From: Myxococcales bacterium
Lineage (GTDB): Bacteria; Myxococcota_A; Polyangia; Polyangiales; Polyangiaceae
NCBI GenBank assembly: GCA_016191785.1
Contig: JACPVJ010000149.1
Coordinates: forward strand, 1 to 64,000
Length of the DNA: 64,000 bases
Direction: 5' to 3'
Shown: positions 1 to 64,000 of the stretch, one piece after another
Position numbering within the stretch: the first letter of the stretch is position 1
Layout: each line of letters begins with the position of its first letter
Translations under genes and position numbers: made by a program
Notes under the pieces: model-generated
What the model was told of the DNA's origin: nothing
What the model saw: only the letters and a program-made list of their open reading frames with translations
The model's database searches: none

Positions 1-142
1 GCCGGGCGAGGCGGGGGCACCCCGCTCGGACGCCGCTCTCGAATTTGTGCTTCCTCCCCAGCCCCACCCGCCAGAGCGCCTAACTGATCGATGACGCGTC
101 GCTTTTCACCACCGGGCCGGCCCGACTACCAATCGGGGGTGC
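1..142. other. Left-edge intergenic sequence
   Basis: I see no convincing gene here. A weak 5-bp inverted repeat (CCCGA at 121-125, TCGGG at 133-137, 7-base loop) lies just beyond the stop of the leftward methyltransferase gene and could be part of its transcript end, but it has no T-tract. The rest may be the end or upstream region of a gene outside the window. Confidence 0.3.
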
Positions 143-1012
143 TCACCCCGCCACGCGCCGCGCCACCGTGAGCCGCTCGAAGGGCCGCACACGGCGCGCT
201 TCGCGCTCGGGCCAGCGCTCGGCCCACTCGACGGCCGAGTCGTCTTGCTCGACCTCGAAGCAGCGCTGCTCGAGGCGAGCCGCGATCTCGTGCGGATCTT
301 CCTGAAAGCGCAGCGCCTCGCCGATCCACATCGCGCCGACCTCACCCACCGTGCGCAGCCAGGGGCTCGCGTACTCCCGCGGCAGGTAGGTCATGCACAG
401 GCAGCTGCTGGCGGCCGAGAGCTCAGCCACGGCATCGAGCGTGGCCTCGATGGCCTCGGCGGTGAGGTACATGGTCACGCCCTCCCAGACCCAGACCGAA
501 GGCGCCTGCGGGTCGAAGTCGTGCTGGGCGAGCACCTCGGGCAGGGTCTGCCGCTCGAAGTCGATGGAGCAGAAGCGCACCTCTTTGGCGAGCGGCCGGA
601 GCTCGCCGATGCCGTCGCGCTTGAAGCCTTGTGTGTCGGGGTGATCGAGCTCGAACACGGTCACCGGGCTCAAGGCCGGCATGCGCCACGCGCGGGCGTC
701 GAGCCCTGCTCCGAGCACCACCAGCTGTCGGATCCCGGAGTCGACCGCGCGGACCACGGCCTGGTCGATGGCCGCGGTGCGCAGCGGCACGCCGTAACTC
801 AGGCCGCGGGTCGCGGAACCGATCAGGCGGTGGGCGAGGCGTGCGCCGAAGGGCGCGCGGGCAGCGCCGCGCACCAGCGCACCCAGGCCGGGCGGCAACA
901 GGCGCTCGGCCACCGCGTCGTCGAAGAGGGCCAGGTCGGGGGGCGCCTCGCTGTAGAGCGCGCGCAGCGCGGCGACCCAGTCACTGGTGCGGCTGCGATT
1001 CCCAGGGCGCAT
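143..1012 (-). CDS. Class I SAM-dependent methyltransferase, LCMT-like family
   Basis: The 289-aa protein resembles the leucine carboxyl methyltransferase-like family of bacterial methyltransferases, probably cytoplasmic small-molecule O-methyltransferases. The SAM-binding glycine loop is visible as VVLGAGLDARAWR near residue 97, followed by an acidic strand end (FELDHPDT). A further family-like stretch is VWEGVTMYLT. Length is normal for the family, which often has no known substrate. The ATG at 1012 diverges from the thiolase gene across about 78 bp, so the two probably have separate promoters. Family assignment rests on the motifs; the substrate cannot be told from sequence. Confidence 0.8.
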   Translation of the reverse strand: MRPGNRSRTSDWVAALRALYSEAPPDLALFDDAVAERLLPPGLGALVRGAARAPFGARLAHRLIGSATRGLSYGVPLRTAAIDQAVVRAVDSGIRQLVVLGAGLDARAWRMPALSPVTVFELDHPDTQGFKRDGIGELRPLAKEVRFCSIDFERQTLPEVLAQHDFDPQAPSVWVWEGVTMYLTAEAIEATLDAVAELSAASSCLCMTYLPREYASPWLRTVGEVGAMWIGEALRFQEDPHEIAARLEQRCFEVEQDDSAVEWAERWPEREARRVRPFERLTVARRVAG

Positions 1013-1090
1013 GCCTGATCATTAGCAGGGGTGGCCGGCCCTCCGGAACCGCGTTAGAGGAGCGACGTCCCAGCGAAAGGGAGCTCAGCC

Positions 1091-2281
1091 ATGACCCACC
1101 ATGTTTCCCCGGTTTACGTAGTCAGCGCGACGCGCACTCCCATCGGCTCGTACCTCGGCGCTCTGGCCTCGGTCACCGCCCCGCGCCTCGGCGCGGCGGC
1201 CATTCGGGCGGCCGTCGAGCGCGCCAAGATCGAGCCCGCGCGTGTCCAGGAAGTGTTCATGGGTAACGTGCTCAGCGCCGGCGTGGGCCAGGCCCCCGCG
1301 CGCCAAGCTGCGATCTTCGCGGGCGTGCCGGACAACGTGCCGGCGACGACCGTGAGCAAGGTCTGCGGCTCGGGCCTCCAGGCGGTGATCTTCGGCACCA
1401 AGACGGTGATGCTGGGCGACGCCGACGTGGTCGTGGTCGGCGGCATGGAGTCGATGTCGAACGTGCCGTACTACCTGAAAGAAGCTCGCACCGGCTATCG
1501 CATGGGCGACGGCAAGCTGGTCGACGGCATGATCGCCGACGGCCTGTGGGACCCGTACGGCAACTTCCACATGGGCGAGGCCGGCGAGAAGTGCTCGAAG
1601 GAGTACGCGCTCTCGCGCGAGGCTCAGGACGAGTTCGCTCGCGAGAGCTACCGGCGCGCGCTCGGCGCCCAGAAAGAGGGCCTGTTCGACGCCGAGATCG
1701 TCGCCGTCGAGATCCCGCAGAAGAAGGGCGACCCGCTGAAGGTCACGGCCGACGAAGAGCCGGGCCGTGGTGACCCGAGCAAGTTCGACAAGCTGCGCCC
1801 GGCGTTCGCCAAAGACGGCACCATCACCGCCGCCAACGCGTCGAGCATCAACGACGGCGCGTCGGCGCTGGTGTTGGCCAGCGAGAAGGCCGTCAAAGAG
1901 CAGAACCTGACCCCGCTCGCGCGGATCGTCGGCTACGGCGGCGCAGCCCAGGCACCGGATTGGTTCACCACGGCCCCGTCCAAGGCCATCGACGCCACCA
2001 TGACCAAGCTGGGCATGAAGAAAGAGCAGATCGACCTGTGGGAGATCAACGAGGCGTTCTCGTGCGTGACCATGGCCTGCTCGAAGCTCTCGGGCCTCGA
2101 CCCGGCCAAGGTCAATGTGCGGGGCGGCGCGGTGGCCTTGGGTCACCCGATCGGCGCCTCGGGCGCGCGCATCTTGACCACGCTGCTGTTCGCGCTGCGC
2201 GATCACAAGGTCAGCCGCGGCCTCGCCACCTTGTGCATCGGCGGCGGTGAAGCCGTGGCCGTGGTGGTCGAGCGCGTCTGA
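1091..2281 (+). CDS. Acetyl-CoA C-acetyltransferase (biosynthetic-type thiolase)
   Basis: This 396-aa thiolase condenses two acetyl-CoA to acetoacetyl-CoA, or runs the reverse thiolysis. The nucleophile Cys92 lies in SKVCGSGLQ, His352 in GHPIGASGAR and Cys382 in TLCIGGGEA, the classical triad at the expected spacing. NEAFSCVTMA is the usual NEAFA-like motif. Length is typical of PhaA/AtoB enzymes. An AGGGAG Shine-Dalgarno lies just before the ATG at 1091. Its product is the entry metabolite for PHB, and PHA genes lie at 55-64 kb, but no acetoacetyl-CoA reductase is seen in the window, so a role in PHA synthesis is inference. The downstream hydrolase begins 2 bases after the stop. Confidence 0.93.
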   Translation: MTHHVSPVYVVSATRTPIGSYLGALASVTAPRLGAAAIRAAVERAKIEPARVQEVFMGNVLSAGVGQAPARQAAIFAGVPDNVPATTVSKVCGSGLQAVIFGTKTVMLGDADVVVVGGMESMSNVPYYLKEARTGYRMGDGKLVDGMIADGLWDPYGNFHMGEAGEKCSKEYALSREAQDEFARESYRRALGAQKEGLFDAEIVAVEIPQKKGDPLKVTADEEPGRGDPSKFDKLRPAFAKDGTITAANASSINDGASALVLASEKAVKEQNLTPLARIVGYGGAAQAPDWFTTAPSKAIDATMTKLGMKKEQIDLWEINEAFSCVTMACSKLSGLDPAKVNVRGGAVALGHPIGASGARILTTLLFALRDHKVSRGLATLCIGGGEAVAVVVERV

Positions 2282-2283
2282 GC

Positions 2284-3108
2284 ATGATCCGTCCGCGTGC
2301 CGTCGCCGACGGGGTGGTCGCCTTTCCGACCCGAACCCCGACCCTCCCGCCGGCGACCCACACGCAGAGCTACGCGCTGGGCACGCGCCGGGTGCTGCTG
2401 GTCGAGCCCGCCACGCCTTATGCCGACGAGCAACGTGCGTTCGTCGAGTGGGCGCGGGGCCTCGGTGCCGAGATCGTCGCGCTGGTGCTCACGCACCACC
2501 ACGTCGATCACGTGGGGGGCGCCGAGGTGCTCTCCCGCGAGCTCGGGGCGCCGATCTGGGCCCACCGCGAGACCGCCGCGCGCCTGCCCGAGCTCGCCAT
2601 CGCGCGGCACCTGGAGGACGGCGAGTCGATCGGGTTGGGCGAGCAGCGCTGGCAGGTGCTGCACACGCCGGGTCACGCCGCGGGCCACGTGTGCTTGTTC
2701 GAGGCCGAGCTCGGCGCGGTGATCGTTGGCGACATGGTGGCCAGCGAGGGCACGATCTTGATCGAGCCCTCGGACGGGGACATGGCCGAGTACCTGCGGC
2801 AGCTGCGCCGGCTCGCGGCCTTGGGCGCGCGGGTCGCGCTGCCCGCCCACGGGGATCCGATCGCCGATCCGAGCCAGCTCTTCGCGTTCTACGTGGCGCA
2901 TCGGCTGGCTCGCGAGGAAAAGATCGTGGCGGCGCTCGAGGCCGCGGGCGCGGCCGGATCCACGGATTTGTTCGTGGTGCCCAGCGCCTACGCCGACACG
3001 CCGCGCGCGGCTTGGCCCCTCGCCCTCTTGAGCGTCCGCGCGCACTTGGTCAAGCTAGTCGCCGAGGGTCGCGTCCGGACCGACGGCGACAAGTACTGGA
3101 TGAGCTGA
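2284..3108 (+). CDS. Metallo-beta-lactamase-fold hydrolase (LACTB2-like)
   Basis: The 274-aa protein has the MBL-fold zinc motif THHHVDH at about residues 70-76, then HTPGHAAGH and a GD motif (VIVGDM), followed by LPAHGDPI. This order matches the LACTB2/glyoxalase-II-like branch, whose members hydrolyse thioesters or RNA phosphodiesters. It starts 2 bases after the thiolase stop, so the two are probably co-transcribed, which would fit an acyl-CoA or thioester role, but that is inference. The C-terminal part (from about residue 210) looks like a small winged-helix-like tail often present in LACTB2 proteins. Confidence 0.82.
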   Translation: MIRPRAVADGVVAFPTRTPTLPPATHTQSYALGTRRVLLVEPATPYADEQRAFVEWARGLGAEIVALVLTHHHVDHVGGAEVLSRELGAPIWAHRETAARLPELAIARHLEDGESIGLGEQRWQVLHTPGHAAGHVCLFEAELGAVIVGDMVASEGTILIEPSDGDMAEYLRQLRRLAALGARVALPAHGDPIADPSQLFAFYVAHRLAREEKIVAALEAAGAAGSTDLFVVPSAYADTPRAAWPLALLSVRAHLVKLVAEGRVRTDGDKYWMS

Positions 3109-3326
3109 TGCGAGACACCGAAGAGTTCGAGCGCGCCTTCGTGGCCACCAGCTACCTCTTGGACCGCCGCGGAGACGACCTCACGCGCGGCCTGAGCGGC
3201 GGCGCGGAGCCCGCACGACGGCTGGTGGCCGCGCTGGGTCACCCCGAGCGCAGCGCCCGCGCAGTGGTGCTGGCGCGCGAGATCGCGCGCATCACGCAGG
3301 CGCTGGACGCGCGGGGGCTCGCGTGA
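3108..3326 (+). CDS. Small 72-aa protein of unknown function
   Basis: The ATG at 3108 overlaps the stop of the preceding hydrolase (TGATG), and its TGA at 3324-3326 overlaps the GTG start of the next gene, so it is sandwiched in a translationally coupled operon. The protein is helical, charged and has no transmembrane segment. It begins MRDTEEFERAFVATSYLLDR and ends in an Ala/Arg-rich helix. I do not recognise a family. Its position directly before a FliH/SctL-like protein suggests it could be a partner of that protein; this is only contextual. Confidence 0.6.
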   Translation: MRDTEEFERAFVATSYLLDRRGDDLTRGLSGGAEPARRLVAALGHPERSARAVVLAREIARITQALDARGLA

Positions 3327-3976
3327 GCATCACCCGTGGCCGTCTGCTCAAGGCCGAGAGCGCCAGCGCCGCCCGACCCATCGGCTTCGCCACCACGGCG
3401 GTCGCACCGGTGGGGCGCCGGGTTCCGAAGCCAGTGGTCGACGCTGAAGAGCGCGCCCGCGCCATCGTGAGCGAGGCGGAGCAGCGAGCGCAGCGCCTGC
3501 TCGAGAGCGCCGCGCGCGCCGCTGGCGATTCGCGGCTCGCGGCCGAGGCCGAGGGCCGCGCAGACGGGATCGCGGCCGTCGCTGCCAAGGCCGTGATGCT
3601 CGCCGCGCTCGAGGCGCGCGCCGACGAACGCGCGCTCGACCGCAGCATCGAGCTCGCGCGGGTCTTGGCCGAGCGCTTGCTCGGTGAGGCCTTGACGCTC
3701 GATCCGAGCCGCATCACCGCCATCGCACGACGCGCCCTCAGCGAAGCGCGGGGTGCGCGCCGCGTCCGCGTGCTCGCGGGTCCCAGCGCCGCGGCCCGAC
3801 TCGAGGCCGAACGCGAGTCCCTCGCGGTGGGCCTCGACGCGCTCGAGATCGTGGCCGACCCCGGCCGCTCGTCGGGCGATCTCCGCCTCGAGACCGAGAT
3901 CGGCGTGCTCGACGCTGCCCTCGCGCCGCAGCTCGATCGGCTCACCCAGAAGCTGCACGAGTCTCTGAAGCGATGA
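3323..3976 (+). CDS. FliH/SctL (YscL)-like or V-ATPase E-like stator-type protein
   Basis: The 217-aa protein has an Ala/Glu/Arg-rich helical region (about residues 45-120) of the kind found in FliH, SctL and V-ATPase subunit E. Its C-terminal motif SSGDLRLETEIGVLDAALAPQ closely resembles the conserved end of FliH/SctL proteins, where a Gly-Asp-hydrophobic-Glu-Thr stretch precedes a final amphipathic helix. In those systems the protein dimer binds the secretion ATPase. No ATPase, ring or flagellar gene is present in the window, so this copy is an orphan. The GTG start overlaps the previous stop (GTGA) and the stop overlaps the next ATG (ATGA). Confidence 0.5.
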   Translation: MSITRGRLLKAESASAARPIGFATTAVAPVGRRVPKPVVDAEERARAIVSEAEQRAQRLLESAARAAGDSRLAAEAEGRADGIAAVAAKAVMLAALEARADERALDRSIELARVLAERLLGEALTLDPSRITAIARRALSEARGARRVRVLAGPSAAARLEAERESLAVGLDALEIVADPGRSSGDLRLETEIGVLDAALAPQLDRLTQKLHESLKR

Positions 3977-5001
3977 CCGCTCCCCGACCAGACTGGGGCT
4001 TTCCACCGCCGCCGGAGGGAGCCGGCCCGGTGTCACAGCCGATCTCGGTGCCGCCGAGCGACGCGCCCGCGGCGCCGACGCGCCCCCGGTGGCCGCTCAA
4101 CCTGCTCCTGTTCGCCGCCACCGTCTGGAGCGTGTTCGAGGTCGGTCAAGCGTGGAACGGCCACGCCGACGTGCCCGGCTTCCGCGGGTGGCTGAGCGGC
4201 TGGCCCTTCGCGGTGCCGCTGCTCGCCATCTTGCTGTGCCACGAGTTCGGCCACTACATCGCCGCGCGCATCCATCGGGTGCCGGCGTCGCTGCCGTATT
4301 TCATCCCGTTCCCCAAGCTGAGCCCGTTCGGCACCTTCGGCGCGGTGATCGTCATGCCGAAGCGCATCCGCTCCGCGAACGCGCTGCTCGACATCGGTGC
4401 GGCCGGGCCGCTCGCCGGCATGGCGGTCGCGGTGCCAGTGATGATCATCGGGCTTCTCTTCTCGACCGTCGGCCCGCGCAGCGAGAGCGGGTTCATCCAG
4501 GAGGGGCAGAGCATCCTCTACTGGCTGCTCAAGCGACTGGTGCACGGCTCGATCGCTGCGAACCAGGACGTGTTCCTACACCCGACGGCGCTGGCGGCTT
4601 GGGCGGGCTTCCTGGTCACCTTCCTGAACCTGCTCCCGTTCGGCCAACTCGACGGTGGGCACGTGGCCTATGCGCTGCTCGGCGAGCGCCAGAATCGCCT
4701 CGCGCGGTTCGCCGTGTTCGTGCCGCTGGTGATGGTGGCCTTCAACGCCTGGGTGTACGTCCGCCCGATCGTGCTTCGGGGGATGCGCGAGGGTTTCAAG
4801 CAACAGAGCTGGAACCCCGTCAGCGCGGCCACGGTCTGGCTCGTTACCTTCGTGCTGCTCTGGATCCTGCGGGGCGTGTCCGGCACGGACCACCCCCCGG
4901 TCGACGACCCGGTGCTGTCGCCCAAGCGGCGCGTCGTTGCCATCGCCACCCTGGCGTTGTTCGTGCTGTTGTTCATGCCCACGCCGTGGGCGGTGTTCTA
5001 G
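3973..5001 (+). CDS. Site-2-type zinc metalloprotease, M50 family
   Basis: This 342-aa polytopic membrane protein has the zinc-binding HEFGH at residues 90-94 inside a hydrophobic helix, and the second family motif LLPFGQLDGGH at about residues 220-230, which supplies the Asp ligand. Such proteases cut transmembrane segments of anti-sigma factors or other membrane proteins. A Pro-rich cytoplasmic stretch (1-40) precedes the first helix, and there are about six hydrophobic segments. No PDZ domain is evident. The ATG overlaps the preceding stop (ATGA). It converges on coaD with a 15-base gap. The substrate is unknown. Confidence 0.88.
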   Translation: MTAPRPDWGFPPPPEGAGPVSQPISVPPSDAPAAPTRPRWPLNLLLFAATVWSVFEVGQAWNGHADVPGFRGWLSGWPFAVPLLAILLCHEFGHYIAARIHRVPASLPYFIPFPKLSPFGTFGAVIVMPKRIRSANALLDIGAAGPLAGMAVAVPVMIIGLLFSTVGPRSESGFIQEGQSILYWLLKRLVHGSIAANQDVFLHPTALAAWAGFLVTFLNLLPFGQLDGGHVAYALLGERQNRLARFAVFVPLVMVAFNAWVYVRPIVLRGMREGFKQQSWNPVSAATVWLVTFVLLWILRGVSGTDHPPVDDPVLSPKRRVVAIATLALFVLLFMPTPWAVF

Positions 5002-5016
5002 CGCTCGGCGACAGCT

Positions 5017-5511
5017 TCAGGCGGGCTGCCCGTAGTGCCGCTTCAGCGCGGCCACCACGTTGGGCGGCGCGTAGCGCGCGATGTCGCCGCCGTGGCTGGC
5101 GATCTCGCGGACCAGCGACGCCGAGATGAACCCATAGTTGGTGCGCGTGGGCAGGAACACGGTGTCGATCTCGGGTCGCAGGTCGGAGTTCGCGTGGGCG
5201 ATCTGCAGCTCGTACTCGAAGTCGGTCGCGGCGCGCAGGCCGCGCACGAGCACCCGCGCGCCCATCTTCTGACCGTAGTCGATCAGTAGGCCCTGGAACG
5301 AGTCCACCTCCACGTTGCCGTAGGGCGCCACGATCTCGGTGAGGAGCGCCATGCGCTCGTCGGCGCTGAGCAGCGGTGTCTTGGTGGGGTGCACACCGAC
5401 CGCCACCACGACGCGCGGAAACAAGTTCGAGGCGCGTTCGACCAGATCGAGGTGCCCGTAAGTTGGCGGGTCGAAGCTGCCCGCGTAGATGGCGAGCTGC
5501 GGATTGCTCAC
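5017..5511 (-). CDS. coaD: Phosphopantetheine adenylyltransferase
   Basis: This 164-aa enzyme transfers AMP from ATP to 4'-phosphopantetheine, the penultimate step of coenzyme A synthesis. The nucleotidyltransferase motif GSFDPPTYGH (residues 11-20) contains the TxGH signature, and the C-terminal ISASLVRE matches the ISSTxVR motif. RGLRAATDFEYE is also characteristic of CoaD. Length is normal. I chose the GTG at 5511 because it overlaps the stop of the upstream gene (GTGA); the frame remains open further upstream but that part is a shadow of the Pro/Ala tail of its neighbour. Confidence 0.96.
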   Translation of the reverse strand: MSNPQLAIYAGSFDPPTYGHLDLVERASNLFPRVVVAVGVHPTKTPLLSADERMALLTEIVAPYGNVEVDSFQGLLIDYGQKMGARVLVRGLRAATDFEYELQIAHANSDLRPEIDTVFLPTRTNYGFISASLVREIASHGGDIARYAPPNVVAALKRHYGQPA

Positions 5512-7085
5512 GGCTTGGCTCCGGGTGGCGCGTTCCCGGCCGGCGCGGGCGCCTTCGGCGCAGGCGCGGGCGCCTTCGGTGGGGGCGCAGGCGCGGGCGC
5601 CTTCGGTGGGGGCGCAGGCGCAGGCGCGGGTCCGGTTGCTTTCGGCGCAGGAGCAGGCGCAGGCGCGGGTCCGGTTGCTTTCGGCGCGGGCGCAAGCGCG
5701 GGCGCAGGCGCGGGCGCGGGCGCCTTCGGTGCAGGCGCGGGCGCCTTGGGCGCCGGCTTCTTGAAACCGGGCTTGGTGGGGGGCGGCTCGGGCTCTTCTT
5801 CCAGCTCCGAGTCGGGCACGTCGCTGAGGTCGGGGAGCGCGGGCAGCTTCGGCCCGCTGATCAGCGCCTCGCGGGGCAGATCTTCGAGCCACATGGTCCG
5901 GCCGCCGTCGACCAGCGTGACCCGGAACGTGGCGAGCAGGCCCGACCCCACCAGCCCGTCGAGATCGACGTCGAGACCCTTCTCGAGCTCGGCCACCGGA
6001 GCACCGAGCACGCCCGGCACCTGCGGTACGGTGAAAGCGCCGAGGCGCAACTGGGGCAGCACGCCGGCGCGCAGCGCGCCCGCGTTGGGGATCGACCTGA
6101 GACCCGAGGTCGGGACGCCCGCCTTCTTCCACCCGCCCTCGTCGAGCGCAAGCGGGAAGGTCATCGAGGTATCGATCAAGAGCGAGGCGTTCGGCGCGCT
6201 CTGATCCGATCCGAACGCACCGCGCATCATCATGCCGCCCCCACGCACGTAGCTCACGCGCACGGTGGTGGCTTGCGGCGGCGGCGGCGGCTCGAAGGTG
6301 CGCACCACGAACTGGCTACCGGCAAAATCGATGGTCGGGTGCAGGTGGCGCAGCAGGTTCACGCCGATCAGCATCTTGATCGGCGCGTTCAGCTGCTTGG
6401 AAATCCCCGAGAGGTCCTTGGAGAGCGCGGGGACGTCCTTCACCTCGATGCGCTCGCCGAAGCGGAGCGAGATCCACTTCGGATCGCCGGCGGGCCCGCC
6501 GCTGTCGACCACCGCTTCGGCCGTGCCGGTGGCGATCAGCCCGAGCGCAGGCTCGCCGTTGACCTCGACCGGGACCACCATCGAGGTGGACGCGACCTGG
6601 GGCATGTCGGTGACGGCGACCATGCCGCCGGTCATCCGGAAGGGTTTGCGCCCTGATCCGCGCCGCGCCAGCTTGGCGACCTCGGCGGCCCAGACGTCGT
6701 GCACCTCCGGGTCGGCCACCAGCTTCTCGAGCTCGTCGGCCGCCTTGTCGACCTGGCCCGAGTACCAGTACGCGCGACTCCGGATCGACGAGGCGTCGCT
6801 TCCGTCCACCGCGTTCAAGAGCTGGGCCGCGCGGTCGTACTGGAGGTGCGCCAGGGCGATGCGCGCCGCGAGCAGGCGCACGGCCGGCTCGTCGGGCATC
6901 ACTCGTAGCGCGTTCTCGACCGCGGATTCCGCGTCGTCCACGTCGCCGGTGCGGAAGCTGGCCTGCGCGCGGTCGAACCACTTCTTCGCGTTCGCGGGCC
7001 AGGCCGCCTCGGTGTTGGTCACCGCCGGGCCGCAGGCCACCCCCAGCAAGGAAAGCGCCACCGCCGGAATCAGGACTCGTTTCAA
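5508..7085 (-). CDS. Lipoprotein with TPR-like repeats, retropepsin-like domain and Pro/Ala tail
   Basis: The likely start is the TTG at 7085, preceded at once by GAGGTGA and giving the lipoprotein-type signal MKRVLIPAVALSLLGVACG with Cys18. An ATG further upstream would add residues that look non-signal-like. The 525-aa protein has helical TPR-like repeats (about 30-150), then two segments resembling aspartic-protease halves: one with AEAVVDSGG and one with SLLIDTSMTF, the second having a D-T-S in place of the usual D-T/S-G. The last 85 residues are Pro/Ala/Lys repeats. It probably sits in the periplasm or outer membrane. It is translationally coupled to coaD, with no obvious functional link. 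Protease activity is uncertain. Confidence 0.72.
   Translation of the reverse strand: MKRVLIPAVALSLLGVACGPAVTNTEAAWPANAKKWFDRAQASFRTGDVDDAESAVENALRVMPDEPAVRLLAARIALAHLQYDRAAQLLNAVDGSDASSIRSRAYWYSGQVDKAADELEKLVADPEVHDVWAAEVAKLARRGSGRKPFRMTGGMVAVTDMPQVASTSMVVPVEVNGEPALGLIATGTAEAVVDSGGPAGDPKWISLRFGERIEVKDVPALSKDLSGISKQLNAPIKMLIGVNLLRHLHPTIDFAGSQFVVRTFEPPPPPQATTVRVSYVRGGGMMMRGAFGSDQSAPNASLLIDTSMTFPLALDEGGWKKAGVPTSGLRSIPNAGALRAGVLPQLRLGAFTVPQVPGVLGAPVAELEKGLDVDLDGLVGSGLLATFRVTLVDGGRTMWLEDLPREALISGPKLPALPDLSDVPDSELEEEPEPPPTKPGFKKPAPKAPAPAPKAPAPAPAPALAPAPKATGPAPAPAPAPKATGPAPAPAPPPKAPAPAPPPKAPAPAPKAPAPAGNAPPGAKP
5520..5757 (-). repeat. Imperfect tandem repeats coding a Pro/Ala/Lys tail
   Basis: Short imperfect units based on codons for KAPAPAP and KATGPAPAP run through the 3' end of the lipoprotein gene. 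Low-complexity tails of this kind may span peptidoglycan or the periplasm. The DNA repeats are near-identical in places and could change copy number. Confidence 0.8.
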
Positions 7086-7215
7086 GGTCACCTCGCGCCG
7101 AGACCCATGCCCGGCCGCGACGAGATAGCCCATCGAAGGGCGCGGGTCGAGGGTCGTCGGCCCGACGCGCGGCCCTGAAAATGGGCTTTTCCGGCGGCGT
7201 GCTAAGCTCTGCGGC

Positions 7216-7833
7216 GTGAACAGCACCGTCAACGGCCCAAGGAAACGCCCGGACGGGCGCCGCGACGTGCTGTCGCTCCCGGTGCTGTTGCTCAACCGCT
7301 ACTTCAGCCCGGTAAGTGTCACGCCGGCGCGGCGCGCGGTGGTTCTGTTGTTCGGCGGCGCGGCCCTCGCGCTCGACGACGACGGTGCGATGCACGACTT
7401 CACCCGCTGGCGCTCCCTGCCGGTCCGCTCGCGGGACGACCGCATTCCGATGGTCGGTGGAGAGCTCCGGGTCCCGCGCGTGCTCCACCTGGTGCGGTAC
7501 GACCGGGCGCCGCGGGTGGTGGTCCGGCTCACGCGGCGGAACCTGATGCTGCGTGACGACCACCAGTGTCAGTACTGCGGCAAGCGCCCCCACGTCCGCG
7601 AGCTGAACCTGGACCATGTCTTGCCCCGCTCGCGTGGGGGCGGCGACAGCTGGGAGAACCTGGTGGTCTCGTGCCGCCTCTGCAACCTGAGGAAGGGCCG
7701 CCGGACCCCCGACGAAGCCGGGATGGTCCTGATGCGACGGCCGCAGAAGCCCCGCTGGACCACCCCCGCCCAGATCTTGCTGGCCGAGCGCGAGCCGTTC
7801 AGCGAGTGGGAACCGTACCTCTTGACGGGTTGA
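7216..7833 (+). CDS. HNH endonuclease family protein
   Basis: The 205-aa protein has a classical HNH core: CQYC (C118, C121), LDHVLPRSRGG with His134, ENLV with Asn148, and CRLCN (C153, C156). The two CxxC pairs bind structural zinc and the His/Asn form the metal-dependent nuclease site. The N-terminal 100 residues match the usual extension of the widespread bacterial HNH proteins that are not inteins or restriction enzymes and whose role is poorly known. The GTG at 7216 diverges from the lipoprotein gene. No mobile-element features surround it. Confidence 0.87.
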   Translation: MNSTVNGPRKRPDGRRDVLSLPVLLLNRYFSPVSVTPARRAVVLLFGGAALALDDDGAMHDFTRWRSLPVRSRDDRIPMVGGELRVPRVLHLVRYDRAPRVVVRLTRRNLMLRDDHQCQYCGKRPHVRELNLDHVLPRSRGGGDSWENLVVSCRLCNLRKGRRTPDEAGMVLMRRPQKPRWTTPAQILLAEREPFSEWEPYLLTG

Positions 7834-7869
7834 CTGGAGGCGCGGACCCGAGGCGCCTATGATGCGCCG

Positions 7870-8394
7870 ATGCAGTCCTGCACCACGCTGAACGTCGCCG
7901 CGTCGCTCGTTTTGGTCACCCTCGTCGCGTACGCCGGTTGCGGAGGGAACACGCCGGCGCCCAGCGCCGCGCCGGCGACCAGCGCCGCACCCGGCGGCGA
8001 GTCACCGAAGGGCGACCAGCCGAGCGCGCCGAGCGGCGACTCGCCGAAGCCCGACGAGGGCAAGGGCGAGCCCGCGGCAGATGGCGGCGGCGAGGCCGAG
8101 ACGCGGACCACCGAGGTCATCCAGAAGCTGGTGCAAGAGAACCGTAAGCCCGTGCGCGAGTGCTACGAGAAGGCCCGAAAGCAGATCCCCGATCTGAAGG
8201 GCACGATGACCATCCACTTCGTGCTCGACCCCGAGGGCAAGGTCAAAGAAGCCGTGCTCAACGTCGAGAAGAGCGAAGTCAAGTCGCCTGACGTGGTGAA
8301 GTGCGCGGTCGAGGTGATCAAGAAGATCAAGTTCCCGGCCTCGTCTCGCGGCATGGAATCGACGATCAACTACCCGTTCACGTTCAATCCTTGA
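7870..8394 (+). CDS. Lipoprotein with AgmX/PglI-like C-terminal domain
   Basis: The 174-aa protein begins with a signal peptide ending in the lipobox AYAGC (Cys24), then a low-complexity Ala/Pro/Ser/Gly linker to about residue 75, then a compact domain with NRKPVRECYEKA, GTMTIHFVLDPEGKVKEA and a final KIKFPASS...YPFTF. This is the TonB-C-like domain seen in myxobacterial AgmX/PglI and many lipoproteins of these bacteria. It is likely an envelope protein, possibly facing TonB-like or gliding machinery; the actual role is unknown. It begins 36 bases after the HNH gene. Confidence 0.75.
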   Translation: MQSCTTLNVAASLVLVTLVAYAGCGGNTPAPSAAPATSAAPGGESPKGDQPSAPSGDSPKPDEGKGEPAADGGGEAETRTTEVIQKLVQENRKPVRECYEKARKQIPDLKGTMTIHFVLDPEGKVKEAVLNVEKSEVKSPDVVKCAVEVIKKIKFPASSRGMESTINYPFTFNP

Positions 8395-8404
8395 GCGCGG
8401 CCGC

Positions 8405-10018
8405 GTGATGACCGAAGCGGCCGCCAAGCGGAGCTACATGCCGTCCGTCGTCCCGGGCGGCGACCCGTACAGCGAGCTTCTGGCGCGCACGCGCGGCATG
8501 AGAAAGAGCCAGCGCTCGCAGCGCGACGCCTGGTTCAACGCCTTGCCCATCGAGGGGAAGGACGACGTCTTGTTCGAGCTCGAGGTGCTGCTCAAGGCCA
8601 GCGCGTGCTTCGTGAACCCGCGAAATCACCCCGGGCACCCCCGGCGCACGCCGGTGGTCGCGCAGGACTTCCGCGAGGCCACGCTGCTCTTCCGCGACGG
8701 CATGCAACACGCGCTCGAGCTGACACGCCACCTGCTGGGCACGCGCGATCGGGCGTTGGTGTTTCACCGGTACCTCGAGACCGTGCTCCCCGAGGACCGC
8801 CTGCGCAGCCAGCTGGTCGGCGAGGGGTCCGACCAGGGCACCCCCGAAGCGAGCCTGGTGGCGCTGCGCCACGGTCTCTCGCGCTGGGTCGAGGTGCTCG
8901 AGGGCGTGCTGCGTGGGCCGCGGGTTCCGTACCGCCTGTTCTATGCGGTGCTCTCCACCATCCAGCGCGAGGTCGCGTCGAGCGCGTACTTCAACCCGCT
9001 CACGGCCCTCGAGTTTCGCCCCGAGTTCGATCGCATCAAGTCCGGCCACGTGCTCGACTTGATCCGCGGCGTGCCCGGCGACGAGGCACACCGCCTGGTG
9101 GCGCTGTCGTTCTTGTCCTTGTTCCGCTCGCTCCGCTACGTGCGTCTGCTCGGCCGGATCGCCAACGAGCCCGGGGGGCGCCGTCGGCGGGTGGCCGGCC
9201 GCGCCTATCTGGTGCTCAGCGTGCTCCGGTCCGACGCCCGCGCCCTCGGTAATCACCTTCGCCAGCAGACCGGCGCTCTCTTGGCGGGCAGCTTCGAGCG
9301 CGATCTGATGCGAGTGAACATGCGCGACCTCGCCGGCCGGCGGGACGAGCTGCGCGCCAACGGGCATCGCTTGATCGGCATCAAGAGCGCGCTCGAGGGG
9401 GTCGCCGGCAGCCTGCGGCTCGAGACGCGACGGGCGTTTCACCACGACCTGCCGCCGATTGGCCAGGGCGCGGGCGAGGCCGAGCTGCGCGCGCACTTGA
9501 ACCGCGCCGCCGGCGACCTGAGGCCCGCGCTGCGCAACGCCATTCTGTTCCTGGGCAAGGCCCTGGGCACCAGCCTGGACGAGACGGGCGTCTTCGACGA
9601 TCACGCCGCGCTGCGCGAGACCAGTGACCGTCTGCGGCGCGACGTGTGGATGTTCGCGCAGATCGTCCGGGCGTTCGCCGCGAAGGCCGAGCACACACCC
9701 AGCGAGGACCGCTGGGGCTTCGTGCACAACTTCCAGTACGTCCGCGAGTTCCTGTCGTACTTCCGCACCATGGGGTACCCGCTCTTGCGCAGCACCGATT
9801 ATCCGCGCTTCGACGCGTTCTTGCGGGCCATGGAGCGGCTGGAGGACACCGACCTGGTCGACCCGTCTCGGCTCGAGGCGGCGATCGACGAGTGCGTCGC
9901 GTTCCACACCTTCCTGGTGAAGCTGTTCGACGACATCTCGCGACGCGACGTGCTCGCCGGCGTGCCCTTCGATCGCCGGGCGGCGGCGGGCGCGCTCAAG
10001 CTGTACATCAGCGATTGA
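8405..10018 (+). CDS. Conserved-looking 537-aa protein of unknown function
   Basis: I do not recognise this protein. It is soluble, mostly helical and lacks a signal peptide or membrane segment. The N-terminal part contains a Phe/Leu/Arg-rich helical region (FELEVLLKASACFVNPRNH) and the middle an Arg-rich stretch (GGRRRRVAGRAYLVL). The codon use is strongly GC3-biased along the whole length, which supports a real gene. A GTG at 8405 and an ATG at 8408 both serve as possible starts. It follows the AgmX-like lipoprotein gene by 10 bases and may be in its transcript. Confidence 0.7.
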   Translation: MMTEAAAKRSYMPSVVPGGDPYSELLARTRGMRKSQRSQRDAWFNALPIEGKDDVLFELEVLLKASACFVNPRNHPGHPRRTPVVAQDFREATLLFRDGMQHALELTRHLLGTRDRALVFHRYLETVLPEDRLRSQLVGEGSDQGTPEASLVALRHGLSRWVEVLEGVLRGPRVPYRLFYAVLSTIQREVASSAYFNPLTALEFRPEFDRIKSGHVLDLIRGVPGDEAHRLVALSFLSLFRSLRYVRLLGRIANEPGGRRRRVAGRAYLVLSVLRSDARALGNHLRQQTGALLAGSFERDLMRVNMRDLAGRRDELRANGHRLIGIKSALEGVAGSLRLETRRAFHHDLPPIGQGAGEAELRAHLNRAAGDLRPALRNAILFLGKALGTSLDETGVFDDHAALRETSDRLRRDVWMFAQIVRAFAAKAEHTPSEDRWGFVHNFQYVREFLSYFRTMGYPLLRSTDYPRFDAFLRAMERLEDTDLVDPSRLEAAIDECVAFHTFLVKLFDDISRRDVLAGVPFDRRAAAGALKLYISD

Positions 10019-10050
10019 GCGCGACCCTCGAGCCCAGCTCGAGACAAAAC

Positions 10051-10104
10051 AGGAAGCGGGAAGACGAGCCGGTAGTTGCCTACCGACCTGTCCTCCCGCT
10101 TCCT
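10051..10104 (-). terminator. Intrinsic terminator of the H1-like transcript
   Basis: Two 11-base arms, AGGAAGCGGGA (10051-10061) and TCCCGCTTCCT (10094-10104), are perfectly complementary, with a second inner stem (CGGTAG/CTACCG). Read on the minus strand the hairpin is followed by GTTTTGTCT. This fits a terminator for the leftward H1-like transcript; in the other direction there is no T-tract, but the hairpin may also affect the gene ending at 10018. Confidence 0.65.
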
Positions 10105-10378
10105 AGAAGCCAAAGATGGGCTGTTCGAGCGCGACCCGTGCCGCGCTCGCCAGCTCCAGGAGCCCCCCCGCACTCGCGACGAATCGCGGAAACGGAGCTG
10201 CCCATCCGGCGGAAGGCTCACGAACCAGCAGTGCTGCTTCGTGCGGCCACCGCGCTGTCGCGGGGCCGACCTCCCTCTTTCGACACGCCAGAGCCTCGTC
10301 CCGGTCTTCCACCCCGAAGTCGCCTCGCGAGGAGGCGACCCGGGGTTGGGCAGGCATCTGCCGCGTCTACCGTCGCAA
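10105..10378. other. 274-bp stretch between the H1-like gene and its terminator
   Basis: This is the presumed 3' part of the leftward H1-like transcript. An 84-codon minus-strand frame (10103-10357, ATG start) fills most of it and stops inside the terminator arm, but its third-position GC looks lower than in neighbouring genes and it has no recognised motif, so I do not call it. A short inverted repeat GTCGCCT/AGGCGAC lies at 10319-10339, near the H1-like stop. It may be a long 3'UTR, a small RNA or a weak gene. Confidence 0.35.
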
Positions 10379-10540
10379 TCAGGCCTTCTTGGCAGCCTTC
10401 TTGCGGCGAGCCTTGCGCTTCGCCGGCGCCTTGGCAGCAGCCTTCTTCGCCTTGCGCTTCGTCTTGCGCTTCGCGACCTTCGGCGCCTTCTTGGCTGCGG
10501 GCTTACGTGCGGACTTGGTGCGGGTCTTCTTTGCGGCCAT
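10379..10540 (-). CDS. Histone H1-like Lys/Ala-rich DNA-binding protein (53 aa)
   Basis: This short gene encodes 53 residues that are about 45 percent Lys/Arg with most of the rest Ala and Pro, starting MAAKKTRTKSARKP and containing AKK, KRK and KAPAKRK units. It resembles the Lys-rich C-terminal tail of histone H1 and small H1-like nucleoid proteins known from several bacteria including myxobacteria. A strong TAGGAGG Shine-Dalgarno stands 8 bases before the ATG at 10540. It has its own sigma-70-type promoter and a terminator, so it is a monocistronic or near-monocistronic unit. It probably binds DNA non-specifically. Confidence 0.85.
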   Translation of the reverse strand: MAAKKTRTKSARKPAAKKAPKVAKRKTKRKAKKAAAKAPAKRKARRKKAAKKA

Positions 10541-10605
10541 TTTTGATGCCTCCTACGAGCTTGGGGATAAAGGCAATGAAGCTCATCCCGAGGTATGTTG
10601 CACGA

Positions 10606-10635
10606 CGTATATTGCCACCTATTGTGATGTGTCAA
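10606..10635 (-). promoter_or_regulatory. Sigma-70-type promoter of the H1-like gene
   Basis: On the minus strand a perfect -35 TTGACA (10630-10635) is followed after 17-18 bases by ATATAC/TATACG (10606-10612). The area is unusually AT-rich for this window. The transcript would start about 60 bases before the H1-like ATG. Confidence 0.7.
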
Positions 10636-10648
10636 CGAAAAAAGTTCA

Positions 10649-10812
10649 GCTTGCATTTCGCGATCGCCCGAACGCCGTGGACAAACCCATGCAAGCAGTG
10701 CGGACCGATCACCTGGTCAGTGCCCTCGAACCGGCCGACGACATGACGCGGAACCATCGGAAACTGCGGCGGAATTCACTCCTTGACGCGCAGACTGAAG
10801 GCACGCTACGGC
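10649..10812 (+). promoter_or_regulatory. Upstream region of the OmpA lipoprotein gene
   Basis: Part of a 316-bp gap between the divergent H1-like and OmpA genes. It has a perfect 8-bp inverted repeat, GCTTGCAT (10649-10656) and ATGCAAGC (10689-10696), and a possible promoter with -35 TTGACG (10783-10788) and a weak -10 TACGGC (10807-10812, 18-base spacer). No gene is evident between the H1-like promoter and 10857. Confidence 0.4.
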
Positions 10813-10856
10813 TGTGCCCCTTCGGGCCAGATCGGCCCCCCTCGAGACCCCCCACC

Positions 10857-11660
10857 ATGCGCATCCGACCCCTGACCGTTTTTCTCGCCGCCACCCTCCC
10901 CGCGCTGCTCGTCGGCTGCGGCTACTCGCAAGAGGAGTGGGACCAGAAGGTCCGTGAGAACGAGAGCCTTCGCAACCAGCTGGCGGCGCAGCGCCAAGCT
11001 CACAAGAAGTGCGAGTCCGACTACGCCGATTCGCTGTCGGACATCGAAGATCTGAAGAAGAAGCTCAAGGAGCGCGGGATCAACATCGAGAACCTGAGCG
11101 CGAAGCTCGACGAAGAGCGCAAGGCGTTGGAAGAGTACCGCCGCCGCGCGGAGCAGCTCGACCAGATCCGCAAGCGCTTCGACTTGCTGCGCAGCAAGCT
11201 GCAGAAGCTGACCCAGCTGGGTCTGAAGGTGGCCGTGCGCGACAACCGCATGGTGATCCAGCTGCCCGGCGACGTGCTGTTCGACTCAGGGAAAGACAAA
11301 CTCAAGAAAGAGGGCGAGGACATCCTGAAGCAGGTGGCCGAGGTGGTGAAGAACGACTCGGACCTGAAGAACCGCGAGTTCCAGGTCGCCGGCCACACCG
11401 ACAGCAAGCCGCTCAAGGGCGGCGAGTTCAAGGACAACTGGGGCCTGTCCGCGATGCGCGCTCGCTCCGTGCTCATCTATCTGACCAGCGGCGCGCAGGG
11501 CGGGCTGGATCCGAAGAACTGGAGCGCCGCGGGCTACGCCGAGACCGACCCGGTGGCGGGCAACGACTCGGACGACGGCCGCACCAAGAACCGTCGCGTC
11601 GAGCTGGTCGTGCTGCCGAACGTGGAAGAGATGCTGAATCTGAACAGCCTGGCGCAGTGA
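10857..11660 (+). CDS. OmpA-family lipoprotein with coiled coil
   Basis: The 267-aa protein starts with a lipoprotein signal ending LLVGC (Cys21). A long coiled coil (about residues 28-120, heptad-like with Glu/Lys/Leu) leads to an OmpA-like peptidoglycan-binding domain (about 135-260) with VAGHTDSKPL, NWGLSAMRARSV and KNRRVELVV. It likely ties the outer membrane to peptidoglycan, with the coiled coil spanning the periplasm. I chose the ATG at 10857 because the signal peptide begins there; the longer upstream frame has no coding character. Its stop codon sits in a hairpin shared with the start of the next gene. Confidence 0.88.
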   Translation: MRIRPLTVFLAATLPALLVGCGYSQEEWDQKVRENESLRNQLAAQRQAHKKCESDYADSLSDIEDLKKKLKERGINIENLSAKLDEERKALEEYRRRAEQLDQIRKRFDLLRSKLQKLTQLGLKVAVRDNRMVIQLPGDVLFDSGKDKLKKEGEDILKQVAEVVKNDSDLKNREFQVAGHTDSKPLKGGEFKDNWGLSAMRARSVLIYLTSGAQGGLDPKNWSAAGYAETDPVAGNDSDDGRTKNRRVELVVLPNVEEMLNLNSLAQ

Positions 11661-11669
11661 GCCAGGCTG
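11645..11669 (+). promoter_or_regulatory. Hairpin across the ompA-like stop and before the phosphatase start
   Basis: CAGCCTGGC (11645-11653) and GCCAGGCTG (11661-11669) form a perfect 9-bp stem with a 7-base loop that contains the TGA stop. The phosphatase ATG is at 11671, so the stem covers the region where its ribosome binding site would be. There is no T-tract, so it is more likely to influence translation or mRNA processing than termination. Confidence 0.55.
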
Positions 11670-11670
11670 C

Positions 11671-12570
11671 ATGGCGCGCGCCGCTGCCGTCGACATCGGC
11701 ACCAACACCGTGCTCTTGGCGATCGCCGAGCGGCGCGGCGAGCTGCTCTTGCCGCTGTGCGAGCGCGCTCGTGTCACCCGCCTGGGTGCGGGCGTCGATC
11801 GCACACGACGAATTGCACCCACGGCGCGCGCACGCACGCTGGCGTGTCTGGGCGAGTTCGGCGCGCTGATCGCGCGGCACGGCGTCGAGCAGATCGACGC
11901 CGTGGGCACCAGCGCGCTCAGGGACGCCAGCGCCGACCCTAGCTTCTTGGACGAGGCCGAGCAGGCGCTGGGCGCGCGGCCGCGGGTGGTGAGCGGCAAC
12001 GAAGAGGCCGAGCTCACCTTTCACGGCTCGCTGAGCGGCCTGTCGAGCAGCGGCCCGGTGCTGGTCTTCGACGTCGGCGGGGGCAGCACGGAGGTCGTCT
12101 TCGGCACGGCCGACGGGTCCATCCAGCAAGCACACAGCCTGGACATCGGCAGCGTGCGCCTCTTCGAGCGTCACGTGATGAGCGATCCGCCGTCGCACGG
12201 CGAGCTTCAGGCGGTGCGCCATGCGGTGAAGAGCGCACTCGCGACGATCGCGGTGCCCGCCGTGCCGTTCGAGTTGATCGGCGTGGCCGGAACGGTGACC
12301 ACGCTGGGCGCCCTCGCGTGCCCGGGCACACCGCCGCACGGCGCGCGGCTCGAGCGCGCACGGGTCGAAGCTCAGGCCGAGCGGCTCGCGCGCCTCCCGC
12401 TCTCGCTGCGGCTCGGCCTGGCCGACCTCGATCCGGGCAGGGCCGACGTGATCCCGGTGGGCGGTGCGATCGTCAGCGAGGTGATGGCTTGGTGTGGCGC
12501 AGCTGCGCTCACGGTCTCGGAGCGCGGCGTGCGCTGGGGGCTCATCGAGCGGCGCCTGGCGCGGGCCTGA
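11671..12570 (+). CDS. Ppx/GppA-family phosphatase
   Basis: The 299-aa protein belongs to the exopolyphosphatase/pppGpp phosphohydrolase family of the ASKHA fold. It shows the N-terminal phosphate loop AAVDIGTNTVLLAIAE, the GTSALRDA segment, SGNEEAELTFHG and the second phosphate loop FDVGGGSTEVVFG. It would remove phosphate from polyphosphate or pppGpp in the cytoplasm; sequence alone does not decide which. It lacks the C-terminal HD-like half of E. coli Ppx, as do the many short bacterial members. It follows the OmpA gene by 10 bases. Confidence 0.88.
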   Translation: MARAAAVDIGTNTVLLAIAERRGELLLPLCERARVTRLGAGVDRTRRIAPTARARTLACLGEFGALIARHGVEQIDAVGTSALRDASADPSFLDEAEQALGARPRVVSGNEEAELTFHGSLSGLSSSGPVLVFDVGGGSTEVVFGTADGSIQQAHSLDIGSVRLFERHVMSDPPSHGELQAVRHAVKSALATIAVPAVPFELIGVAGTVTTLGALACPGTPPHGARLERARVEAQAERLARLPLSLRLGLADLDPGRADVIPVGGAIVSEVMAWCGAAALTVSERGVRWGLIERRLARA

Positions 12571-12630
12571 GCTTGGAAATCCCGTGCGATTTGCCGGGCC
12601 GGCTTGCGCTTCTCGACCGGGCGGCCCAAG

Positions 12631-12667
12631 CTTTCTCTGGCTGCCGCATCGAAGCTCAGCGAGAAAG
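12631..12667. repeat. Inverted repeat just upstream of the carD promoter
   Basis: CTTTCTC (12631-12637) and GAGAAAG (12661-12667) are complementary, with an inner GCTG/CAGC stem (12640-12643, 12657-12660). The right arm ends 2 bases before the -35 box of the carD promoter. It could be the transcript end of the phosphatase gene or an operator for carD. Confidence 0.45.
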
Positions 12668-12669
12668 AG

Positions 12670-12698
12670 TTGACAGAATACTTCCGTCTGACTAGAGT
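12670..12698 (+). promoter_or_regulatory. Strong sigma-70-type promoter of carD
   Basis: A perfect -35 TTGACA (12670-12675) and a -10 TAGAGT (12693-12698) are separated by exactly 17 bases. The predicted start lies near 12705, giving a leader of about 210 bases before the carD ATG. Confidence 0.75.
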
Positions 12699-12768
12699 GC
12701 CGCGCCTGGCGACCCCTAACCTCCGGTTGCCGTCGGTCGCCCGAAGCACATTGGAATGAATCACTTAT

Positions 12769-12822
12769 CCGAGCTGTTCGTTACACACCGTTGAGTGGTG
12801 TGCGAGCGAAAAAAGAGCTCGG
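12769..12822 (+). promoter_or_regulatory. Structured element in the carD leader
   Basis: An outer 7-bp stem, CCGAGCT (12769-12775) with AGCTCGG (12816-12822), encloses an inner 6-bp stem, CACACC (12784-12789) with GGTGTG (12797-12802). Both are perfect. I match it to no known riboswitch class. The rest of the gap between 12570 and 12917 holds the promoter and no visible gene. Confidence 0.5.
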
Positions 12823-12916
12823 GTGAACGTATAGGAATCTGTTCAGCACTCGGTGCGAGTGAGCCACGTGCGCTCACCGCCTCGCGAGCTGAAGTCATCT
12901 TCCGCAAGGAGTCCAC

Positions 12917-13423
12917 ATGCCCGCAAGTTCCGAAGTTGAGTTCAAGGTCGGCGACAAGGCTGTCTACCCCGCACAGGGCGTGGCGGAGGTCATCAGCATC
13001 GACGAGAAGGACATCGCCGGCTCGCGACAGCGCTTCTATGTGCTGCGCATCCTGGACACCGATCGCAAGATCATGGTCCCGGTCAGCAACGCGAACGCCG
13101 TGGGCCTGCGCCAGGTGATCAGCGAGCAAGAGATCCGCGAGATCTTCGACATCTTGCAAGAGCGCACGATTGGTTTCGACACGCAGACCTGGAACCGTCG
13201 CTACCGCGGCTTCATGGACAAGATCAAGACCGGCTCGATCTACGACGTGGCAGAGGTGCTGCGCGATCTGTACCGGCTCAAGGCGAACAAGCAGCTCTCG
13301 TTCGGCGAGCGCCGCATGCTCGACACGGCGCGCACGCTGATCGTGAAAGAGATCGCCATCGCTCGCGCACAGACCGAAGAGCAGGTTCGGACCGAGATCG
13401 AAGCGATCTTCTTCTCGAACTGA
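12917..13423 (+). CDS. CarD/CdnL-family RNA polymerase-binding regulator
   Basis: The 168-aa protein has the N-terminal RNA polymerase-interacting Tudor-like domain (FKVGDKAVYPAQGVAEVISI at about residues 9-28) and the helical C-terminal domain with the basic, Trp-containing stretch (RRYRGFMDKIKTGS...RDLYRLKANKQLSFGERRML). Length and layout match the stand-alone CdnL proteins of myxobacteria, which stabilise open complexes at rRNA and other promoters; it lacks the HMGA-like tail of Myxococcus CarD. An AGGAG precedes the ATG. A strong promoter and long leader lie upstream, and a terminator follows. Confidence 0.94.
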   Translation: MPASSEVEFKVGDKAVYPAQGVAEVISIDEKDIAGSRQRFYVLRILDTDRKIMVPVSNANAVGLRQVISEQEIREIFDILQERTIGFDTQTWNRRYRGFMDKIKTGSIYDVAEVLRDLYRLKANKQLSFGERRMLDTARTLIVKEIAIARAQTEEQVRTEIEAIFFSN

Positions 13424-13440
13424 GATCGGGTGATCTGCGC

Positions 13441-13472
13441 CGGGACGCGCCGCCTTCGGGCAGCGCGTCCCG
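13441..13472. terminator. Hairpin terminator with TTCG loop between convergent genes
   Basis: CGGGACGCGC (13441-13450) pairs perfectly with GCGCGTCCCG (13463-13472); after one mismatch the inner GCC/GGC closes a TTCG tetraloop. It lies between carD and a leftward lipoprotein gene and can serve both. T-richness beyond it is weak (GCATTT on the plus side). Confidence 0.65.
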
Positions 13473-13491
13473 CGTGCATTTCGGCCCAGCG

Positions 13492-13947
13492 TCAGGTTCC
13501 GCCGTCGTCGCGCTGCTGAATCGGCGGGACCGGTGGCACCTCGAGCACCACGCGCCAGCTTCCGTCCTCGCGCACGCACTTCAGCTGCTCGCGCTGGGTT
13601 TCGGGGGCCTCGCCGCTGACCGTGACCACGGCCCAGTCGCCGTGGACTGCGGCCTGGTAGCGCCGCGGCGTGAACCGCAGAGAGAAGCGCGACGGCACGA
13701 GCATCTCTTCCGGGGCGACCTTCCGACCCGAGAGCGCGCTGGCGCGCTTGGCGCGCTCCGCCAGGTTCTGCTTGGCGTCGGACCAGAGCAGGTCGTACGC
13801 GGCGCGCGCCGAGGTGGGGTTGCCGTGCACGCGCTGCATGCGCTCGACGAACTCGCGCACCACGCGCTCCGGCGCGTCGTCCGGCGCCTCGCGCTCGCAG
13901 GCCGCGAGCACCAGGCACAGGGCGGCGGCGAGCCGGCCCGCGGTCAC
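13492..13947 (-). CDS. Small lipoprotein of unknown function
   Basis: The GTG at 13947 overlaps the trpS stop (GTGA) and gives a clean lipoprotein signal, [11 protein letters not shown], with the lipid-attached Cys at about residue 16. The mature 135-residue domain ([17 protein letters not shown]...[11 protein letters not shown]...WRVVLEVP) looks like a small NTF2/DUF4878-like or similar cystatin-fold lipoprotein of the kind with a helix followed by a curved sheet, but this is a weak impression. It shares a transcript with trpS and ends before the TTCG terminator. Confidence 0.7.
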
Positions 13948-14957
13948 GACTGGGGTGCCCGCACGTTCATGCCCATGGCTTGCCGCACGTCTGCCATCGT
14001 CTGGGTCGCGATCGAGCGCGCGCGCTCGGCGCCCGACTCGAGCACCCGCAGCACTCGCTCGGGCTGGGCGCGAAGCTCTGCCGCGCGCGCCTGGATCGGG
14101 CCGAGCTCGGCGTTCAGCGTCTCGGTCAGGCGCTTCTTGCACGACCCGCAGCCCAGGGCCCCGGACCGGCACTCCGCGTCGATTTGCTGGACCTCGCCGG
14201 CCGGCGTGAGCGCGGTGTGGAGCGTGAAGATGTTGCAGACCTCGGGCCGCCCCGGATCGCCCATCTTCAGCTTGAGCTCGTCGGTGAACGCACCCTTCAG
14301 CTTCTTCTCGACCACCTTCGGCTCGTCGAAGAGATCGATGGCGTTCCCCAGCGACTTGCTCATCTTGCGCTTGCCATCGAGGCCCATGATGCGAGGGGTC
14401 ACGGTCAGCTTGGGCTTGGGCTCGGGGAAAATCTCGCCGAAGCGCGCGTTGAACTTCCGGCATATCTCCCTGGACAGCTCCAGGTGCTGGACCTGATCGT
14501 TGCCCACCGGCACGACCGTCGCGCGGTAGAGCAAGATGTCGGCAGCCATCAGCACCGGATAGGTGAAGAGGCCGGCGTTGACGTTCTGCTTGAACTGCTC
14601 GCTCTTCTCTTTGAACTGCGTCATCCGGTGCAGGTCGCCCATCGGCGTGACGGTCGAGAGGTACCACGCGAGCTCCATGTGCTGGGGCACGTCGCTCTGG
14701 ACGAACACGGTGCACCGATCGGGATCGAGCCCCGCCGCCAGATAGGACAGCGCCGTGCCGAAGATGCGCGTCGGCATCTCGGAGGCTTCGTACTCGCTGG
14801 TTGCGGCATGTGCGTCCACGACGCAGAAGAGCGAGTCGTAGACGCCCTCGCGGCTGAGCGAGACCCAGTTCTTCAACGCCCCGAGGTAGTTGCCGATGTG
14901 AAGCTCACCGCTGCCCGTGGGCTGCATGCCGGAGAAGATGCGAGGTGCAGAGGTCAT
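13944..14957 (-). CDS. trpS: Tryptophanyl-tRNA synthetase
   Basis: The 337-aa class I synthetase charges tRNA-Trp. The ATP-binding motif GELHIGN lies at residues 17-23, the KMSKS loop at 198-202 ([11 protein letters not shown]), and the Trp-specific stretch [21 protein letters not shown] at about 138-158. It has a CGSCKK motif near residue 255. Length is typical. It diverges from the DNA methyltransferase gene over about 100 bp and is followed by a translationally coupled lipoprotein gene. Confidence 0.96.
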
Positions 14958-15059
14958 GTTCGCCAGGCGTCAGGTAGCCTCCCGAAGGAGCGCGGGCAAG
15001 TCCCTGCCGCCCCGAATTTGGCCCGAGGACCGCGACACTCGTTACGATTTCGTTCGAGA

Positions 15060-16103
15060 ATGCACGGACCGACTCGGACGATTCGCCTGGAGTGGGCCGG
15101 CAAGAGCGCGCAGCTGGCGCCACCGCCGGCGCGGCTCGAGCCTCTGCGCGGCGGACACCCAGGGTGCATGCTGGTCCACGGCGACAACCTGCTGGCCATG
15201 CGCGCGCTCGGCGAGCGAGCCGGCTCGCCCTTCTCGCTGATCTACCTCGACCCGCCCTTCTTCACCGGTCGCCAGCACGAGCGGGTCGACCGACGGCGCG
15301 ACCCCGAGACGGGCAACGTGGTGCGGTTGATGCGGCCTGCCTTCGACGATCGCTGGGACAGCCTGCAGCACTACCTGGGCGAGCTCGGGACGCGAGTCGA
15401 GGCCGCGCGGGCGCTCTTGGCGCCGGACGGCTGCTTGGTCGTGCACGTGGATCCCAAGACCAGCCACTACGCCAAGGTGATGTGCGACGAGATCTTCGGC
15501 CCCGAGTGCTTCGCCAGCGAGATCGTCTGGCGCTACCGGCGCTGGCCGGCCAAGACCAAGAACTTTCAGCGCGTGCACGACGTGCTGCTGCGTTACGTGG
15601 CGAAGGCGGACGTCGAGCCCAAGTTCCGGCAGCTGTACGAGCCGCTGGCGGCCTCGACCCTGAAGACCTGGGGCGACAAGAAGCAGCGCGCCGTGGTCGG
15701 GGGCGACGGGCGACGCACGCGTTCGAGCCGGACGGAAGAGGCGACGCCCGGCGCGCCGCTGGGCGACGTCTGGGAGATCGGCATCGTGGCGCCGATTGCC
15801 CGGGAGCGCACTGGCTACCCCACGCAGAAGCCCGAAGAGCTGCTCGAGCGCTTGATCCGAGCCTGTACCGATCCGGACGATCTGGTGCTCGACCCCTATG
15901 CAGGGAGCGGGACCACGCTGGCCGTGGCCGCGCGGCTGGGGCGTCGCGCGGTAGGCATCGACGTCGGCGGCGAGGCGGTGCGCGTGGCGCGCAAGCGCTT
16001 GAAGGCGCAGGGCGTCCGCCCTTACGAAGAGCGGGTCGTGCTCGAGGCGCCCGGTCCAGCCAAGACCAAGCCGGGTTCCCGGGCCACAGCGCTGGCGGGC
16101 TGA
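15060..16103 (+). CDS. Orphan DNA methyltransferase, beta class (N4/N6)
   Basis: The 347-aa protein carries the catalytic motif DPPF (residues 64-67, LIYLDPPFFTG) before the SAM-binding motif LDPYAGSGTT (277-286), the order of the beta class of amino-methyltransferases such as CcrM and HinfI-like enzymes. GYPTQKPEELLERLI is the usual lead-in to motif I. It would methylate adenine N6 or cytosine N4 at an unknown site. No restriction endonuclease is adjacent. The ATG at 15060 is chosen because the frame upstream is antisense to trpS. Confidence 0.88.
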   Translation: MHGPTRTIRLEWAGKSAQLAPPPARLEPLRGGHPGCMLVHGDNLLAMRALGERAGSPFSLIYLDPPFFTGRQHERVDRRRDPETGNVVRLMRPAFDDRWDSLQHYLGELGTRVEAARALLAPDGCLVVHVDPKTSHYAKVMCDEIFGPECFASEIVWRYRRWPAKTKNFQRVHDVLLRYVAKADVEPKFRQLYEPLAASTLKTWGDKKQRAVVGGDGRRTRSSRTEEATPGAPLGDVWEIGIVAPIARERTGYPTQKPEELLERLIRACTDPDDLVLDPYAGSGTTLAVAARLGRRAVGIDVGGEAVRVARKRLKAQGVRPYEERVVLEAPGPAKTKPGSRATALAG

Positions 16104-16116
16104 GTACACTCGCTGC

Positions 16117-17331
16117 GTGCGCTACCACCTGCCGAGCGGTGCCGAGGTCGAGCTCGGCGTCGGCGACCTGATCGAGCTGCCGGGGCTGCTCGGCGAAGAG
16201 CTCGCGGGCCTTCGCATGCGGACCAGCGTGCCTCTGCTCGAGCTGCCGCTCGGCGATCTCCACGTGATCCGCGCGCTCGCGATGCGCCTGGGCCTGGTCC
16301 CGGAGCCCGAGACGACCCTCCGCTGCAGCAACTGCCAGCGCGAGCTCCGCGTGCGGGCGTGCTCCACCCTCGAGCTGGGCCCGTTCCGTGACGGCGAGCT
16401 GGACGACGACGAGCTCGACGCGCCCTTCGACCACTCTCGCGTCTACGTCGTCCCGGCGCTGGGCGAGGGCGAAGAGAGCTCGCTCAGTCTGGCCCCCCGC
16501 ACGGTGGGCGAAGCACTGCCGCTCCTGGTGGCGGTCTCGGCGACCCGCCCTCTGCGCATCACGTCGAAGGTCGTACGCGGGCTGGGGGTGGTCGAGCTCG
16601 ACGGCGAGACCGACCCGCGGAAGATCGCGCGCCGGCTGGCTCAGGCGTCGGACGAGGCGTTCGACGCGATCGCGGCGTGGTTCGAGGACGCGCACTACCC
16701 GCCGCGCCTGGATCTGCCCCACGTCTGCCCGGACTGCGGGAGCACCGAGTGGGTGCCGGCACCGACTTCGCGTGAGCTTCGGACGAACCCCACCGGCCCC
16801 GCGGCTCCACCGGACGACGCCCACTTCCTCAGCGTGGACGAGTTCGAGAGCTTGGTTCGGGACGAGGCGGCGCGGGCCTACGCCGATCTCGGGGTTCGCG
16901 AGATCGCGCTGAGCGTGATCGAAGGACCGGCCGAGGTGGACGACGGCGGCGAGCCGCTGCTCGGCTGCTACCGTCCGCCCGATCCGGAGGGCTGGGTGCC
17001 GGCGCCGGCGGAGATCCGGCTCTTCTATCGGACCTTCGCCAACATCGCCCACGACCAGGGGCCCTACGACGTGGCGGCCGAGGTGCGTGAGACGCTTCGC
17101 CACGAGATCGAGCACCACCTCGGGTTCCTGTCCGGAGACGATCCCCTCGACGAGGAGGAGCACGCCGAAATCCAGCGCGAAGCGGCGCGACGGGTGGGCA
17201 AGCGGGAGATCGAGCGGCGGGCGGCCAAGGGCGTCGCCGCCGAGGTGAGGGGGTTCTTCGGGCGCACCTGGTACGTGTGGGTGATCGCCGGGCTGGTGAC
17301 GCTTCTCGCGGCGCTGGCCGAGTCGCGCTAG
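16117..17331 (+). CDS. Membrane-anchored zincin-like metallopeptidase with zinc ribbon
   Basis: This 404-aa protein has a CSNC pair (C70, C73) and a CPDC pair (C204, C207) that may form split zinc ribbons, an HEIEHH motif at 329-334 followed by an acidic loop (GDDPLDEEEH), and a single C-terminal membrane helix (about 384-401). The HExxHH-plus-Asp pattern resembles the minimal-zincin family of bacterial metallopeptidases. The first 60 residues, acidic with PSGAEVELG and LEELAGLR, resemble the start of phage/contractile-machine baseplate-type proteins, but that may be chance. Starts at GTG 16117, 13 bases after the methyltransferase stop. Confidence 0.65.
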   Translation: MRYHLPSGAEVELGVGDLIELPGLLGEELAGLRMRTSVPLLELPLGDLHVIRALAMRLGLVPEPETTLRCSNCQRELRVRACSTLELGPFRDGELDDDELDAPFDHSRVYVVPALGEGEESSLSLAPRTVGEALPLLVAVSATRPLRITSKVVRGLGVVELDGETDPRKIARRLAQASDEAFDAIAAWFEDAHYPPRLDLPHVCPDCGSTEWVPAPTSRELRTNPTGPAAPPDDAHFLSVDEFESLVRDEAARAYADLGVREIALSVIEGPAEVDDGGEPLLGCYRPPDPEGWVPAPAEIRLFYRTFANIAHDQGPYDVAAEVRETLRHEIEHHLGFLSGDDPLDEEEHAEIQREAARRVGKREIERRAAKGVAAEVRGFFGRTWYVWVIAGLVTLLAALAESR

Positions 17332-17340
17332 CGTGAAGGC

Positions 17341-17796
17341 GTGGCACGGAAGGTCGAGGCACCGGTCCCGATCAACAAGCGCGGCAGCCCCGAGGCCATC
17401 GCGAAGCGTCGATCGGCGCGCGCATTCAACGAGCTGCTCGACCCCGCCGGATCATCGCGACTGGACGGGCGCACCGAGCAGCGCCGCCGTCGCCTCTTGG
17501 CCGAGCTCGAGTCGGGGAAGACCCGCGGTTCGGGCCGACCGCTCAAACCGGTGGACGTGCTCTCGCACGTGACCGAGCTCCTGGAGCTGGGCGAGAGCGT
17601 GGCCAGCATTCGCAAGGTGTGCCGGCCGCGGACCGCGCCGGTCGCCGACGCGCGGCTCGTCGAGACGGTCGGGCGGCTGCACCGGGCCTACGGCTTTCCC
17701 AAAGAGGCGTACGGATTCCTCGGATTCACCGAGGATGTGCTGCGACGCGCCGGCGTGGTCGGGCCCGCGCCGAAGCGGCGCCGGAATGAAAGCTGA
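17341..17796 (+). CDS. Small basic protein of unknown function
   Basis: The 151-aa basic protein begins at GTG 17341, 9 bases after the previous stop. The N-terminal half is Arg/Lys-rich (AKRRSARAFNELL, RTEQRRRRLLAEL) and the C-terminal half contains helices and a GFPKEAYGFLGFTED stretch. I do not recognise a family. The charge would fit nucleic-acid binding, but there is no motif that proves it. Confidence 0.6.
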   Translation: MARKVEAPVPINKRGSPEAIAKRRSARAFNELLDPAGSSRLDGRTEQRRRRLLAELESGKTRGSGRPLKPVDVLSHVTELLELGESVASIRKVCRPRTAPVADARLVETVGRLHRAYGFPKEAYGFLGFTEDVLRRAGVVGPAPKRRRNES

Positions 17797-17844
17797 CCCG
17801 TGGCTTGCCGAGCCTCGGGGGCTCTTCTAAGAAGGGCGGGTCGC

Positions 17845-18837
17845 ATGCGCCACCCGATTGCCTGGGCGCTGGCCCTGCTCGCCAGCACTGCCGTCGCTCA
17901 GAGCCCACCCGAGCCGGCGGGCAAGTCCGACGTGGCCGTGACCGTGGGGTCGAGCACGCTGACCGTGGCGGATGTCGAGCGCCGCCTCGGGACCGTTCCG
18001 GTGTTTCAGCTGTCGCAGTTCGGCAAGACACCGAACGAGATCAGGAAGAAGTTCGTCGAGACGGTGCTGGTGCCCGAGCTCTTGCAGGTCGAAGAGGCGC
18101 GCCGACGCGAGATCGAGAAGCAGCCCGCGACGCGCGACAGGGTCCGCGACACGCTGCGCCAGGCGATGGAGAACGAGCTGCGCGAGGCCGCCAACAGCGT
18201 CGCGCCGGACGAGATCAAATCTTACTACGACCAGAACCGACACCGGTTCAACACGCCGCGACGCTTGAAGCTCTGGCGCATCTTGGTGCGCGACGAGGCT
18301 GCCGCGAAGAAGATCTTGACTGACGTGAAGGCCAGCGAGGTGAGCTCGACCGAGCGCTGGAACAAGGCGGCCCGCGACGCATCGATCGACAAGTCCACCA
18401 GCATGCGCGACGGCGATCTGGGCTTCGTCTCGCCCGATGGCCAGACCGAGATGCCGCAGCTGCGGGTGGACCCGGGGCTCGTGGCTGCGGCGGACAAGGT
18501 CAAGGACGGCGAGCTGGTGCCCGAGCCGGTGAAAGAGGGGGAAAACTGGGCGGTGGTGTGGCGCCGGGGCAGCCTCGAGGCGGTGAGCCGCACGCTCGCT
18601 CAAGAGGCGCCGGCCATTCGCCAGGTCCTGTCTCGCGACAAGGTCACGGGGCAATCGACCGAGCTCGCGAAGAAGCTCGAGAGCGAGATGGTGAAGAACG
18701 TGAGCTACGAGCTCTTGAGCTACGTCAACGTCGACCCAGCCGGCGACGTGGGCGCACGCCAACGGCCCGGGGTCATCCCGCGCCATCGCGCGAAGAACCC
18801 CGGCGCGCCCCAGCGGGACGAGCGCGGGCTTCGCTGA
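17845..18837 (+). CDS. Secreted peptidyl-prolyl isomerase, parvulin (SurA/PrsA-like)
   Basis: The ATG at 17845 begins a signal peptide (HPIAWALALLASTAVAQS) and has a GGGCGGG stretch upstream. The mature protein has an N-terminal SurA-like helical chaperone region (VEETVLVPELLQVEEARRREI) and a parvulin-type domain (about residues 125-235: RRLKLWRILVRDEAAAKKIL... and GDLGFVSPDGQTEMP). It would assist folding of outer-membrane or secreted proteins in the periplasm. At 330 aa it is shorter than E. coli SurA and has one parvulin domain. The C-terminal 35 residues are basic and low-complexity. Confidence 0.82.
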   Translation: MRHPIAWALALLASTAVAQSPPEPAGKSDVAVTVGSSTLTVADVERRLGTVPVFQLSQFGKTPNEIRKKFVETVLVPELLQVEEARRREIEKQPATRDRVRDTLRQAMENELREAANSVAPDEIKSYYDQNRHRFNTPRRLKLWRILVRDEAAAKKILTDVKASEVSSTERWNKAARDASIDKSTSMRDGDLGFVSPDGQTEMPQLRVDPGLVAAADKVKDGELVPEPVKEGENWAVVWRRGSLEAVSRTLAQEAPAIRQVLSRDKVTGQSTELAKKLESEMVKNVSYELLSYVNVDPAGDVGARQRPGVIPRHRAKNPGAPQRDERGLR

Positions 18838-18840
18838 GGG

Positions 18841-19254
18841 TCACTTGCCGGGCAGCGGGAAGCCCAGCTGTTTGAGCACACCGCGGAGCACGCGCTCTTC
18901 GTCTCGAGCGCGCTGGTGGTAGACCAAGAAGCGCTGCGGGTTGCCCTCTTTCGCAGCCTCGGCGGCGCGCTCGTGGTTTTCGAGCACCAAGAGCAGGTGG
19001 GGGTGCGCCTGGGCGATCTCTTTCGGGACCGTCATCGCGCCCGCGGCCTTGACCCGCGCCTGAGCGGTGGTGTGAACGACGCGAGCCAGCTCGCGATCCG
19101 AGAGGCGCCCGCGCAAGTAGTCCGAGTCCGTGCTCGCGCCCGAGATCAGCAGCGAGAGCCGATCGAGGTAGCTGCCGGCGAGGGCCGGAGCTGCGACCAG
19201 CAGCAGCGAAACCCCGGCCGAGAGCCCCAGGGCGAGCCATTTCCGACGGTTCAA
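18841..19254 (-). CDS. Small exported protein of unknown function
   Basis: The TTG at 19254 overlaps the rnc stop (TTGA) and has GGAGGAG just upstream. It gives a signal peptide MNRRKWLALGLSAGVSLLLVAAPALA and a 110-residue helical mature part with HLLLVLENHERAAEAAKEGN and QRARDEERVLRGVLKQLGF. I see no known motif. It is co-transcribed with the ribonuclease III gene and meets the parvulin gene tail to tail with only 3 bases between. Confidence 0.7.
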   Translation of the reverse strand: MNRRKWLALGLSAGVSLLLVAAPALAGSYLDRLSLLISGASTDSDYLRGRLSDRELARVVHTTAQARVKAAGAMTVPKEIAQAHPHLLLVLENHERAAEAAKEGNPQRFLVYHQRARDEERVLRGVLKQLGFPLPGK

Positions 19255-19940
19255 GACTCCTCCGTTTCTGCCCACGCGGGACTCGCGAGGGCCGCTCGCG
19301 CCGCGGCAAACTCCGCGGCGCGCTTCGAGCGACCCCGGCCTCGGCCGATTTCGCGCGCGCCCACCAGCGCGCTCACCTCGAACCAGCGGTCGTGAGCGGG
19401 ACCGCCGCTCTCGACCACCTCGTAGCGCGGAGTATCGCCGCGCAAGGCCTGGACGCGCTCTTGCAGCTCGCTCTTCGGATCGCGCGTCGCGTCGGCATCG
19501 AGCTGCTCGAGCTGCGGAACCAAGATGCTGGCGCACGCGGCGCGAGCCGCCGACAGGCCCGAATCGAGATAGGCCGCCGCGACCAGCGCCTCGACCGCGT
19601 CCGCGAGCACGTTGGTGCTGCCCCGCAGGCCGCTCGACTCTGCGCCCTTGCCCAAGAGCAGCGCCTCGGCGACGGCGTTCCCGCGACCCCAGGCGGCCAG
19701 CGCGTCGGCGTTCACCAGGCTCGCGCGCAGCCGGGTGAGGGAGCCCTCGTCGGCCTCGGGAAAGCGCTCGTAGAGCAGCTCGCTGGCGCACATCCCGAGC
19801 ACCGCGTCGCCCAGAAACTCGAGGCGCTGGTTGTCGGCCTCGCCGCGTTGCTCGTTGGCGAAGCTCGGATGGGTCAGCGCTTGTTTCAGGTGCGGCGCGT
19901 CTTCCGGCAGCCCGAACGTGGTTGCGATCCGAGAGAGCAT
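19251..19940 (-). CDS. rnc: Ribonuclease III
   Basis: The 229-aa enzyme cleaves double-stranded RNA, processing rRNA precursors and some mRNAs. The signature NQRLEFLGDAVL lies at residues 37-48, with the catalytic acids of DAVEALVAAAYLDSG further on. A double-stranded RNA-binding domain occupies about 155-225 (DPKSELQERVQALR... KRAAEFAAARAAL). I chose the ATG at 19940; an in-frame ATG at 19988 would add 16 residues not typical of the family. The gene downstream overlaps its stop by 4 bases. Confidence 0.93.
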   Translation of the reverse strand: MLSRIATTFGLPEDAPHLKQALTHPSFANEQRGEADNQRLEFLGDAVLGMCASELLYERFPEADEGSLTRLRASLVNADALAAWGRGNAVAEALLLGKGAESSGLRGSTNVLADAVEALVAAAYLDSGLSAARAACASILVPQLEQLDADATRDPKSELQERVQALRGDTPRYEVVESGGPAHDRWFEVSALVGAREIGRGRGRSKRAAEFAAARAALASPAWAETEES

Positions 19941-20059
19941 GGGTGACCCGTGGGCCCGAAGGTGTAGCCAAACCACGCGAAATGTCACCCTGGGAACCGG
20001 GCAGGCCCGGCGGCTGTCGGTCCAGAGCGATGGGATATGCTCTGTCCGTGGCTCACCTC

Positions 20060-20716
20060 ATGGCCTGTCCGTTCTGCCGGCAGCTCTTCCCCCACGGGGA
20101 AGAGAGCAACTGCCCGGAATGTGGCGTTTCGCTCGAGTCGATGTCCAAGCTGCCACCGAGCCTGGACGCCCTCTCGGACGAGGTCGAAGAGGGTCAGATC
20201 ACCCCACCCGAGCACCGTCAGCTGCCGTGGACCTATTTCGGCCGGGGCCGGGGCGCCCTGCTCGCATTGGCAGTGCTCGGACTGATCGCGTTCTTCTCAC
20301 CCTGGGTCACGGTGACCGCCCCGAGCGACCTGACCCTCTCGGGCTTCGATCTGGCTCGGGGCCGCGCGGGCTGGCTGTGGGGCGGCGCGGTGGGCTGGTT
20401 CATCCTGCTGCCGCTGGTGTGGACCCGCCGCACCATCGCCAAGATGCGCGGCGTTCGCATCGTCAGCGTCGCGTTCGCCGCGCTCACGTTGATCGAGGTC
20501 GGGATGATGATGTCGCTGCCGCCGCAGAGCAGCCGCTTGCGCCCGGTGGAGCTCGCCTGGGGCTTCGGCATCTACGCGAGCGCTGCGGTGTCGGTGATCG
20601 CGATGGTCGTCGCCGCCCGATTCGGCGGCAGACTCGACGACTTGCCTGCGGTGCCCTGGCGCGACGACCGGGGGCGCCGACAGCGCGAGTCGAGCGCCGG
20701 CGAGACCCTGCACTGA
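20060..20716 (+). CDS. Membrane protein with N-terminal zinc ribbon
   Basis: The protein starts MACPFC and has a zinc-ribbon-like pair (CPFC and CPEC, residues 3-26), then an acidic linker and about four membrane helices (LLALAVLGLIAFFSPW, WGGAVGWFILLPLVW, IVSVAFAALTLIEVGMM, YASAAVSVIAMVVAA). It resembles the many myxobacterial membrane proteins with a cytoplasmic zinc-ribbon, of unknown function. Start choice is uncertain: in-frame ATG 20030 and GTG 20048 would add 10 and 4 residues. It is followed 44 bases later by another membrane protein. Confidence 0.65.
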   Translation: MACPFCRQLFPHGEESNCPECGVSLESMSKLPPSLDALSDEVEEGQITPPEHRQLPWTYFGRGRGALLALAVLGLIAFFSPWVTVTAPSDLTLSGFDLARGRAGWLWGGAVGWFILLPLVWTRRTIAKMRGVRIVSVAFAALTLIEVGMMMSLPPQSSRLRPVELAWGFGIYASAAVSVIAMVVAARFGGRLDDLPAVPWRDDRGRRQRESSAGETLH

Positions 20717-20760
20717 GCCGGCCCCTCGCGGGATGCCCGGAAACGTGCTAGCGGTCGGGG

Positions 20761-21618
20761 GTGCGGAAGGTTGGAGCGCGCAAGGCTCCTTGGGGGGCCG
20801 CTGAGCAGCGGGAATCGACCGAGGTCGACGCTGGCAGCGATCCGGCGCTCGAGCTGATGGACGTGCCGGCCGCCGTCGTGTGCGCGTGGTGCGGTGACCC
20901 TTCGTGTCTCGGCGGCTGCCAGCTCGAAGAGACCACGCAGACCTCGAAGATCGTCGCCATCGTGCCCTGGGAGCGCCCTGGCTCGGCTCCCGGTCGACTC
21001 TGGGGTACGGCCAAGCTCTCGACCCTGGGCGCCGAGCAGTTCTTCGGCGCGCTGCCTGACGGCGACCTCGGCCCGCCCCTGCGCTTTGCGCTGCTCTCCG
21101 AGGCCCTGGCGGTCGCAGGCATGGCGGTGGTCGCGGTTCCGCTGGTGCTGGCCTTCGCGCCCTGGCTGCTCGAGTCGATCAGCCGCGATCCCTGGCTTCG
21201 CGCATGGCTCGTGCGCCTGCTCGCGTTCGGCATGCCCGGGCTGGCGGTGCTGATGGTCCTCTTGCACGCGCTGCACGGCCTGGGCCTCGACTTCGGCGCC
21301 CGGCGCGCCGGCGCGCGGTCGCGCACCCGGCGCAGCCTCCGGTTCGGGCTCTATTCGTGCGGGTGGGACCTGGTCACGCTCCCGGCGGGCCTCGGGATGC
21401 TGGCCATCACCGACGGCTTCACGGCGGCGCGCCGCGCCGTTCCGATGTCGCTCACGGTTCCGCGGCTCGCGACCCGCGCGTTCCTGCGGGGCGCTTACCA
21501 GCTGGACGACGAGGGGTCGGCGCAGGCGTCCCGCCGCGCGATGTGGCTCGCCAGCGCGCTGGCGCTGCTCGCGTGCGGGCTGTTCGGCGCGATCATGGTC
21601 GCCTTGGCGCTGCTCTAG
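20761..21618 (+). CDS. Polytopic membrane protein of unknown function
   Basis: The GTG at 20761 begins a 285-aa protein with a short Cys-containing segment (VVCAWCGDPSCLGGCQ, four Cys near residues 41-53), a linker and about five hydrophobic segments. The arrangement (zinc-binding-like Cys cluster, then a Yip1-like membrane block with LAVLMVLLHALHGLGLDFG) resembles its upstream neighbour. Function unknown; the two may be one operon. It ends tail to tail with the outer-membrane protein gene. Confidence 0.65.
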   Translation: MRKVGARKAPWGAAEQRESTEVDAGSDPALELMDVPAAVVCAWCGDPSCLGGCQLEETTQTSKIVAIVPWERPGSAPGRLWGTAKLSTLGAEQFFGALPDGDLGPPLRFALLSEALAVAGMAVVAVPLVLAFAPWLLESISRDPWLRAWLVRLLAFGMPGLAVLMVLLHALHGLGLDFGARRAGARSRTRRSLRFGLYSCGWDLVTLPAGLGMLAITDGFTAARRAVPMSLTVPRLATRAFLRGAYQLDDEGSAQASRRAMWLASALALLACGLFGAIMVALALL

Positions 21619-21630
21619 GCAGACGCCGAC

Positions 21631-22746
21631 TCAGAACATCGCGCCGACTTCGAGGGCGATGGTCCACTGGCGTGGGGTGCCGTCGAGGTCTTTCTTGTCG
21701 GCGTCCGAGTTCTGCGCGTCCGCGGGATCGACGATGTCGGTGATGAACTGGCCACCGACCATGACCATCTCGTAGCGGTAGTTCAGACCCAAGATCAGGC
21801 GCTGCCGCTCGAGGCGCACCTTCTTGAAGACGACGTTGTTGTTGAAGTCGAGGGGGGAGCCGCCGGCGCAGATGGGCTGGCCGTCGTACAAGCCCGGCTT
21901 ACTCGGGTCGTTGTTGCCCGGCAGGTTCGCGCCGGCGTAGTTGCAGTACCCGACGGCGTCGGTCGCCGGGGTGAGGTCGACCAGGCCCGAGTCGCCGAAG
22001 ATCCAGAGGTACTGGTAGCCGAAGTAGGGCGTGATGACCGACGAGTCGGCGATCGGGAGGGGCTTGGAGATCTGCGCGTCGAGGCCCGCTACCGTGAGCT
22101 GGAACTGCGGGGTGCCGGTGATGGTGCGAACGCCGCCCCCGACCGCGAGGTCGGGCAGGATGCCGGGCAAGCCGCTTCGGAAGCCTTCGAGGACCGAGAG
22201 CCGCACGTCGGCGCCGCCGGACACGATGCTGGTGTTCGGCATGAAGCCGACCTGGCCCGTGACCTCGAGTCCAAAGCCGAAGCTCTTCCGGATCTTGAGC
22301 GAGTAGAGCGACAAGATGTCCGACGGGCTCTTGTTCTTGATCGACGCCTTCTTGGTGTTGGGGTCGACCTTGCCCTGGGTGCCGCGCTTCCAGTAGTCCG
22401 CGCCCGAGTCGATCTTGGTGTAGTCCGCCTCGATCGACAGGTGGAACCCGCCGAAGCCCGTGGTGCGGGCCGCGTGCATGGCGGTCGGCGCCAGGGCGAA
22501 CCCGAACTGGTTGATGAGCTGCTTGAACGCCTTGTGGTCGGGGCTGCACCACGCCCGACCGGTGTCTTGCGTGAGCTGCGCCATCGTCGTGGGGTCGTCC
22601 ACCCACTCGCCCGCATCGGTGCGGCAGCGCGCGTCCGTGACCAGGCGCTCGAGCGCAGGGTCCATGGGCTCCGCGGCGGCGACCGAAGCCGCCGCGGTTA
22701 CGAAAATTCCAGCAGCTACCGCTGCATAGTGAGCCTTGATTCCCAC
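21631..22746 (-). CDS. Outer-membrane beta-barrel protein
   Basis: The 371-aa protein has a signal peptide ending AAASVAAAEP, then alternating amphipathic strands (FGGFHLSIEADYTKI, ...SLYSLKIRKSFGFGLEVTGQVGFMP) and a terminal Phe (ALEVGAMF), as expected of a barrel assembled by BAM. It has four Cys residues in two loops. No transport or adhesion motif is visible, so the role is unknown. The ATG at 22746 diverges from trmL over about 110 bp. Confidence 0.75.
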   Translation of the reverse strand: MGIKAHYAAVAAGIFVTAAASVAAAEPMDPALERLVTDARCRTDAGEWVDDPTTMAQLTQDTGRAWCSPDHKAFKQLINQFGFALAPTAMHAARTTGFGGFHLSIEADYTKIDSGADYWKRGTQGKVDPNTKKASIKNKSPSDILSLYSLKIRKSFGFGLEVTGQVGFMPNTSIVSGGADVRLSVLEGFRSGLPGILPDLAVGGGVRTITGTPQFQLTVAGLDAQISKPLPIADSSVITPYFGYQYLWIFGDSGLVDLTPATDAVGYCNYAGANLPGNNDPSKPGLYDGQPICAGGSPLDFNNNVVFKKVRLERQRLILGLNYRYEMVMVGGQFITDIVDPADAQNSDADKKDLDGTPRQWTIALEVGAMF

Positions 22747-22857
22747 CGCACTCTCCGCCGGGCCGAGGCTACTTGCCGGCCGGGATCATCGTCAAGCTCG
22801 GGGCTTGTCCGCCGGCCTTATGGCCGAGAAGCGGCACCCAGCCTAAGCTCTGCCTCC

Positions 22858-23370
22858 ATGCCCGGCGACGAGCCCCGCCTCCGGGGCCAGATCCACGACC
22901 GACCGTTCCACGTCGTGCTGGTCGAGCCCGAGATCCCGCCGAATACCGGAAACGTGGCCCGAACGTGCGCTGCGACCCGCTGTCCCCTGCACCTGGTCGG
23001 TCCCCTGGGGTTCAGCATCGACGAGCACGCGGTCCGCCGGGCGGGCCTCGACTACTGGCACCTGGTCGAGGTCCGACAGCACCCGGACCTCGATGCCGCC
23101 GAGCAAGCCATCGCGCCCTCGCGGAGCTGGCTGTTCAGCGGCAAGGCCCGGCGGAGCTACCTCGAGGTCGACTACCGGCTCGGTGACGCCCTGGTCTTCG
23201 GCAAAGAGAGCGTGGGGCTCGCGCCGGAGCTCCTCGAGGCGCGCGGGGACTCGGTCGTGGGGATCCCGACCTTGGGTCAGGTCCGATCGCACAATCTGGG
23301 GAACGCGGTGGCCATCGCCCTCTACGAGGCGCTTCGCCAGAACGGGCTGCTCGTCGTCAGCGAACGATGA
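22858..23370 (+). CDS. trmL: tRNA (cytidine/uridine-34 2'-O)-methyltransferase, SPOUT
   Basis: The 170-aa SPOUT methyltransferase would methylate the ribose of the wobble base of tRNA-Leu. It shows the family start VVLVEPEIPPNTGNVARTC, LVFGKESVGLAPELL and the trefoil-knot end RSHNLGNAVAIALYEALRQ. Its length is standard. The stop (23370) lies 13 bases past the end of the convergent kinase gene, so the two overlap tail to tail by 14 bp. Confidence 0.92.
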   Translation: MPGDEPRLRGQIHDRPFHVVLVEPEIPPNTGNVARTCAATRCPLHLVGPLGFSIDEHAVRRAGLDYWHLVEVRQHPDLDAAEQAIAPSRSWLFSGKARRSYLEVDYRLGDALVFGKESVGLAPELLEARGDSVVGIPTLGQVRSHNLGNAVAIALYEALRQNGLLVVSER

Positions 23371-25033
23371 CCCGTGGGGACGGACCGGTGAAGTCGGCGT
23401 GTACGCTGCGCTTGGCGCCGGCGGTGAGGGTCACCTGGGCGCCGGTGCGCAGCCCCAGAGTGCTGTTCTCGAAGCTCACGAAATAGGTGCCCGGCGCGAG
23501 CTGAGCGCCAGACACCGGCGTCGTGCCGTACGACTTTCCTCCGACGCTGACCGACGAGGGCGGCTCGGCCGACAAGGTGAGCGAGACTCGCACGCTTGGG
23601 TCGACCGCGCCGCTCGCTGTCGTGGGGGCGTGGGCCGAAGGTCGGACCGGTGGGCGATCGGGCGTGACCGACGTGCTCGGCGGAGCCGACGGGGGCACCG
23701 ACGGCGCGAGCGGTGGCGCCACCGCGCTGATCGAAGCGGAGGGCCCGGCAAGCGGCGAATTCGGCTGATTCGCCGGGACGGAGGCGCGCGCGCCCCACCA
23801 CACCGCGGCCGCCACCGCGCCGACCACCGCGAGCGTGACCAGGGGCCTGGCCGCACGCCGGGGCTCGGGGCGTCGCTCGGCGCTGGCCGTCGCCGGCGGC
23901 GGCTCTTCTTGCACCGCGCTCGCGATCGGTCGGGTGGACATCGCCTCGCTCGCGGGCGCCGGCTCGACCACCGCGTCGTCCGGAGGTGGCGGCACGCTCG
24001 GCAGCTTGCGCGTCCACTCGACCAGGTCGTTGCGCACCGCGAAGGTCTGCGTGTCGCCGATGCTCGGCGCGCGCCGGGTGACCAGGACGTTCTCGAGGGG
24101 TTGGGGCTCTGCTTCGGCGACGCCGAGCAACCACGGGCTCGAGGCCAGGAGCTTGCGGCGCACGCGACGCACTCGGGTGCCGATGCGTCGCGAGACGTCG
24201 CCCAGATCGGCGGTCTTCACGAACTCGCGGAGCGGGCGCGCCAAGAGCTCGGCGCTCTGGGGCCGGTCGGCTGGCTTCGGGGCGATGGCCGCCTGCATCA
24301 AGTCGGAGAGCGGCTCGAGCTCGGGCACCAGCTCGCCGACGCGGGGCGGCACGTCGCCCAGCGCTTTCAGGCAATCGGCGGCGGTTCGCCGGCGAAACGG
24401 CGGCTGGCCGGTCCAGGCCTCGATGAGCAGCGCACCAACCGCGAACACGTCGGTGGCGGGGGTGAGCGCGTCACCGGCGATCTGCTCCGGCGCCATGTGG
24501 CCCGGTGTTCCGAAGAGCTCGCTGCGCTGAACGCCCGCGTCCGGCAGGGTCACCGGGGCGGCGATCCCGAAGTCGATGATCCGGACCGCGCCCTCCTCGT
24601 CCAACATCACGTTGCGCGGGGTGACGTCGCGATGAACGATGCTGGCACGCCGGTGGGCGTAGTCGAGGGCGCGGCAGATCTCGATCCCCAGGTAGGCGCC
24701 CTCTTCCGGCGAGAGGGTTCCGGTCTCGTTCAGCACCTCCGAGAGCGTCACGCCCTCGCAGAACTCCATCGCGATGTAGTAGACGCCTTGTTCGACGCCC
24801 AGCTCGTAGACCGGTACGATGTTCGGGTGCCCGAGCTCGACGGCGGTCTTCGCTTCCTCGACGAAGCGCCGGACGAAGGCCTCGTCCGAGGCGAGCTCGG
24901 GGCGGATCTGCTTGACCACCAGGCGCTTCTCGAACCCGACCGCACCGCGTAAGGTTGCGACCAGGACCTTGGCCATGCCCCCCGCAGCGATCTCTCGCTC
25001 GAGCACGTACTTGCCGAAGAGCTGGGGGTACAT
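23357..25033 (-). CDS. Hanks-type Ser/Thr protein kinase with PEGA-like domain
   Basis: The kinase domain (about residues 8-275 from the ATG at 25033) has the Gly loop EIAAGGMAKV, Lys41 (VVKQI), HRD at 134-136, Asn141 and DFG at 154-156. The catalytic loop reads HRDVTPRN, lacking the usual Lys two residues after the Asp, a feature common in myxobacterial kinases. A single transmembrane helix (about 365-383) leads to a Pro/Ser-rich periplasmic linker and a C-terminal PEGA-like sheet (SVSVGGKSYGTTPV...GTYFVSFEN). An in-frame ATG at 25066 would add 11 residues. It likely senses envelope state, inferred from layout. Confidence 0.85.
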   Translation of the reverse strand: MYPQLFGKYVLEREIAAGGMAKVLVATLRGAVGFEKRLVVKQIRPELASDEAFVRRFVEEAKTAVELGHPNIVPVYELGVEQGVYYIAMEFCEGVTLSEVLNETGTLSPEEGAYLGIEICRALDYAHRRASIVHRDVTPRNVMLDEEGAVRIIDFGIAAPVTLPDAGVQRSELFGTPGHMAPEQIAGDALTPATDVFAVGALLIEAWTGQPPFRRRTAADCLKALGDVPPRVGELVPELEPLSDLMQAAIAPKPADRPQSAELLARPLREFVKTADLGDVSRRIGTRVRRVRRKLLASSPWLLGVAEAEPQPLENVLVTRRAPSIGDTQTFAVRNDLVEWTRKLPSVPPPPDDAVVEPAPASEAMSTRPIASAVQEEPPPATASAERRPEPRRAARPLVTLAVVGAVAAAVWWGARASVPANQPNSPLAGPSASISAVAPPLAPSVPPSAPPSTSVTPDRPPVRPSAHAPTTASGAVDPSVRVSLTLSAEPPSSVSVGGKSYGTTPVSGAQLAPGTYFVSFENSTLGLRTGAQVTLTAGAKRSVHADFTGPSPRVIVR

Positions 25034-26888
25034 CTGGCGCGACAATGGTAGCGCCCTCTGGGCCATTCTGCTGCTTTCTGGCTGTGCGCCGGACCAAGAC
25101 CCGGACCGTATCCTGCGCGTGCAGGCCCACTTGCCGGCGGCCCACGCCGCGGGCACGGGCGGCCTGTCCATCGAGCTGACCGCCCTCGGGGACTTCGAGG
25201 GCTCGAACGCCACCTCGAAGATCGCACCCGGCGACGCGCGGGGTCTGGCGCTGCCGTTCCCGGCGCAGACCCGGGCGGTGAGCGCCCGCGCGAGCGGCGG
25301 GGCCAAACGATTCATCGGAATCGGCAGCGCCGCACCCGGGGGCAACATCGACGTGCTCTTGTGGCGAAGCGGCGAAGCCTCGGAGCTCTCGGGCGCCGAC
25401 TTCCCCGCCGAGCCACTGGGCGTGTCGCTGGGCGTCGACGCGGGGCAGCGGACGCTCCTGGCCGCGGGCTCGCGGGTGGCCAGCGCGGACGCGAGCCGCG
25501 CGTACACCGTGGACCTGGCCACCGGTGTCGCGCAAGAGGTGCCCGACGGCATGCTTCCGGCACGCGCCTTCGCCACCGTCACGCCCTTCGGTCCGAGCGC
25601 GATGCTGGTCGCAGGCGGCGTCGACCCCACGCTCTCGGGCGGGGATCTGGCTTCGGCACCCGCCATCGCGTCGGCGTCCGTCTTCCACCAAGACGAAGGG
25701 CGCTTCGATCGATCGCGGCTGATCGCGCTGGCGCAGCCGCGATCGCGCCACGCTGCGGTGGTGCTCGAGAGCGGCGAGACGTTGCTGATCGGTGGCTCGG
25801 GTCCGAACGGAGTGCCGCTCTCGACGCTCGAGGTCGTGTCCCCGGAGGACTCGTCGGCGCGGATCGCGGGGCTCGCGACCCTCGAGAGTGCCCGCGAGCT
25901 CCCCCGGGCGCTGCGTCTCACCGACGGCAGCGTCTTCGTCGGAGGCGGCACCCTGGGCGGATCGCCAGTGGGCGTGCTCGAGTGGCTGTCGCCCGACGCG
26001 AAGGCGTTGACCTTTCTGCAGGGGGACCTGGTCCTCGCCGAGAGCCACTCGTTCGCCGCCATGCCCGACGGGGGCGTGCTGAGCGTCGGCGTGTGCGTTC
26101 CCAAGACCGTGCAGGCGTGCGCTGGCGATGCCGCGAAGCGCAGCGTGATCTGGTTCCGACGGGGCGGCGCGTTCGACGTGCTCCCGCCTTTGACGTTCAC
26201 CCCGTCGAGCGCAGCGCTGGTCGCTGCTGGCGCCGGCGCGCCGTGGCTGTACGCGACGGTCGGCCCGATCACGACGTTCCGCTATTTCGATCCCTGGACC
26301 GGCCGCTTCGAAGAGCCCGCAGAGCGGCCCGAGCAAGGGCCCGATCCCGATCTTCCCGCCCCGATCGGGGTCGACCCGGGTGCCTTCGTCTGGCTCGAGC
26401 GCGCCGGGGTCGGCGCCTTGCGCGGCTTCCGGCACGACGTGCGGGGTGTGTTCGCGCGGGACCTCGCCCCGTTGCTCCTGGCCGGCCGCGAGCACATGGC
26501 GCCGAACAAGTTCCCCTCGGGCGTCTCGAAGTCGGGGGTCGAGTACTCCGCGGGTGGGCTGGGCCTGGCCGGCGTCGAGTCCCGGGCGGTCGTGGCCGAC
26601 ACGACCTACGCCGACGTCGATCTGGCGATCACCATGACCTCCGGCGCGCCGCCGGTGGTCGAGCTCGGCGGGGCCCGCGTGGGCGGGGGCGAGTGCCCCT
26701 GGCCGGACACGACCGCGTCCGAGCCCGGCGAGGTCCTCCGCGTGCAGCGCCGCGCCGAAACGGCGACGCTCGAGCGGCGGGGTCACACGCGGTCGTGCGC
26801 GGTCGTGAGCGGCCGAATCAGCGTCTCGCTCGCGGCGGCCGGCGGGGGGAAGACCTTCGTGCGCGCCCTCGAGATCCGGCGGCGCTGA
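25011..26888 (+). CDS. Kelch-like repeat lipoprotein
   Basis: This 600-plus-aa protein has a lipobox-like end ILLLSGC about 25 residues in, and repeats rich in Gly and hydrophobic residues with the pattern SARELPRALRLTDGSVFVGGGT and SHSFAAMPDGGVLSVG, typical of the Kelch-like propellers common in myxobacterial lipoproteins. Four Cys occur in the mature part. The start is uncertain: the TTG at 25011 is the nearest upstream start codon but overlaps the kinase gene by 23 bases, and no Shine-Dalgarno is visible. It probably faces outward from the outer membrane; the role is unknown. Confidence 0.62.
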   Translation: MPKSWGYIWRDNGSALWAILLLSGCAPDQDPDRILRVQAHLPAAHAAGTGGLSIELTALGDFEGSNATSKIAPGDARGLALPFPAQTRAVSARASGGAKRFIGIGSAAPGGNIDVLLWRSGEASELSGADFPAEPLGVSLGVDAGQRTLLAAGSRVASADASRAYTVDLATGVAQEVPDGMLPARAFATVTPFGPSAMLVAGGVDPTLSGGDLASAPAIASASVFHQDEGRFDRSRLIALAQPRSRHAAVVLESGETLLIGGSGPNGVPLSTLEVVSPEDSSARIAGLATLESARELPRALRLTDGSVFVGGGTLGGSPVGVLEWLSPDAKALTFLQGDLVLAESHSFAAMPDGGVLSVGVCVPKTVQACAGDAAKRSVIWFRRGGAFDVLPPLTFTPSSAALVAAGAGAPWLYATVGPITTFRYFDPWTGRFEEPAERPEQGPDPDLPAPIGVDPGAFVWLERAGVGALRGFRHDVRGVFARDLAPLLLAGREHMAPNKFPSGVSKSGVEYSAGGLGLAGVESRAVVADTTYADVDLAITMTSGAPPVVELGGARVGGGECPWPDTTASEPGEVLRVQRRAETATLERRGHTRSCAVVSGRISVSLAAAGGGKTFVRALEIRRR

Positions 26889-26893
26889 GCGCG

Positions 26894-28609
26894 TCAGCGC
26901 TTGAAGAACTTGCCGAGCAGTCCGCCTTTTTGTTTCTCTTCTTTGGCCTCGCCGCGCATGGCGAACAGTCGCACTTCGCGCGCGGCGTCGGTGTTGTTTG
27001 GGTGGTGCCGCGCCACCCAGCGGAAGTCCACGACCGCTTGCTCGAGCCGCCCCGCGCGCTTGAGCAGGTCGCCGCGAGCCATGCGCACGCGCTCGTTCTC
27101 CGGCTCCTTTTTCACGGCGTCGTCCATCATGGCGATCAGGTCGCTGTAGTCGCCCTTGACCGATCGAGCGGGCTTCTGCGCCTCACACTGCACCCAGAGC
27201 GCTCGGTACTCGGCCTGCTCCGGATCCCCATCGATTGCTTGTTTGGCCAGCACCTCGGCCTCGGCCAGGTTGCCCTTTCGGAAGTACACCGACGCCTTCT
27301 GGTAAGCGACGACGGCGTTCATGATCTTGTTGACCTCTTGCTGCTCGGCCTCGGTGCCGCCGCCGTCCTTCACCAGCACGTCGTAGTCGCGGCGCCGGTC
27401 GTCGTCGGTGAGCACCTGATGCGCCTCGGTCATCCGGGCAAAGACCCGGACGACGTCGTCTTTGACCGCAGCAAGCTCGGGACCGAGCCGATCGGGGTGC
27501 CACTTCTTCGCGAGATTGAAGAACGCCGCCGAGATCTCGGGGCTGGCCGCCTTCACGGGAACCCCCAGCATCTCGTAGTAGTTCTGGTGGGGCATCGTCT
27601 CGTCGAGCAAGCGCAGCTCTCTGCGGAGCTCGACCAGCTGGGGGGGCTCGCTGCGGGGCGCGACCGAGGCCGGCGCTCGGGTCGACGGAGGTGGCGCCGC
27701 ACTCGGGGACGAAGCCGGAATGGGCAGCGAGCCGAGCAACGCCGCGATCGGCGACGACGCCTGCGGCGAGGAGGGCAATGGGGCGGCGGCAGGCCCGGGT
27801 CTCACCGACGGCGGCGGCGCCATGGCCGGGGCGCGCATCGAAGGCGGCGCCGCGGAGCGCTTCGCGCCGATCCCGAGGGGGGGCGCGCCCACGTCGAGGT
27901 GCCGGGTGATCATCAGCGTGAAGATCAGCCGCTTGGTCTCGACCATGTCGGCGACGCCCGCGTCGAGCAACTCGGCCAAGGTCTGAGGTTTGGCTCGGAT
28001 CACGTCGGTCACCGCCCGCTCGGAATCCGAGAGGCGAAACCGCGCAATTTGTGCCGACGCGTGCAGTCGAAGCTGCCGAGCCCCGAGCCGCGCGAGAGCC
28101 AGGTCCACGCGCTGCACGTTCTCGTAGCGTCGAATGCCTCGCCAGATCACTCCGAGGGGCTCCAGCTTGACCGGGCCCCCGCCCCACTTGTCGAGGAAGT
28201 TCTTGCCCTCGTAGAAGGCGTACCCGGTCCGGGGGTCGAGGGCGAACATCCACACCACCTGCCGCAACAGCTGCTCGGCCAGGGCCGCATCGAGCGTCGG
28301 CCGATCGATGGCGCCCGCTTCGAGCAAGAGCTTGCCGTGGAGCGCGTGCTCCTTGGCCACGCGCGCCAAGGTGGCGTTGTAGACCTCTTCGTCGATCTTG
28401 CCGAGCTCGAGCAGAAGCCGACCGAGGTGGATCACCGGTTGCCCGGTCTTGGCGTTGGCGGGTGCGCCGTCGACCAGGTAGAGCGCGCTCTTCTGCCGGT
28501 CCGGCGTCTGAAAAATGAACGAGCCCGTCAGCCCCTTGTCGAGCGCATAGACCAAGAGCTGCGAGAACGGCGTCGTCTCGAGCTTGCCGGTCGCGGTCGC
28601 TTCGGACAT
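26894..28609 (-). CDS. DUF4388-DnaJ-TPR protein
   Basis: The 571-aa protein has an N-terminal DUF4388 (PATAN-like) domain (KLETTPFSQLLVYALDKGLTG...), a helical middle that also resembles that family, a Pro/Ala-rich linker, a J-domain with NYYEMLGV and the HPD triplet in KKWHPDRLG, then TPR-like helices with basic C-terminus. J-domains stimulate Hsp70 (DnaK), while DUF4388 proteins are found in gliding and regulatory systems of myxobacteria. It is cytoplasmic. It diverges from the sigma-54 activator gene over about 130 bp. Confidence 0.83.
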   Translation of the reverse strand: MSEATATGKLETTPFSQLLVYALDKGLTGSFIFQTPDRQKSALYLVDGAPANAKTGQPVIHLGRLLLELGKIDEEVYNATLARVAKEHALHGKLLLEAGAIDRPTLDAALAEQLLRQVVWMFALDPRTGYAFYEGKNFLDKWGGGPVKLEPLGVIWRGIRRYENVQRVDLALARLGARQLRLHASAQIARFRLSDSERAVTDVIRAKPQTLAELLDAGVADMVETKRLIFTLMITRHLDVGAPPLGIGAKRSAAPPSMRAPAMAPPPSVRPGPAAAPLPSSPQASSPIAALLGSLPIPASSPSAAPPPSTRAPASVAPRSEPPQLVELRRELRLLDETMPHQNYYEMLGVPVKAASPEISAAFFNLAKKWHPDRLGPELAAVKDDVVRVFARMTEAHQVLTDDDRRRDYDVLVKDGGGTEAEQQEVNKIMNAVVAYQKASVYFRKGNLAEAEVLAKQAIDGDPEQAEYRALWVQCEAQKPARSVKGDYSDLIAMMDDAVKKEPENERVRMARGDLLKRAGRLEQAVVDFRWVARHHPNNTDAAREVRLFAMRGEAKEEKQKGGLLGKFFKR

Positions 28610-28742
28610 GGGGCCGATGAGACTAGCAGAGCCGAGGCGGCGCGGGACCCGCCGGGGACTTCCAGCGGAATTGACCCGCTGCCCGGGGGCTTTGGGCGCG
28701 ACGCTTGGCGTCGCCCCGTGTCCTTGGCAAGGTCACGGCCTG

Positions 28743-30119
<1,377 letters not shown>

Positions 30120-30170
30120 CCCGCCCGGGCGCGACTTTCTGAGCGTGCGAGTCGAGGCTAGAGTACCGGG

Positions 30171-31088
30171 GTGAAAGCCACCCGCGTCGCGCTGGTCTCG
30201 GTCATCCTTGCTCTCGCCGCGCTCCTGGCGGCCCCGGGCTGCAGTCGCAGCGCGCTCGACCTGGACGACTCGGCCGGGGCAGGCGGCGCCGACGGCGGGG
30301 CGTCGTGCGGGGACGGCAAATGCAAGGCCGGCGAGTCGTGCTCGACCTGCCCGCTGGACTGCGGCCTGTGCGAGACCTGCAACGACGGCGCCTGTGACCC
30401 GAGCGAGAGTTGCTCTTCGTGCCCCGAGGACTGCGGGCTGTGCGGCAGCTGCGGCAACGGCACCTGCGACGCGGCCGAGAGCTGCCTGTCGTGCGGCCAG
30501 GACTGCGGCGCGTGTCCGACCTGCGGCGACGGCTACTGCAAGGGCGCCGAGACCTGCCAGTCGTGCGCGCCGGACTGTGGCAAGTGCGAGACGTGCGGCG
30601 ACGGCAGCTGCAAGGCCTCCGACGGCGAGTCGTGCTTCACCTGTCAAGAGGACTGCGGCAAGTGCGCCGGCTGCGGCGACGGCGCGTGCACCGGCAGCGA
30701 GACCTGCGCGTCGTGCACCCAGGACTGCGGCGTGTGCAGCGTGTGCGGCAACGGCAAATGCGAAGCGACGGCGTTCGAGACCTGCTCGAACTGCAACCAA
30801 GACTGCGGCGAGTGCGAGCTGCTCTCGTGCTTCATGATCGTGACCTGCGCCCTGGGCTGCGTCGAGCTTCAACAAGACCCGCCGAGCTTCAGCGTGTCGT
30901 GCGTGGCGAACTGCGTCTCGAAGGGCTGCGCCGACGTGCAGTTCTTCGTCGATCAGACGCTGAGCTGCGCCTTCCAGCACGTGAACGAGATCGCCGACTG
31001 CGCCGACGGCCCGGGCAGCGTCATGACGTGCGCGCAGAAGTTCTGCGGCGCCGAGCTCAAGGCGTGCTTGGGCGCGACCTGTGAATAG
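30171..31088 (+). CDS. Lipoprotein with seven Cys-rich repeats
   Basis: The GTG at 30171 begins a lipoprotein signal ending AAPGC (Cys24). The mature protein has seven tandem copies of a 24-26-aa unit CGDGxCxxxExCxxCxxDCGxC, each with six Cys, followed by a distinct Cys-containing C-terminal domain of about 85 residues (ten more Cys). The unit resembles disulfide-rich repeats in myxobacterial surface proteins. Such a protein must be folded outside the cytoplasm. Ligand and role are unknown. It follows the sigma-54 activator by 51 bases. Confidence 0.82.
   Translation: MKATRVALVSVILALAALLAAPGCSRSALDLDDSAGAGGADGGASCGDGKCKAGESCSTCPLDCGLCETCNDGACDPSESCSSCPEDCGLCGSCGNGTCDAAESCLSCGQDCGACPTCGDGYCKGAETCQSCAPDCGKCETCGDGSCKASDGESCFTCQEDCGKCAGCGDGACTGSETCASCTQDCGVCSVCGNGKCEATAFETCSNCNQDCGECELLSCFMIVTCALGCVELQQDPPSFSVSCVANCVSKGCADVQFFVDQTLSCAFQHVNEIADCADGPGSVMTCAQKFCGAELKACLGATCE
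30306..30830 (+). repeat. Seven tandem 72-78-bp repeats coding Cys-rich units
   Basis: Units begin at each CGDG/CGNG/CNDG motif and are 72 bp (five) or 78 bp (two). Sequence identity between units is moderate, so duplication is old or selected for at protein level. Confidence 0.8.
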
Positions 31089-31097
31089 TGCTCGAGC

Positions 31098-33938
31098 CTA
31101 GAGCTTCAGCTTCTTGAGGCGCGCGTTGTTCGGATCGAGCTTTCGGGCCAGGGCCGCGTTCTTCTGCGCCGCCGGGCGGTTCGGCACCAAGAGATAGGTC
31201 TCTGCCAGCTGCGCGTGGGCATCGGCCTTCTTCTCGGGTCGGCCCGGACAGAGCACGGCGCTCTCGAGCTCGAAGACCGCCCGGGGGATCATCTTGTTCG
31301 CCACCAAGACCTCGGCGAAGAGTGCGTGGGTCTCGAGGCCGCTGACCTCGACCCAGAGTGCGCGCTCGCCGGCGTCCTTCGCTTCTTTGTACAGCTTCTT
31401 GTCCAAGAGGGCGCGCATCAGGCGGCGGTGCACGCGCCCGTCGTGCTCTTCGATCAACGCGAGCTTCCGCAGGCCCTCCAGCTCCTTGTCGGCGCGCCCC
31501 TGCTTCTTCGCCAGGTCGACCAACGCGGAAATGGGCTCGGGAGCGGTCGGATCGTGCTTGTGGGCGCTCTCGAGCGCCGCCGCCATCTTCGGGGTGTCAC
31601 CCTTCGCCTCCGCGATGTCGGCCAGGGCCATCTGCACCGAGTAGCCGTCGCTGCCGCCGCTGACCAGACTGGTGAGCAGGGCCTCGGCCTCGGGCACCTG
31701 CTTCTTCCCGAGGGCCAAGCGCGCCTTGATCCAGATCGCGTCAGCGAACTTCGGATCGGCCTTGAGGGCGGCCTCGAGCGCGGTGGTGGCCTCGTCCTTC
31801 TTGCCGCTCTTGAGCGCGGCCAGCGCGTACGCCGTCTGCTTGGTCGGGTCGTTCGGCGCTTTCTCGGCCTCGGCCTTGGCCTTGTCGTACGGGCCGGAGC
31901 GCGAGATCGGGACGAACTGGCCCTTGAAGCGCGACAAGCGCTGCTCGGCCCAGCCGCGGAACTCCTGGTCCAGCGCCTCCGCGCTGACCCCGAGCGCCTT
32001 CTGCACCGCGTCCGGCGTCGTCTTGCCCTCGCCCCACAGGCGCAGCATCTCGGCCATCTTGGCCATGCCGTGCTTCTTGACCAGCATCACCATGATCTGG
32101 CTCGACGCGTAGTAGGCCGTTGCCACGTCGCTCATCTCTTCGGCCCGCGTGAAGGCCTTGGTCATGGCCCCCACCTTGGGCAAGCGATCGCTGCGCAGCG
32201 CTTGGTACAGATCCGGATCGTGCTCTCGGGCCCACTCGGCGCGCTCGACCAAGGTCTCGTGCTCGGCCAGGCCCTCGGTGAACCAGCGCGGAACGTGGCT
32301 CTTCGAGAGCTGAATGTGGAACACGTGGGCGAGCTCGTGCCAGAGGGTCATCCCCAGGTTGAACTTCTCGTGCATGGTGCTCATGCTCGCCAGGGTCTTG
32401 CCGAAGCACACCCCCTGAATCGCGGTCGAAGGCAGGCCGCTGGTGCGGATCGCGAAATTCGGCCGCTCGGCGTAGAGCTCGATGCCCACCGGCGTGCTCG
32501 GGGTGAAGCCGTAGTCCTTCACCATCTTCTTCCACGCAGTCTCCATCAGGCCCGGCACGTAGCGCTCGAGGATCGCCTTCTCGTCCTTGTGGTACCGGAA
32601 CGTGAACAGCTTGTGCTTCACCGTCACGTAGTGCTGGGGGATGTCCCGGTCGTACAGGTTCAGCGTGTTGTACACGCGCACGTTGAACGGGTCCTTGTCG
32701 AACGCGGTCTTGAGCGACTTCACGCCGTCGTCGTCGTTCCCCGAGCGGATCAGGTTGAGCCCCAGCTGCGCGTGCGCCTTCGCGTCCCGGTTGTCGAGCC
32801 GCACCGCCTCGCGCATCATCGCCACGATCTCGTCGTAGCGGTGCTCCCAGTCGGCGAAATCGCCGATGATCTGGAACATCTTGGTGTAACGCGGGTTCAG
32901 GTCGAGCACGGCCTTCTTGGCCGCCGCGAAGCCCGCCGTGTCGTCGGCCAAGAAGCGCGCCGCGGCGCGCATGCTGAGCAGCTCGAGATCCCGCGGGTTG
33001 TGCTTCAGGCCCTCGGCGACGTGCTTCTCGGCGTCCGGAAGCTCCATGTCGCGGAGGGCGATGCCCGCCAGGACCACGTAGGGCCGGCCCAGCTTCGGGT
33101 TCACGGCCAGCGCCTTCCGCGCCAGACGCTCGGCCTCGTCGAAGTCGAAGGCTTGCTCCAGCTTGACGAACGCCAGGGTCACCAGTGCCTCGGGGTGGTT
33201 CGGCGCCTTCGCCAGCACCTCTTTGGTGACCTCTTCCGCGTGGCCCGGATCGTACTTCTCGAGGAACAGCTCGGCGCGCCACATCAAGGTCTGGACGTCG
33301 CTCTTGAGCACGCGCTCGGACTCGTTGAATGCGTCGTTGGCGTCCCGAGGCGCGCGGAGCAAGTGAGCGGCTCGCCCGACCAACGACAGACCCGGTCCGT
33401 CGGTCTTGGTGATCTTGTCGTCGTTGTAGTCGCTGACCAGGGTCATCAGCACGGGCTCGGCGTCTTGCTCGGCGCCCCGCTCGAGCAACACCTCGCCCAA
33501 GAGCAACCGCGCGCGCCGCGCCTCGGGGTCTTTCTCGACCTTGCGCAGCGCCGCCTCGGCCTCGGCCAGCTTGCCTTGGCGGCGCAGCGCCTCGCCCTCG
33601 ACCCAGGCCGCACCCAGCTTGGCCGCCTTGTTCGCGCTGGCCGTGCGCGCGGTCTTGACGGCTTCGTCGTAGCGGCCGGTCACGAGCAGCGTCTCGGAGA
33701 GGCCCAGGGCCGCTTCCGCGCGTTTCGGGCCGCCCAACGCGGCGCGAAAGTGTGCCTCCGCTTCGCCGTACTTGCTCGCCTCGAGCGCCTCGCGACCGGC
33801 TTTGGCTCGGTCGGCGACGGGCGCGGCCGGCTTCTTGGCGGCGGGCTTCGGCGCTGCCGGCGCGGGTTGCGCGGCGGCGGGGGCACAAGCAACCAGCGGC
33901 AGGGCGAGGAAGACGAGGTGCGAGAGGCGGACGCGCAT
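31098..33938 (-). CDS. TPR lipoprotein with MA-type peptidase domain
   Basis: The 946-aa protein has a lipobox LPLVAC, an Ala/Pro/Lys linker, and TPR-like helical repeats over most of its length. A metallopeptidase motif WHELAHVFHIQ lies near residue 533, with the third-ligand segment WFTEGLAEHE about 25 residues later, the gluzincin pattern of the peptidase MA-like family. More TPRs follow. It is likely tethered in the envelope and may process or bind other proteins there. It ends tail to tail with the Cys-rich lipoprotein gene. Confidence 0.83.
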   Translation of the reverse strand: MRVRLSHLVFLALPLVACAPAAAQPAPAAPKPAAKKPAAPVADRAKAGREALEASKYGEAEAHFRAALGGPKRAEAALGLSETLLVTGRYDEAVKTARTASANKAAKLGAAWVEGEALRRQGKLAEAEAALRKVEKDPEARRARLLLGEVLLERGAEQDAEPVLMTLVSDYNDDKITKTDGPGLSLVGRAAHLLRAPRDANDAFNESERVLKSDVQTLMWRAELFLEKYDPGHAEEVTKEVLAKAPNHPEALVTLAFVKLEQAFDFDEAERLARKALAVNPKLGRPYVVLAGIALRDMELPDAEKHVAEGLKHNPRDLELLSMRAAARFLADDTAGFAAAKKAVLDLNPRYTKMFQIIGDFADWEHRYDEIVAMMREAVRLDNRDAKAHAQLGLNLIRSGNDDDGVKSLKTAFDKDPFNVRVYNTLNLYDRDIPQHYVTVKHKLFTFRYHKDEKAILERYVPGLMETAWKKMVKDYGFTPSTPVGIELYAERPNFAIRTSGLPSTAIQGVCFGKTLASMSTMHEKFNLGMTLWHELAHVFHIQLSKSHVPRWFTEGLAEHETLVERAEWAREHDPDLYQALRSDRLPKVGAMTKAFTRAEEMSDVATAYYASSQIMVMLVKKHGMAKMAEMLRLWGEGKTTPDAVQKALGVSAEALDQEFRGWAEQRLSRFKGQFVPISRSGPYDKAKAEAEKAPNDPTKQTAYALAALKSGKKDEATTALEAALKADPKFADAIWIKARLALGKKQVPEAEALLTSLVSGGSDGYSVQMALADIAEAKGDTPKMAAALESAHKHDPTAPEPISALVDLAKKQGRADKELEGLRKLALIEEHDGRVHRRLMRALLDKKLYKEAKDAGERALWVEVSGLETHALFAEVLVANKMIPRAVFELESAVLCPGRPEKKADAHAQLAETYLLVPNRPAAQKNAALARKLDPNNARLKKLKL

Positions 33939-33993
33939 GATGGCTGCCGCTTAGATTAGTTCAACGGCAGAGGTTTGGGTCACCCCTCGCTCG

Positions 33994-34266
33994 TCACGGG
34001 TCTTCGGGTCCCCGCCGCCAGCGTGTGATGCGCCGCGGCCAGGGCGGCGCGTCCGGACCCTGGCGCGCTCGCCATTCGGCCCGCACGGCGGCCGTCGCCG
34101 CCTGGCAGAGCCAGGCCGGCGGATCGGGCGGCTGCCACCCACCGAAGCTCACGCGACCGCCGGCGTCGACTTCGAGGGCGCTGCGCCAGATCTGGTCGCC
34201 GGCCGAGATCTCCACCGCGTAGCGACGCTCGCCTTCGAGCACCAGGTTCAGCCTGCCGCCGGACAC
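33994..34266 (-). CDS. Small protein of unknown function
   Basis: The 90-aa ORF begins MSGGRLNLVLEGERRYAVEIS, followed by a Trp-rich region (GGWQPPDPPAWLCQA) and a basic tail. It diverges from the next gene by only 24 bases. It could be a DUF-type small protein with a short beta domain, but I do not recognise it. Coding probability is moderate: codon use is GC3-rich, but so are shadows in this DNA. Confidence 0.45.
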   Translation of the reverse strand: MSGGRLNLVLEGERRYAVEISAGDQIWRSALEVDAGGRVSFGGWQPPDPPAWLCQAATAAVRAEWRARQGPDAPPWPRRITRWRRGPEDP

Positions 34267-34290
34267 CCGCCGACCTTACACTAGGGCTCG

Positions 34291-34716
34291 GTGCCGATCT
34301 TGGTCTTCGCCCAAGCTGCCGACCAGGTCGTCGATCTCGCGGGCCTGGTGCGGAGCGCCACGCGGCACTTTCGCCTGGAGCTCGAGGTGCTGAGCGCTAG
34401 CGGCGGGGCGGCACGCGTGCGGCTGTCGGGCGCGAGCTTCACCCTGCGTGCCCGGGCGGCCACCGCGACAGATCTCGAGCGAGCCCGGCGCGCCGAGCTC
34501 GCGGGGCGCGCGGCGGGCATGTCCGATCTGGCGGCGCGCTGCGCCACGGTGTGGGAGGTCGAGCCCGAGCCCGGCGCGAGCGAGCGCGCGCTCCATCAGC
34601 TCTGCGCCATCGCCGCCGCCACGGCGCTCGGACCGGTGCTGCCCCCGGACGACTCGACCCTGTACGGCGTGCGGGGCGCGATGCAGCGCGCGGACGCGCT
34701 CGGCTCGGAGTCGTGA
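34291..34716 (+). CDS. Hypothetical protein
   Basis: The 141-aa protein starts at GTG 34291. Its N-terminal part (LVFAQAADQVVDLAGLVRSATRHFRLELEVL) and Ala-rich helices do not match a family I know. It converges on a lipoprotein gene with which it shares a 14-bp palindrome carrying both stop codons (see 34714-34727). Confidence 0.55.
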   Translation: MPILVFAQAADQVVDLAGLVRSATRHFRLELEVLSASGGAARVRLSGASFTLRARAATATDLERARRAELAGRAAGMSDLAARCATVWEVEPEPGASERALHQLCAIAAATALGPVLPPDDSTLYGVRGAMQRADALGSES

Positions 34717-34727
34717 CCGCGCGGTCA
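34714..34727. repeat. Palindrome containing both convergent stop codons
   Basis: TGACCGCGCGGTCA is a perfect 14-bp palindrome. Its first three bases are the stop of the rightward gene and its last three (read on the minus strand) the stop of the leftward gene. Confidence 0.7.
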
Positions 34728-36065
34728 GCGCGCGTGACAGGGTTTTCGCAGCACGATGCTCGAACCCGCGAGCCCCGCGTCACCGGTCACCAGCACCCGC
34801 GCCCACCCGGGCCGCGTGAGCGCCGCCGCGCCGTAGCCGCTGCTGTGCTCCCCTTCCTCGCCGCTGTGCGGCAGGGCCCTGCTCTGGATCTCTTTCCACC
34901 CCCGCGCGGCCCGCTGCAGGAACACCGCGCGACCGGAGTAGCTCCAAGTTCGGTAGTAGCGACGCACTCCTCGCGAGTCCGTGGGGGTGTGCCGCATGCC
35001 TCCGCCCGAGCGCTCGTCGAGCACCAGCGTGCCGTCGGGCAGGTCGGCCGGCGGCCGATAGTACGAGACGTCGACGGGGAAGGGCTCGGGGTCGCCGGTG
35101 CGAAGCTCGGCGTCGACCGGCAGAAATGACAGCGATTCGCTGCCGGCGCGAAGGAACACGCCGGCTCGACCGGCGAGCTCGGCATGCCAAACGGATGCGC
35201 AGCGGGCGCCGGTGGGCACGGATTTCTTCTGCGTGCGCCCGGTGGTGATCTCGACCGAAAAGAGCTCGAGCCCCGACGCCGTCGGGCGAGCCACGACGAA
35301 GTGATCCCCCACCTGCCAGCTCCCCCACCCGCTGCACTCACCGTCGAGCTGCGCCAGCACGCGCGAACCGCTGTCGTCCAGCCACGTGATCTCCATGGCG
35401 TCGAAGCGATCGTCGGGCGAGGCGACCGCGACGCAGCTTCGGCCAGCGCAGCCGGCGGCCCAGGCCGTCGCCGGCACCTCGGGTCCGATCCGCTTGCCGT
35501 CGGGCACCGCGTAGAGCGCCGTCTTGCCGTGGTACCGCGTCGGGGTCACGCCGTAGTCGACGTAGTAGAGACCGATCAACGCGCGCTGTCCGTCCGAGGC
35601 GAAGGCCTTGGGAGTTCCGCCTTTCGGGAGATCGGTGATGGGCGTCGCCGATTCGACCTTCGGAGCGTCGGCGTCGGTGAGGTCGAGGGCCCACCAGCGT
35701 GACGAGCTCGAGTCCAGGAAGCGCACGCGCCGCGCGCTCTCGACGGCGCGCTCGCCGGCGGGCACGGGCAAGGCCACGGCCTCGATGGCGCCGCTCGGGC
35801 CAAGGTGCAAGAGCTCGGAGGCATCGGCCCGGCGGGCCCTGACGAAGCTCTTGCCGCCCCAGTGCCCGATCACCGCAGCCTGGCGCCACTCGATCGTCTC
35901 GGGCGGGTCGTCCGCCGCGCAGCTGAGAACGCCGGCCGGCGCCGCGCGCTCGGCGCCGGGCCCAGCGGAGGCCGGCGGCACCCTGACCCCGGCCCTGGTG
36001 CTGCGTGCGCCGCCGGGCGTGCAGGCCACGCACCCGAGCGCGAGCACGACGAAACCGCGCACCAT
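34725..36065 (-). CDS. Lipoprotein with beta-propeller-like repeats
   Basis: Starting at the ATG at 36065, the signal peptide MVRGFVVLALGCVAC has its lipobox Cys at residue 15. The mature protein, over 430 residues, has short beta-rich repeats (e.g. GHWGGKSFVRARR, DGQRALIGLYYVDYG, VGDHFVVARPTASG) that suggest a propeller. It has seven further Cys. I see no enzymatic motif. An upstream in-frame ATG at 36080 would add 5 residues. It diverges from the ArsC-like gene, sharing a 41-bp spacer. Confidence 0.68.
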   Translation of the reverse strand: MVRGFVVLALGCVACTPGGARSTRAGVRVPPASAGPGAERAAPAGVLSCAADDPPETIEWRQAAVIGHWGGKSFVRARRADASELLHLGPSGAIEAVALPVPAGERAVESARRVRFLDSSSSRWWALDLTDADAPKVESATPITDLPKGGTPKAFASDGQRALIGLYYVDYGVTPTRYHGKTALYAVPDGKRIGPEVPATAWAAGCAGRSCVAVASPDDRFDAMEITWLDDSGSRVLAQLDGECSGWGSWQVGDHFVVARPTASGLELFSVEITTGRTQKKSVPTGARCASVWHAELAGRAGVFLRAGSESLSFLPVDAELRTGDPEPFPVDVSYYRPPADLPDGTLVLDERSGGGMRHTPTDSRGVRRYYRTWSYSGRAVFLQRAARGWKEIQSRALPHSGEEGEHSSGYGAAALTRPGWARVLVTGDAGLAGSSIVLRKPCHAR

Positions 36066-36072
36066 CCGGTGA

Positions 36073-36100
36073 TTGTACACGGTCGAACCCGGACTACACT
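36073..36100 (+). promoter_or_regulatory. Promoter of the ArsC/Spx-like selenoprotein gene, possibly leaderless
   Basis: A -35-like TTGTAC (36073-36078) and -10 TACACT (36095-36100) are 16 bases apart. Transcription would start 6-8 bases after the -10, which is the A of the ATG at 36107. There is also no Shine-Dalgarno in TTCCCG before that ATG. Confidence 0.5.
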
Positions 36101-36106
36101 TTCCCG

Positions 36107-36448
36107 ATGCTCGAGCTGATCTGCAAGAAGACTTGAAGCACCTGTCGCAAGGCGGTCGCCTTGCTCGACGAACACGGCGTGAAGTACCGCTACCGCGAGT
36201 ACACCGAAGAGCCGCTGACCGGGGCCGAGATCAGCAAGGTCCTGAAGGCCCTGGGGCTGCGGCCCAAGGAGGTGATTCGCAAGAACGACAAGGCGTACGC
36301 CGAGCTCGAGCTCACCGGCAGCGAGCCCGACGCGAAGCTCGTGGCGCTCATGGCGAAGCACCCGACGCTGCTCCAGCGACCGATCGGCGTGAAGGGCAAG
36401 CAGGCGGTCATCGGGCGCCCACCCGAGAAGCTGCTCGAGCTGGCCTGA
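36107..36448 (+). CDS. ArsC/Spx-family oxidoreductase, probable selenoprotein (TGA at codon 10)
   Basis: Reading from ATG 36107 gives 113 residues in one frame except for TGA at 36134-36136 (codon 10): MLELICKKT-TGA-STCRKAV. Related ArsC/Spx/YffB proteins have a short beta strand, then a redox Cys and, three residues on, Cys or Ser (C-S-T-C-R-K type). Here TGA occupies exactly the first Cys, giving a Sec-x-x-Cys motif. The rest matches the family to the end, including HPTLLQRPIGVKGKQAVIGRPPEKLLEL. A hairpin with a GGTC loop starts 10 bases after the TGA (see 36147-36164). The product would be a small thiol/selenol oxidoreductase; arsenate reduction is only one possibility. A true stop or a sequencing error cannot be excluded; selenocysteine machinery is not in this window. 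Confidence 0.8.
36147..36164 (+). promoter_or_regulatory. Putative bacterial SECIS hairpin
   Basis: GCAAGGC (36147-36153), loop GGTC (36154-36157) and GCCTTGC (36158-36164) form a perfect 7-bp stem. The loop lies 18-21 bases after the TGA, in the range accepted for bacterial SECIS elements, and contains the G-U step that SelB is known to need in E. coli fdhF, whose loop also carries GGUC. A lower GTC/GAC pairing with two bulged bases (TC at 36165-36166) could extend the stem. It is inside the reading frame, as expected. Confidence 0.75.
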
Positions 36449-36464
36449 TCACGAGCGCGGCCCT

Positions 36465-36896
36465 TCAGGGGATCTGGACGCCCAGCTGCCGGAGGTACGA
36501 GATCGAGTCCGCGTACACGTCTTTGCGCGCGACCAGCCCGTCTCGCATCGGAAGGATGTCCATCCCCTTCCAGCTGAGCCGCTTGCCCGTCGCCGGCAGC
36601 GGGCTCCCGCCCCTCGTCACCGGCCGGTCGTGGGTCGCCGTGGCCGTCCACTCTTGCACCACCAGATCGTCGCGCACGTGAACGCGGCGGGTCTCGAAGT
36701 GTAGATCCGGGAAGGTCGAGAACACCCCGCTGACCAGGGCCCGGATCGCGTCCTTCCCCACCGCCAGCCCTCCGCTCGTGTGGTTCTCGAACACCGAGTC
36801 GTCGGTGTGCAGGGCGACGATCGCCTCGACGTCATGACGATTCCAGGCGTCGTTGTAGCGAGCAATCACGGCGCAGAGCGGATGATCGGCGGACAT
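36465..36896 (-). CDS. SnoaL-like/NTF2-fold ester cyclase family protein
   Basis: The 143-aa protein resembles the SnoaL-like polyketide-cyclase/ester-cyclase group of NTF2-like folds: VIARYNDAWNRHDVEAIVALHTDDSVFENH at the N-terminus and GKRLSWKGMDILPMRDGLVARKDVYADSISYLRQLG at the end. Such proteins are cytoplasmic and bind small molecules; many have no known substrate. It runs opposite the ArsC-like gene with 16 bases between stops. No secondary-metabolite genes surround it. Confidence 0.82.
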   Translation of the reverse strand: MSADHPLCAVIARYNDAWNRHDVEAIVALHTDDSVFENHTSGGLAVGKDAIRALVSGVFSTFPDLHFETRRVHVRDDLVVQEWTATATHDRPVTRGGSPLPATGKRLSWKGMDILPMRDGLVARKDVYADSISYLRQLGVQIP

Positions 36897-36962
36897 GCGC
36901 CAAGCTTAGGTGCGCCGACCGGGAACGGACACTGGGGCCACGCTCGCCGGGGTTTCCCTCGG

Positions 36963-38117
36963 TCAGAACGCATACGACAGGGTCCCGCCCGCGCTCGGCC
37001 CGCCGCTGGTGGCCAGCCGCGCCTGGTAGCCCCCGCGCAGCGCTGCCCCGAAGCCGCCGCCCAGATCCAGGGCCACCTCGCCGAGCAGGCGCACGCCGTA
37101 CTTCTCGGCGCTCGGCATGTTGGTGATCTCGACGATCGGCGCCACCGTGACCCGGTCAACGGCCACCACGTCCATCCGGGTGAAGAAGCGGCTGCCGAAG
37201 GTCTGGATCGCCTCGAACCCGAGGGTGAGCTTGCTGCCGTAGGGGTCGCCGAGCAGAAGCGCGCCGCCGGTGCCCCACGAGAAGCCGACCTCGGTCACGC
37301 TGCTCAGGAGCTCGGCCTCCACGTGGATTTGATCGTGGAGCCTGAAACGCACGGTGGGCGCGCCGTAGTTGAGACCCACGTCGAAGCGCTCGGACTCGCT
37401 CTGCCCCGGCACCGGGTCGCGCACCGGCACCGGCGCTTGGCCGCGCACCACGCCAATCCGGATGCTGAACTCGGTCACAACTCGCAGGGGCCGATAGGTG
37501 TACCCGCCTTCGAAGCGGAAGTATTGATCGCGCACGCTCTCGGTACCCGTCGGGCCCAGGCTCGCGGCTTCGCTCTTGCCGAACGACACGTACTCGCCGG
37601 TGGCGCTGAACACCGAGCGGCGACCGCCGAGTCGCTCGCCCAGGGCGCGCTCGCGGATGTCCATCAGGTCTTCCGGGACCTGCACCGCGTGCGGCATGGC
37701 GCGCGACGCGAAGCCCGCGACACGCTGGCCGGAGAGCAGCTCGAGCTCGAGGGCGTACGACAGGGTCGGCCACTCGACGTCCTCTTCGGGGATCTCGGCA
37801 GCGTAGGGCGCGTCCGACGCGCGCAGGAGCTCGACCTCACGGAACACCGGGTTCTTCGCGGTGCGATAGACCAAGAGGGCGCGCTTCACCCGGTGCGGGT
37901 GCTCGATGTCGGCGCGCACCGTCAGCGGCTGGTGCGCCTGGGTCGACACCACCGGCGCGTGGTGGATCTTCGGCTGCTCGGTCGGCGCCGGCGCCGGTTT
38001 CTCCACCGGCGGCGCCGCGCCCGCGGGCGCGGGTGGCAGGGGCTCGGCGGCCGCGCCCAGCGAGACCGTCACGCAGGCCAGCGACAGGGCTTGGGCCCAA
38101 GTGCTTCGGGTCACCAT
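36963..38117 (-). CDS. Outer-membrane barrel protein with N-terminal Pro-rich segment
   Basis: The ATG at 38117 overlaps the stop of the preceding gene. A signal peptide (TWAQALSLACVTVSLGAAAEP) is followed by a Pro/Ala linker, an Ig-like beta region (QPLTVRADIEHPHRVKRALLVYRT) and a series of barrel-like strands ending SAGGTLSYAF, with terminal Phe. The protein probably inserts in the outer membrane. Function unknown. It forms an operon with the upstream outer-membrane gene and both share the same Ig-plus-barrel layout. Confidence 0.72.
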   Translation of the reverse strand: MVTRSTWAQALSLACVTVSLGAAAEPLPPAPAGAAPPVEKPAPAPTEQPKIHHAPVVSTQAHQPLTVRADIEHPHRVKRALLVYRTAKNPVFREVELLRASDAPYAAEIPEEDVEWPTLSYALELELLSGQRVAGFASRAMPHAVQVPEDLMDIRERALGERLGGRRSVFSATGEYVSFGKSEAASLGPTGTESVRDQYFRFEGGYTYRPLRVVTEFSIRIGVVRGQAPVPVRDPVPGQSESERFDVGLNYGAPTVRFRLHDQIHVEAELLSSVTEVGFSWGTGGALLLGDPYGSKLTLGFEAIQTFGSRFFTRMDVVAVDRVTVAPIVEITNMPSAEKYGVRLLGEVALDLGGGFGAALRGGYQARLATSGGPSAGGTLSYAF

Positions 38118-39817
38118 GTGTACGTCACCGCCCCGCCGAAACCCGGTCCAGCGTGTTTGATGGTTCGCCCTTGGTACGAACCGCGCCCGGCCACCACCAG
38201 GCCCGGCACGACGCGGTATCCGATCTGCACGATGGCTCGACCGCCGACCTCGCCGCGCTCGACGGAGGTCGTGTCTGCGGTCGCGCTCGAGTCGTTCGGT
38301 CTCACCTTGTCGCGACTCACGGCCGAGCCCGCGGGCTGGTTCGTGACCTCGGTTCGGAACAACATCGGCACCCGCTCGAAGGCGTTCAGCTCGAGCTGCG
38401 TGATGCCGCGAAGCCCCACCCCGCCCAAGATCTCGCCGCCGATCTGCAGGTTGGTCTTCTTGTCGTTGCCGATCCGCACCAGCGCCAGCGCACCGCCAGA
38501 CACCCCGTCGTCGTGCAGCCCGATGACCGCGCGCCCAATGATCGAGGTGAACGACGAGAAGGCACCCTCGGCCTCGAGGTACCCGTAGGTGAGCCCCACC
38601 TTGCGCCCGCTCTTCTTCTGCTCGTCCAGCTCTTCGAGCGAGCCGCCGACGCCACGGAACACGCCGAACCCGGTGCGCAGCGCCCGCAGGCCCTCTTCGT
38701 CGAAGCGCATGCCCACGAACCCCTCGGTCTGCCACACGCGGTCGTTGCCCTTCATGCGGTTGTAGTCGGCGTAGTCGGTCCAGATGCTGGCCGTGGCCTC
38801 CTTGCGGATCGGCGGCGTGGGCTGGGGAATGGGCACGACCTCGATCTCTTTCGGAGCGTCCGACGAACCGACCAGCGCGTGGGTCTTGCCGTCGCTGGTG
38901 ACCGCCTCGATGAAGAACTGAATCCCGGGGGTGCGCATCTGCTCGGCGAGCAGCGTCGCGCTGAAGTACCCGGGCCCGGCGCCGGTCATGGGCGTCGGTC
39001 GGAACGCGACCTCACCCGCGCGCCGCGCATGCAGCACCGCACCGCGGGCCGGCCCGTCGAGCTCGACGCTGAGCGTGATCGGAACGCCGTCGAGCGCCTC
39101 TTTGGGCGAGCTGAAGTTCAGCAGGGCGGTCTCTTTCTGCCCTTTGCCCATCGCGTCGTGGGCCAAGAGCCGCCGAAGCTGCGCGGCCTCTTCCCACAGC
39201 ACCACCGCGTAGCGGCCCTCGGGGTTCTTTCGGACATAGTCTTCGTAGGCGATGACTCGCCGCGTGACATTGGCGCCACGGAGACCATCGAACAGCGTGC
39301 TGACGACCTGGGTCTCGGGATCCGCGGGCGCGGCGCCGGGCATCGCGGCGGTGGGTGGCGCCGGCTCGCCCGGCGCCGCCGGGGGAAGCTTCGCCGCAGA
39401 CGCAGGCTGCTTCGGTTCGGGTTCGAGCTTGGCCTTTCGCAAGATGACCACGTCGCCCACCTGGGCGGCGCGCGCCAGCTTGCCGTCGGCGCGAGAGAGC
39501 GACAGCGTGCCCTGCACCTGCGTCAGCCTGAGTGAGCCGATGCGGAAGCGGTCCGTCACGACCTTGCCGGTCACGGGGTGTTTCAACCTCAGCGGGCGCC
39601 AGATCTCGACGATGTCGCCACCGGCTGCGCCGCGCTTGGCGGCCAGGTCGACGACGATGTCGTCGTTCTCGAGCGCCACCACGACGCCTTCGGTCGCAGC
39701 GGCACCCGAGCTCTCCGACACCTGAGCGAGCGCGATCGCCGGCGCTCCGCACAGGCACAGGGCCACGAGCGCCGCTCTGCCCAGCACAGAGCGAGTTTGC
39801 GAGTCAGCCCGGTTCAC
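38111..39817 (-). CDS. Outer-membrane protein, FlgT/flagellar-assembly-like N-terminus and barrel
   Basis: This 568-aa protein has a signal peptide ending AIALAQVS and a beta-rich module at residues 40-130 (ALENDDIVVDLAAKRGAAGGDIVEIWRPL...GDVVILRKAK) that looks like the S-layer/FlgT-C type of fold. An extracellular-facing region follows (about 250-330), then barrel strands ending FGGAVTYTW, with terminal aromatic residue. It overlaps the following barrel protein by 7 bases, and the two may form one outer-membrane assembly. The function is unknown. Confidence 0.65.
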   Translation of the reverse strand: MNRADSQTRSVLGRAALVALCLCGAPAIALAQVSESSGAAATEGVVVALENDDIVVDLAAKRGAAGGDIVEIWRPLRLKHPVTGKVVTDRFRIGSLRLTQVQGTLSLSRADGKLARAAQVGDVVILRKAKLEPEPKQPASAAKLPPAAPGEPAPPTAAMPGAAPADPETQVVSTLFDGLRGANVTRRVIAYEDYVRKNPEGRYAVVLWEEAAQLRRLLAHDAMGKGQKETALLNFSSPKEALDGVPITLSVELDGPARGAVLHARRAGEVAFRPTPMTGAGPGYFSATLLAEQMRTPGIQFFIEAVTSDGKTHALVGSSDAPKEIEVVPIPQPTPPIRKEATASIWTDYADYNRMKGNDRVWQTEGFVGMRFDEEGLRALRTGFGVFRGVGGSLEELDEQKKSGRKVGLTYGYLEAEGAFSSFTSIIGRAVIGLHDDGVSGGALALVRIGNDKKTNLQIGGEILGGVGLRGITQLELNAFERVPMLFRTEVTNQPAGSAVSRDKVRPNDSSATADTTSVERGEVGGRAIVQIGYRVVPGLVVAGRGSYQGRTIKHAGPGFGGAVTYTW

Positions 39818-39903
39818 GCTCGGGGCTTCAGCAAGCCGCGTGCCGCCCGGTTTTCTCGCGGTTCTCTCCTCCGTGTGGCGGTTTGACCACTACTCCGTCG
39901 GGG

Positions 39904-39972
39904 ATTGCTCACACCTGCTGGGCGCCGGGCGCACGCTCGGGCTACGCACTGCGAACGCGGCGTGTGAGCAAT
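39904..39972 (-). terminator. Long inverted repeat downstream of the diiron gene
   Basis: ATTGCTCACAC (39904-39914) and GTGTGAGCAAT (39962-39972) are perfect 11-bp arms 47 bases apart, and the nearer arm begins about 10 bases after the diiron gene stop. GC-rich inner sequence can add pairing. It may end or stabilise the diiron transcript. There is no T-tract. Confidence 0.4.
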
Positions 39973-39982
39973 TCTTTCAGGC

Positions 39983-41005
39983 TCACGCGGCGCGCTCGGC
40001 GGCCTGCTCGGCCTCGGCTTGCTGAAGCGCCTCGAACGGGTCCTGCCAGGTCTCGTACTCCAAGATGCCGAGCTCGGCGAAGCGCTCGCGTTGCCGCTGC
40101 GAGAGCAGGCCGGCGCGTTTCACCGCCGGCACGATCTTCGAGAACAAGATCTTCCGGAACTCTTGCTGGCCCACGTTGTTCAGCGTGATGTCCATGCACT
40201 CTTTGACCGGCAGCCCGGTCTTCTCCCAGACCTCCTGGAACAAGAAGCGGTCCCGCATCAGCACGGCCGCCTCGTACACGAAGTCCTCACGCTCGCGCAC
40301 GTCCGACTCTTTCTGGTCGGCGTAGAAGTCCCGGAGCGAAAGCACGCCGTAGGCCACGTGCCGCGCCTCATCTTGAATCACGTAGGTGGTCAGGTCGCGA
40401 AGCAAGGGCTCTTGCACGTAGTTGCGGGTGACGCCGAACGCAGCGAGGGCCAGGCCCTCGACCATGATCTGCATGCCGAGCAGCTTCATGTCCCAGCGCG
40501 AGTCCTTGAGGATGCGATCGAGCAACGACTTGAGGTGAGGGCTGATCGGATACGAGTTTCCGATTTTGTCGTGCAGGTAACGATCGAAGACCTCGACGTG
40601 ACGCGCTTCGTCCATCACCTGGGTCGAAGCATAGAGCTTCGACTCGATGTCCGGAACGGCGTTCACCAGCTGCGCCGCGACCAGCATCGCGCCCTGCTCG
40701 CCGTGCAAGAACTGGGACTGCATCCAGGCCGGCATCTCGCGACGCAGCTCGAGGTGCTTCTTCGGGTCGAGCTTCGCGTAGATCTCGGAGCCGAAGAGCG
40801 GGTGCATGAACTCGGGGATCTGGGCCTTCTCGATGTCCACGTCGATGGACCAATCGAGCCGTGTCTCGCCGTCCCACTGCGCTAGCTTCGACTTCCGGTA
40901 CAGCTCCCGCAGATCTTCGCGGGTCTTCTCGTAGCCCCAGTTGAAGCTGATATCGAGCTTCGCCTCGATGTGCTCGACGTCGATCGGACGGGTGGCAGCG
41001 GACAT
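39983..41005 (-). CDS. Diiron ferritin-like oxygenase/oxidase-type protein
   Basis: The 340-aa helical protein has the diiron ligand pattern of ferritin-like oxygenases: an Glu in LHGEQGAMLVAAQL, DEARHVEVF, a later Glu in MVEGLALAAFG, and QDEARHVAYG. The duplicated E...DEARH pattern is that of R2-like/AurF-type diiron proteins. It may hydroxylate or oxidise an unknown substrate, or serve redox sensing. A strong AGGAGG precedes the ATG. Three palindromes and a TetR-family gene lie upstream and divergent, so it is probably repressed by that TetR (inference). Confidence 0.82.
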   Translation of the reverse strand: MSAATRPIDVEHIEAKLDISFNWGYEKTREDLRELYRKSKLAQWDGETRLDWSIDVDIEKAQIPEFMHPLFGSEIYAKLDPKKHLELRREMPAWMQSQFLHGEQGAMLVAAQLVNAVPDIESKLYASTQVMDEARHVEVFDRYLHDKIGNSYPISPHLKSLLDRILKDSRWDMKLLGMQIMVEGLALAAFGVTRNYVQEPLLRDLTTYVIQDEARHVAYGVLSLRDFYADQKESDVREREDFVYEAAVLMRDRFLFQEVWEKTGLPVKECMDITLNNVGQQEFRKILFSKIVPAVKRAGLLSQRQRERFAELGILEYETWQDPFEALQQAEAEQAAERAA

Positions 41006-41025
41006 GGCGGGCCTCCTTCGAAAGT

Positions 41026-41087
41026 GAAACCAGTTTCATGTTCAGCTTGACGATCGTCAAGCAGAAACTGAATCCGGATTCACTTTC
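41026..41087. promoter_or_regulatory. Divergent operator region with three palindromes
   Basis: Site A: TGAAAC-CA-GTTTCA (41026-41039). Site B: CTTGACGATCGTCAAG, a perfect 16-bp palindrome (41046-41061), which contains TTGACG, a possible -35 on either strand. Site C: a 24-bp imperfect palindrome (41064-41087) with the perfect core TGAATCCGGATTCA. Sites A and C (read on opposite strands) both begin GAAAGTGAA and share 19 of 24 bases, so they look like two copies of one operator, most simply for the adjacent TetR protein. Confidence 0.68.
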
Positions 41088-41101
41088 AGCGCTTTTCCGC
41101 T

Positions 41102-41775
41102 ATGCTTCCCGTGGTGTCCGAAGCCCGATCGCTCCGCCGGAACATGCCCGACCCCGAAGCGGGGGCGCCGGGCCGGAGCTTCGTGCAGCAGCGGGCGCGG
41201 GACACCCGCCAACGCCTGCTCGCCGCGGCGGCCGAGCTGTTCACCGAGCGGGGCTACGACGACACCCAGACCCCCGACATCGCGGATCGCGCCGGCGTCG
41301 CCGTCGGGACCTTCTATCGTTACTTCAGCGATAAGCGGCAGGCCTTCTTCGAGCTCAGCGCGCGGCACCTCGAACAGTCGTACCAGAGCGTCGTGACCCG
41401 GCTCACCCCCGAGGCGTTCGCCTCGACCCGCACCCGTCGCGAGCGTCGCGCCACCATCGATCAGGTGATCGACATCTTGTTCGAGAGCACGGCCGAGAGC
41501 CCGGGGCTCACCCGCGAGTTTTTGGCGTTCGCCATGCGCGACGCCGAGCTCGCGCGCCTGCGCGACGACTACGAAGAGCGCGGGCGGCTGGCCATCGCCG
41601 CGCTGATCCGGGCGAACCTGCCTTCCGCGCGCATCCCCGACGCCGACGCCGCGGCGCGCGTGATCTCGGTGGCAGCACAAGACGTGGCGCTGGTCACCGC
41701 GGGCCTGCGCGGTCCAGCCCCGTCGCCCCGCGAGGCCAAGGCGATCCGTGCTGCATTGGCCGACATGTTCTATCG

Positions 41776-41797
<22 letters not shown>
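41102..41797 (+). CDS. TetR/AcrR-family transcriptional regulator
   Basis: The 231-aa protein has a TetR HTH (RQRLLAAAAELFTERGYDDT...IADRAGVAVGTFYRYFSDKRQAF, about residues 36-80) and a helical ligand-binding domain. It is likely to bind the palindromes just upstream and control the divergent diiron gene and itself. The start could be ATG 41102, or later in-frame codons such as the ATG at 41144 (MPDPEAG). It overlaps the hybrid kinase gene tail to tail by 22 bp. Confidence 0.9.
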
Positions 41798-44972
<3,175 letters not shown>

Positions 44973-44976
<4 letters not shown>

Positions 44977-45353
44977 GGCGCGCCTCGGGGCGCGAAGTAG
45001 CGCTCGATCTCGCTGCCAAACGTTTCGGGATCGATGGGCTTCTCGAGGTAGCCCTGGGCCCCGGCCCCGAGGACCTTCTCGCGATCGCCGACCATGGCGT
45101 AGGACGTCACCGCCACGATTGGAATGGCGCGCGTCCGCGCGTCTGCCTTGAGCGCGGCGGCCACGGCGTAGCCGTCCATCCCGGGCAGCTGGATGTCGAG
45201 CAAGACCAGGTCGAACGGGACGCGGCGAGCCAGCTCGATGCCGTCGGGGCCGCTGACCGCGGAGGTGACCTGATGCCCGCGCTGCTGAAGCAGAAAGGTG
45301 GTCAGGTAGCGGTTCTGCTCGTTGTCCTCGATCAAGAGCACGTGGCGCGTCAT
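44973..45353 (-). CDS. Single-domain response regulator
   Basis: This 126-aa protein is one receiver domain: acidic pocket LLIEDNEQNRYL, phospho-Asp in LVLLDIQLPGMDGY, Thr in VAVTSYAM and Lys in YLEKPIDPETF. It is DivK-like in having no output domain and would act as a phosphate shuttle or effector. Its ATG overlaps the stop of the upstream kinase and its stop overlaps the start of the hybrid kinase, both as ATGA. It is the middle gene of a kinase-receiver-hybrid kinase operon. Confidence 0.93.
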
Positions 45354-46537
45354 GGGGCCCCCCGGCGCCGGGGCAGCACGAAGGTGAAGGCACTGCCGCC
45401 GCCCCACTCGCTCTCGGCGCGAACCTCGCCCCCCATCAGCTCCGCCAGCCGGCGGCAGATAGCGAGACCGAGGCCGGTGCCTTCGTGGTTTCGCGACAGC
45501 CCGGTGTCGAGCTGTCGGAACGGCTGGAACAGCGCGGCCAGATCCTGGGGTCGGATCCCGACCCCGGTGTCGCGCACGGTCATGCTCACCCGCTCGGCGT
45601 CGGCGGCCACCTCCAAGCTCACGCGGCCATGGTCGGTGAACTTCACCGCGTTGGACAGCAGGTTCAAGAGCACCTGCTCGACGCGGCGCGCGTCGCTGGA
45701 CACCGGGGCCAGCCCCGCGGGCGCGCTCACCTCGAGAGCCAGGCCCTTCTGCTCCGCCCGCGGGCGCACGCTGGCCACCGCGCGCTCGATCACCGGAGAG
45801 AGCTCGAACGGCTCGCACCGGACCTCGAGCTGCCCCGCCTCGATCTTCGAGATGTCCAGCACGTCGTTGATCAGCGCCAAGAGGTGCCGTGAGCTGTCAC
45901 GCACCATCTGGAGCTGCTTCTTCTGCTCGGGGTTGATCGGCCCGGCCATGCCTTGGAGCAAGATGCCCGTGAATCCGATGATCGAGTTGAGTGGCGTGCG
46001 CAGCTCGTGGGACATGGTCGCGAGGAACGCCGACTTGATCTTGTCCGCCGACTCGGCTCGCTCTTTGGCGACCGTCAGCTCCTGTGCCGCGCGGAGGGCG
46101 CGTTCTTCACTCTCGCGCAGGCGCTGTTCCACGCGCTTGCGCTCGGAGATATCCTGCTTGATCGCGACGAAGTGGGTGACCTTTCCTGCGGCGTCGCACA
46201 GCGGGGTGATGGTTTCTTCTTCGTGATAGGTACTGCCGTCTTTGCGCCGGTTGATCAGCTCGCCGCGCCACACCCGTCCCGCCAGCACCGTGCGCCAGAG
46301 CTCGGCGTAGAAGGCCTTGTCCTGGGCGCCCGACTTCAAGATGCGCGGGTTTTGACCGATCACCTCGTCGCGCGAGTACCCGGTCATGCTGGCCCAGGCC
46401 GCATTCACCCAGAAAATGGTGCCGCGGGCGTCCGTGAAGACGATCGCGTTCGCGACGGCGTCGAGGGCCGCCAGCTGAAGCCGGGCAAGGGTGTCGTCGC
46501 CCTCCGCACTGCTCGCTGCACCGCCCCGGTCTTCCAC
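45350..46537 (-). CDS. PAS-containing sensor histidine kinase
   Basis: The 395-aa kinase has one PAS domain with its PAC motif (NRRKDGSTYHEEETITPL...VTHFVAIKQDISERKR), a coiled coil, a HisKA box with the phospho-His in FLATMSHELRTPLNSIIGFTG, and the N, G1 and G2 boxes (NLLSNAVKF, DTGVGIRP, GTGLGLAICRRL). No membrane segment is present, so it is cytoplasmic. PAS/PAC motif matches suggest redox, light or ligand sensing, not determinable here. Its stop overlaps the next gene's start. Confidence 0.93.
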   Translation of the reverse strand: MEDRGGAASSAEGDDTLARLQLAALDAVANAIVFTDARGTIFWVNAAWASMTGYSRDEVIGQNPRILKSGAQDKAFYAELWRTVLAGRVWRGELINRRKDGSTYHEEETITPLCDAAGKVTHFVAIKQDISERKRVEQRLRESEERALRAAQELTVAKERAESADKIKSAFLATMSHELRTPLNSIIGFTGILLQGMAGPINPEQKKQLQMVRDSSRHLLALINDVLDISKIEAGQLEVRCEPFELSPVIERAVASVRPRAEQKGLALEVSAPAGLAPVSSDARRVEQVLLNLLSNAVKFTDHGRVSLEVAADAERVSMTVRDTGVGIRPQDLAALFQPFRQLDTGLSRNHEGTGLGLAICRRLAELMGGEVRAESEWGGGSAFTFVLPRRRGAP

Positions 46538-46574
46538 CGGCCCATGACGCCAGAGAGCTCGCCCCGACGCAAGG

Positions 46575-47663
46575 TCAGCGAATCACCACCCGCTGGCGCC
46601 TTCGGCCCCAGGCATTCTGGACGCCCTCGGCCGAGAACCGCCCGGCGATTTCGGCGCCGCACTCGACGCAGTGATTGCCCTTCAGCCGATAGGCCAGAAG
46701 CTCGTACCAGTCGCGCTCGATCAAGAGCGCGTGACAGCCCGGGCACCGGGTGGACCCACCGGCAACGTCTTCGATGTTGCCCGAGTAGACGTAGCGAATG
46801 CCGTGAGCCAGCGCCTGCTCGCGGGCGCGCTGGCAGGTGGCGGGCGGGGTGGGCGGCACGTCGAGCAGCTTGAAGTCGGGGTGGAAGGCGCTGAAGTGCA
46901 GGGGCACGTCAGGCCCGAGCTCTTTCACGAACCAGGTACACAGCCGGTCGACCTCTTCGATCGAGTCGTTGTGGCCGGGGATCAGCAGCGTCGTGACCTC
47001 GACCCAGACGTTGGTCTCGTGCCGGAGCCAGGTCAACGTGTCGAGCACGGGGGCGAGCTCGGCGTTGCACAGCTTCCGATAAAACTCGGGATCGAACGCC
47101 TTGAGGTCGACGTTCACCGCGCTCATCACCGAGAAGAAATCACGCCGCGCTTCTGGTGTGATGTAACCCGCGGTGACCGCCACCGTCTCGATGCCGCGGG
47201 CGCGACACTCGTTCGCGCAGTCGATGGCGTATTCGGCGAAGATGACCGGGTCGTTGTAGGTGAACGCGACGCTCTTGCAGCCCTCGCGCTTCGCGGCCTC
47301 GGCGACCTCTGCCGGGCTGGCCCGGTCCGAGAGCTTCTCGATCTCTTTCGCCTTCGAGATGTCCCAGTTCTGGCAGAACTTGCAGCCCAGGTTGCAGCCG
47401 GCGGTCCCGAAGCTGAGCACGCTCGTGCCGGGATGGAAGTGATGGAGTGGCTTCTTCTCGATGGGGTCGATGCAGAAGCCCGTGGCTCGCCCGTAGCTGG
47501 ACAAGTAGATCGCGTCGCCCACGCGCTCGCGAACGAAGCAGAACGCCCGCTGCCCGTCGTGCAAGCGACACAGCCTGGGACACAGGTCGCACTGGATGCG
47601 GCCGTCGCCGAGCGCGTGCTGCCAGCGGCCGCGAACATAGCCTTCACCCAGGGTCGAGGTCAT
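46575..47663 (-). CDS. amrS: AmmeMemoRadiSam system radical SAM enzyme
   Basis: The 362-aa protein has an N-terminal Cys-rich segment (CDLCPRLCRLHDGQRAFC) and the radical-SAM motif CNLGCKFCQNW, with Cys at about 90, 94 and 97, plus the C-terminal zinc-ribbon-like CPGCHALLIERDWYELLAYRLKGNHC. This pattern fits AmrS, of the widespread AmmeMemoRadiSam family, related to pyruvate formate-lyase activases. The partner Memo-like and AMMECR1-like proteins are not in the window. An in-frame GTG at 47684 would add 7 residues. The specific reaction is not established. Confidence 0.85.
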   Translation of the reverse strand: MTSTLGEGYVRGRWQHALGDGRIQCDLCPRLCRLHDGQRAFCFVRERVGDAIYLSSYGRATGFCIDPIEKKPLHHFHPGTSVLSFGTAGCNLGCKFCQNWDISKAKEIEKLSDRASPAEVAEAAKREGCKSVAFTYNDPVIFAEYAIDCANECRARGIETVAVTAGYITPEARRDFFSVMSAVNVDLKAFDPEFYRKLCNAELAPVLDTLTWLRHETNVWVEVTTLLIPGHNDSIEEVDRLCTWFVKELGPDVPLHFSAFHPDFKLLDVPPTPPATCQRAREQALAHGIRYVYSGNIEDVAGGSTRCPGCHALLIERDWYELLAYRLKGNHCVECGAEIAGRFSAEGVQNAWGRRRQRVVIR

Positions 47664-47702
47664 GGCCAGGCCAAGGTAAGGCACGGCTGGCGCGCCGCCA
47701 GC

Positions 47703-48926
47703 TCAGCGCTCGTCGGCGGCGGCGCGAAAGATGTTCTTGGCCATCAGGCTCGCCTCGGCCTCCGAGCGGGCCGCATAAATGCGCGAGCGCACCCGCCGCG
47801 CCTCGGGATCACCGGGTGCCGCAGAGAAAGCCAGCTCGATCAGGTGCGCGGCCAGCGCGAGCTCGCCGGCGTCGGCGAGGGCTTCGGCCCGCGCAACCAA
47901 TGCGTGAGCCCCCCCGACCAGTGCTGCGATCTCGCGGGCGACGGCGGCTGCCGGGGCGGGCTTGAGGTCGGCGGGATTGCCGTCCCACCAACCCCCGTAC
48001 AGCCGCCACAGGTTTCGCACGATGAACTCGGGTTCGTCGTAGACGGGGCGCAGATAGGGCCGGGCCAAGAGGTGCGCGGGCGCCTTCACCTCGGCGACGA
48101 TCGCGCTCAATCGTTGGCCAGCGTTCATCCGCTGAAGGGTGGCATCGACCAGAAACTCGAGCAGCTCGGCGGTCTCGGAGAGCGCCTGCTCGACGCGATC
48201 TTTGCCCTCGATCGGCGGACCGTGACCGGGCAAGAGCAGCCCGGCGCCGAGCGCGGCCATCTGCCGCAGTGCCGCCGCCCACTCCCGGGGGAAGCGCTGC
48301 ACCTTCTGCGGGTTGCCACAGTTGGGCGACGCCCAGATGAAGAGATCGCCGGTGCAGAGCACCTTGCGCTCGGGCAGCCACACCCAGGTGTGGTCGTCGG
48401 TCTCGCCCCGCGCGTGGTGAAGCTCGAGCTGCTCGGAGCCAAGCCGCAGATCCAGGCGGTCGCGGTAGGTGCGATCGGGGTAGCGATACTCGCTGGGCCA
48501 GGCCGCGACGCCGAACTGCCGGCCGTTGATCACCCGGTTGTAGCCCGCGGTGAGCTGATAGCGGTCGAAGCGGTCACTCACGGCCTCGTGCGCGATCACC
48601 TCGACGCGCCCGCGGCCCTCGGCCTCGAAGGGGGGCACGCCGAAGGCGTGGTCCACGTGGCCGTGGGTGTAGATCGCGGTGCTGAGCGCGGCGTCCGACC
48701 ACTCCCGAACCGTGGCGTGGTTCTGCCCGGCCAGGAAGAAGCCGCCGGTGTCGATCAACGCCAGGCCCTCGGACGATCGGAGGGCGATCAGGTTGCCGAA
48801 GCTCGAGACGAACGCGAGCCCGGGTTGCATCTCTTCGAGCCCGAGCATGAGCGAGACGGGCTGCAAGCCCTCGGTGCTCTCTGTTCCGGACCACAGCGCG
48901 TCGGCCAGCTCTCGAATGCGTCCCAT
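47703..48926 (-). CDS. MBL-fold hydrolase, alkylsulfatase-like (dimerisation domain)
   Basis: The 407-aa protein has the MBL motif YTHGHVDHAFG at about residues 87-97, HHARGETDDHTWVWLP and CTGDLFIWASPN, then the dimerisation-type region DEPEFIVRNLWRLYGGWWDGNPADLKPAP that marks the SdsA1/BDS1 alkylsulfatase family. It lacks the C-terminal SCP2-like domain of full-length SdsA1, which is about 600 aa. It may cleave alkyl sulfates or related esters. It starts 3 bases after the rph stop, so they share a transcript without an obvious functional link. Confidence 0.85.
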   Translation of the reverse strand: MGRIRELADALWSGTESTEGLQPVSLMLGLEEMQPGLAFVSSFGNLIALRSSEGLALIDTGGFFLAGQNHATVREWSDAALSTAIYTHGHVDHAFGVPPFEAEGRGRVEVIAHEAVSDRFDRYQLTAGYNRVINGRQFGVAAWPSEYRYPDRTYRDRLDLRLGSEQLELHHARGETDDHTWVWLPERKVLCTGDLFIWASPNCGNPQKVQRFPREWAAALRQMAALGAGLLLPGHGPPIEGKDRVEQALSETAELLEFLVDATLQRMNAGQRLSAIVAEVKAPAHLLARPYLRPVYDEPEFIVRNLWRLYGGWWDGNPADLKPAPAAAVAREIAALVGGAHALVARAEALADAGELALAAHLIELAFSAAPGDPEARRVRSRIYAARSEAEASLMAKNIFRAAADER

Positions 48927-48929
48927 GGC

Positions 48930-49676
48930 TCACCCCGGCATCAGGCGCGCGAGATCGACGCCCACGGTCTCGAGCGCCTTGCGCTGGACCACGCACAGCT
49001 CGGCGACGCCGATCAGCGCCAGATCGACCATCGCGTCGACGTCCGAACGCGGCACGGGCTCACCCTCGGCGGTTCCCTGAAGCTCGACCATGCCGCCCTT
49101 GGCCGTGGCGACCACGTTGAGATCCACGCGCGCAGTGCTGTCCTCGGCGTAGCAGAGGTCCAGGGCGTACTGCCCGTCGACGTGCCCCACGCTCACGGCC
49201 GCGACCTGGTCGCGCAGCACCTTGCGATCGAGACGTAGCTTGTCGATGGCCATGGCCAGCGCGATGAAGCCGCCGGTGATGGCTGCCGTGCGGGTGCCGC
49301 CGTCGGCCTCGATCACGTCCGCGTCGATCACGATGCTGCGCTCACCCAGTCGGTCCAGGTCCACCGCCGCGCGCAGGGCACGCCCGATCAGCCGTTGGAT
49401 CTCGCGCGAGCGGCCCGAGAGCGGCTTGTCGCGGCCGTCGCGGGTCTCGCGGCGCTTGGGGTTGGCGCGCGGGTGCATCTGGTAGTCGGCGGTGATCCAG
49501 CCCTTGCCCAGACCCTTCATGAAGTCGGGCACACCGTCGTCGATGCTGGCCGTCACCAAGATCCGAGTGCCGCCGGCGCGGTACAACACCGAGCCCTCCG
49601 CGAAGCGGTGAAACCCGGGGAGAACCTCGACCGGGCGGATCGAGCGCAGCGGCAAGCCTTGGCGTTTGTCGGCCAT
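48930..49676 (-). CDS. rph: Ribonuclease PH
   Basis: The 248-aa phosphorolytic exoribonuclease trims tRNA 3' ends. Family stretches are GFHRFAEGSVLYRAGGTRILVTASID, PRANPKRRETRDG, SREIQRLIGRALRA and VIEADGGTRTAAITGGFIAL (with the Asp of the phosphate/metal site), and the C-terminal AEGEPVPRSDVDAMVDLALIG. Length is normal. The MBL-type gene follows directly; divergently lies queE. Confidence 0.95.
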   Translation of the reverse strand: MADKRQGLPLRSIRPVEVLPGFHRFAEGSVLYRAGGTRILVTASIDDGVPDFMKGLGKGWITADYQMHPRANPKRRETRDGRDKPLSGRSREIQRLIGRALRAAVDLDRLGERSIVIDADVIEADGGTRTAAITGGFIALAMAIDKLRLDRKVLRDQVAAVSVGHVDGQYALDLCYAEDSTARVDLNVVATAKGGMVELQGTAEGEPVPRSDVDAMVDLALIGVAELCVVQRKALETVGVDLARLMPG

Positions 49677-49741
49677 GGCACTGCCCCTAGCACGGCCCGG
49701 GTGGACGCCGAAACCGCCTTGCTCAATCCTTCCGGTCCACC

Positions 49742-50434
49742 GTGTCCCGGTCGCTGAAAGTCTCCGAGGTGTTCGAGAGCATCCAGGGCGAGGGCGCGAG
49801 CGCTGGCCAGCCCGCCGTGTTCTTGCGGCTCGCCACCTGCAACCTGCACTGCTCGTGGTGCGACACCAAGTACACCTGGGACTTCAACAACCACGTCTAC
49901 GAGGACGAGGTCACGACGCGCACCGTCGACGACGTGAGGCGGCAGATCGAGGCCGCGACGGCCCGGCGGTTGGTGGTGACGGGCGGCGAGCCGCTGATGC
50001 AACAGGCAGCCGTCGCCGAGCTCTTGGGCGAGCTGCCCGAGGACTTCGTGGTCGAGGTCGAGACCAACGGCACGCTCGCTCCGAACCAGGAGCTCGCTCG
50101 CCGCGTGGATCAGTGGAACGTGTCGCCCAAGCTCTCGCACAGCGGCAATCGCCAAGGCCTTCGCCTGCGCCCGCGGGCGCTTTCGGCGCTGGCGGCCACC
50201 GAGCGCGCCTGGCTGAAGCTGGTGGTCGCCGACGAGCGCGACGTGCTCGAGGCCGAACAGCTGATCGAAGTGCTGGCGTGGCCGAAGGCCCGCGTGCAGT
50301 TCATGGCTCAGGCGCGCACACAGAGCGAGCTTCTGGCGCGCGCGCCCTTCGTTCGGGCCGCCGCCGAGGCGCGGGGCCTGGGCGTGTCTCCGCGCCTGCA
50401 CGTCGAGCGCTGGGACGGCCGCCGGGGCACGTGA
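49742..50434 (+). CDS. queE: 7-carboxy-7-deazaguanine synthase
   Basis: This 230-aa radical SAM enzyme makes 7-carboxy-7-deazaguanine from 6-carboxytetrahydropterin in queuosine synthesis. It has VSEVFESIQGEGASAGQPAVF, the CNLHCSWCDTKYTWDF cluster motif (Cys33, Cys37, Cys40) and VVTGGEPLMQ. Length is typical. The GTG start (49742) is the only one fitting the family. No other queuosine gene is present. It ends 3 bases before the convergent hybrid kinase gene. Confidence 0.94.
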   Translation: MSRSLKVSEVFESIQGEGASAGQPAVFLRLATCNLHCSWCDTKYTWDFNNHVYEDEVTTRTVDDVRRQIEAATARRLVVTGGEPLMQQAAVAELLGELPEDFVVEVETNGTLAPNQELARRVDQWNVSPKLSHSGNRQGLRLRPRALSALAATERAWLKLVVADERDVLEAEQLIEVLAWPKARVQFMAQARTQSELLARAPFVRAAAEARGLGVSPRLHVERWDGRRGT

Positions 50435-50437
50435 CGA

Positions 50438-52462
50438 TCAGGCGTCGAGCAGCTGGCGTACGCGCTCGGCGAGCTCGATGGGCGTGAACGGTTTACGGAG
50501 CAGGGCCGCCCCCGGCTGATCCAGGACCTCGACCACGCCGCTCGACTCGGGGGCGTAGCCGGTGACGAAGAGCGCGCGCAGGCTCGGCCGCCGCGCGCGC
50601 ATGCGATCCCACGCCTCGCGCCCGCCGAGGGTCGGCATCACGACGTCGAGTACCACCAGGTCGAAGTCGTCCGGCGTCTGCTCGAACTCGGCCAGCGCTT
50701 CCTGCCCGTTGCGGGCGGCCACCACCTGGTACCCCAGGCGGCTCAGGCTGCGCTCGGTCAGGTATCTGAGCTGTGGCTCGTCCTCGGCCACCAGCACGCG
50801 CTCGGTGCCCCGTGGCGCCCGGAGCCGGAGCTGCCCGGTATCCACCTGGTAGAGCCGCGAGGTGAGCGGGAACAGCGCGCGGAAGGTCGTGCCGATGCCC
50901 GGCTCCGTGTCCACGGTGATGGTGCCCTGGTGCTGCGCGACGATGCCATGCACCACCGCGAGGCCGAGCCCGGTGCCGGTGCGCTTGGTGGTGAAGAACG
51001 GATCGAAGACCTTGCGCGCCGTGTCCGCGTCCATGCCGACGCCGTCGTCGGTGACGCAGAGCTCGGCGTAGCTTCCGGGGCCGACGCCCGGGTGCGGCGC
51101 GTCGCTCGGCGTGATCTCGCGCCGGCGGACCGAGACGGTGATGCGCCCGCCACTCGGCATGGCCTGACGCGCGTTCATCACCAGGTTCAGGATGACCTGC
51201 TCGAGCAAGGTGCGATCCGCGAACAGCGGCAGAGGGGCGTGGGCCTGCACGATCTCGAGCAGCACGTTGGGCTCGACCAGGCGGCGCAAGAGCCCGGCGA
51301 AGTCGACCACCACCTCGGCGAAATCGACGGTCTCCTTGCTGACGATCTCCTTCCGGGAGAAGAGCAGCAGCTTCTGCGTCAACTCGGCGCCGCGGCGGGC
51401 CGCGTTCATGATCAAGGCCAGGTCGTCGGACAGCTCGCTGCCGCGCGGCGCCGCCTCGCCCGCGGTCGCCCCCACGCTCATGATCACGGCCAAGAGGTTG
51501 TTGAAGTCGTGCGCCACGCCACCGGCAAAGACGCCGATGGCCTCCATCTTCTGGGAGTGTCGCAGCTGCTCTTCCAGCTGCTCGCGCTCGGTCACGTCGC
51601 GCACCACGCAGATCCGCGCCGCCCGGCCATGAAACTCGATGGGGTTGTCCACGATCTCGCAGCGCCGGCTCTCGCCGTCGGCGCAGATCTGGTGGACCAC
51701 GGCGCGGCGATCGCGGGTCTCTGCGTCGCTCAGGGCCTCGAGGCTCGCGCGGGCCTCTTCGCGCGCGTCAACCGGGTAGAAGTCGAGGATGGTTCGCCCC
51801 GACAGCTCGTCTCGACTCCAGCCGTAGAGCGCCTCGGCCGCGGCGTTCACCGCCAAGAGCTCGAGGGACTCGCGGGCGTAGACCAGCACCGGATCGGGGT
51901 TCGACTCGAACAGCACCCGGTAGCGCTCTTCGGCGGCCAAGAGCTCCCCGCGCGTCTGGCGCTGGTGCGTGGTCTCGGTGCGCACCAGCATGTAGATCTT
52001 CCCGCCCTCGATCGGCACGCACTTCTCGCTGAACCAGCGGTCGCTGCCGTCGAGAGCAATCACGTGCGCGTCGGGGTTGAGCGCCGGCCCGCCCGTGCGC
52101 CTGGCTTCTTCCAGGAGCGCGCGAACCTGGAGCGCGCGGTCGTGAGTCAGGAACTCTTCGAGCCGTTTGCCCTCGACTTGATCGCTGGGCGCGCCGCGCA
52201 CGCTGCGGTTCAAGAAGAGCGCGACGCCGTCCGCGTCCATCAGGCCGATGAAGTCGCTGCAGTGCTCCGCGAGGGCGGCGCCGAGCGCGCCCCAGGCAAG
52301 GAGATCGGACGGCCGCGCCGCCGGCGGTTCGGTCGGGTCGGTGGGAATCGGGGAAGTGTAATGCGGGGGGCGAGGGGCGTCCCGGCCTTTGATTTGCGCT
52401 GGATCGCGCGCCGTCAGAGAAGTGACACTGAACGGATCATCCAGGCCGAATTTGACGCGCAC
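50438..52462 (-). CDS. PAS hybrid histidine kinase with C-terminal receiver
   Basis: The protein, about 674 aa from the GTG at 52462, has two PAS-like regions (ALAEHCSDFIGLMDADGVALFLNRSVRG; RYRVLFESNPDPVLVYARESLELLAVNAAAEALYGW), a HisKA box with GGVAHDFNNLLAVIM, the ATPase boxes NLVMNARQAMPSGG, DDGVGMDADT and TGTGLGLAVVHG, and a receiver with LVVLDVVMPTLGGREA. It is cytoplasmic. The start is uncertain: the frame is open to 52528, but upstream codons overlap the divergent Sua5-like gene. Confidence 0.88.
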   Translation of the reverse strand: MRVKFGLDDPFSVTSLTARDPAQIKGRDAPRPPHYTSPIPTDPTEPPAARPSDLLAWGALGAALAEHCSDFIGLMDADGVALFLNRSVRGAPSDQVEGKRLEEFLTHDRALQVRALLEEARRTGGPALNPDAHVIALDGSDRWFSEKCVPIEGGKIYMLVRTETTHQRQTRGELLAAEERYRVLFESNPDPVLVYARESLELLAVNAAAEALYGWSRDELSGRTILDFYPVDAREEARASLEALSDAETRDRRAVVHQICADGESRRCEIVDNPIEFHGRAARICVVRDVTEREQLEEQLRHSQKMEAIGVFAGGVAHDFNNLLAVIMSVGATAGEAAPRGSELSDDLALIMNAARRGAELTQKLLLFSRKEIVSKETVDFAEVVVDFAGLLRRLVEPNVLLEIVQAHAPLPLFADRTLLEQVILNLVMNARQAMPSGGRITVSVRRREITPSDAPHPGVGPGSYAELCVTDDGVGMDADTARKVFDPFFTTKRTGTGLGLAVVHGIVAQHQGTITVDTEPGIGTTFRALFPLTSRLYQVDTGQLRLRAPRGTERVLVAEDEPQLRYLTERSLSRLGYQVVAARNGQEALAEFEQTPDDFDLVVLDVVMPTLGGREAWDRMRARRPSLRALFVTGYAPESSGVVEVLDQPGAALLRKPFTPIELAERVRQLLDA

Positions 52463-52469
52463 AAACGCC

Positions 52470-52518
52470 GTTGTAGCTCCGTTGCCTACACCAGGGCGGG
52501 GAACGAGGGAGCTACGAC
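52470..52518 (+). promoter_or_regulatory. Hairpin sequestering the Shine-Dalgarno of the Sua5-like gene
   Basis: GTTGTAGCTCC (52470-52480) pairs with GGAGCTACGAC (52508-52518) over 11 bp including one G-U, with a 27-base loop. The Shine-Dalgarno GGGAG (52507-52511) lies in the 3' arm and the ATG is at 52521. A TTGACG (52452-52457) could be a -35 element upstream. No known riboswitch is recognised. Confidence 0.5.
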
Positions 52519-52520
52519 AC

Positions 52521-53201
52521 ATGAGCAACTACGACATCGATCTGGACGCGCGCAGCATGTACCGAACTCTACTGCAAGGCGGGCTCGCACTCGCGCGCAC
52601 ACAGACCGGCTACGGTCTGGTGGCGATGCGACCCGAAGCGGTGCGTCGCATCTACGAGCTCAAGGGACGACCCGCCGAGAAGCCGTGCGTCACCGTGGGG
52701 TCGATGCCGGTGCTGGACGACGTGGCGATGGACATCGATCCGGCGACGCGCGGCTGGCTCGCTCACGCCGCGGCACGGTGGCCGATGGCGGTCGTTGCCC
52801 GCCTCGACCCGAGCTCACGCTTGCTCGCGAGCTTCGACCCGTACTTGTTCGGACAGTGCACCAAGTCGGGGACGATCGCGACCTTCTACGGTGTGGGCGA
52901 GCTGATCGCGCGGGCCGCCGAGCTCGCGCGAGCAGAGGGTCAGCTGATCGTCGGCTCGAGCGCGAACCTGGCGGGTACCGGCAACAACTACTCGCTCGAC
53001 GAGGTGCCCGAGTGCATGCGCGCCGCGGCGGACGTCGTGTTCGACTACGGCCGCGCGCCGTACTCGTCCGACGACAAGCTCGCGTCGACCATCCTCGACC
53101 TGACCACTGAGCGCTTCTTGCGACGAGGCATGTGCTTCGCCGAGGTCGAAGCGTCGTGGCTCGCGTTCCAGGCCAGTCGCGGCGAGCTCTGGGCGGCCTG
53201 A
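52521..53201 (+). CDS. Sua5/YciO/YrdC-family protein
   Basis: The 226-aa protein has the YrdC-type features: ALARTQTGYGLVAMRPEAVRRIYELKGRP near the N-terminus, PMAVVARLDP, and GSSANLAGTGNN near residue 152. Members bind dsRNA/nucleotides and make threonylcarbamoyl-AMP for t6A in tRNA. It departs from typical TsaC at several positions (e.g. the KRP segment reads KGRPAEKP), so YciO-like function is possible. The ATG (52521) follows a hairpin that covers its ribosome binding site. Confidence 0.75.
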   Translation: MSNYDIDLDARSMYRTLLQGGLALARTQTGYGLVAMRPEAVRRIYELKGRPAEKPCVTVGSMPVLDDVAMDIDPATRGWLAHAAARWPMAVVARLDPSSRLLASFDPYLFGQCTKSGTIATFYGVGELIARAAELARAEGQLIVGSSANLAGTGNNYSLDEVPECMRAAADVVFDYGRAPYSSDDKLASTILDLTTERFLRRGMCFAEVEASWLAFQASRGELWAA

Positions 53202-53204
53202 GAC

Positions 53205-54332
53205 TCAGCCGGTGCCCGCGTCCTGAAGCCCGCCATTGCCGCCGCCACCCACGGTGCCGCCGCCACCCACCGTGCCGCCGCCACCCACCGTGCCGCCGCC
53301 ACCCACCGTGCCGCCGCCACCCACCGTGCCGCCGCCACCCACGGTGCCGCCGCCACCCACGGTGCCGCCGCCACCCACGGTGCCGCCGCCGCCCATGGTC
53401 CCGCCGCCACCCACGGTCCCACCGGTGCCACCCTTGGCACCGGTGCCGCCCCCACCGCCGGTGCCGCCGGTGCCGCCACCGCCCACCGTGCCGCCACCGC
53501 CGACGGTGCCGCCAGTCCCGCCCTTCGCGCCGGTGCCACCACCGCCACCGGTGCCGCCCGCGCCACCCGCGCCGCCGGTGCCGCCGGTGCCGATCGGGCA
53601 CGGCTGCGTGTCATCGATCATCGCCCCTTGCGGGCGAACGTACACGCTCATCAAGCTGTCGCCATTGGTCGCGGGCCCGAACTTCTCGCTGGAGCCATCC
53701 GCGTAGGGCTCGTCCGAATAGCGCATCGCCGCCGGCGCCGACTCGAACGCGTATTTCGCCACCGAGCCCGCCAGGCCAACGTGGCTGCCCACCCAATACT
53801 CCCCCGGGGCCAGCTTCAGCGGCTGGGCGAACGCCATCGACACCCAGCCCGCCGGAAGCGAACCGGGGATCGACGCCTCGGCGGTGGTCGCCACGAGCGC
53901 GTCGGGCTGACCGTTTCCGTCCGTGGTGTAGATGATGCCGCGCAGGGCCTGGGTTTGCGCCGAGCCCTGCGGTTCGAGGTAGATCAAGATGGCGTCGAAG
54001 GTCTCCTCGGCGAAGAGCGAGAACTTGCTGACGCGCTTACGATTCGCCGCCATCGGGTTCGAACGCTGCGAGCCGATGCAGGCGCGCCCGAGGACCGCCG
54101 CGGCCGCTGCGTCGCCGTCGACCTGCGCATCACCGCTGGCGCCGCTGCCGCCCGCGCCGCCGCTGCCGCTGTCGAGCACCGATCGCACGCAGCGATCCGT
54201 ATCCGGATCGCAGACCCAGCCCGCCGCGCACGGGCACTCCTTCCCCGAGAGGTCGATCTCGTCGACCGTGCAGCTGGTCCACTGGAGCCACAGCGCGGCA
54301 AAGCCGAGAGCCAGGTAGCCGTGGCGATTCAT
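53205..54332 (-). CDS. Lipoprotein with Gly/Thr/Val repeat tail
   Basis: The 375-aa protein has a lipobox-like end LQWTSC, an EGF-like or metal-binding start (CPCAAGWVCDPDTDRC), a Gly/Ser/Ala linker, a beta-rich domain of about 150 residues (FSLFAEETFDAILIYLEPQG...LKLAPGEYWVGSHVGLAG), and a 110-residue Gly-rich tail with TVGGGG units. The middle domain suggests a carbohydrate- or surface-binding module; this is inference. It is the last gene of the leftward run and converges with the Sua5-like gene. Strand composition (GGT/GGC) matches neighbours. Confidence 0.75.
   Translation of the reverse strand: MNRHGYLALGFAALWLQWTSCTVDEIDLSGKECPCAAGWVCDPDTDRCVRSVLDSGSGGAGGSGASGDAQVDGDAAAAAVLGRACIGSQRSNPMAANRKRVSKFSLFAEETFDAILIYLEPQGSAQTQALRGIIYTTDGNGQPDALVATTAEASIPGSLPAGWVSMAFAQPLKLAPGEYWVGSHVGLAGSVAKYAFESAPAAMRYSDEPYADGSSEKFGPATNGDSLMSVYVRPQGAMIDDTQPCPIGTGGTGGAGGAGGTGGGGGTGAKGGTGGTVGGGGTVGGGGTGGTGGGGGTGAKGGTGGTVGGGGTMGGGGTVGGGGTVGGGGTVGGGGTVGGGGTVGGGGTVGGGGTVGGGGTVGGGGNGGLQDAGTG
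53241..53423 (-). repeat. 18-bp tandem repeats coding TVGGGG
   Basis: About ten near-identical 18-bp units (plus strand: CCACCCACCGTGCCGCCG, alternating with CCACCCACGGTGCCGCCG) encode ten TVGGGG or TMGGGG repeats. A less regular Gly-rich part continues to about 53590. Such repeats are prone to copy-number change. Confidence 0.85.
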
Positions 54333-54357
54333 CCGGAGCCGCCTAGCTTAGCCGAAA

Positions 54358-55827
54358 TCAGAGCGCCGGCGGCACGCGCACCCGGATCAGGTGGTGGGAC
54401 CTGCTCCCTTGGCCGCAGCGAAGCCTGATTTCTCCATGCTCGGCGCTGTCCCACTCGGTGGGCTGGTCGTCGCACTCGGCGGAGGTGGGAGCGCCGAGCA
54501 CCGGCGCCACCGAAAGGCGATGCGGCTCCTGCAACGTGGGGTTACCGTCGAACTCGAGCTCGAACACGCCGGCCTTCGCGTCGAACTCGACCCGGGTAGG
54601 CCAACCCGCCACCGCCATGGGGCGCACCCGCGCCAGCGCCCGCTTCAGCGCGTTGCGCTCGGTGAATTTCTGCGTCGACGGATCGAAGTCGAAGCAGCCC
54701 CAGTTGCCCTGCGAGCGCTCCTTCCAGACCCAGAAGAACGCAGACGCGCCGTACTCTTCCTGAAGCTCACTCTGCCAGGTGAAGTACTCGCTGGCCTTGA
54801 TCGCGTTCGGATCGAAGCCCCACTCGGTGATCACCAGGGGCGCCTGCCAGGCGTCTGCCTCGAGCCGCGCATTCGCGTTCGAGACGCGCAGCTTCTCCTT
54901 GGTCATGGCCTGCTTCTGTGCGTCGGTGCTGACGAAGGCCAGGGTGTAGACGTGAGGCGCGTACCCGCTCATGGCGCCGAGCGGCGCCTCGGGCAGCGGC
55001 GCGGTGTCGAGAACGTTGCGCGTCGACGAGGGCTCGAACAGGTAGAGCTTGGTCGGGGCCGCCGTGCGGATCGCGGGGTAGGCGTCAGCGTTCAGCCGGT
55101 CGATGCCCTCGAGGGTGGCGATGGGCTCGTTGAAGATCTCGAGCCCGATCACCGCCGGGTGCGCGGCGAAGCGCTTGGCGACCTGGGCAGCCATCTGGGT
55201 GAACCGCTGGCGCAAGAACGCGCCGTCGGCGCTCTCGCCGAAGAAGGTGTCGAAGGCGTCCAGCACCTGCTTGCTCAGGCGGCGCTGCTCGAGATCCGTC
55301 AGCGGGCCCTCGAGCAGCTGGGTCGGCGGCGGACGGATGGCCCAGAGGGGCGCGCCGTCTTCGCCGATCTCCTTGCTGTATGCGTCCTGGTGCAGATCCA
55401 AGAGCACCACGAGGCCGGCGGCGTGCGACAGATCCAGCACCGCTTCGACCCGATCCAGGTACTTCTGATCGAGCCCGCCGTCCTGGGTCGGCTCGATGCC
55501 GCTCCAGTTGATCGGCAAGCGGAGCGCGTCGAAGCCCCAGTCGCGCATCGCCTGGGCGTCCGCTGCAGAGAACGCCGGGATCTCTTCCAGGGCCTTCCGC
55601 CCGTCGTCGAAGGTGACGTCGAACAACCCCTCGACCCGTGCGTTCACGCCGCGCAAGAGCACCACGCGACCAGCTTCGTCGATCAGGTGCCCGCAGTGCT
55701 CACCCAGCGGGCTGCCCGTCGCCGGCAGGCGCGCGCAGGGCGGGTTGGCATCTGGCGACTCTTCCGAGTCGCCGCCCCCACAGGCGACGGCCAACAGGGC
55801 GACGATCAAGGCGGCTCGGCGCATCAT
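54358..55827 (-). CDS. GH5-like glycoside hydrolase lipoprotein (cellulase/endoglycoceramidase type)
   Basis: The 489-aa protein starts with MMRRAALIVALLAVAC (lipobox, Cys16). The TIM-barrel features of GH5 are visible: GVNARVEG, RLPINWSGIEP, the acid/base Glu in IGLEIFNEP and the nucleophile Glu in LVITEWGFDPN. The order and the GRFFD-like context resemble endoglycoceramidase/glucocerebrosidase types. A C-terminal beta-rich region of about 90 residues may bind substrate. An AAGAGGTG site precedes the ATG at 55827. It follows phaC by 23 bases in the PHA run; release of lipid-linked acyl chains or sugars is a possible link, inferred. Confidence 0.8.
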   Translation of the reverse strand: MMRRAALIVALLAVACGGGDSEESPDANPPCARLPATGSPLGEHCGHLIDEAGRVVLLRGVNARVEGLFDVTFDDGRKALEEIPAFSAADAQAMRDWGFDALRLPINWSGIEPTQDGGLDQKYLDRVEAVLDLSHAAGLVVLLDLHQDAYSKEIGEDGAPLWAIRPPPTQLLEGPLTDLEQRRLSKQVLDAFDTFFGESADGAFLRQRFTQMAAQVAKRFAAHPAVIGLEIFNEPIATLEGIDRLNADAYPAIRTAAPTKLYLFEPSSTRNVLDTAPLPEAPLGAMSGYAPHVYTLAFVSTDAQKQAMTKEKLRVSNANARLEADAWQAPLVITEWGFDPNAIKASEYFTWQSELQEEYGASAFFWVWKERSQGNWGCFDFDPSTQKFTERNALKRALARVRPMAVAGWPTRVEFDAKAGVFELEFDGNPTLQEPHRLSVAPVLGAPTSAECDDQPTEWDSAEHGEIRLRCGQGSRSHHLIRVRVPPAL

Positions 55828-55830
55828 GGA

Positions 55831-55850
55831 AGGTGCACCTCTTGGCACCT
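55831..55850 (-). promoter_or_regulatory. Inverted repeat between phaC and the GH5-like gene
   Basis: AGGTGC (55831-55836) and GCACCT (55845-55850) form a 6-bp stem with an 8-base loop. The stem and loop include the GAGGTG that would serve as Shine-Dalgarno for the downstream gene. It may reduce or regulate its translation. Confidence 0.4.
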
Positions 55851-56848
55851 CTAGTCCCGATCTGCCCAGAATTTGGCGATCGCCGGCCAGAGGCCCTGGG
55901 CGGCCTTCTTCGAGACCACCGCCCCGACGTGGCCCCCCGGAAGGTGGATGCGGTGCTTGTCTTCTGAGCTGATGCGCTCGAGCAAGACCGCCGCGCTCTC
56001 GGGCGGCACGATGTTGTCGTGCTGGAAGGTGACCGCCAGGGTGGGACAGGTGATGGCCTCGAGTCGCGCGGGCTGCCCCGAGAGCGTGAAGGTTCCGGCG
56101 AGCAGCGCGTTCTTCCGATACAGCTCGTCCACGTAGCGCTGATAACACGCGCCGGGGAACGACACGTTGTCGCTGCCCCAGGTCTCCAGAGCCAGAAAGC
56201 CGTTCATGAGCTCGTCGTCCCAGAGCTTGTCGGCCACGTGCACCGCCTTGGACAGGGTCAGGGTCGGTCGCAGCAAGTGAAACGCCGACTGCATCAGCTG
56301 CCACGGAACGTTGCCGGTGGCCGTGACCACCGCCTGGACGTCGAAGCCCTTCGAGCGCGTCCACGCGCTCAGCAGCCCGCCGTCGTGGAAGCCGATGGGC
56401 GCGGCCAGCGCCGTGAGCGAGGCGAAGCGTTCGGGGTGAACGCTGGCGTGAATCGCCGCCAGGGTGCCTCCTAAGCAATAGCCGAGCACGTGTGCCTTCG
56501 GGGCGCCGGCCACCTTCCGGGTCCGCTCGATCGCCCGGCCCAGGTACCGATCGCACACGTCGTCGAAGGTCAGGTACCGGTCTTCGTCGCCGGGCGTGCC
56601 CCAATCGATGCAGAACACGTCGTGCCCGCGCGCAACGAACCACTCGACGAAGCTCTTGCCGGGGAGCAGGTCGAGCACGTAGTGCCGGTTGATCAGCGAC
56701 GGCACCAGCAAGACCGGCGTGGCGTGGGCCACGCCCTCGGACCGCGGTCGATAGCGGAGCAGGCGCCACTTGTTCTCGGCGAACACGACGTCCGAGGGCG
56801 TCTGCCCCACCGCCGGCGGCGGTCGGCCGAACAGAGACGCCAGCGAGA

Positions 56849-56852
<4 letters not shown>
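55851..56852 (-). CDS. phaC: Class III-type PHA synthase subunit
   Basis: The 333-aa alpha/beta-hydrolase polymerises hydroxyacyl-CoA to polyhydroxyalkanoate. The lipase-like box GYCLGG has the nucleophile Cys126; Asp in [11 protein letters not shown] and His in LPGGHVGAV complete the triad. [16 protein letters not shown] is typical of PhaC. Its short length (about 355 aa is usual for class III) and the adjacent small PhaE-like protein support the two-subunit class III type. The ATG overlaps the synthetase stop (ATGA). Confidence 0.93.
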
Positions 56853-58585
<1,733 letters not shown>

Positions 58586-58590
58586 GGCGC

Positions 58591-58872
58591 TCACTCTTGG
58601 GCTGCGAGTCGTTCTTCTAGATCGAGCAGTTTGCTCTCGAGCTGATTCAGCTTGTGCAGCGTGCGCTCTTGATCGCGCTTGGTCGGCAGCCCCAGCCCGC
58701 CCCACCATCCGGCGGCCAGCTCGTCGCTCTTGGCCTTGGCCTTCATCAGGGTGCTGAGCCAGGCCCCCGCGGGCTCGAGCACGAGGGGGCTCTTGAGCAC
58801 CTGCTCCATGTAGGTCGCGGTAGCGTTTTCCCAGGCGTTGAAGGCCTTTTTGTAGATGTCCCAGGGGTTCAT
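58591..58872 (-). CDS. Small PhaE-like / phasin-like protein (93 aa)
   Basis: The protein begins [29 protein letters not shown], a phasin-like helix, and ends [21 protein letters not shown] followed by an amphipathic coiled helix, which resembles the C-terminal end of PhaE, the second subunit of class III PHA synthase. Normal PhaE is about 350-400 aa; this is far shorter. AGAGGA stands before the ATG. It lies directly upstream of the acyl-CoA synthetase and phaC. It probably binds PhaC or the granule surface. Confidence 0.75.
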
Positions 58873-58890
58873 GTGTCGTCCTCTCTCGTG

Positions 58891-59724
58891 TCAGAAACCG
58901 ATCCGCCGAAGCTCGGCGGCGGTGGTGAAGTCGGCGTCGGGCTCGTCGGGCTTGCTGGTCGCGCGGACCACCTCGGCGAAGCACTCGAAGAACAGTGACG
59001 TCTGCCGGCGCGTGGTGCTGGCGCCGACAGCGGGGGCCACCGTGACGCGCGTGCGCACGCGGTGCACCTGGCTGAACACCAGCGAGGGCAGGCGCGCCTC
59101 GCCCTTGCCGTCCACCGCCACCTCGTAGGTGTCTTTGCCGGCGTAGGGCAGGCCGCGCAGCGTGCCGTTCTGGATCGTGCCGGTCGACACGAAGCTCGAC
59201 CCGGGCTCGATGGGGAAGCGCATGAGCTCGACCGGCTTGCCGTAGATGAGCAGCGTCTTACCCTCGGGGGCCGCCTCGTCACGCGACGCGACCCCCAGCA
59301 GCCAGAGCGCGCTGTCGTCTTGCCGCAGCACGTTCTCGACGGTGCCCGCGGCGTCGAAGGGCGTCACGAACGCGTCCGGTGGGAACGAAGCCTGGTACCA
59401 CTTCCCCGTGACCTTCGCCGGCACGATCTTGGCCTCTTGATCGTCGGCGAAGTCGGTGCCGAAGTCCCAGCTCAGCCGCCCGTCGCCCAGCTCGATTCCA
59501 GCAAGATCGACCGGCCTTTCGCTGCCCGCCGGCGAGACCAGGTACGAGATCGGCACGCCGATCGCAGGCCGAGCTTCGCTCGCGTCGATGCGCCCGTCCA
59601 GGTTCGGCACGCAGGCCAGGGGCTCGGGGCTCGCGCCCTGGTAGTCGGCGTGCCCCGGAGCCTCGGTCTTGTTGTCGCTGCATCCGGCGAGCAGGGCGAA
59701 GGCGAAGACGGTGAGACGCTGCAT
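58891..59724 (-). CDS. Lipoprotein, paralogue of the one at 62173
   Basis: The 277-aa protein has a lipobox LLAGC and the pattern [61 protein letters not shown] and the end [13 protein letters not shown]. The same blocks occur in the same order in the lipoprotein at 62173-63165, so they are paralogues flanking the hydrolase and barrel genes. GAGG precedes the ATG. Both likely sit at the outer membrane; their role in the PHA-linked run (binding a lipid or a partner) is unknown. Confidence 0.78.
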
Positions 59725-59732
59725 GCGAGTCC

Positions 59733-61292
59733 TCAGAACGTGAAGGCGGCGCTGGCCCGCCAGAGCTGCGCGGGCTTGGCTTTGAGCCCGAGCTCGGGGT
59801 TGTGAAGCCCCGCGCCGGGCAAGAGCGTGGCCTGTTCGAGCGCGAGCACGAAGCCGTCGCTGCTCTGATAGCTGAGACCCGGATCGAGCTCGACCCCCAG
59901 TGGGCGCTTGCGCCCCGGAGCCGATTCGGCGTTCACCGCCCAGGACATCACCGCGAACAGGGACGCCTCGAGCCGACCGCTGGCGAAGCGGAACAGGTCA
60001 CCCCGCAGGTGGGGCTTCACGTACACCGCGTCGGTGACGGTGCCGATGATCTCACGAAACAGGATGCGATCGACGCGATAGTCGGGGTGGAAGCGGAAGT
60101 TGTTCACGGTCAGATCGTAGGGCGGCCGAGCCTGGGGGCCGTCCAGATCGCCGGGGACCGGCGCCGGGCGATTCACCCCGGGAAATGCGCCGAAACCGGG
60201 GGCCGAGTCGCCGCTGGCGTAACCACCGTCCAGGCCCAGGCGATACGTGCCGGCGGCGTCGCCGACCTCGCTCTCGAGCGCGCCGCCCAGCTGCCGGCTG
60301 GTGGCCGCATCGCGGAACAGCACCCCTGGGATCAGCGACGGCTGGTCGACCCGCGCCGTCAAGAACGCCAGCTCCGCTTCGACGCGATAGCCACGCCCAC
60401 TGACCCGCGTCCACAGGTCGGCCGCGGTGGCGCGATAACCGCGCGACATCACCTGTGCGTCGTTCACGGCCACGGGTTGTGCAACGGGCAGGTACGTCGC
60501 CGGAACGTCTTTGTCTTGCCAGCGATGGGAGGCGTAGGCGCCGTACTCCAGCGTGTGCTTGCCCGCCGTCGCGCGCCGCGTGCGCGCCGCGTCGGTGCGC
60601 GAAGCGAGCACCGCGAAGGTCACGCTGTGCACCGCCGCGCTCGGCGCAAAGTCGATCGAGCGGCGGCCCGCCCGGTCGGGCACGAACGGCCCGGTCGCCG
60701 ACAAATCGTAGGCAATGGCCCAGAAATGCCCCAAGAGCGGCGTCACGAAGGCGATCCGATCGGCGGCGTCGCCGCTGTCGCAGTCCAGGCAATCCCCGGC
60801 GTTGGCCAGGACGCCCAGGCCCCAGTGGCTGCCCATGCGACCGACCGCAAGGGCTCCAAACGGGGTCAACGCCTCGCCCCACACGCGCTTGACACTCACG
60901 GTCTCGCCTTCGGTGCGCTGGGTGCTGCTGGCGGACGGGATGCCCTCGGGCGCACTGCCCAGGGCCACGTTGTCCAGCGCGTCGAGCCGCGCCTTCACCG
61001 CCATCATCCCGCCCGGCGCGTAGATCGAGAGATCCGTGCGCAGGCGCATGTCGGCCCGGGTGAGGGTCTGCCCCTTCGAGCTGCCCAGCGGCACCGGGTA
61101 GAAGAGCTCGCCGGAGGGCGTGGGGCCGCGATCGAGATCCAGGTTGTACAGCGCGTCGGCACGCACGCGAAAGTAGCCGTCGAGGCGCACTTCTTCTTCG
61201 GGCTTGGCACCCAGGTCGCGGCCGTGATCGGCGAAGCCCGTGGCCCGGGCTGACGAGGCCACCAAGAGCAGCACCATGCCGACCCGCCTCAT
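59733..61292 (-). CDS. Outer-membrane barrel protein (TIGR04551-like)
   Basis: The 519-aa protein has a signal peptide (RVGMVLLLVASSARATG) and a long series of barrel-type strands (EEVRLDGYFRVRADALYNL..., KARLDALDNVALG, ...GKHTLEYGAYASHRW) ending in LWRASAAFTF with terminal Phe. It resembles a family of large outer-membrane proteins seen in myxobacteria that I associate with TIGR04551, from memory only. Two Cys in a short loop (GDCLDCDSGDAADR) could be disulfide-linked. The ATG overlaps the hydrolase stop. In this context it may be a channel for lipid-derived substrates. Confidence 0.75.
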   Translation of the reverse strand: MRRVGMVLLLVASSARATGFADHGRDLGAKPEEEVRLDGYFRVRADALYNLDLDRGPTPSGELFYPVPLGSSKGQTLTRADMRLRTDLSIYAPGGMMAVKARLDALDNVALGSAPEGIPSASSTQRTEGETVSVKRVWGEALTPFGALAVGRMGSHWGLGVLANAGDCLDCDSGDAADRIAFVTPLLGHFWAIAYDLSATGPFVPDRAGRRSIDFAPSAAVHSVTFAVLASRTDAARTRRATAGKHTLEYGAYASHRWQDKDVPATYLPVAQPVAVNDAQVMSRGYRATAADLWTRVSGRGYRVEAELAFLTARVDQPSLIPGVLFRDAATSRQLGGALESEVGDAAGTYRLGLDGGYASGDSAPGFGAFPGVNRPAPVPGDLDGPQARPPYDLTVNNFRFHPDYRVDRILFREIIGTVTDAVYVKPHLRGDLFRFASGRLEASLFAVMSWAVNAESAPGRKRPLGVELDPGLSYQSSDGFVLALEQATLLPGAGLHNPELGLKAKPAQLWRASAAFTF

Positions 61293-62176
61293 CGCGCACT
61301 CCGCAGAAATTCAGCCAAATCGCGGGTCGAGGCGGCGGCGGCCTCGAGCATGGGAAAGTGCCCGGTGCGGGGGTACACCCGCAACTCGGCGTGCTTCAGA
61401 TCACGGCTCAGACGCTCGCCGATCGACAGCGGCGTGACGCGATCTTCCCGCCCCCACAGCAGCAGGGTCGGCTGCCCAATCTCGCGATAGCGTGCCTCGA
61501 CCTCGGCGAAGCGCTGGCCGCGGGTCGCCGCCAGCGCCGCAGCCACGGTCCCGGGCCGCTCCAGCGCGCGCTCCACGTCCTCGATCAGGCGCTCGCTGAC
61601 GTTGCGCTCGTCGTAGAACGCCTGAGCGATCTTGTCGTCCGAGCGCTCGGCGTAGAACGCGCCGAACAGCGCCTCGCCCAGGCCCTGGCTCCGCGCCCAG
61701 TGAAAGGTCGAGGGCAGCTGCTCTTCGTAGACCCAGGCGTCGTAGAGCGCGAGCCGCTCGACCCGACCGGGCGCCAACAGGGCCATCTGGAGCGCCACCG
61801 ACGCGCCCCACGAGTGCGCGACCACGGCGGCGCTCTTCACGCCGCGCGCGTCCATCAGGGCCAATACCAGCCGGGCCTGGGCCCGGGGCGAGTAGTCCCC
61901 CTCGGGGCGATCGGTCCAGCCGAAACCCTTCAAATCCAGGGCGATCACCCGGTGATCGCGGGCCAGCGCGGGGCGAACCGTCTCCCAGGTCTCGAGCGAC
62001 GACGCGAAGCCGTGCAAGAGCACCACCGCCGGACCCTTGCCCTCGTCGACGAAGCGCACCCGCGCCCCGGCCACGCTCGCGTAGCTCCCCTTCGGCTCGC
62101 CGGGCATGGGCCCGACGTGAAACGCAGGCGCGCAGGCCAGGGCCAGGGCGGCCAAGGCGAGCACCGCACGCTTCAC
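61289..62176 (-). CDS. Alpha/beta hydrolase lipoprotein
   Basis: The GTG at 62176 overlaps the previous stop (GTGA) and gives MKRAVLALAALALACAPA, a lipoprotein signal. The 295-aa alpha/beta-hydrolase has the oxyanion HG (LLHGFASSLETW), the elbow VAHSWGAS with nucleophile Ser, Asp in LWGREDRVTPL and His in YPRTGHFPMLE. It would be exported and hydrolyse an ester or similar substrate, releasing fatty acids that the acyl-CoA synthetase four genes downstream could activate (inference). Confidence 0.87.
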   Translation of the reverse strand: MKRAVLALAALALACAPAFHVGPMPGEPKGSYASVAGARVRFVDEGKGPAVVLLHGFASSLETWETVRPALARDHRVIALDLKGFGWTDRPEGDYSPRAQARLVLALMDARGVKSAAVVAHSWGASVALQMALLAPGRVERLALYDAWVYEEQLPSTFHWARSQGLGEALFGAFYAERSDDKIAQAFYDERNVSERLIEDVERALERPGTVAAALAATRGQRFAEVEARYREIGQPTLLLWGREDRVTPLSIGERLSRDLKHAELRVYPRTGHFPMLEAAAASTRDLAEFLRSAR

Positions 62177-63165
62177 GGAGCCAGCCTCCGCAGCTCGGCC
62201 GCCTCGCTCACCTCGGCGGTGGTGGCGTTGTCCTTGGCCACGAACGACGCGACCGTGCCGAAGCACTCGGCGCCGAACAGGTAGCTTCGAACCACGGTGG
62301 TCACGAGGCCGATCTTGCGGGTGAGCACCACGCGCGTCCGCAGCACGGGGAACTCACCGAACGGCGCCTTGAGCGTGCCGTGAGCGTCGGCTGCGCTCTC
62401 GTAGCCTTCGGTGTAGTTGGCAAGCACGCCCTGGGCGAGGCCCGTCACGGTGCTGCTGGTCGACCAGGTCTTGCCCTCTTTCACCGGGAAATCGAGGACG
62501 ACCACGGGCGGGGTGTAGGTGAGCTCGGTCTTGGTCACGCCGTCCGCCGGCGAGACCACGCCGCGCAGCACGAGCGCCGTCGCGCCGACCTCGAACACGC
62601 CGAGCAGGTCGCTGGACTCGCTCAGCCGGGCCGCGTAGGTCGCGCCCGGATACTTCGCGGCAAACCACTTGCCATCGAGCTTCTGGGTCTCGACCAGCAC
62701 CAGGTGATCGCCGCTCAGCCCCGCGCTGAAGTCCCAGAGCCGGCTGCCGTCACCCTGCGCCACACCCGCGCTCGGCACCGCTGCCGGACCCGACACCAAA
62801 AACTTCGCGGCCAGGCCGGCCGCCAGCGGCGTCTCGCTCTTGTCGAGCACGCCGTCGTGGTTCGGCGAACAGAACCCGCCGCCCGAGCCACCGCTCGTTG
62901 CCCCGCCCGCCCCGCCAATGCCGGCTGCGCCGCCGCCCGCGCCGGCCGTGCCCCCACCGCCGGCCGCCGCACCGCCGCTGCCCGCCGCGCCTGCTGCGCC
63001 GCCGCTCGCCGAGACACAGCGACCGTCGTTGCACGCCCCCGAGGGGCAGTCGGAACCGGTGTGGCACTCGTCGGCAGGGCTCGAGGCCTCGCAGCCCAGG
63101 GCCCACAGCGCCAGCGCCAGCAACGGCAGCTTTTTGTTGCACCGCACCATGTTCGACCTGCGCAT
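62173..63165 (-). CDS. Gly-rich lipoprotein, first gene of the PHA-linked run
   Basis: From the ATG at 63165 (GGAG 7 bases before) the protein has a lipobox ALGC, a Cys-rich start (CHTGSDCPSGACNDGRC), a Gly/Ala-rich linker and a 230-residue domain paralogous to the lipoprotein at 58891. Shared blocks include CSPNHDGVLDKSETPLAAG, WDFSAGL and the end SEAAELRRLAP. Alternative starts lie at ATG 63183 and ATG 63150. It overlaps the hydrolase gene by 4 bases (GTGA). It diverges from phaR over 100 bp. Confidence 0.75.
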   Translation of the reverse strand: MRRSNMVRCNKKLPLLALALWALGCEASSPADECHTGSDCPSGACNDGRCVSASGGAAGAAGSGGAAAGGGGTAGAGGGAAGIGGAGGATSGGSGGGFCSPNHDGVLDKSETPLAAGLAAKFLVSGPAAVPSAGVAQGDGSRLWDFSAGLSGDHLVLVETQKLDGKWFAAKYPGATYAARLSESSDLLGVFEVGATALVLRGVVSPADGVTKTELTYTPPVVVLDFPVKEGKTWSTSSTVTGLAQGVLANYTEGYESAADAHGTLKAPFGEFPVLRTRVVLTRKIGLVTTVVRSYLFGAECFGTVASFVAKDNATTAEVSEAAELRRLAP

Positions 63166-63201
63166 GGATAACTCCGGCTCCATGGCTGGTCAAGCGTGAT
63201 G

Positions 63202-63215
63202 TTGCAGTGCCGCAA
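63202..63215. promoter_or_regulatory. Possible PhaR site between the lipoprotein gene and phaR
   Basis: TTGCAGTGCCGCAA: arms TTGC and GCAA 6 bases apart, within the divergent promoter region. PhaR proteins bind TGC-rich inverted repeats of this kind, including at their own promoters, so it may serve both autoregulation and control of the leftward run. Confidence 0.4.
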
Positions 63216-63265
63216 TTTCTCCCTTCCCAAGGGCTCGCCACGGGGCTAGCCTTTCGCACTGCGAC

Positions 63266-63802
63266 ATGCCGCTCGTGATCAAGAAGTACTCGAACCGCCG
63301 GCTCTACGACACCGAAGAGAGCCGCTACATCACCTTGGACGAGCTCACCGAGCGCATTCGAGCGGGCGCCGACGCGAAGGTGGTGGACGCGAAGACCGGC
63401 GACGACCTGACGCAGGCCACCCTGACCCAAGTGATCTTGGAAGGGCCTGCGGCCAAGCTCTTGCCCGTCCCGCTCTTGACCCAGCTGATCCGAATGCAGG
63501 ACGACGCCCTGGGTGAGTTTTTCGGCCGGTATGTCAGCGCGACGCTCGAGCTCTACCTGACGGCCAAGCAGGGCGCGCAGGCGGTGTCGCCGTACTTCCC
63601 GTTCGCCACCATGCCGTTCTCGGCGGGCAACGCCTTCGCGCGCCTGTTCAACCAGCAGCCCGCGGGCTGGGACGTGGCGCCGCCCCCACCCCCGCCGCGG
63701 CGCGAGCCCGAGGCGGGCGCGCCGAGCGAGGACTTCGCCAGCCTGCGGCGTGAGCTCGACGAGCTGAAGCGTTCGCTGGAGAAGAAGCCGCGTCGTCGCT
63801 GA
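63266..63802 (+). CDS. phaR: PHA accumulation regulator
   Basis: The 178-aa protein has the N-terminal DNA-binding signature IKKYSNRRLYDT...SRYITLDEL (residues 5-27) and the following PHB-accumulation regulatory region (AKTGDDLTQATLTQVILE). The C-terminal part has a Pro run and a coiled helix. PhaR represses phasin and PHA genes until granules sequester it. It sits next to a phasin gene with PhaR-type operators, and divergent from a PHA-linked operon. Confidence 0.94.
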   Translation: MPLVIKKYSNRRLYDTEESRYITLDELTERIRAGADAKVVDAKTGDDLTQATLTQVILEGPAAKLLPVPLLTQLIRMQDDALGEFFGRYVSATLELYLTAKQGAQAVSPYFPFATMPFSAGNAFARLFNQQPAGWDVAPPPPPPRREPEAGAPSEDFASLRRELDELKRSLEKKPRRR

Positions 63803-63804
63803 GT

Positions 63805-63821
63805 TTGTTGCGTTGCAACAA
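63805..63821 (+). promoter_or_regulatory. Candidate PhaR operator upstream of the phasin gene
   Basis: TTGTTGC (63805-63811) and GCAACAA (63815-63821) are perfect arms around GTT. It lies just upstream of the phasin promoter -35. A second repeat, GCCGCA (63867-63872) with TGCGGC (63879-63884), lies between the -10 and the ATG. Confidence 0.6.
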
Positions 63822-63828
63822 TTTCGTC

Positions 63829-63857
63829 TTGACACGGCTGCTTGCTGTGCCTATTCG
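63829..63857 (+). promoter_or_regulatory. Sigma-70-type promoter of the phasin gene
   Basis: -35 TTGACA (63829-63834), 17-base spacer, -10 TATTCG (63852-63857). The start would be near 63864, about 42 bases before the ATG at 63906, so the GCCGCA/TGCGGC repeat would be in the leader. Confidence 0.65.
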
Positions 63858-63905
63858 TTCTTGTGCGCCGCAACATTCTGCGGCCCAGAAAGGCACAGTA
63901 CCCCC

Positions 63906-64000
63906 ATGTTCATGCCCGGATTCACCCAGCCCAACGCGTTCTTCGACCTCTGGACCCGCGCCGCCAAGGAGCACGTCGAGCGCATCGAGCAGCTGAGCGA
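63906..64000 (+). CDS. phaP: Phasin (partial, runs off the right edge)
   Basis: Only the first 31 codons are in the window. They read MFMPGFTQPNAFFDLWTRAA then KEHVERIEQLS, the start of a phasin-type helix (N-P/A-F-F-D-L-W followed by a helix with V-x-x-I/V-E-Q-L). Phasins coat PHA granules. The ATG could also be at 63912. Its location after phaR, with PhaR-type repeats in the promoter, supports the call. Confidence 0.75.
   Translation, partial: MFMPGFTQPNAFFDLWTRAAKEHVERIEQLS

Follow-up and report, generated by a model that had tools for sequence, protein, structure and literature searches.

An ArsC-family gene with an in-frame UGA and a conserved bSECIS-type hairpin in a Myxococcales bacterium: a predicted selenoprotein

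Described selenocysteine-containing ArsC proteins

ArsC proteins containing selenocysteine (Sec) are a known kind, described from 2005 to 2008. In the accessible portions of the sources, a Sec-containing arsenate reductase of the UxxS form was reported from the Sargasso Sea set in 2005 (PMC1088965), and both UxxS and UxxC forms of Sec arsenate reductase were reported from GOS in 2008, with 42 UxxC sequences under "arsenate reductase 2" (cd03032) (PMC2398784). The available part of a 2006 table contains two ArsC-like selenoproteins and lists, for the myxobacterium Anaeromyxobacter dehalogenans, 11 selenoproteins with none that is ArsC-like (PMC1794560). As far as its accessible text goes, a 2026 review tabulates the UxxS form under TIGR00014 and the UxxC form under NF041106, citing GOS 2008 for the latter (PMC13188914). 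A first-pass annotation of the locus described here had suggested that Sec-containing ArsC-like proteins may have been seen in metagenomes, and these partial sources show both forms indeed in print. Our literature searches found nothing on selenoproteins or selenocysteine in myxobacteria, nothing on Myxococc selenoproteins together with SelB, and nothing for ArsC family, selenoprotein and selenocysteine as such. No record of the subfamily described below was met in the accessible text, though its members may be among the GOS "arsenate reductase 2" sequences. The subfamily seems to be uncurated so far.

The locus lies in a stretch of 64,000 nucleotides (the window) from a genome of 8.3 Mb in 216 contigs that is 94.9% complete. 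Like the UxxS proteins, the window protein belongs to the ArsC family, has a predicted Sec in the place of the catalytic Cys and has a bacterial SECIS. It differs from them in being U-x-x-C and in having Cys6 and mostly Lys or Arg at position 8 in place of His and Pro. The NF041106 proteins are likewise ArsC-related and U-x-x-C, but their motif lies around WYYHRKGUTSC and a long branch separates them from the window protein in the tree. With the glutaredoxin-dependent ArsC (E. coli type, Cys form) the window protein has in common three Arg residues, the GRP motif and the fold (TM 0.91-0.93), whereas it has predicted Sec for Cys, the extra Cys6 and Cys13, and no H-N-P. The Spx/MgsR proteins share its C-x-x-C-R-K active-site pattern, in which the window protein has U for the first C; however, the window protein falls under the cut-off of their model (TIGR01617) and resembles their structures only up to TM 0.81.

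Nine genomes (G326, G443, G242, G380, G348, G388, G422, G324 and G046) have both the UGA form and an NF041106 protein over the curated cut-off. Overall, 77 of the 377 genomes sampled from the window's phylum contain an NF041106 match above the cut-off, and among those listed each but G445 has an in-frame TGA. The 20 NF041106 genes that were fetched (L110-L129) have predicted hairpins with G-U near the apex.

Reading frame, family and active site

The frame from ATG 36107 to TGA 36448 on the forward strand encodes a 113-residue ArsC-family protein with an in-frame UGA as codon 10 (Table 1). TGA 36134-36136 is the sole internal stop, the remainder of the frame is open, and the terminal TGA lies at 36446-36448. 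The first-pass annotation had described this frame as open save for the TGA at codon 10, with coordinates accurate to the base. It had also foreseen that standard annotation would yield a truncated protein from TTG 36161; the translation table 11 ORF list indeed holds only TTG 36161..36448 (95 aa) in this frame. When the contigs of the same genome were searched with the window protein, the sec-arsC-like gene alone matched at E 0.001. Inspection by eye showed no ribosome site upstream of ATG 36107, and TTGTAC-N16-TACACT (36073-36106), which ends 6 nt 5' of the ATG and is conserved in G001, lies nearby; the transcript may thus be leaderless. A scan for consensus promoters and terminators found none and likewise did not report this element.

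Table 1. Positions of the sec-arsC-like gene and its sites in the window
Feature	Position	Strand	Remark
sec-arsC-like gene, 113 residues, predicted U at position 10	36107..36448	+	second TGA is the real stop; Pfam ArsC 59.6 bits vs cut-off 24
UGA, predicted to be read as selenocysteine, codon 10	36134..36136	+	UGA in 45 genomes, Cys in 1
bSECIS core hairpin GCAAGGC-GGUC-GCCUUGC, apical loop 17 nt past UGA	36147..36164	+	perfect 7 bp in 41/45 UGA forms
Extended stem UGUC/GACG with UC bulge	36143..36170	+	predicted; not kept in all relatives
Cys6 codon	36122..36124	+	Cys in 44/44 subfamily; in classical ArsC, His (of H-N-P) in 26/28
Cys13 codon (TGT), presumed resolving Cys of U-x-x-C	36143..36145	+	TGT in 28/33 relatives
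Arg58 codon, presumed equivalent of E. coli ArsC Arg60	36278..36280	+	44/44 and 28/28
Arg91 codon, presumed equivalent of ArsC Arg94	36377..36379	+	44/44 and 28/28
Arg104 codon, presumed equivalent of ArsC Arg107	36416..36418	+	44/44 and 28/28

With C substituted for U, the protein passed the gathering score of Pfam ArsC (PF03960). It scored 89.7-89.8 bits with TIGR00014, 58.4 bits with TIGR01617 (Spx/MgsR) and 22 bits with NF041106 (ArsC_rel_Se_1), each below the curated cut-off (106.05, 75.05 and 85, respectively). The best E-values among the 31 subfamily members scanned are only slightly better than that of the window protein, so the failure to reach the TIGR00014 and NF041106 cut-offs is very likely subfamily-wide. 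A tree was built from 78 proteins: 31 of 46 subfamily members, 32 of the 34 other ArsC relatives fetched and 15 of the 20 NF041106 proteins fetched. The subfamily forms one side of a branch (98/88) and NF041106 lies far off (100/99), in an alignment of 113 columns, few for 78 rows, for which the bootstrap was unsettled and long branches prompted a program warning. An AlphaFold model made from 31 sequences has a pLDDT of 91.7, and a Foldseek search with this predicted model returned arsenate reductases first (TM 0.93), with Spx at up to 0.81. Profile and predicted structure together show the putative product to be a thioredoxin-fold ArsC-family oxidoreductase. The first-pass annotation had called the protein ArsC/Spx-type; the ArsC family stands, and glutaredoxin-type ArsC is a closer match than Spx, by bit scores and TM.

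We aligned 28 classical ArsC proteins, left from 34 after two near-duplicates and four distant sequences were dropped, with 44 subfamily members: the Cys form together with the 45 UGA forms, from which two fragments were removed. Neither set shows any variation at Arg58, Arg91 or Arg104. By residue offset these presumably correspond to R60, R94 and R107 of ArsC. L4, C6, T9 and C13 are conserved in all 44 subfamily members. The two sets differ around the UGA: position 6 is invariably Cys in the subfamily vs mostly His in the classical proteins, position 8 is Arg or Lys (42/44) vs Pro (28/28), and position 13 is Cys (44/44) vs Ser (25/28). The counterpart of codon 10 is Cys in all 28 classical proteins. 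The predicted active site of the clade is C-x3-U-x2-C, which replaces H-N-P-x-C-x-x-S. The relatives had been expected to have C-x-x-C; Cys or predicted Sec is indeed found at codon 10, but the classical ArsC proteins in the alignment are mostly C-x-x-S (25/28), with C-x-x-C in 3/28.

The hairpin downstream of the UGA

The perfect 7-bp stem with a GGTC loop that had been noted at 36147-36164 was found exactly so. We compared it by hand to constraints given in the accessible text of the 2026 review: a loop of 3-9 nt, an upper stem of 4-16 bp, a G in the first two loop bases, a distance of 16-37 nt from the UGA and an MFE of at most -7.5 kcal/mol (PMC13188914). The window hairpin has a loop of 4 nt (GGUC) and an upper stem of 7 bp at 17 nt from the UGA, and the 39 nt after the UGA fold with an MFE of -14.8 kcal/mol; each value lies within the stated limits. 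In a chance model with random synonymous codons for CRKAVALL, drawn according to codon usage in eight selected window genes, a perfect 7-bp stem arose in the same register in 2.8% of cases, together with a GGTC loop in 0.5%, and in any register within 48 nt in 2.9%. Among 200 dinucleotide shuffles of the 39 nt, eight folded as well as the native sequence (z -1.85). By itself the window hairpin is only mildly unlikely to arise by chance, and its evidential weight lies in its conservation. The pattern TGA-N8..32-GGCGGTCGCC occurs 57 times genome-wide, compared with 27 times for the reversed control; the apex pattern is thus unspecific across the genome, and we claim no further selenoproteins from it.

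With G-U allowed, 41 of the 45 UGA forms have a stem without mismatch, and 309 of 315 pairs form overall. Pairing drops to 30 to 58% once the 3' arm is displaced by 1-3 bases. The four sequences with a mismatch in the fixed register are L054, L076, L085 and L138, of which L085 can pair in a shifted register. Compensatory changes are found at pair 5, where G-C has become A-U (three sequences), and at pair 2, where C-G has become U-A (one sequence); covariation of the stem is real but sparse. The loop reads GGUC in 41 sequences, CGUG in three and AGUU in one, with G-U inside every loop.

Codon choice in the hairpin is restricted. We compared positions where at least 85% of the sequences share one residue that has four or six codons. 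The synonymous entropy was 0.51 bit in the five hairpin codons (14 and 16-19) vs 1.68 in 18 other conserved codons, of which the lowest had 1.39. Neither group includes Thr9 (1.50) or Leu20 (0.93), the codons that border the UGA and the stem. Leu19 is TTG in 41 of the 45 forms, while TTG makes up 13.5% of 443 Leu codons in the eight window genes. Cys13 is TGT in 28 of the 33 sequences first compared; the window prefers TGC, with TGT at 10.7% of 75 Cys codons. Arg14 is replaced by Ser in four proteins, each time as AGC, and the stem bases are unchanged.

Distribution, alternative readings and possible function

The window protein was searched against 144 genomes, its own among them, and matched in 83 at E 0.001. 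Beyond its own genome, the TGA form was found in G001, G060, G009 and G082, with a fragment in G046. The protein of G001, from the window's genus, is 86% identical, and G022, which has the same genus code as G060, carries TGC at codon 10. Over all searches, codon 10 is UGA in 45 genomes (own included) and Cys in one. The 45 comprise 34 from the window's phylum (33 of 377 genomes, plus G082) and 11 of 347 genomes drawn from a second phylum, that of an Acidobacteriota MAG. The 33 are 32 matches of at least 125 bits and the G046 fragment (68 bits). Among the matches listed for the 377 genomes, G022 is the only upper-range match without TGA, the next lies at 103 bits, and from there down a stop occurs only in the G046 fragment. 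In the second phylum, ten matches of at least 157 bits each have one TGA, and G454 has a fragment with TGA. The subfamily normally has predicted Sec, and Cys only exceptionally.

The Cys form (L019, in G022) has CTG instead of TTG at Leu19, which breaks one hairpin pair. It is sister (96/80) to the UGA form L020 of the same genus, the pattern expected from a Sec-to-Cys reversal. This apparent reversal lies within one genus, with SelB retained in G022. The UGA-form copy in G046 (L153) starts near a contig end, has lost the family sequence after about residue 45, and is a decayed gene or an assembly error.

Other in-frame TGA codons were seen among more distant ArsC relatives. Ten of the 347 second-phylum genomes have relatives (L140-L149, 86-92 bits against the window-family profile) with the motif Y-x-K-P-T-U-x-x-C-R; these look like another Sec-ArsC lineage, and their predicted downstream hairpins differ. 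A far weaker match (L154) in G070, from the family of the window's genome, is an ArsC relative with a TGA near base 646 of the strand that was read and the motif NANUSTS, a U-x-x-S form. Its downstream hairpin has the GGC-GGUC-GCC apex in common.

The first-pass annotation had proposed looking for selA, selB, selC and selD, and all four are present in the genome. SelB (C69:51235-53121) scored 271 bits (cut-off 242), the adjoining tRNA-Sec, with anticodon UCA, 70 bits (cut-off 47) and SelA, on the same contig, 479 bits (cut-off 268). SelD (L066, G000 C112:134957-135883) scored 310 bits (cut-off 125) on a separate contig. Its gene also contains an in-frame TGA (QGGGU), and 26 nt past this codon comes GGUC, at the apex of a hairpin whose predicted fold pairs the first G. 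In the window's phylum SelB was found at E 1e-65 or better in 216 of 377 genomes, 211 of them over the curated cut-off. When the two genome lists were compared by eye, SelB was present in 32 of the 33 UGA-form genomes vs 184 of the 344 others (Fisher p 1.3e-7, uncorrected for kinship). Only G348 combines the UGA form with a lack of SelB at E 1e-65, and its genome is 80% complete. SelB also exceeded the cut-off in each of three UGA-form genomes examined outside this sample, namely G082 and, from the second phylum, G453 and G454. G002, of the window's genus, has SelB, yet only a weaker Cys-type ArsC match; the presence of SelB alone is not sufficient for a UGA-form gene.

Several other readings of the locus were weighed. 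The truncated ORF in the table 11 list and the incomplete copy in G046 would suit a pseudogene, or a TGA that arose as a sequencing or assembly error, which the first-pass annotation had named as a possible refutation. However, the identical TGA is found in 45 genomes of two phyla, its recurrence in dozens of separate assemblies speaks against sequencing error, and the residues on both sides of it (L4, C6, T9 and C13) are conserved. For the family we reject this explanation, which is extremely improbable. Nearly as improbable is a real product of 95 residues from TTG 36161, without the active site. That ORF is open, but L4, C6 and T9 lie 5' of the UGA and are invariant, and TTG 36161 is the Leu codon 19, whose first T is paired in the hairpin; on these grounds we reject it. 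Readthrough of the UGA as another amino acid, Trp or Cys, is rejected as equally improbable. It would account for the in-frame UGA and nothing more, whereas the genome has complete Sec machinery, TGA also terminates the sec-arsC-like gene and several relatives, the bSECIS-type hairpin is conserved, and the sole non-UGA relative has Cys.

A further reading grants the selenoprotein but takes it for an Spx-like regulator of transcription, in which Sec-x-x-Cys serves as a redox switch, instead of an enzyme; this is improbable, if less so than the preceding readings. It would fit the C-x-x-C-R-K pattern, the matches of Spx models to all 31 members scanned and the similarity of Spx structures to the model (TM up to 0.81), but ArsC structures fit better (0.93), and the 58.4 bits lie below the TIGR01617 cut-off, with TIGR00014 scoring higher at 89.7. 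The UGA at 36134-36136 is almost certainly decoded as selenocysteine, judging from comparative evidence. It is very probable, arsenate as substrate being left aside, that Sec is inserted within an active ArsC-type redox protein. The Sec-x-x-Cys oxidoreductase predicted in the first-pass annotation is thus supported by the Sec machinery, the UGA and Cys relatives and the conserved hairpin.

In the mechanism we propose, SelB and Sec-tRNA-Sec would decode the UGA with the hairpin at 36147-36164. Sec10 may act as the nucleophile on an oxyanion or an oxidised substrate, which Arg58, Arg91 and Arg104 may hold. Cys13, possibly Cys6, would resolve the adduct as a selenenylsulfide, which the thioredoxin or glutaredoxin system may reduce. 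Arsenate is the leading guess for the substrate, at appreciably less than an even chance; otherwise another disulfide, persulfide or oxyanion would be reduced. The assignment to arsenate is weakened by the lack of the H-N-P loop's His and Pro and by flanks in which no recurrent neighbour was found. A broader proposal falls just short of an even chance: a separate Sec-ArsC lineage with practically obligatory Sec (45:1), in which the three-chalcogen site Cys-x3-Sec-x2-Cys beside oxyanion-binding arginines makes a stand-alone reductase with a substrate or electron donor unlike that of classical ArsC. A plain table 11 ORF list truncates the sec-arsC-like gene. The locus adds a selenoprotein subfamily with unusually strict Sec use and the apparent Sec-to-Cys reversal described above, and offers a ready test of the benefit of Sec to an ArsC-type enzyme.

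Clustering of neighbours at 45 loci in 44 genomes (ORFs of at least 90 aa, mostly 1.5 kb per side) found no recurrent neighbour; the output consisted of the gene itself, its shadows in other frames and neighbours common to at most three loci. Rfam at gathering thresholds and ARAGORN reported nothing in the window. Matches were found in 2651 plasmid records and 13 phage records, all below 60% identity; the eight plasmid records listed are annotated arsC, and among the five phage records listed two are annotated arsC and three are unannotated. Of the two direct neighbours in the window, one has no Pfam match and one is SnoaL-like. Further along, 39983-41005 on the reverse strand encodes an AurF-type N-oxygenase domain (44.9 bits, cut-off 29.6), beside a gene at 41102-41797 that looks TetR-like by eye. 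On the forward strand, 30171-31088 encodes a Cys-rich protein with repeated C-G-D-G-x-C ... D-C-G units that looks secreted by eye.
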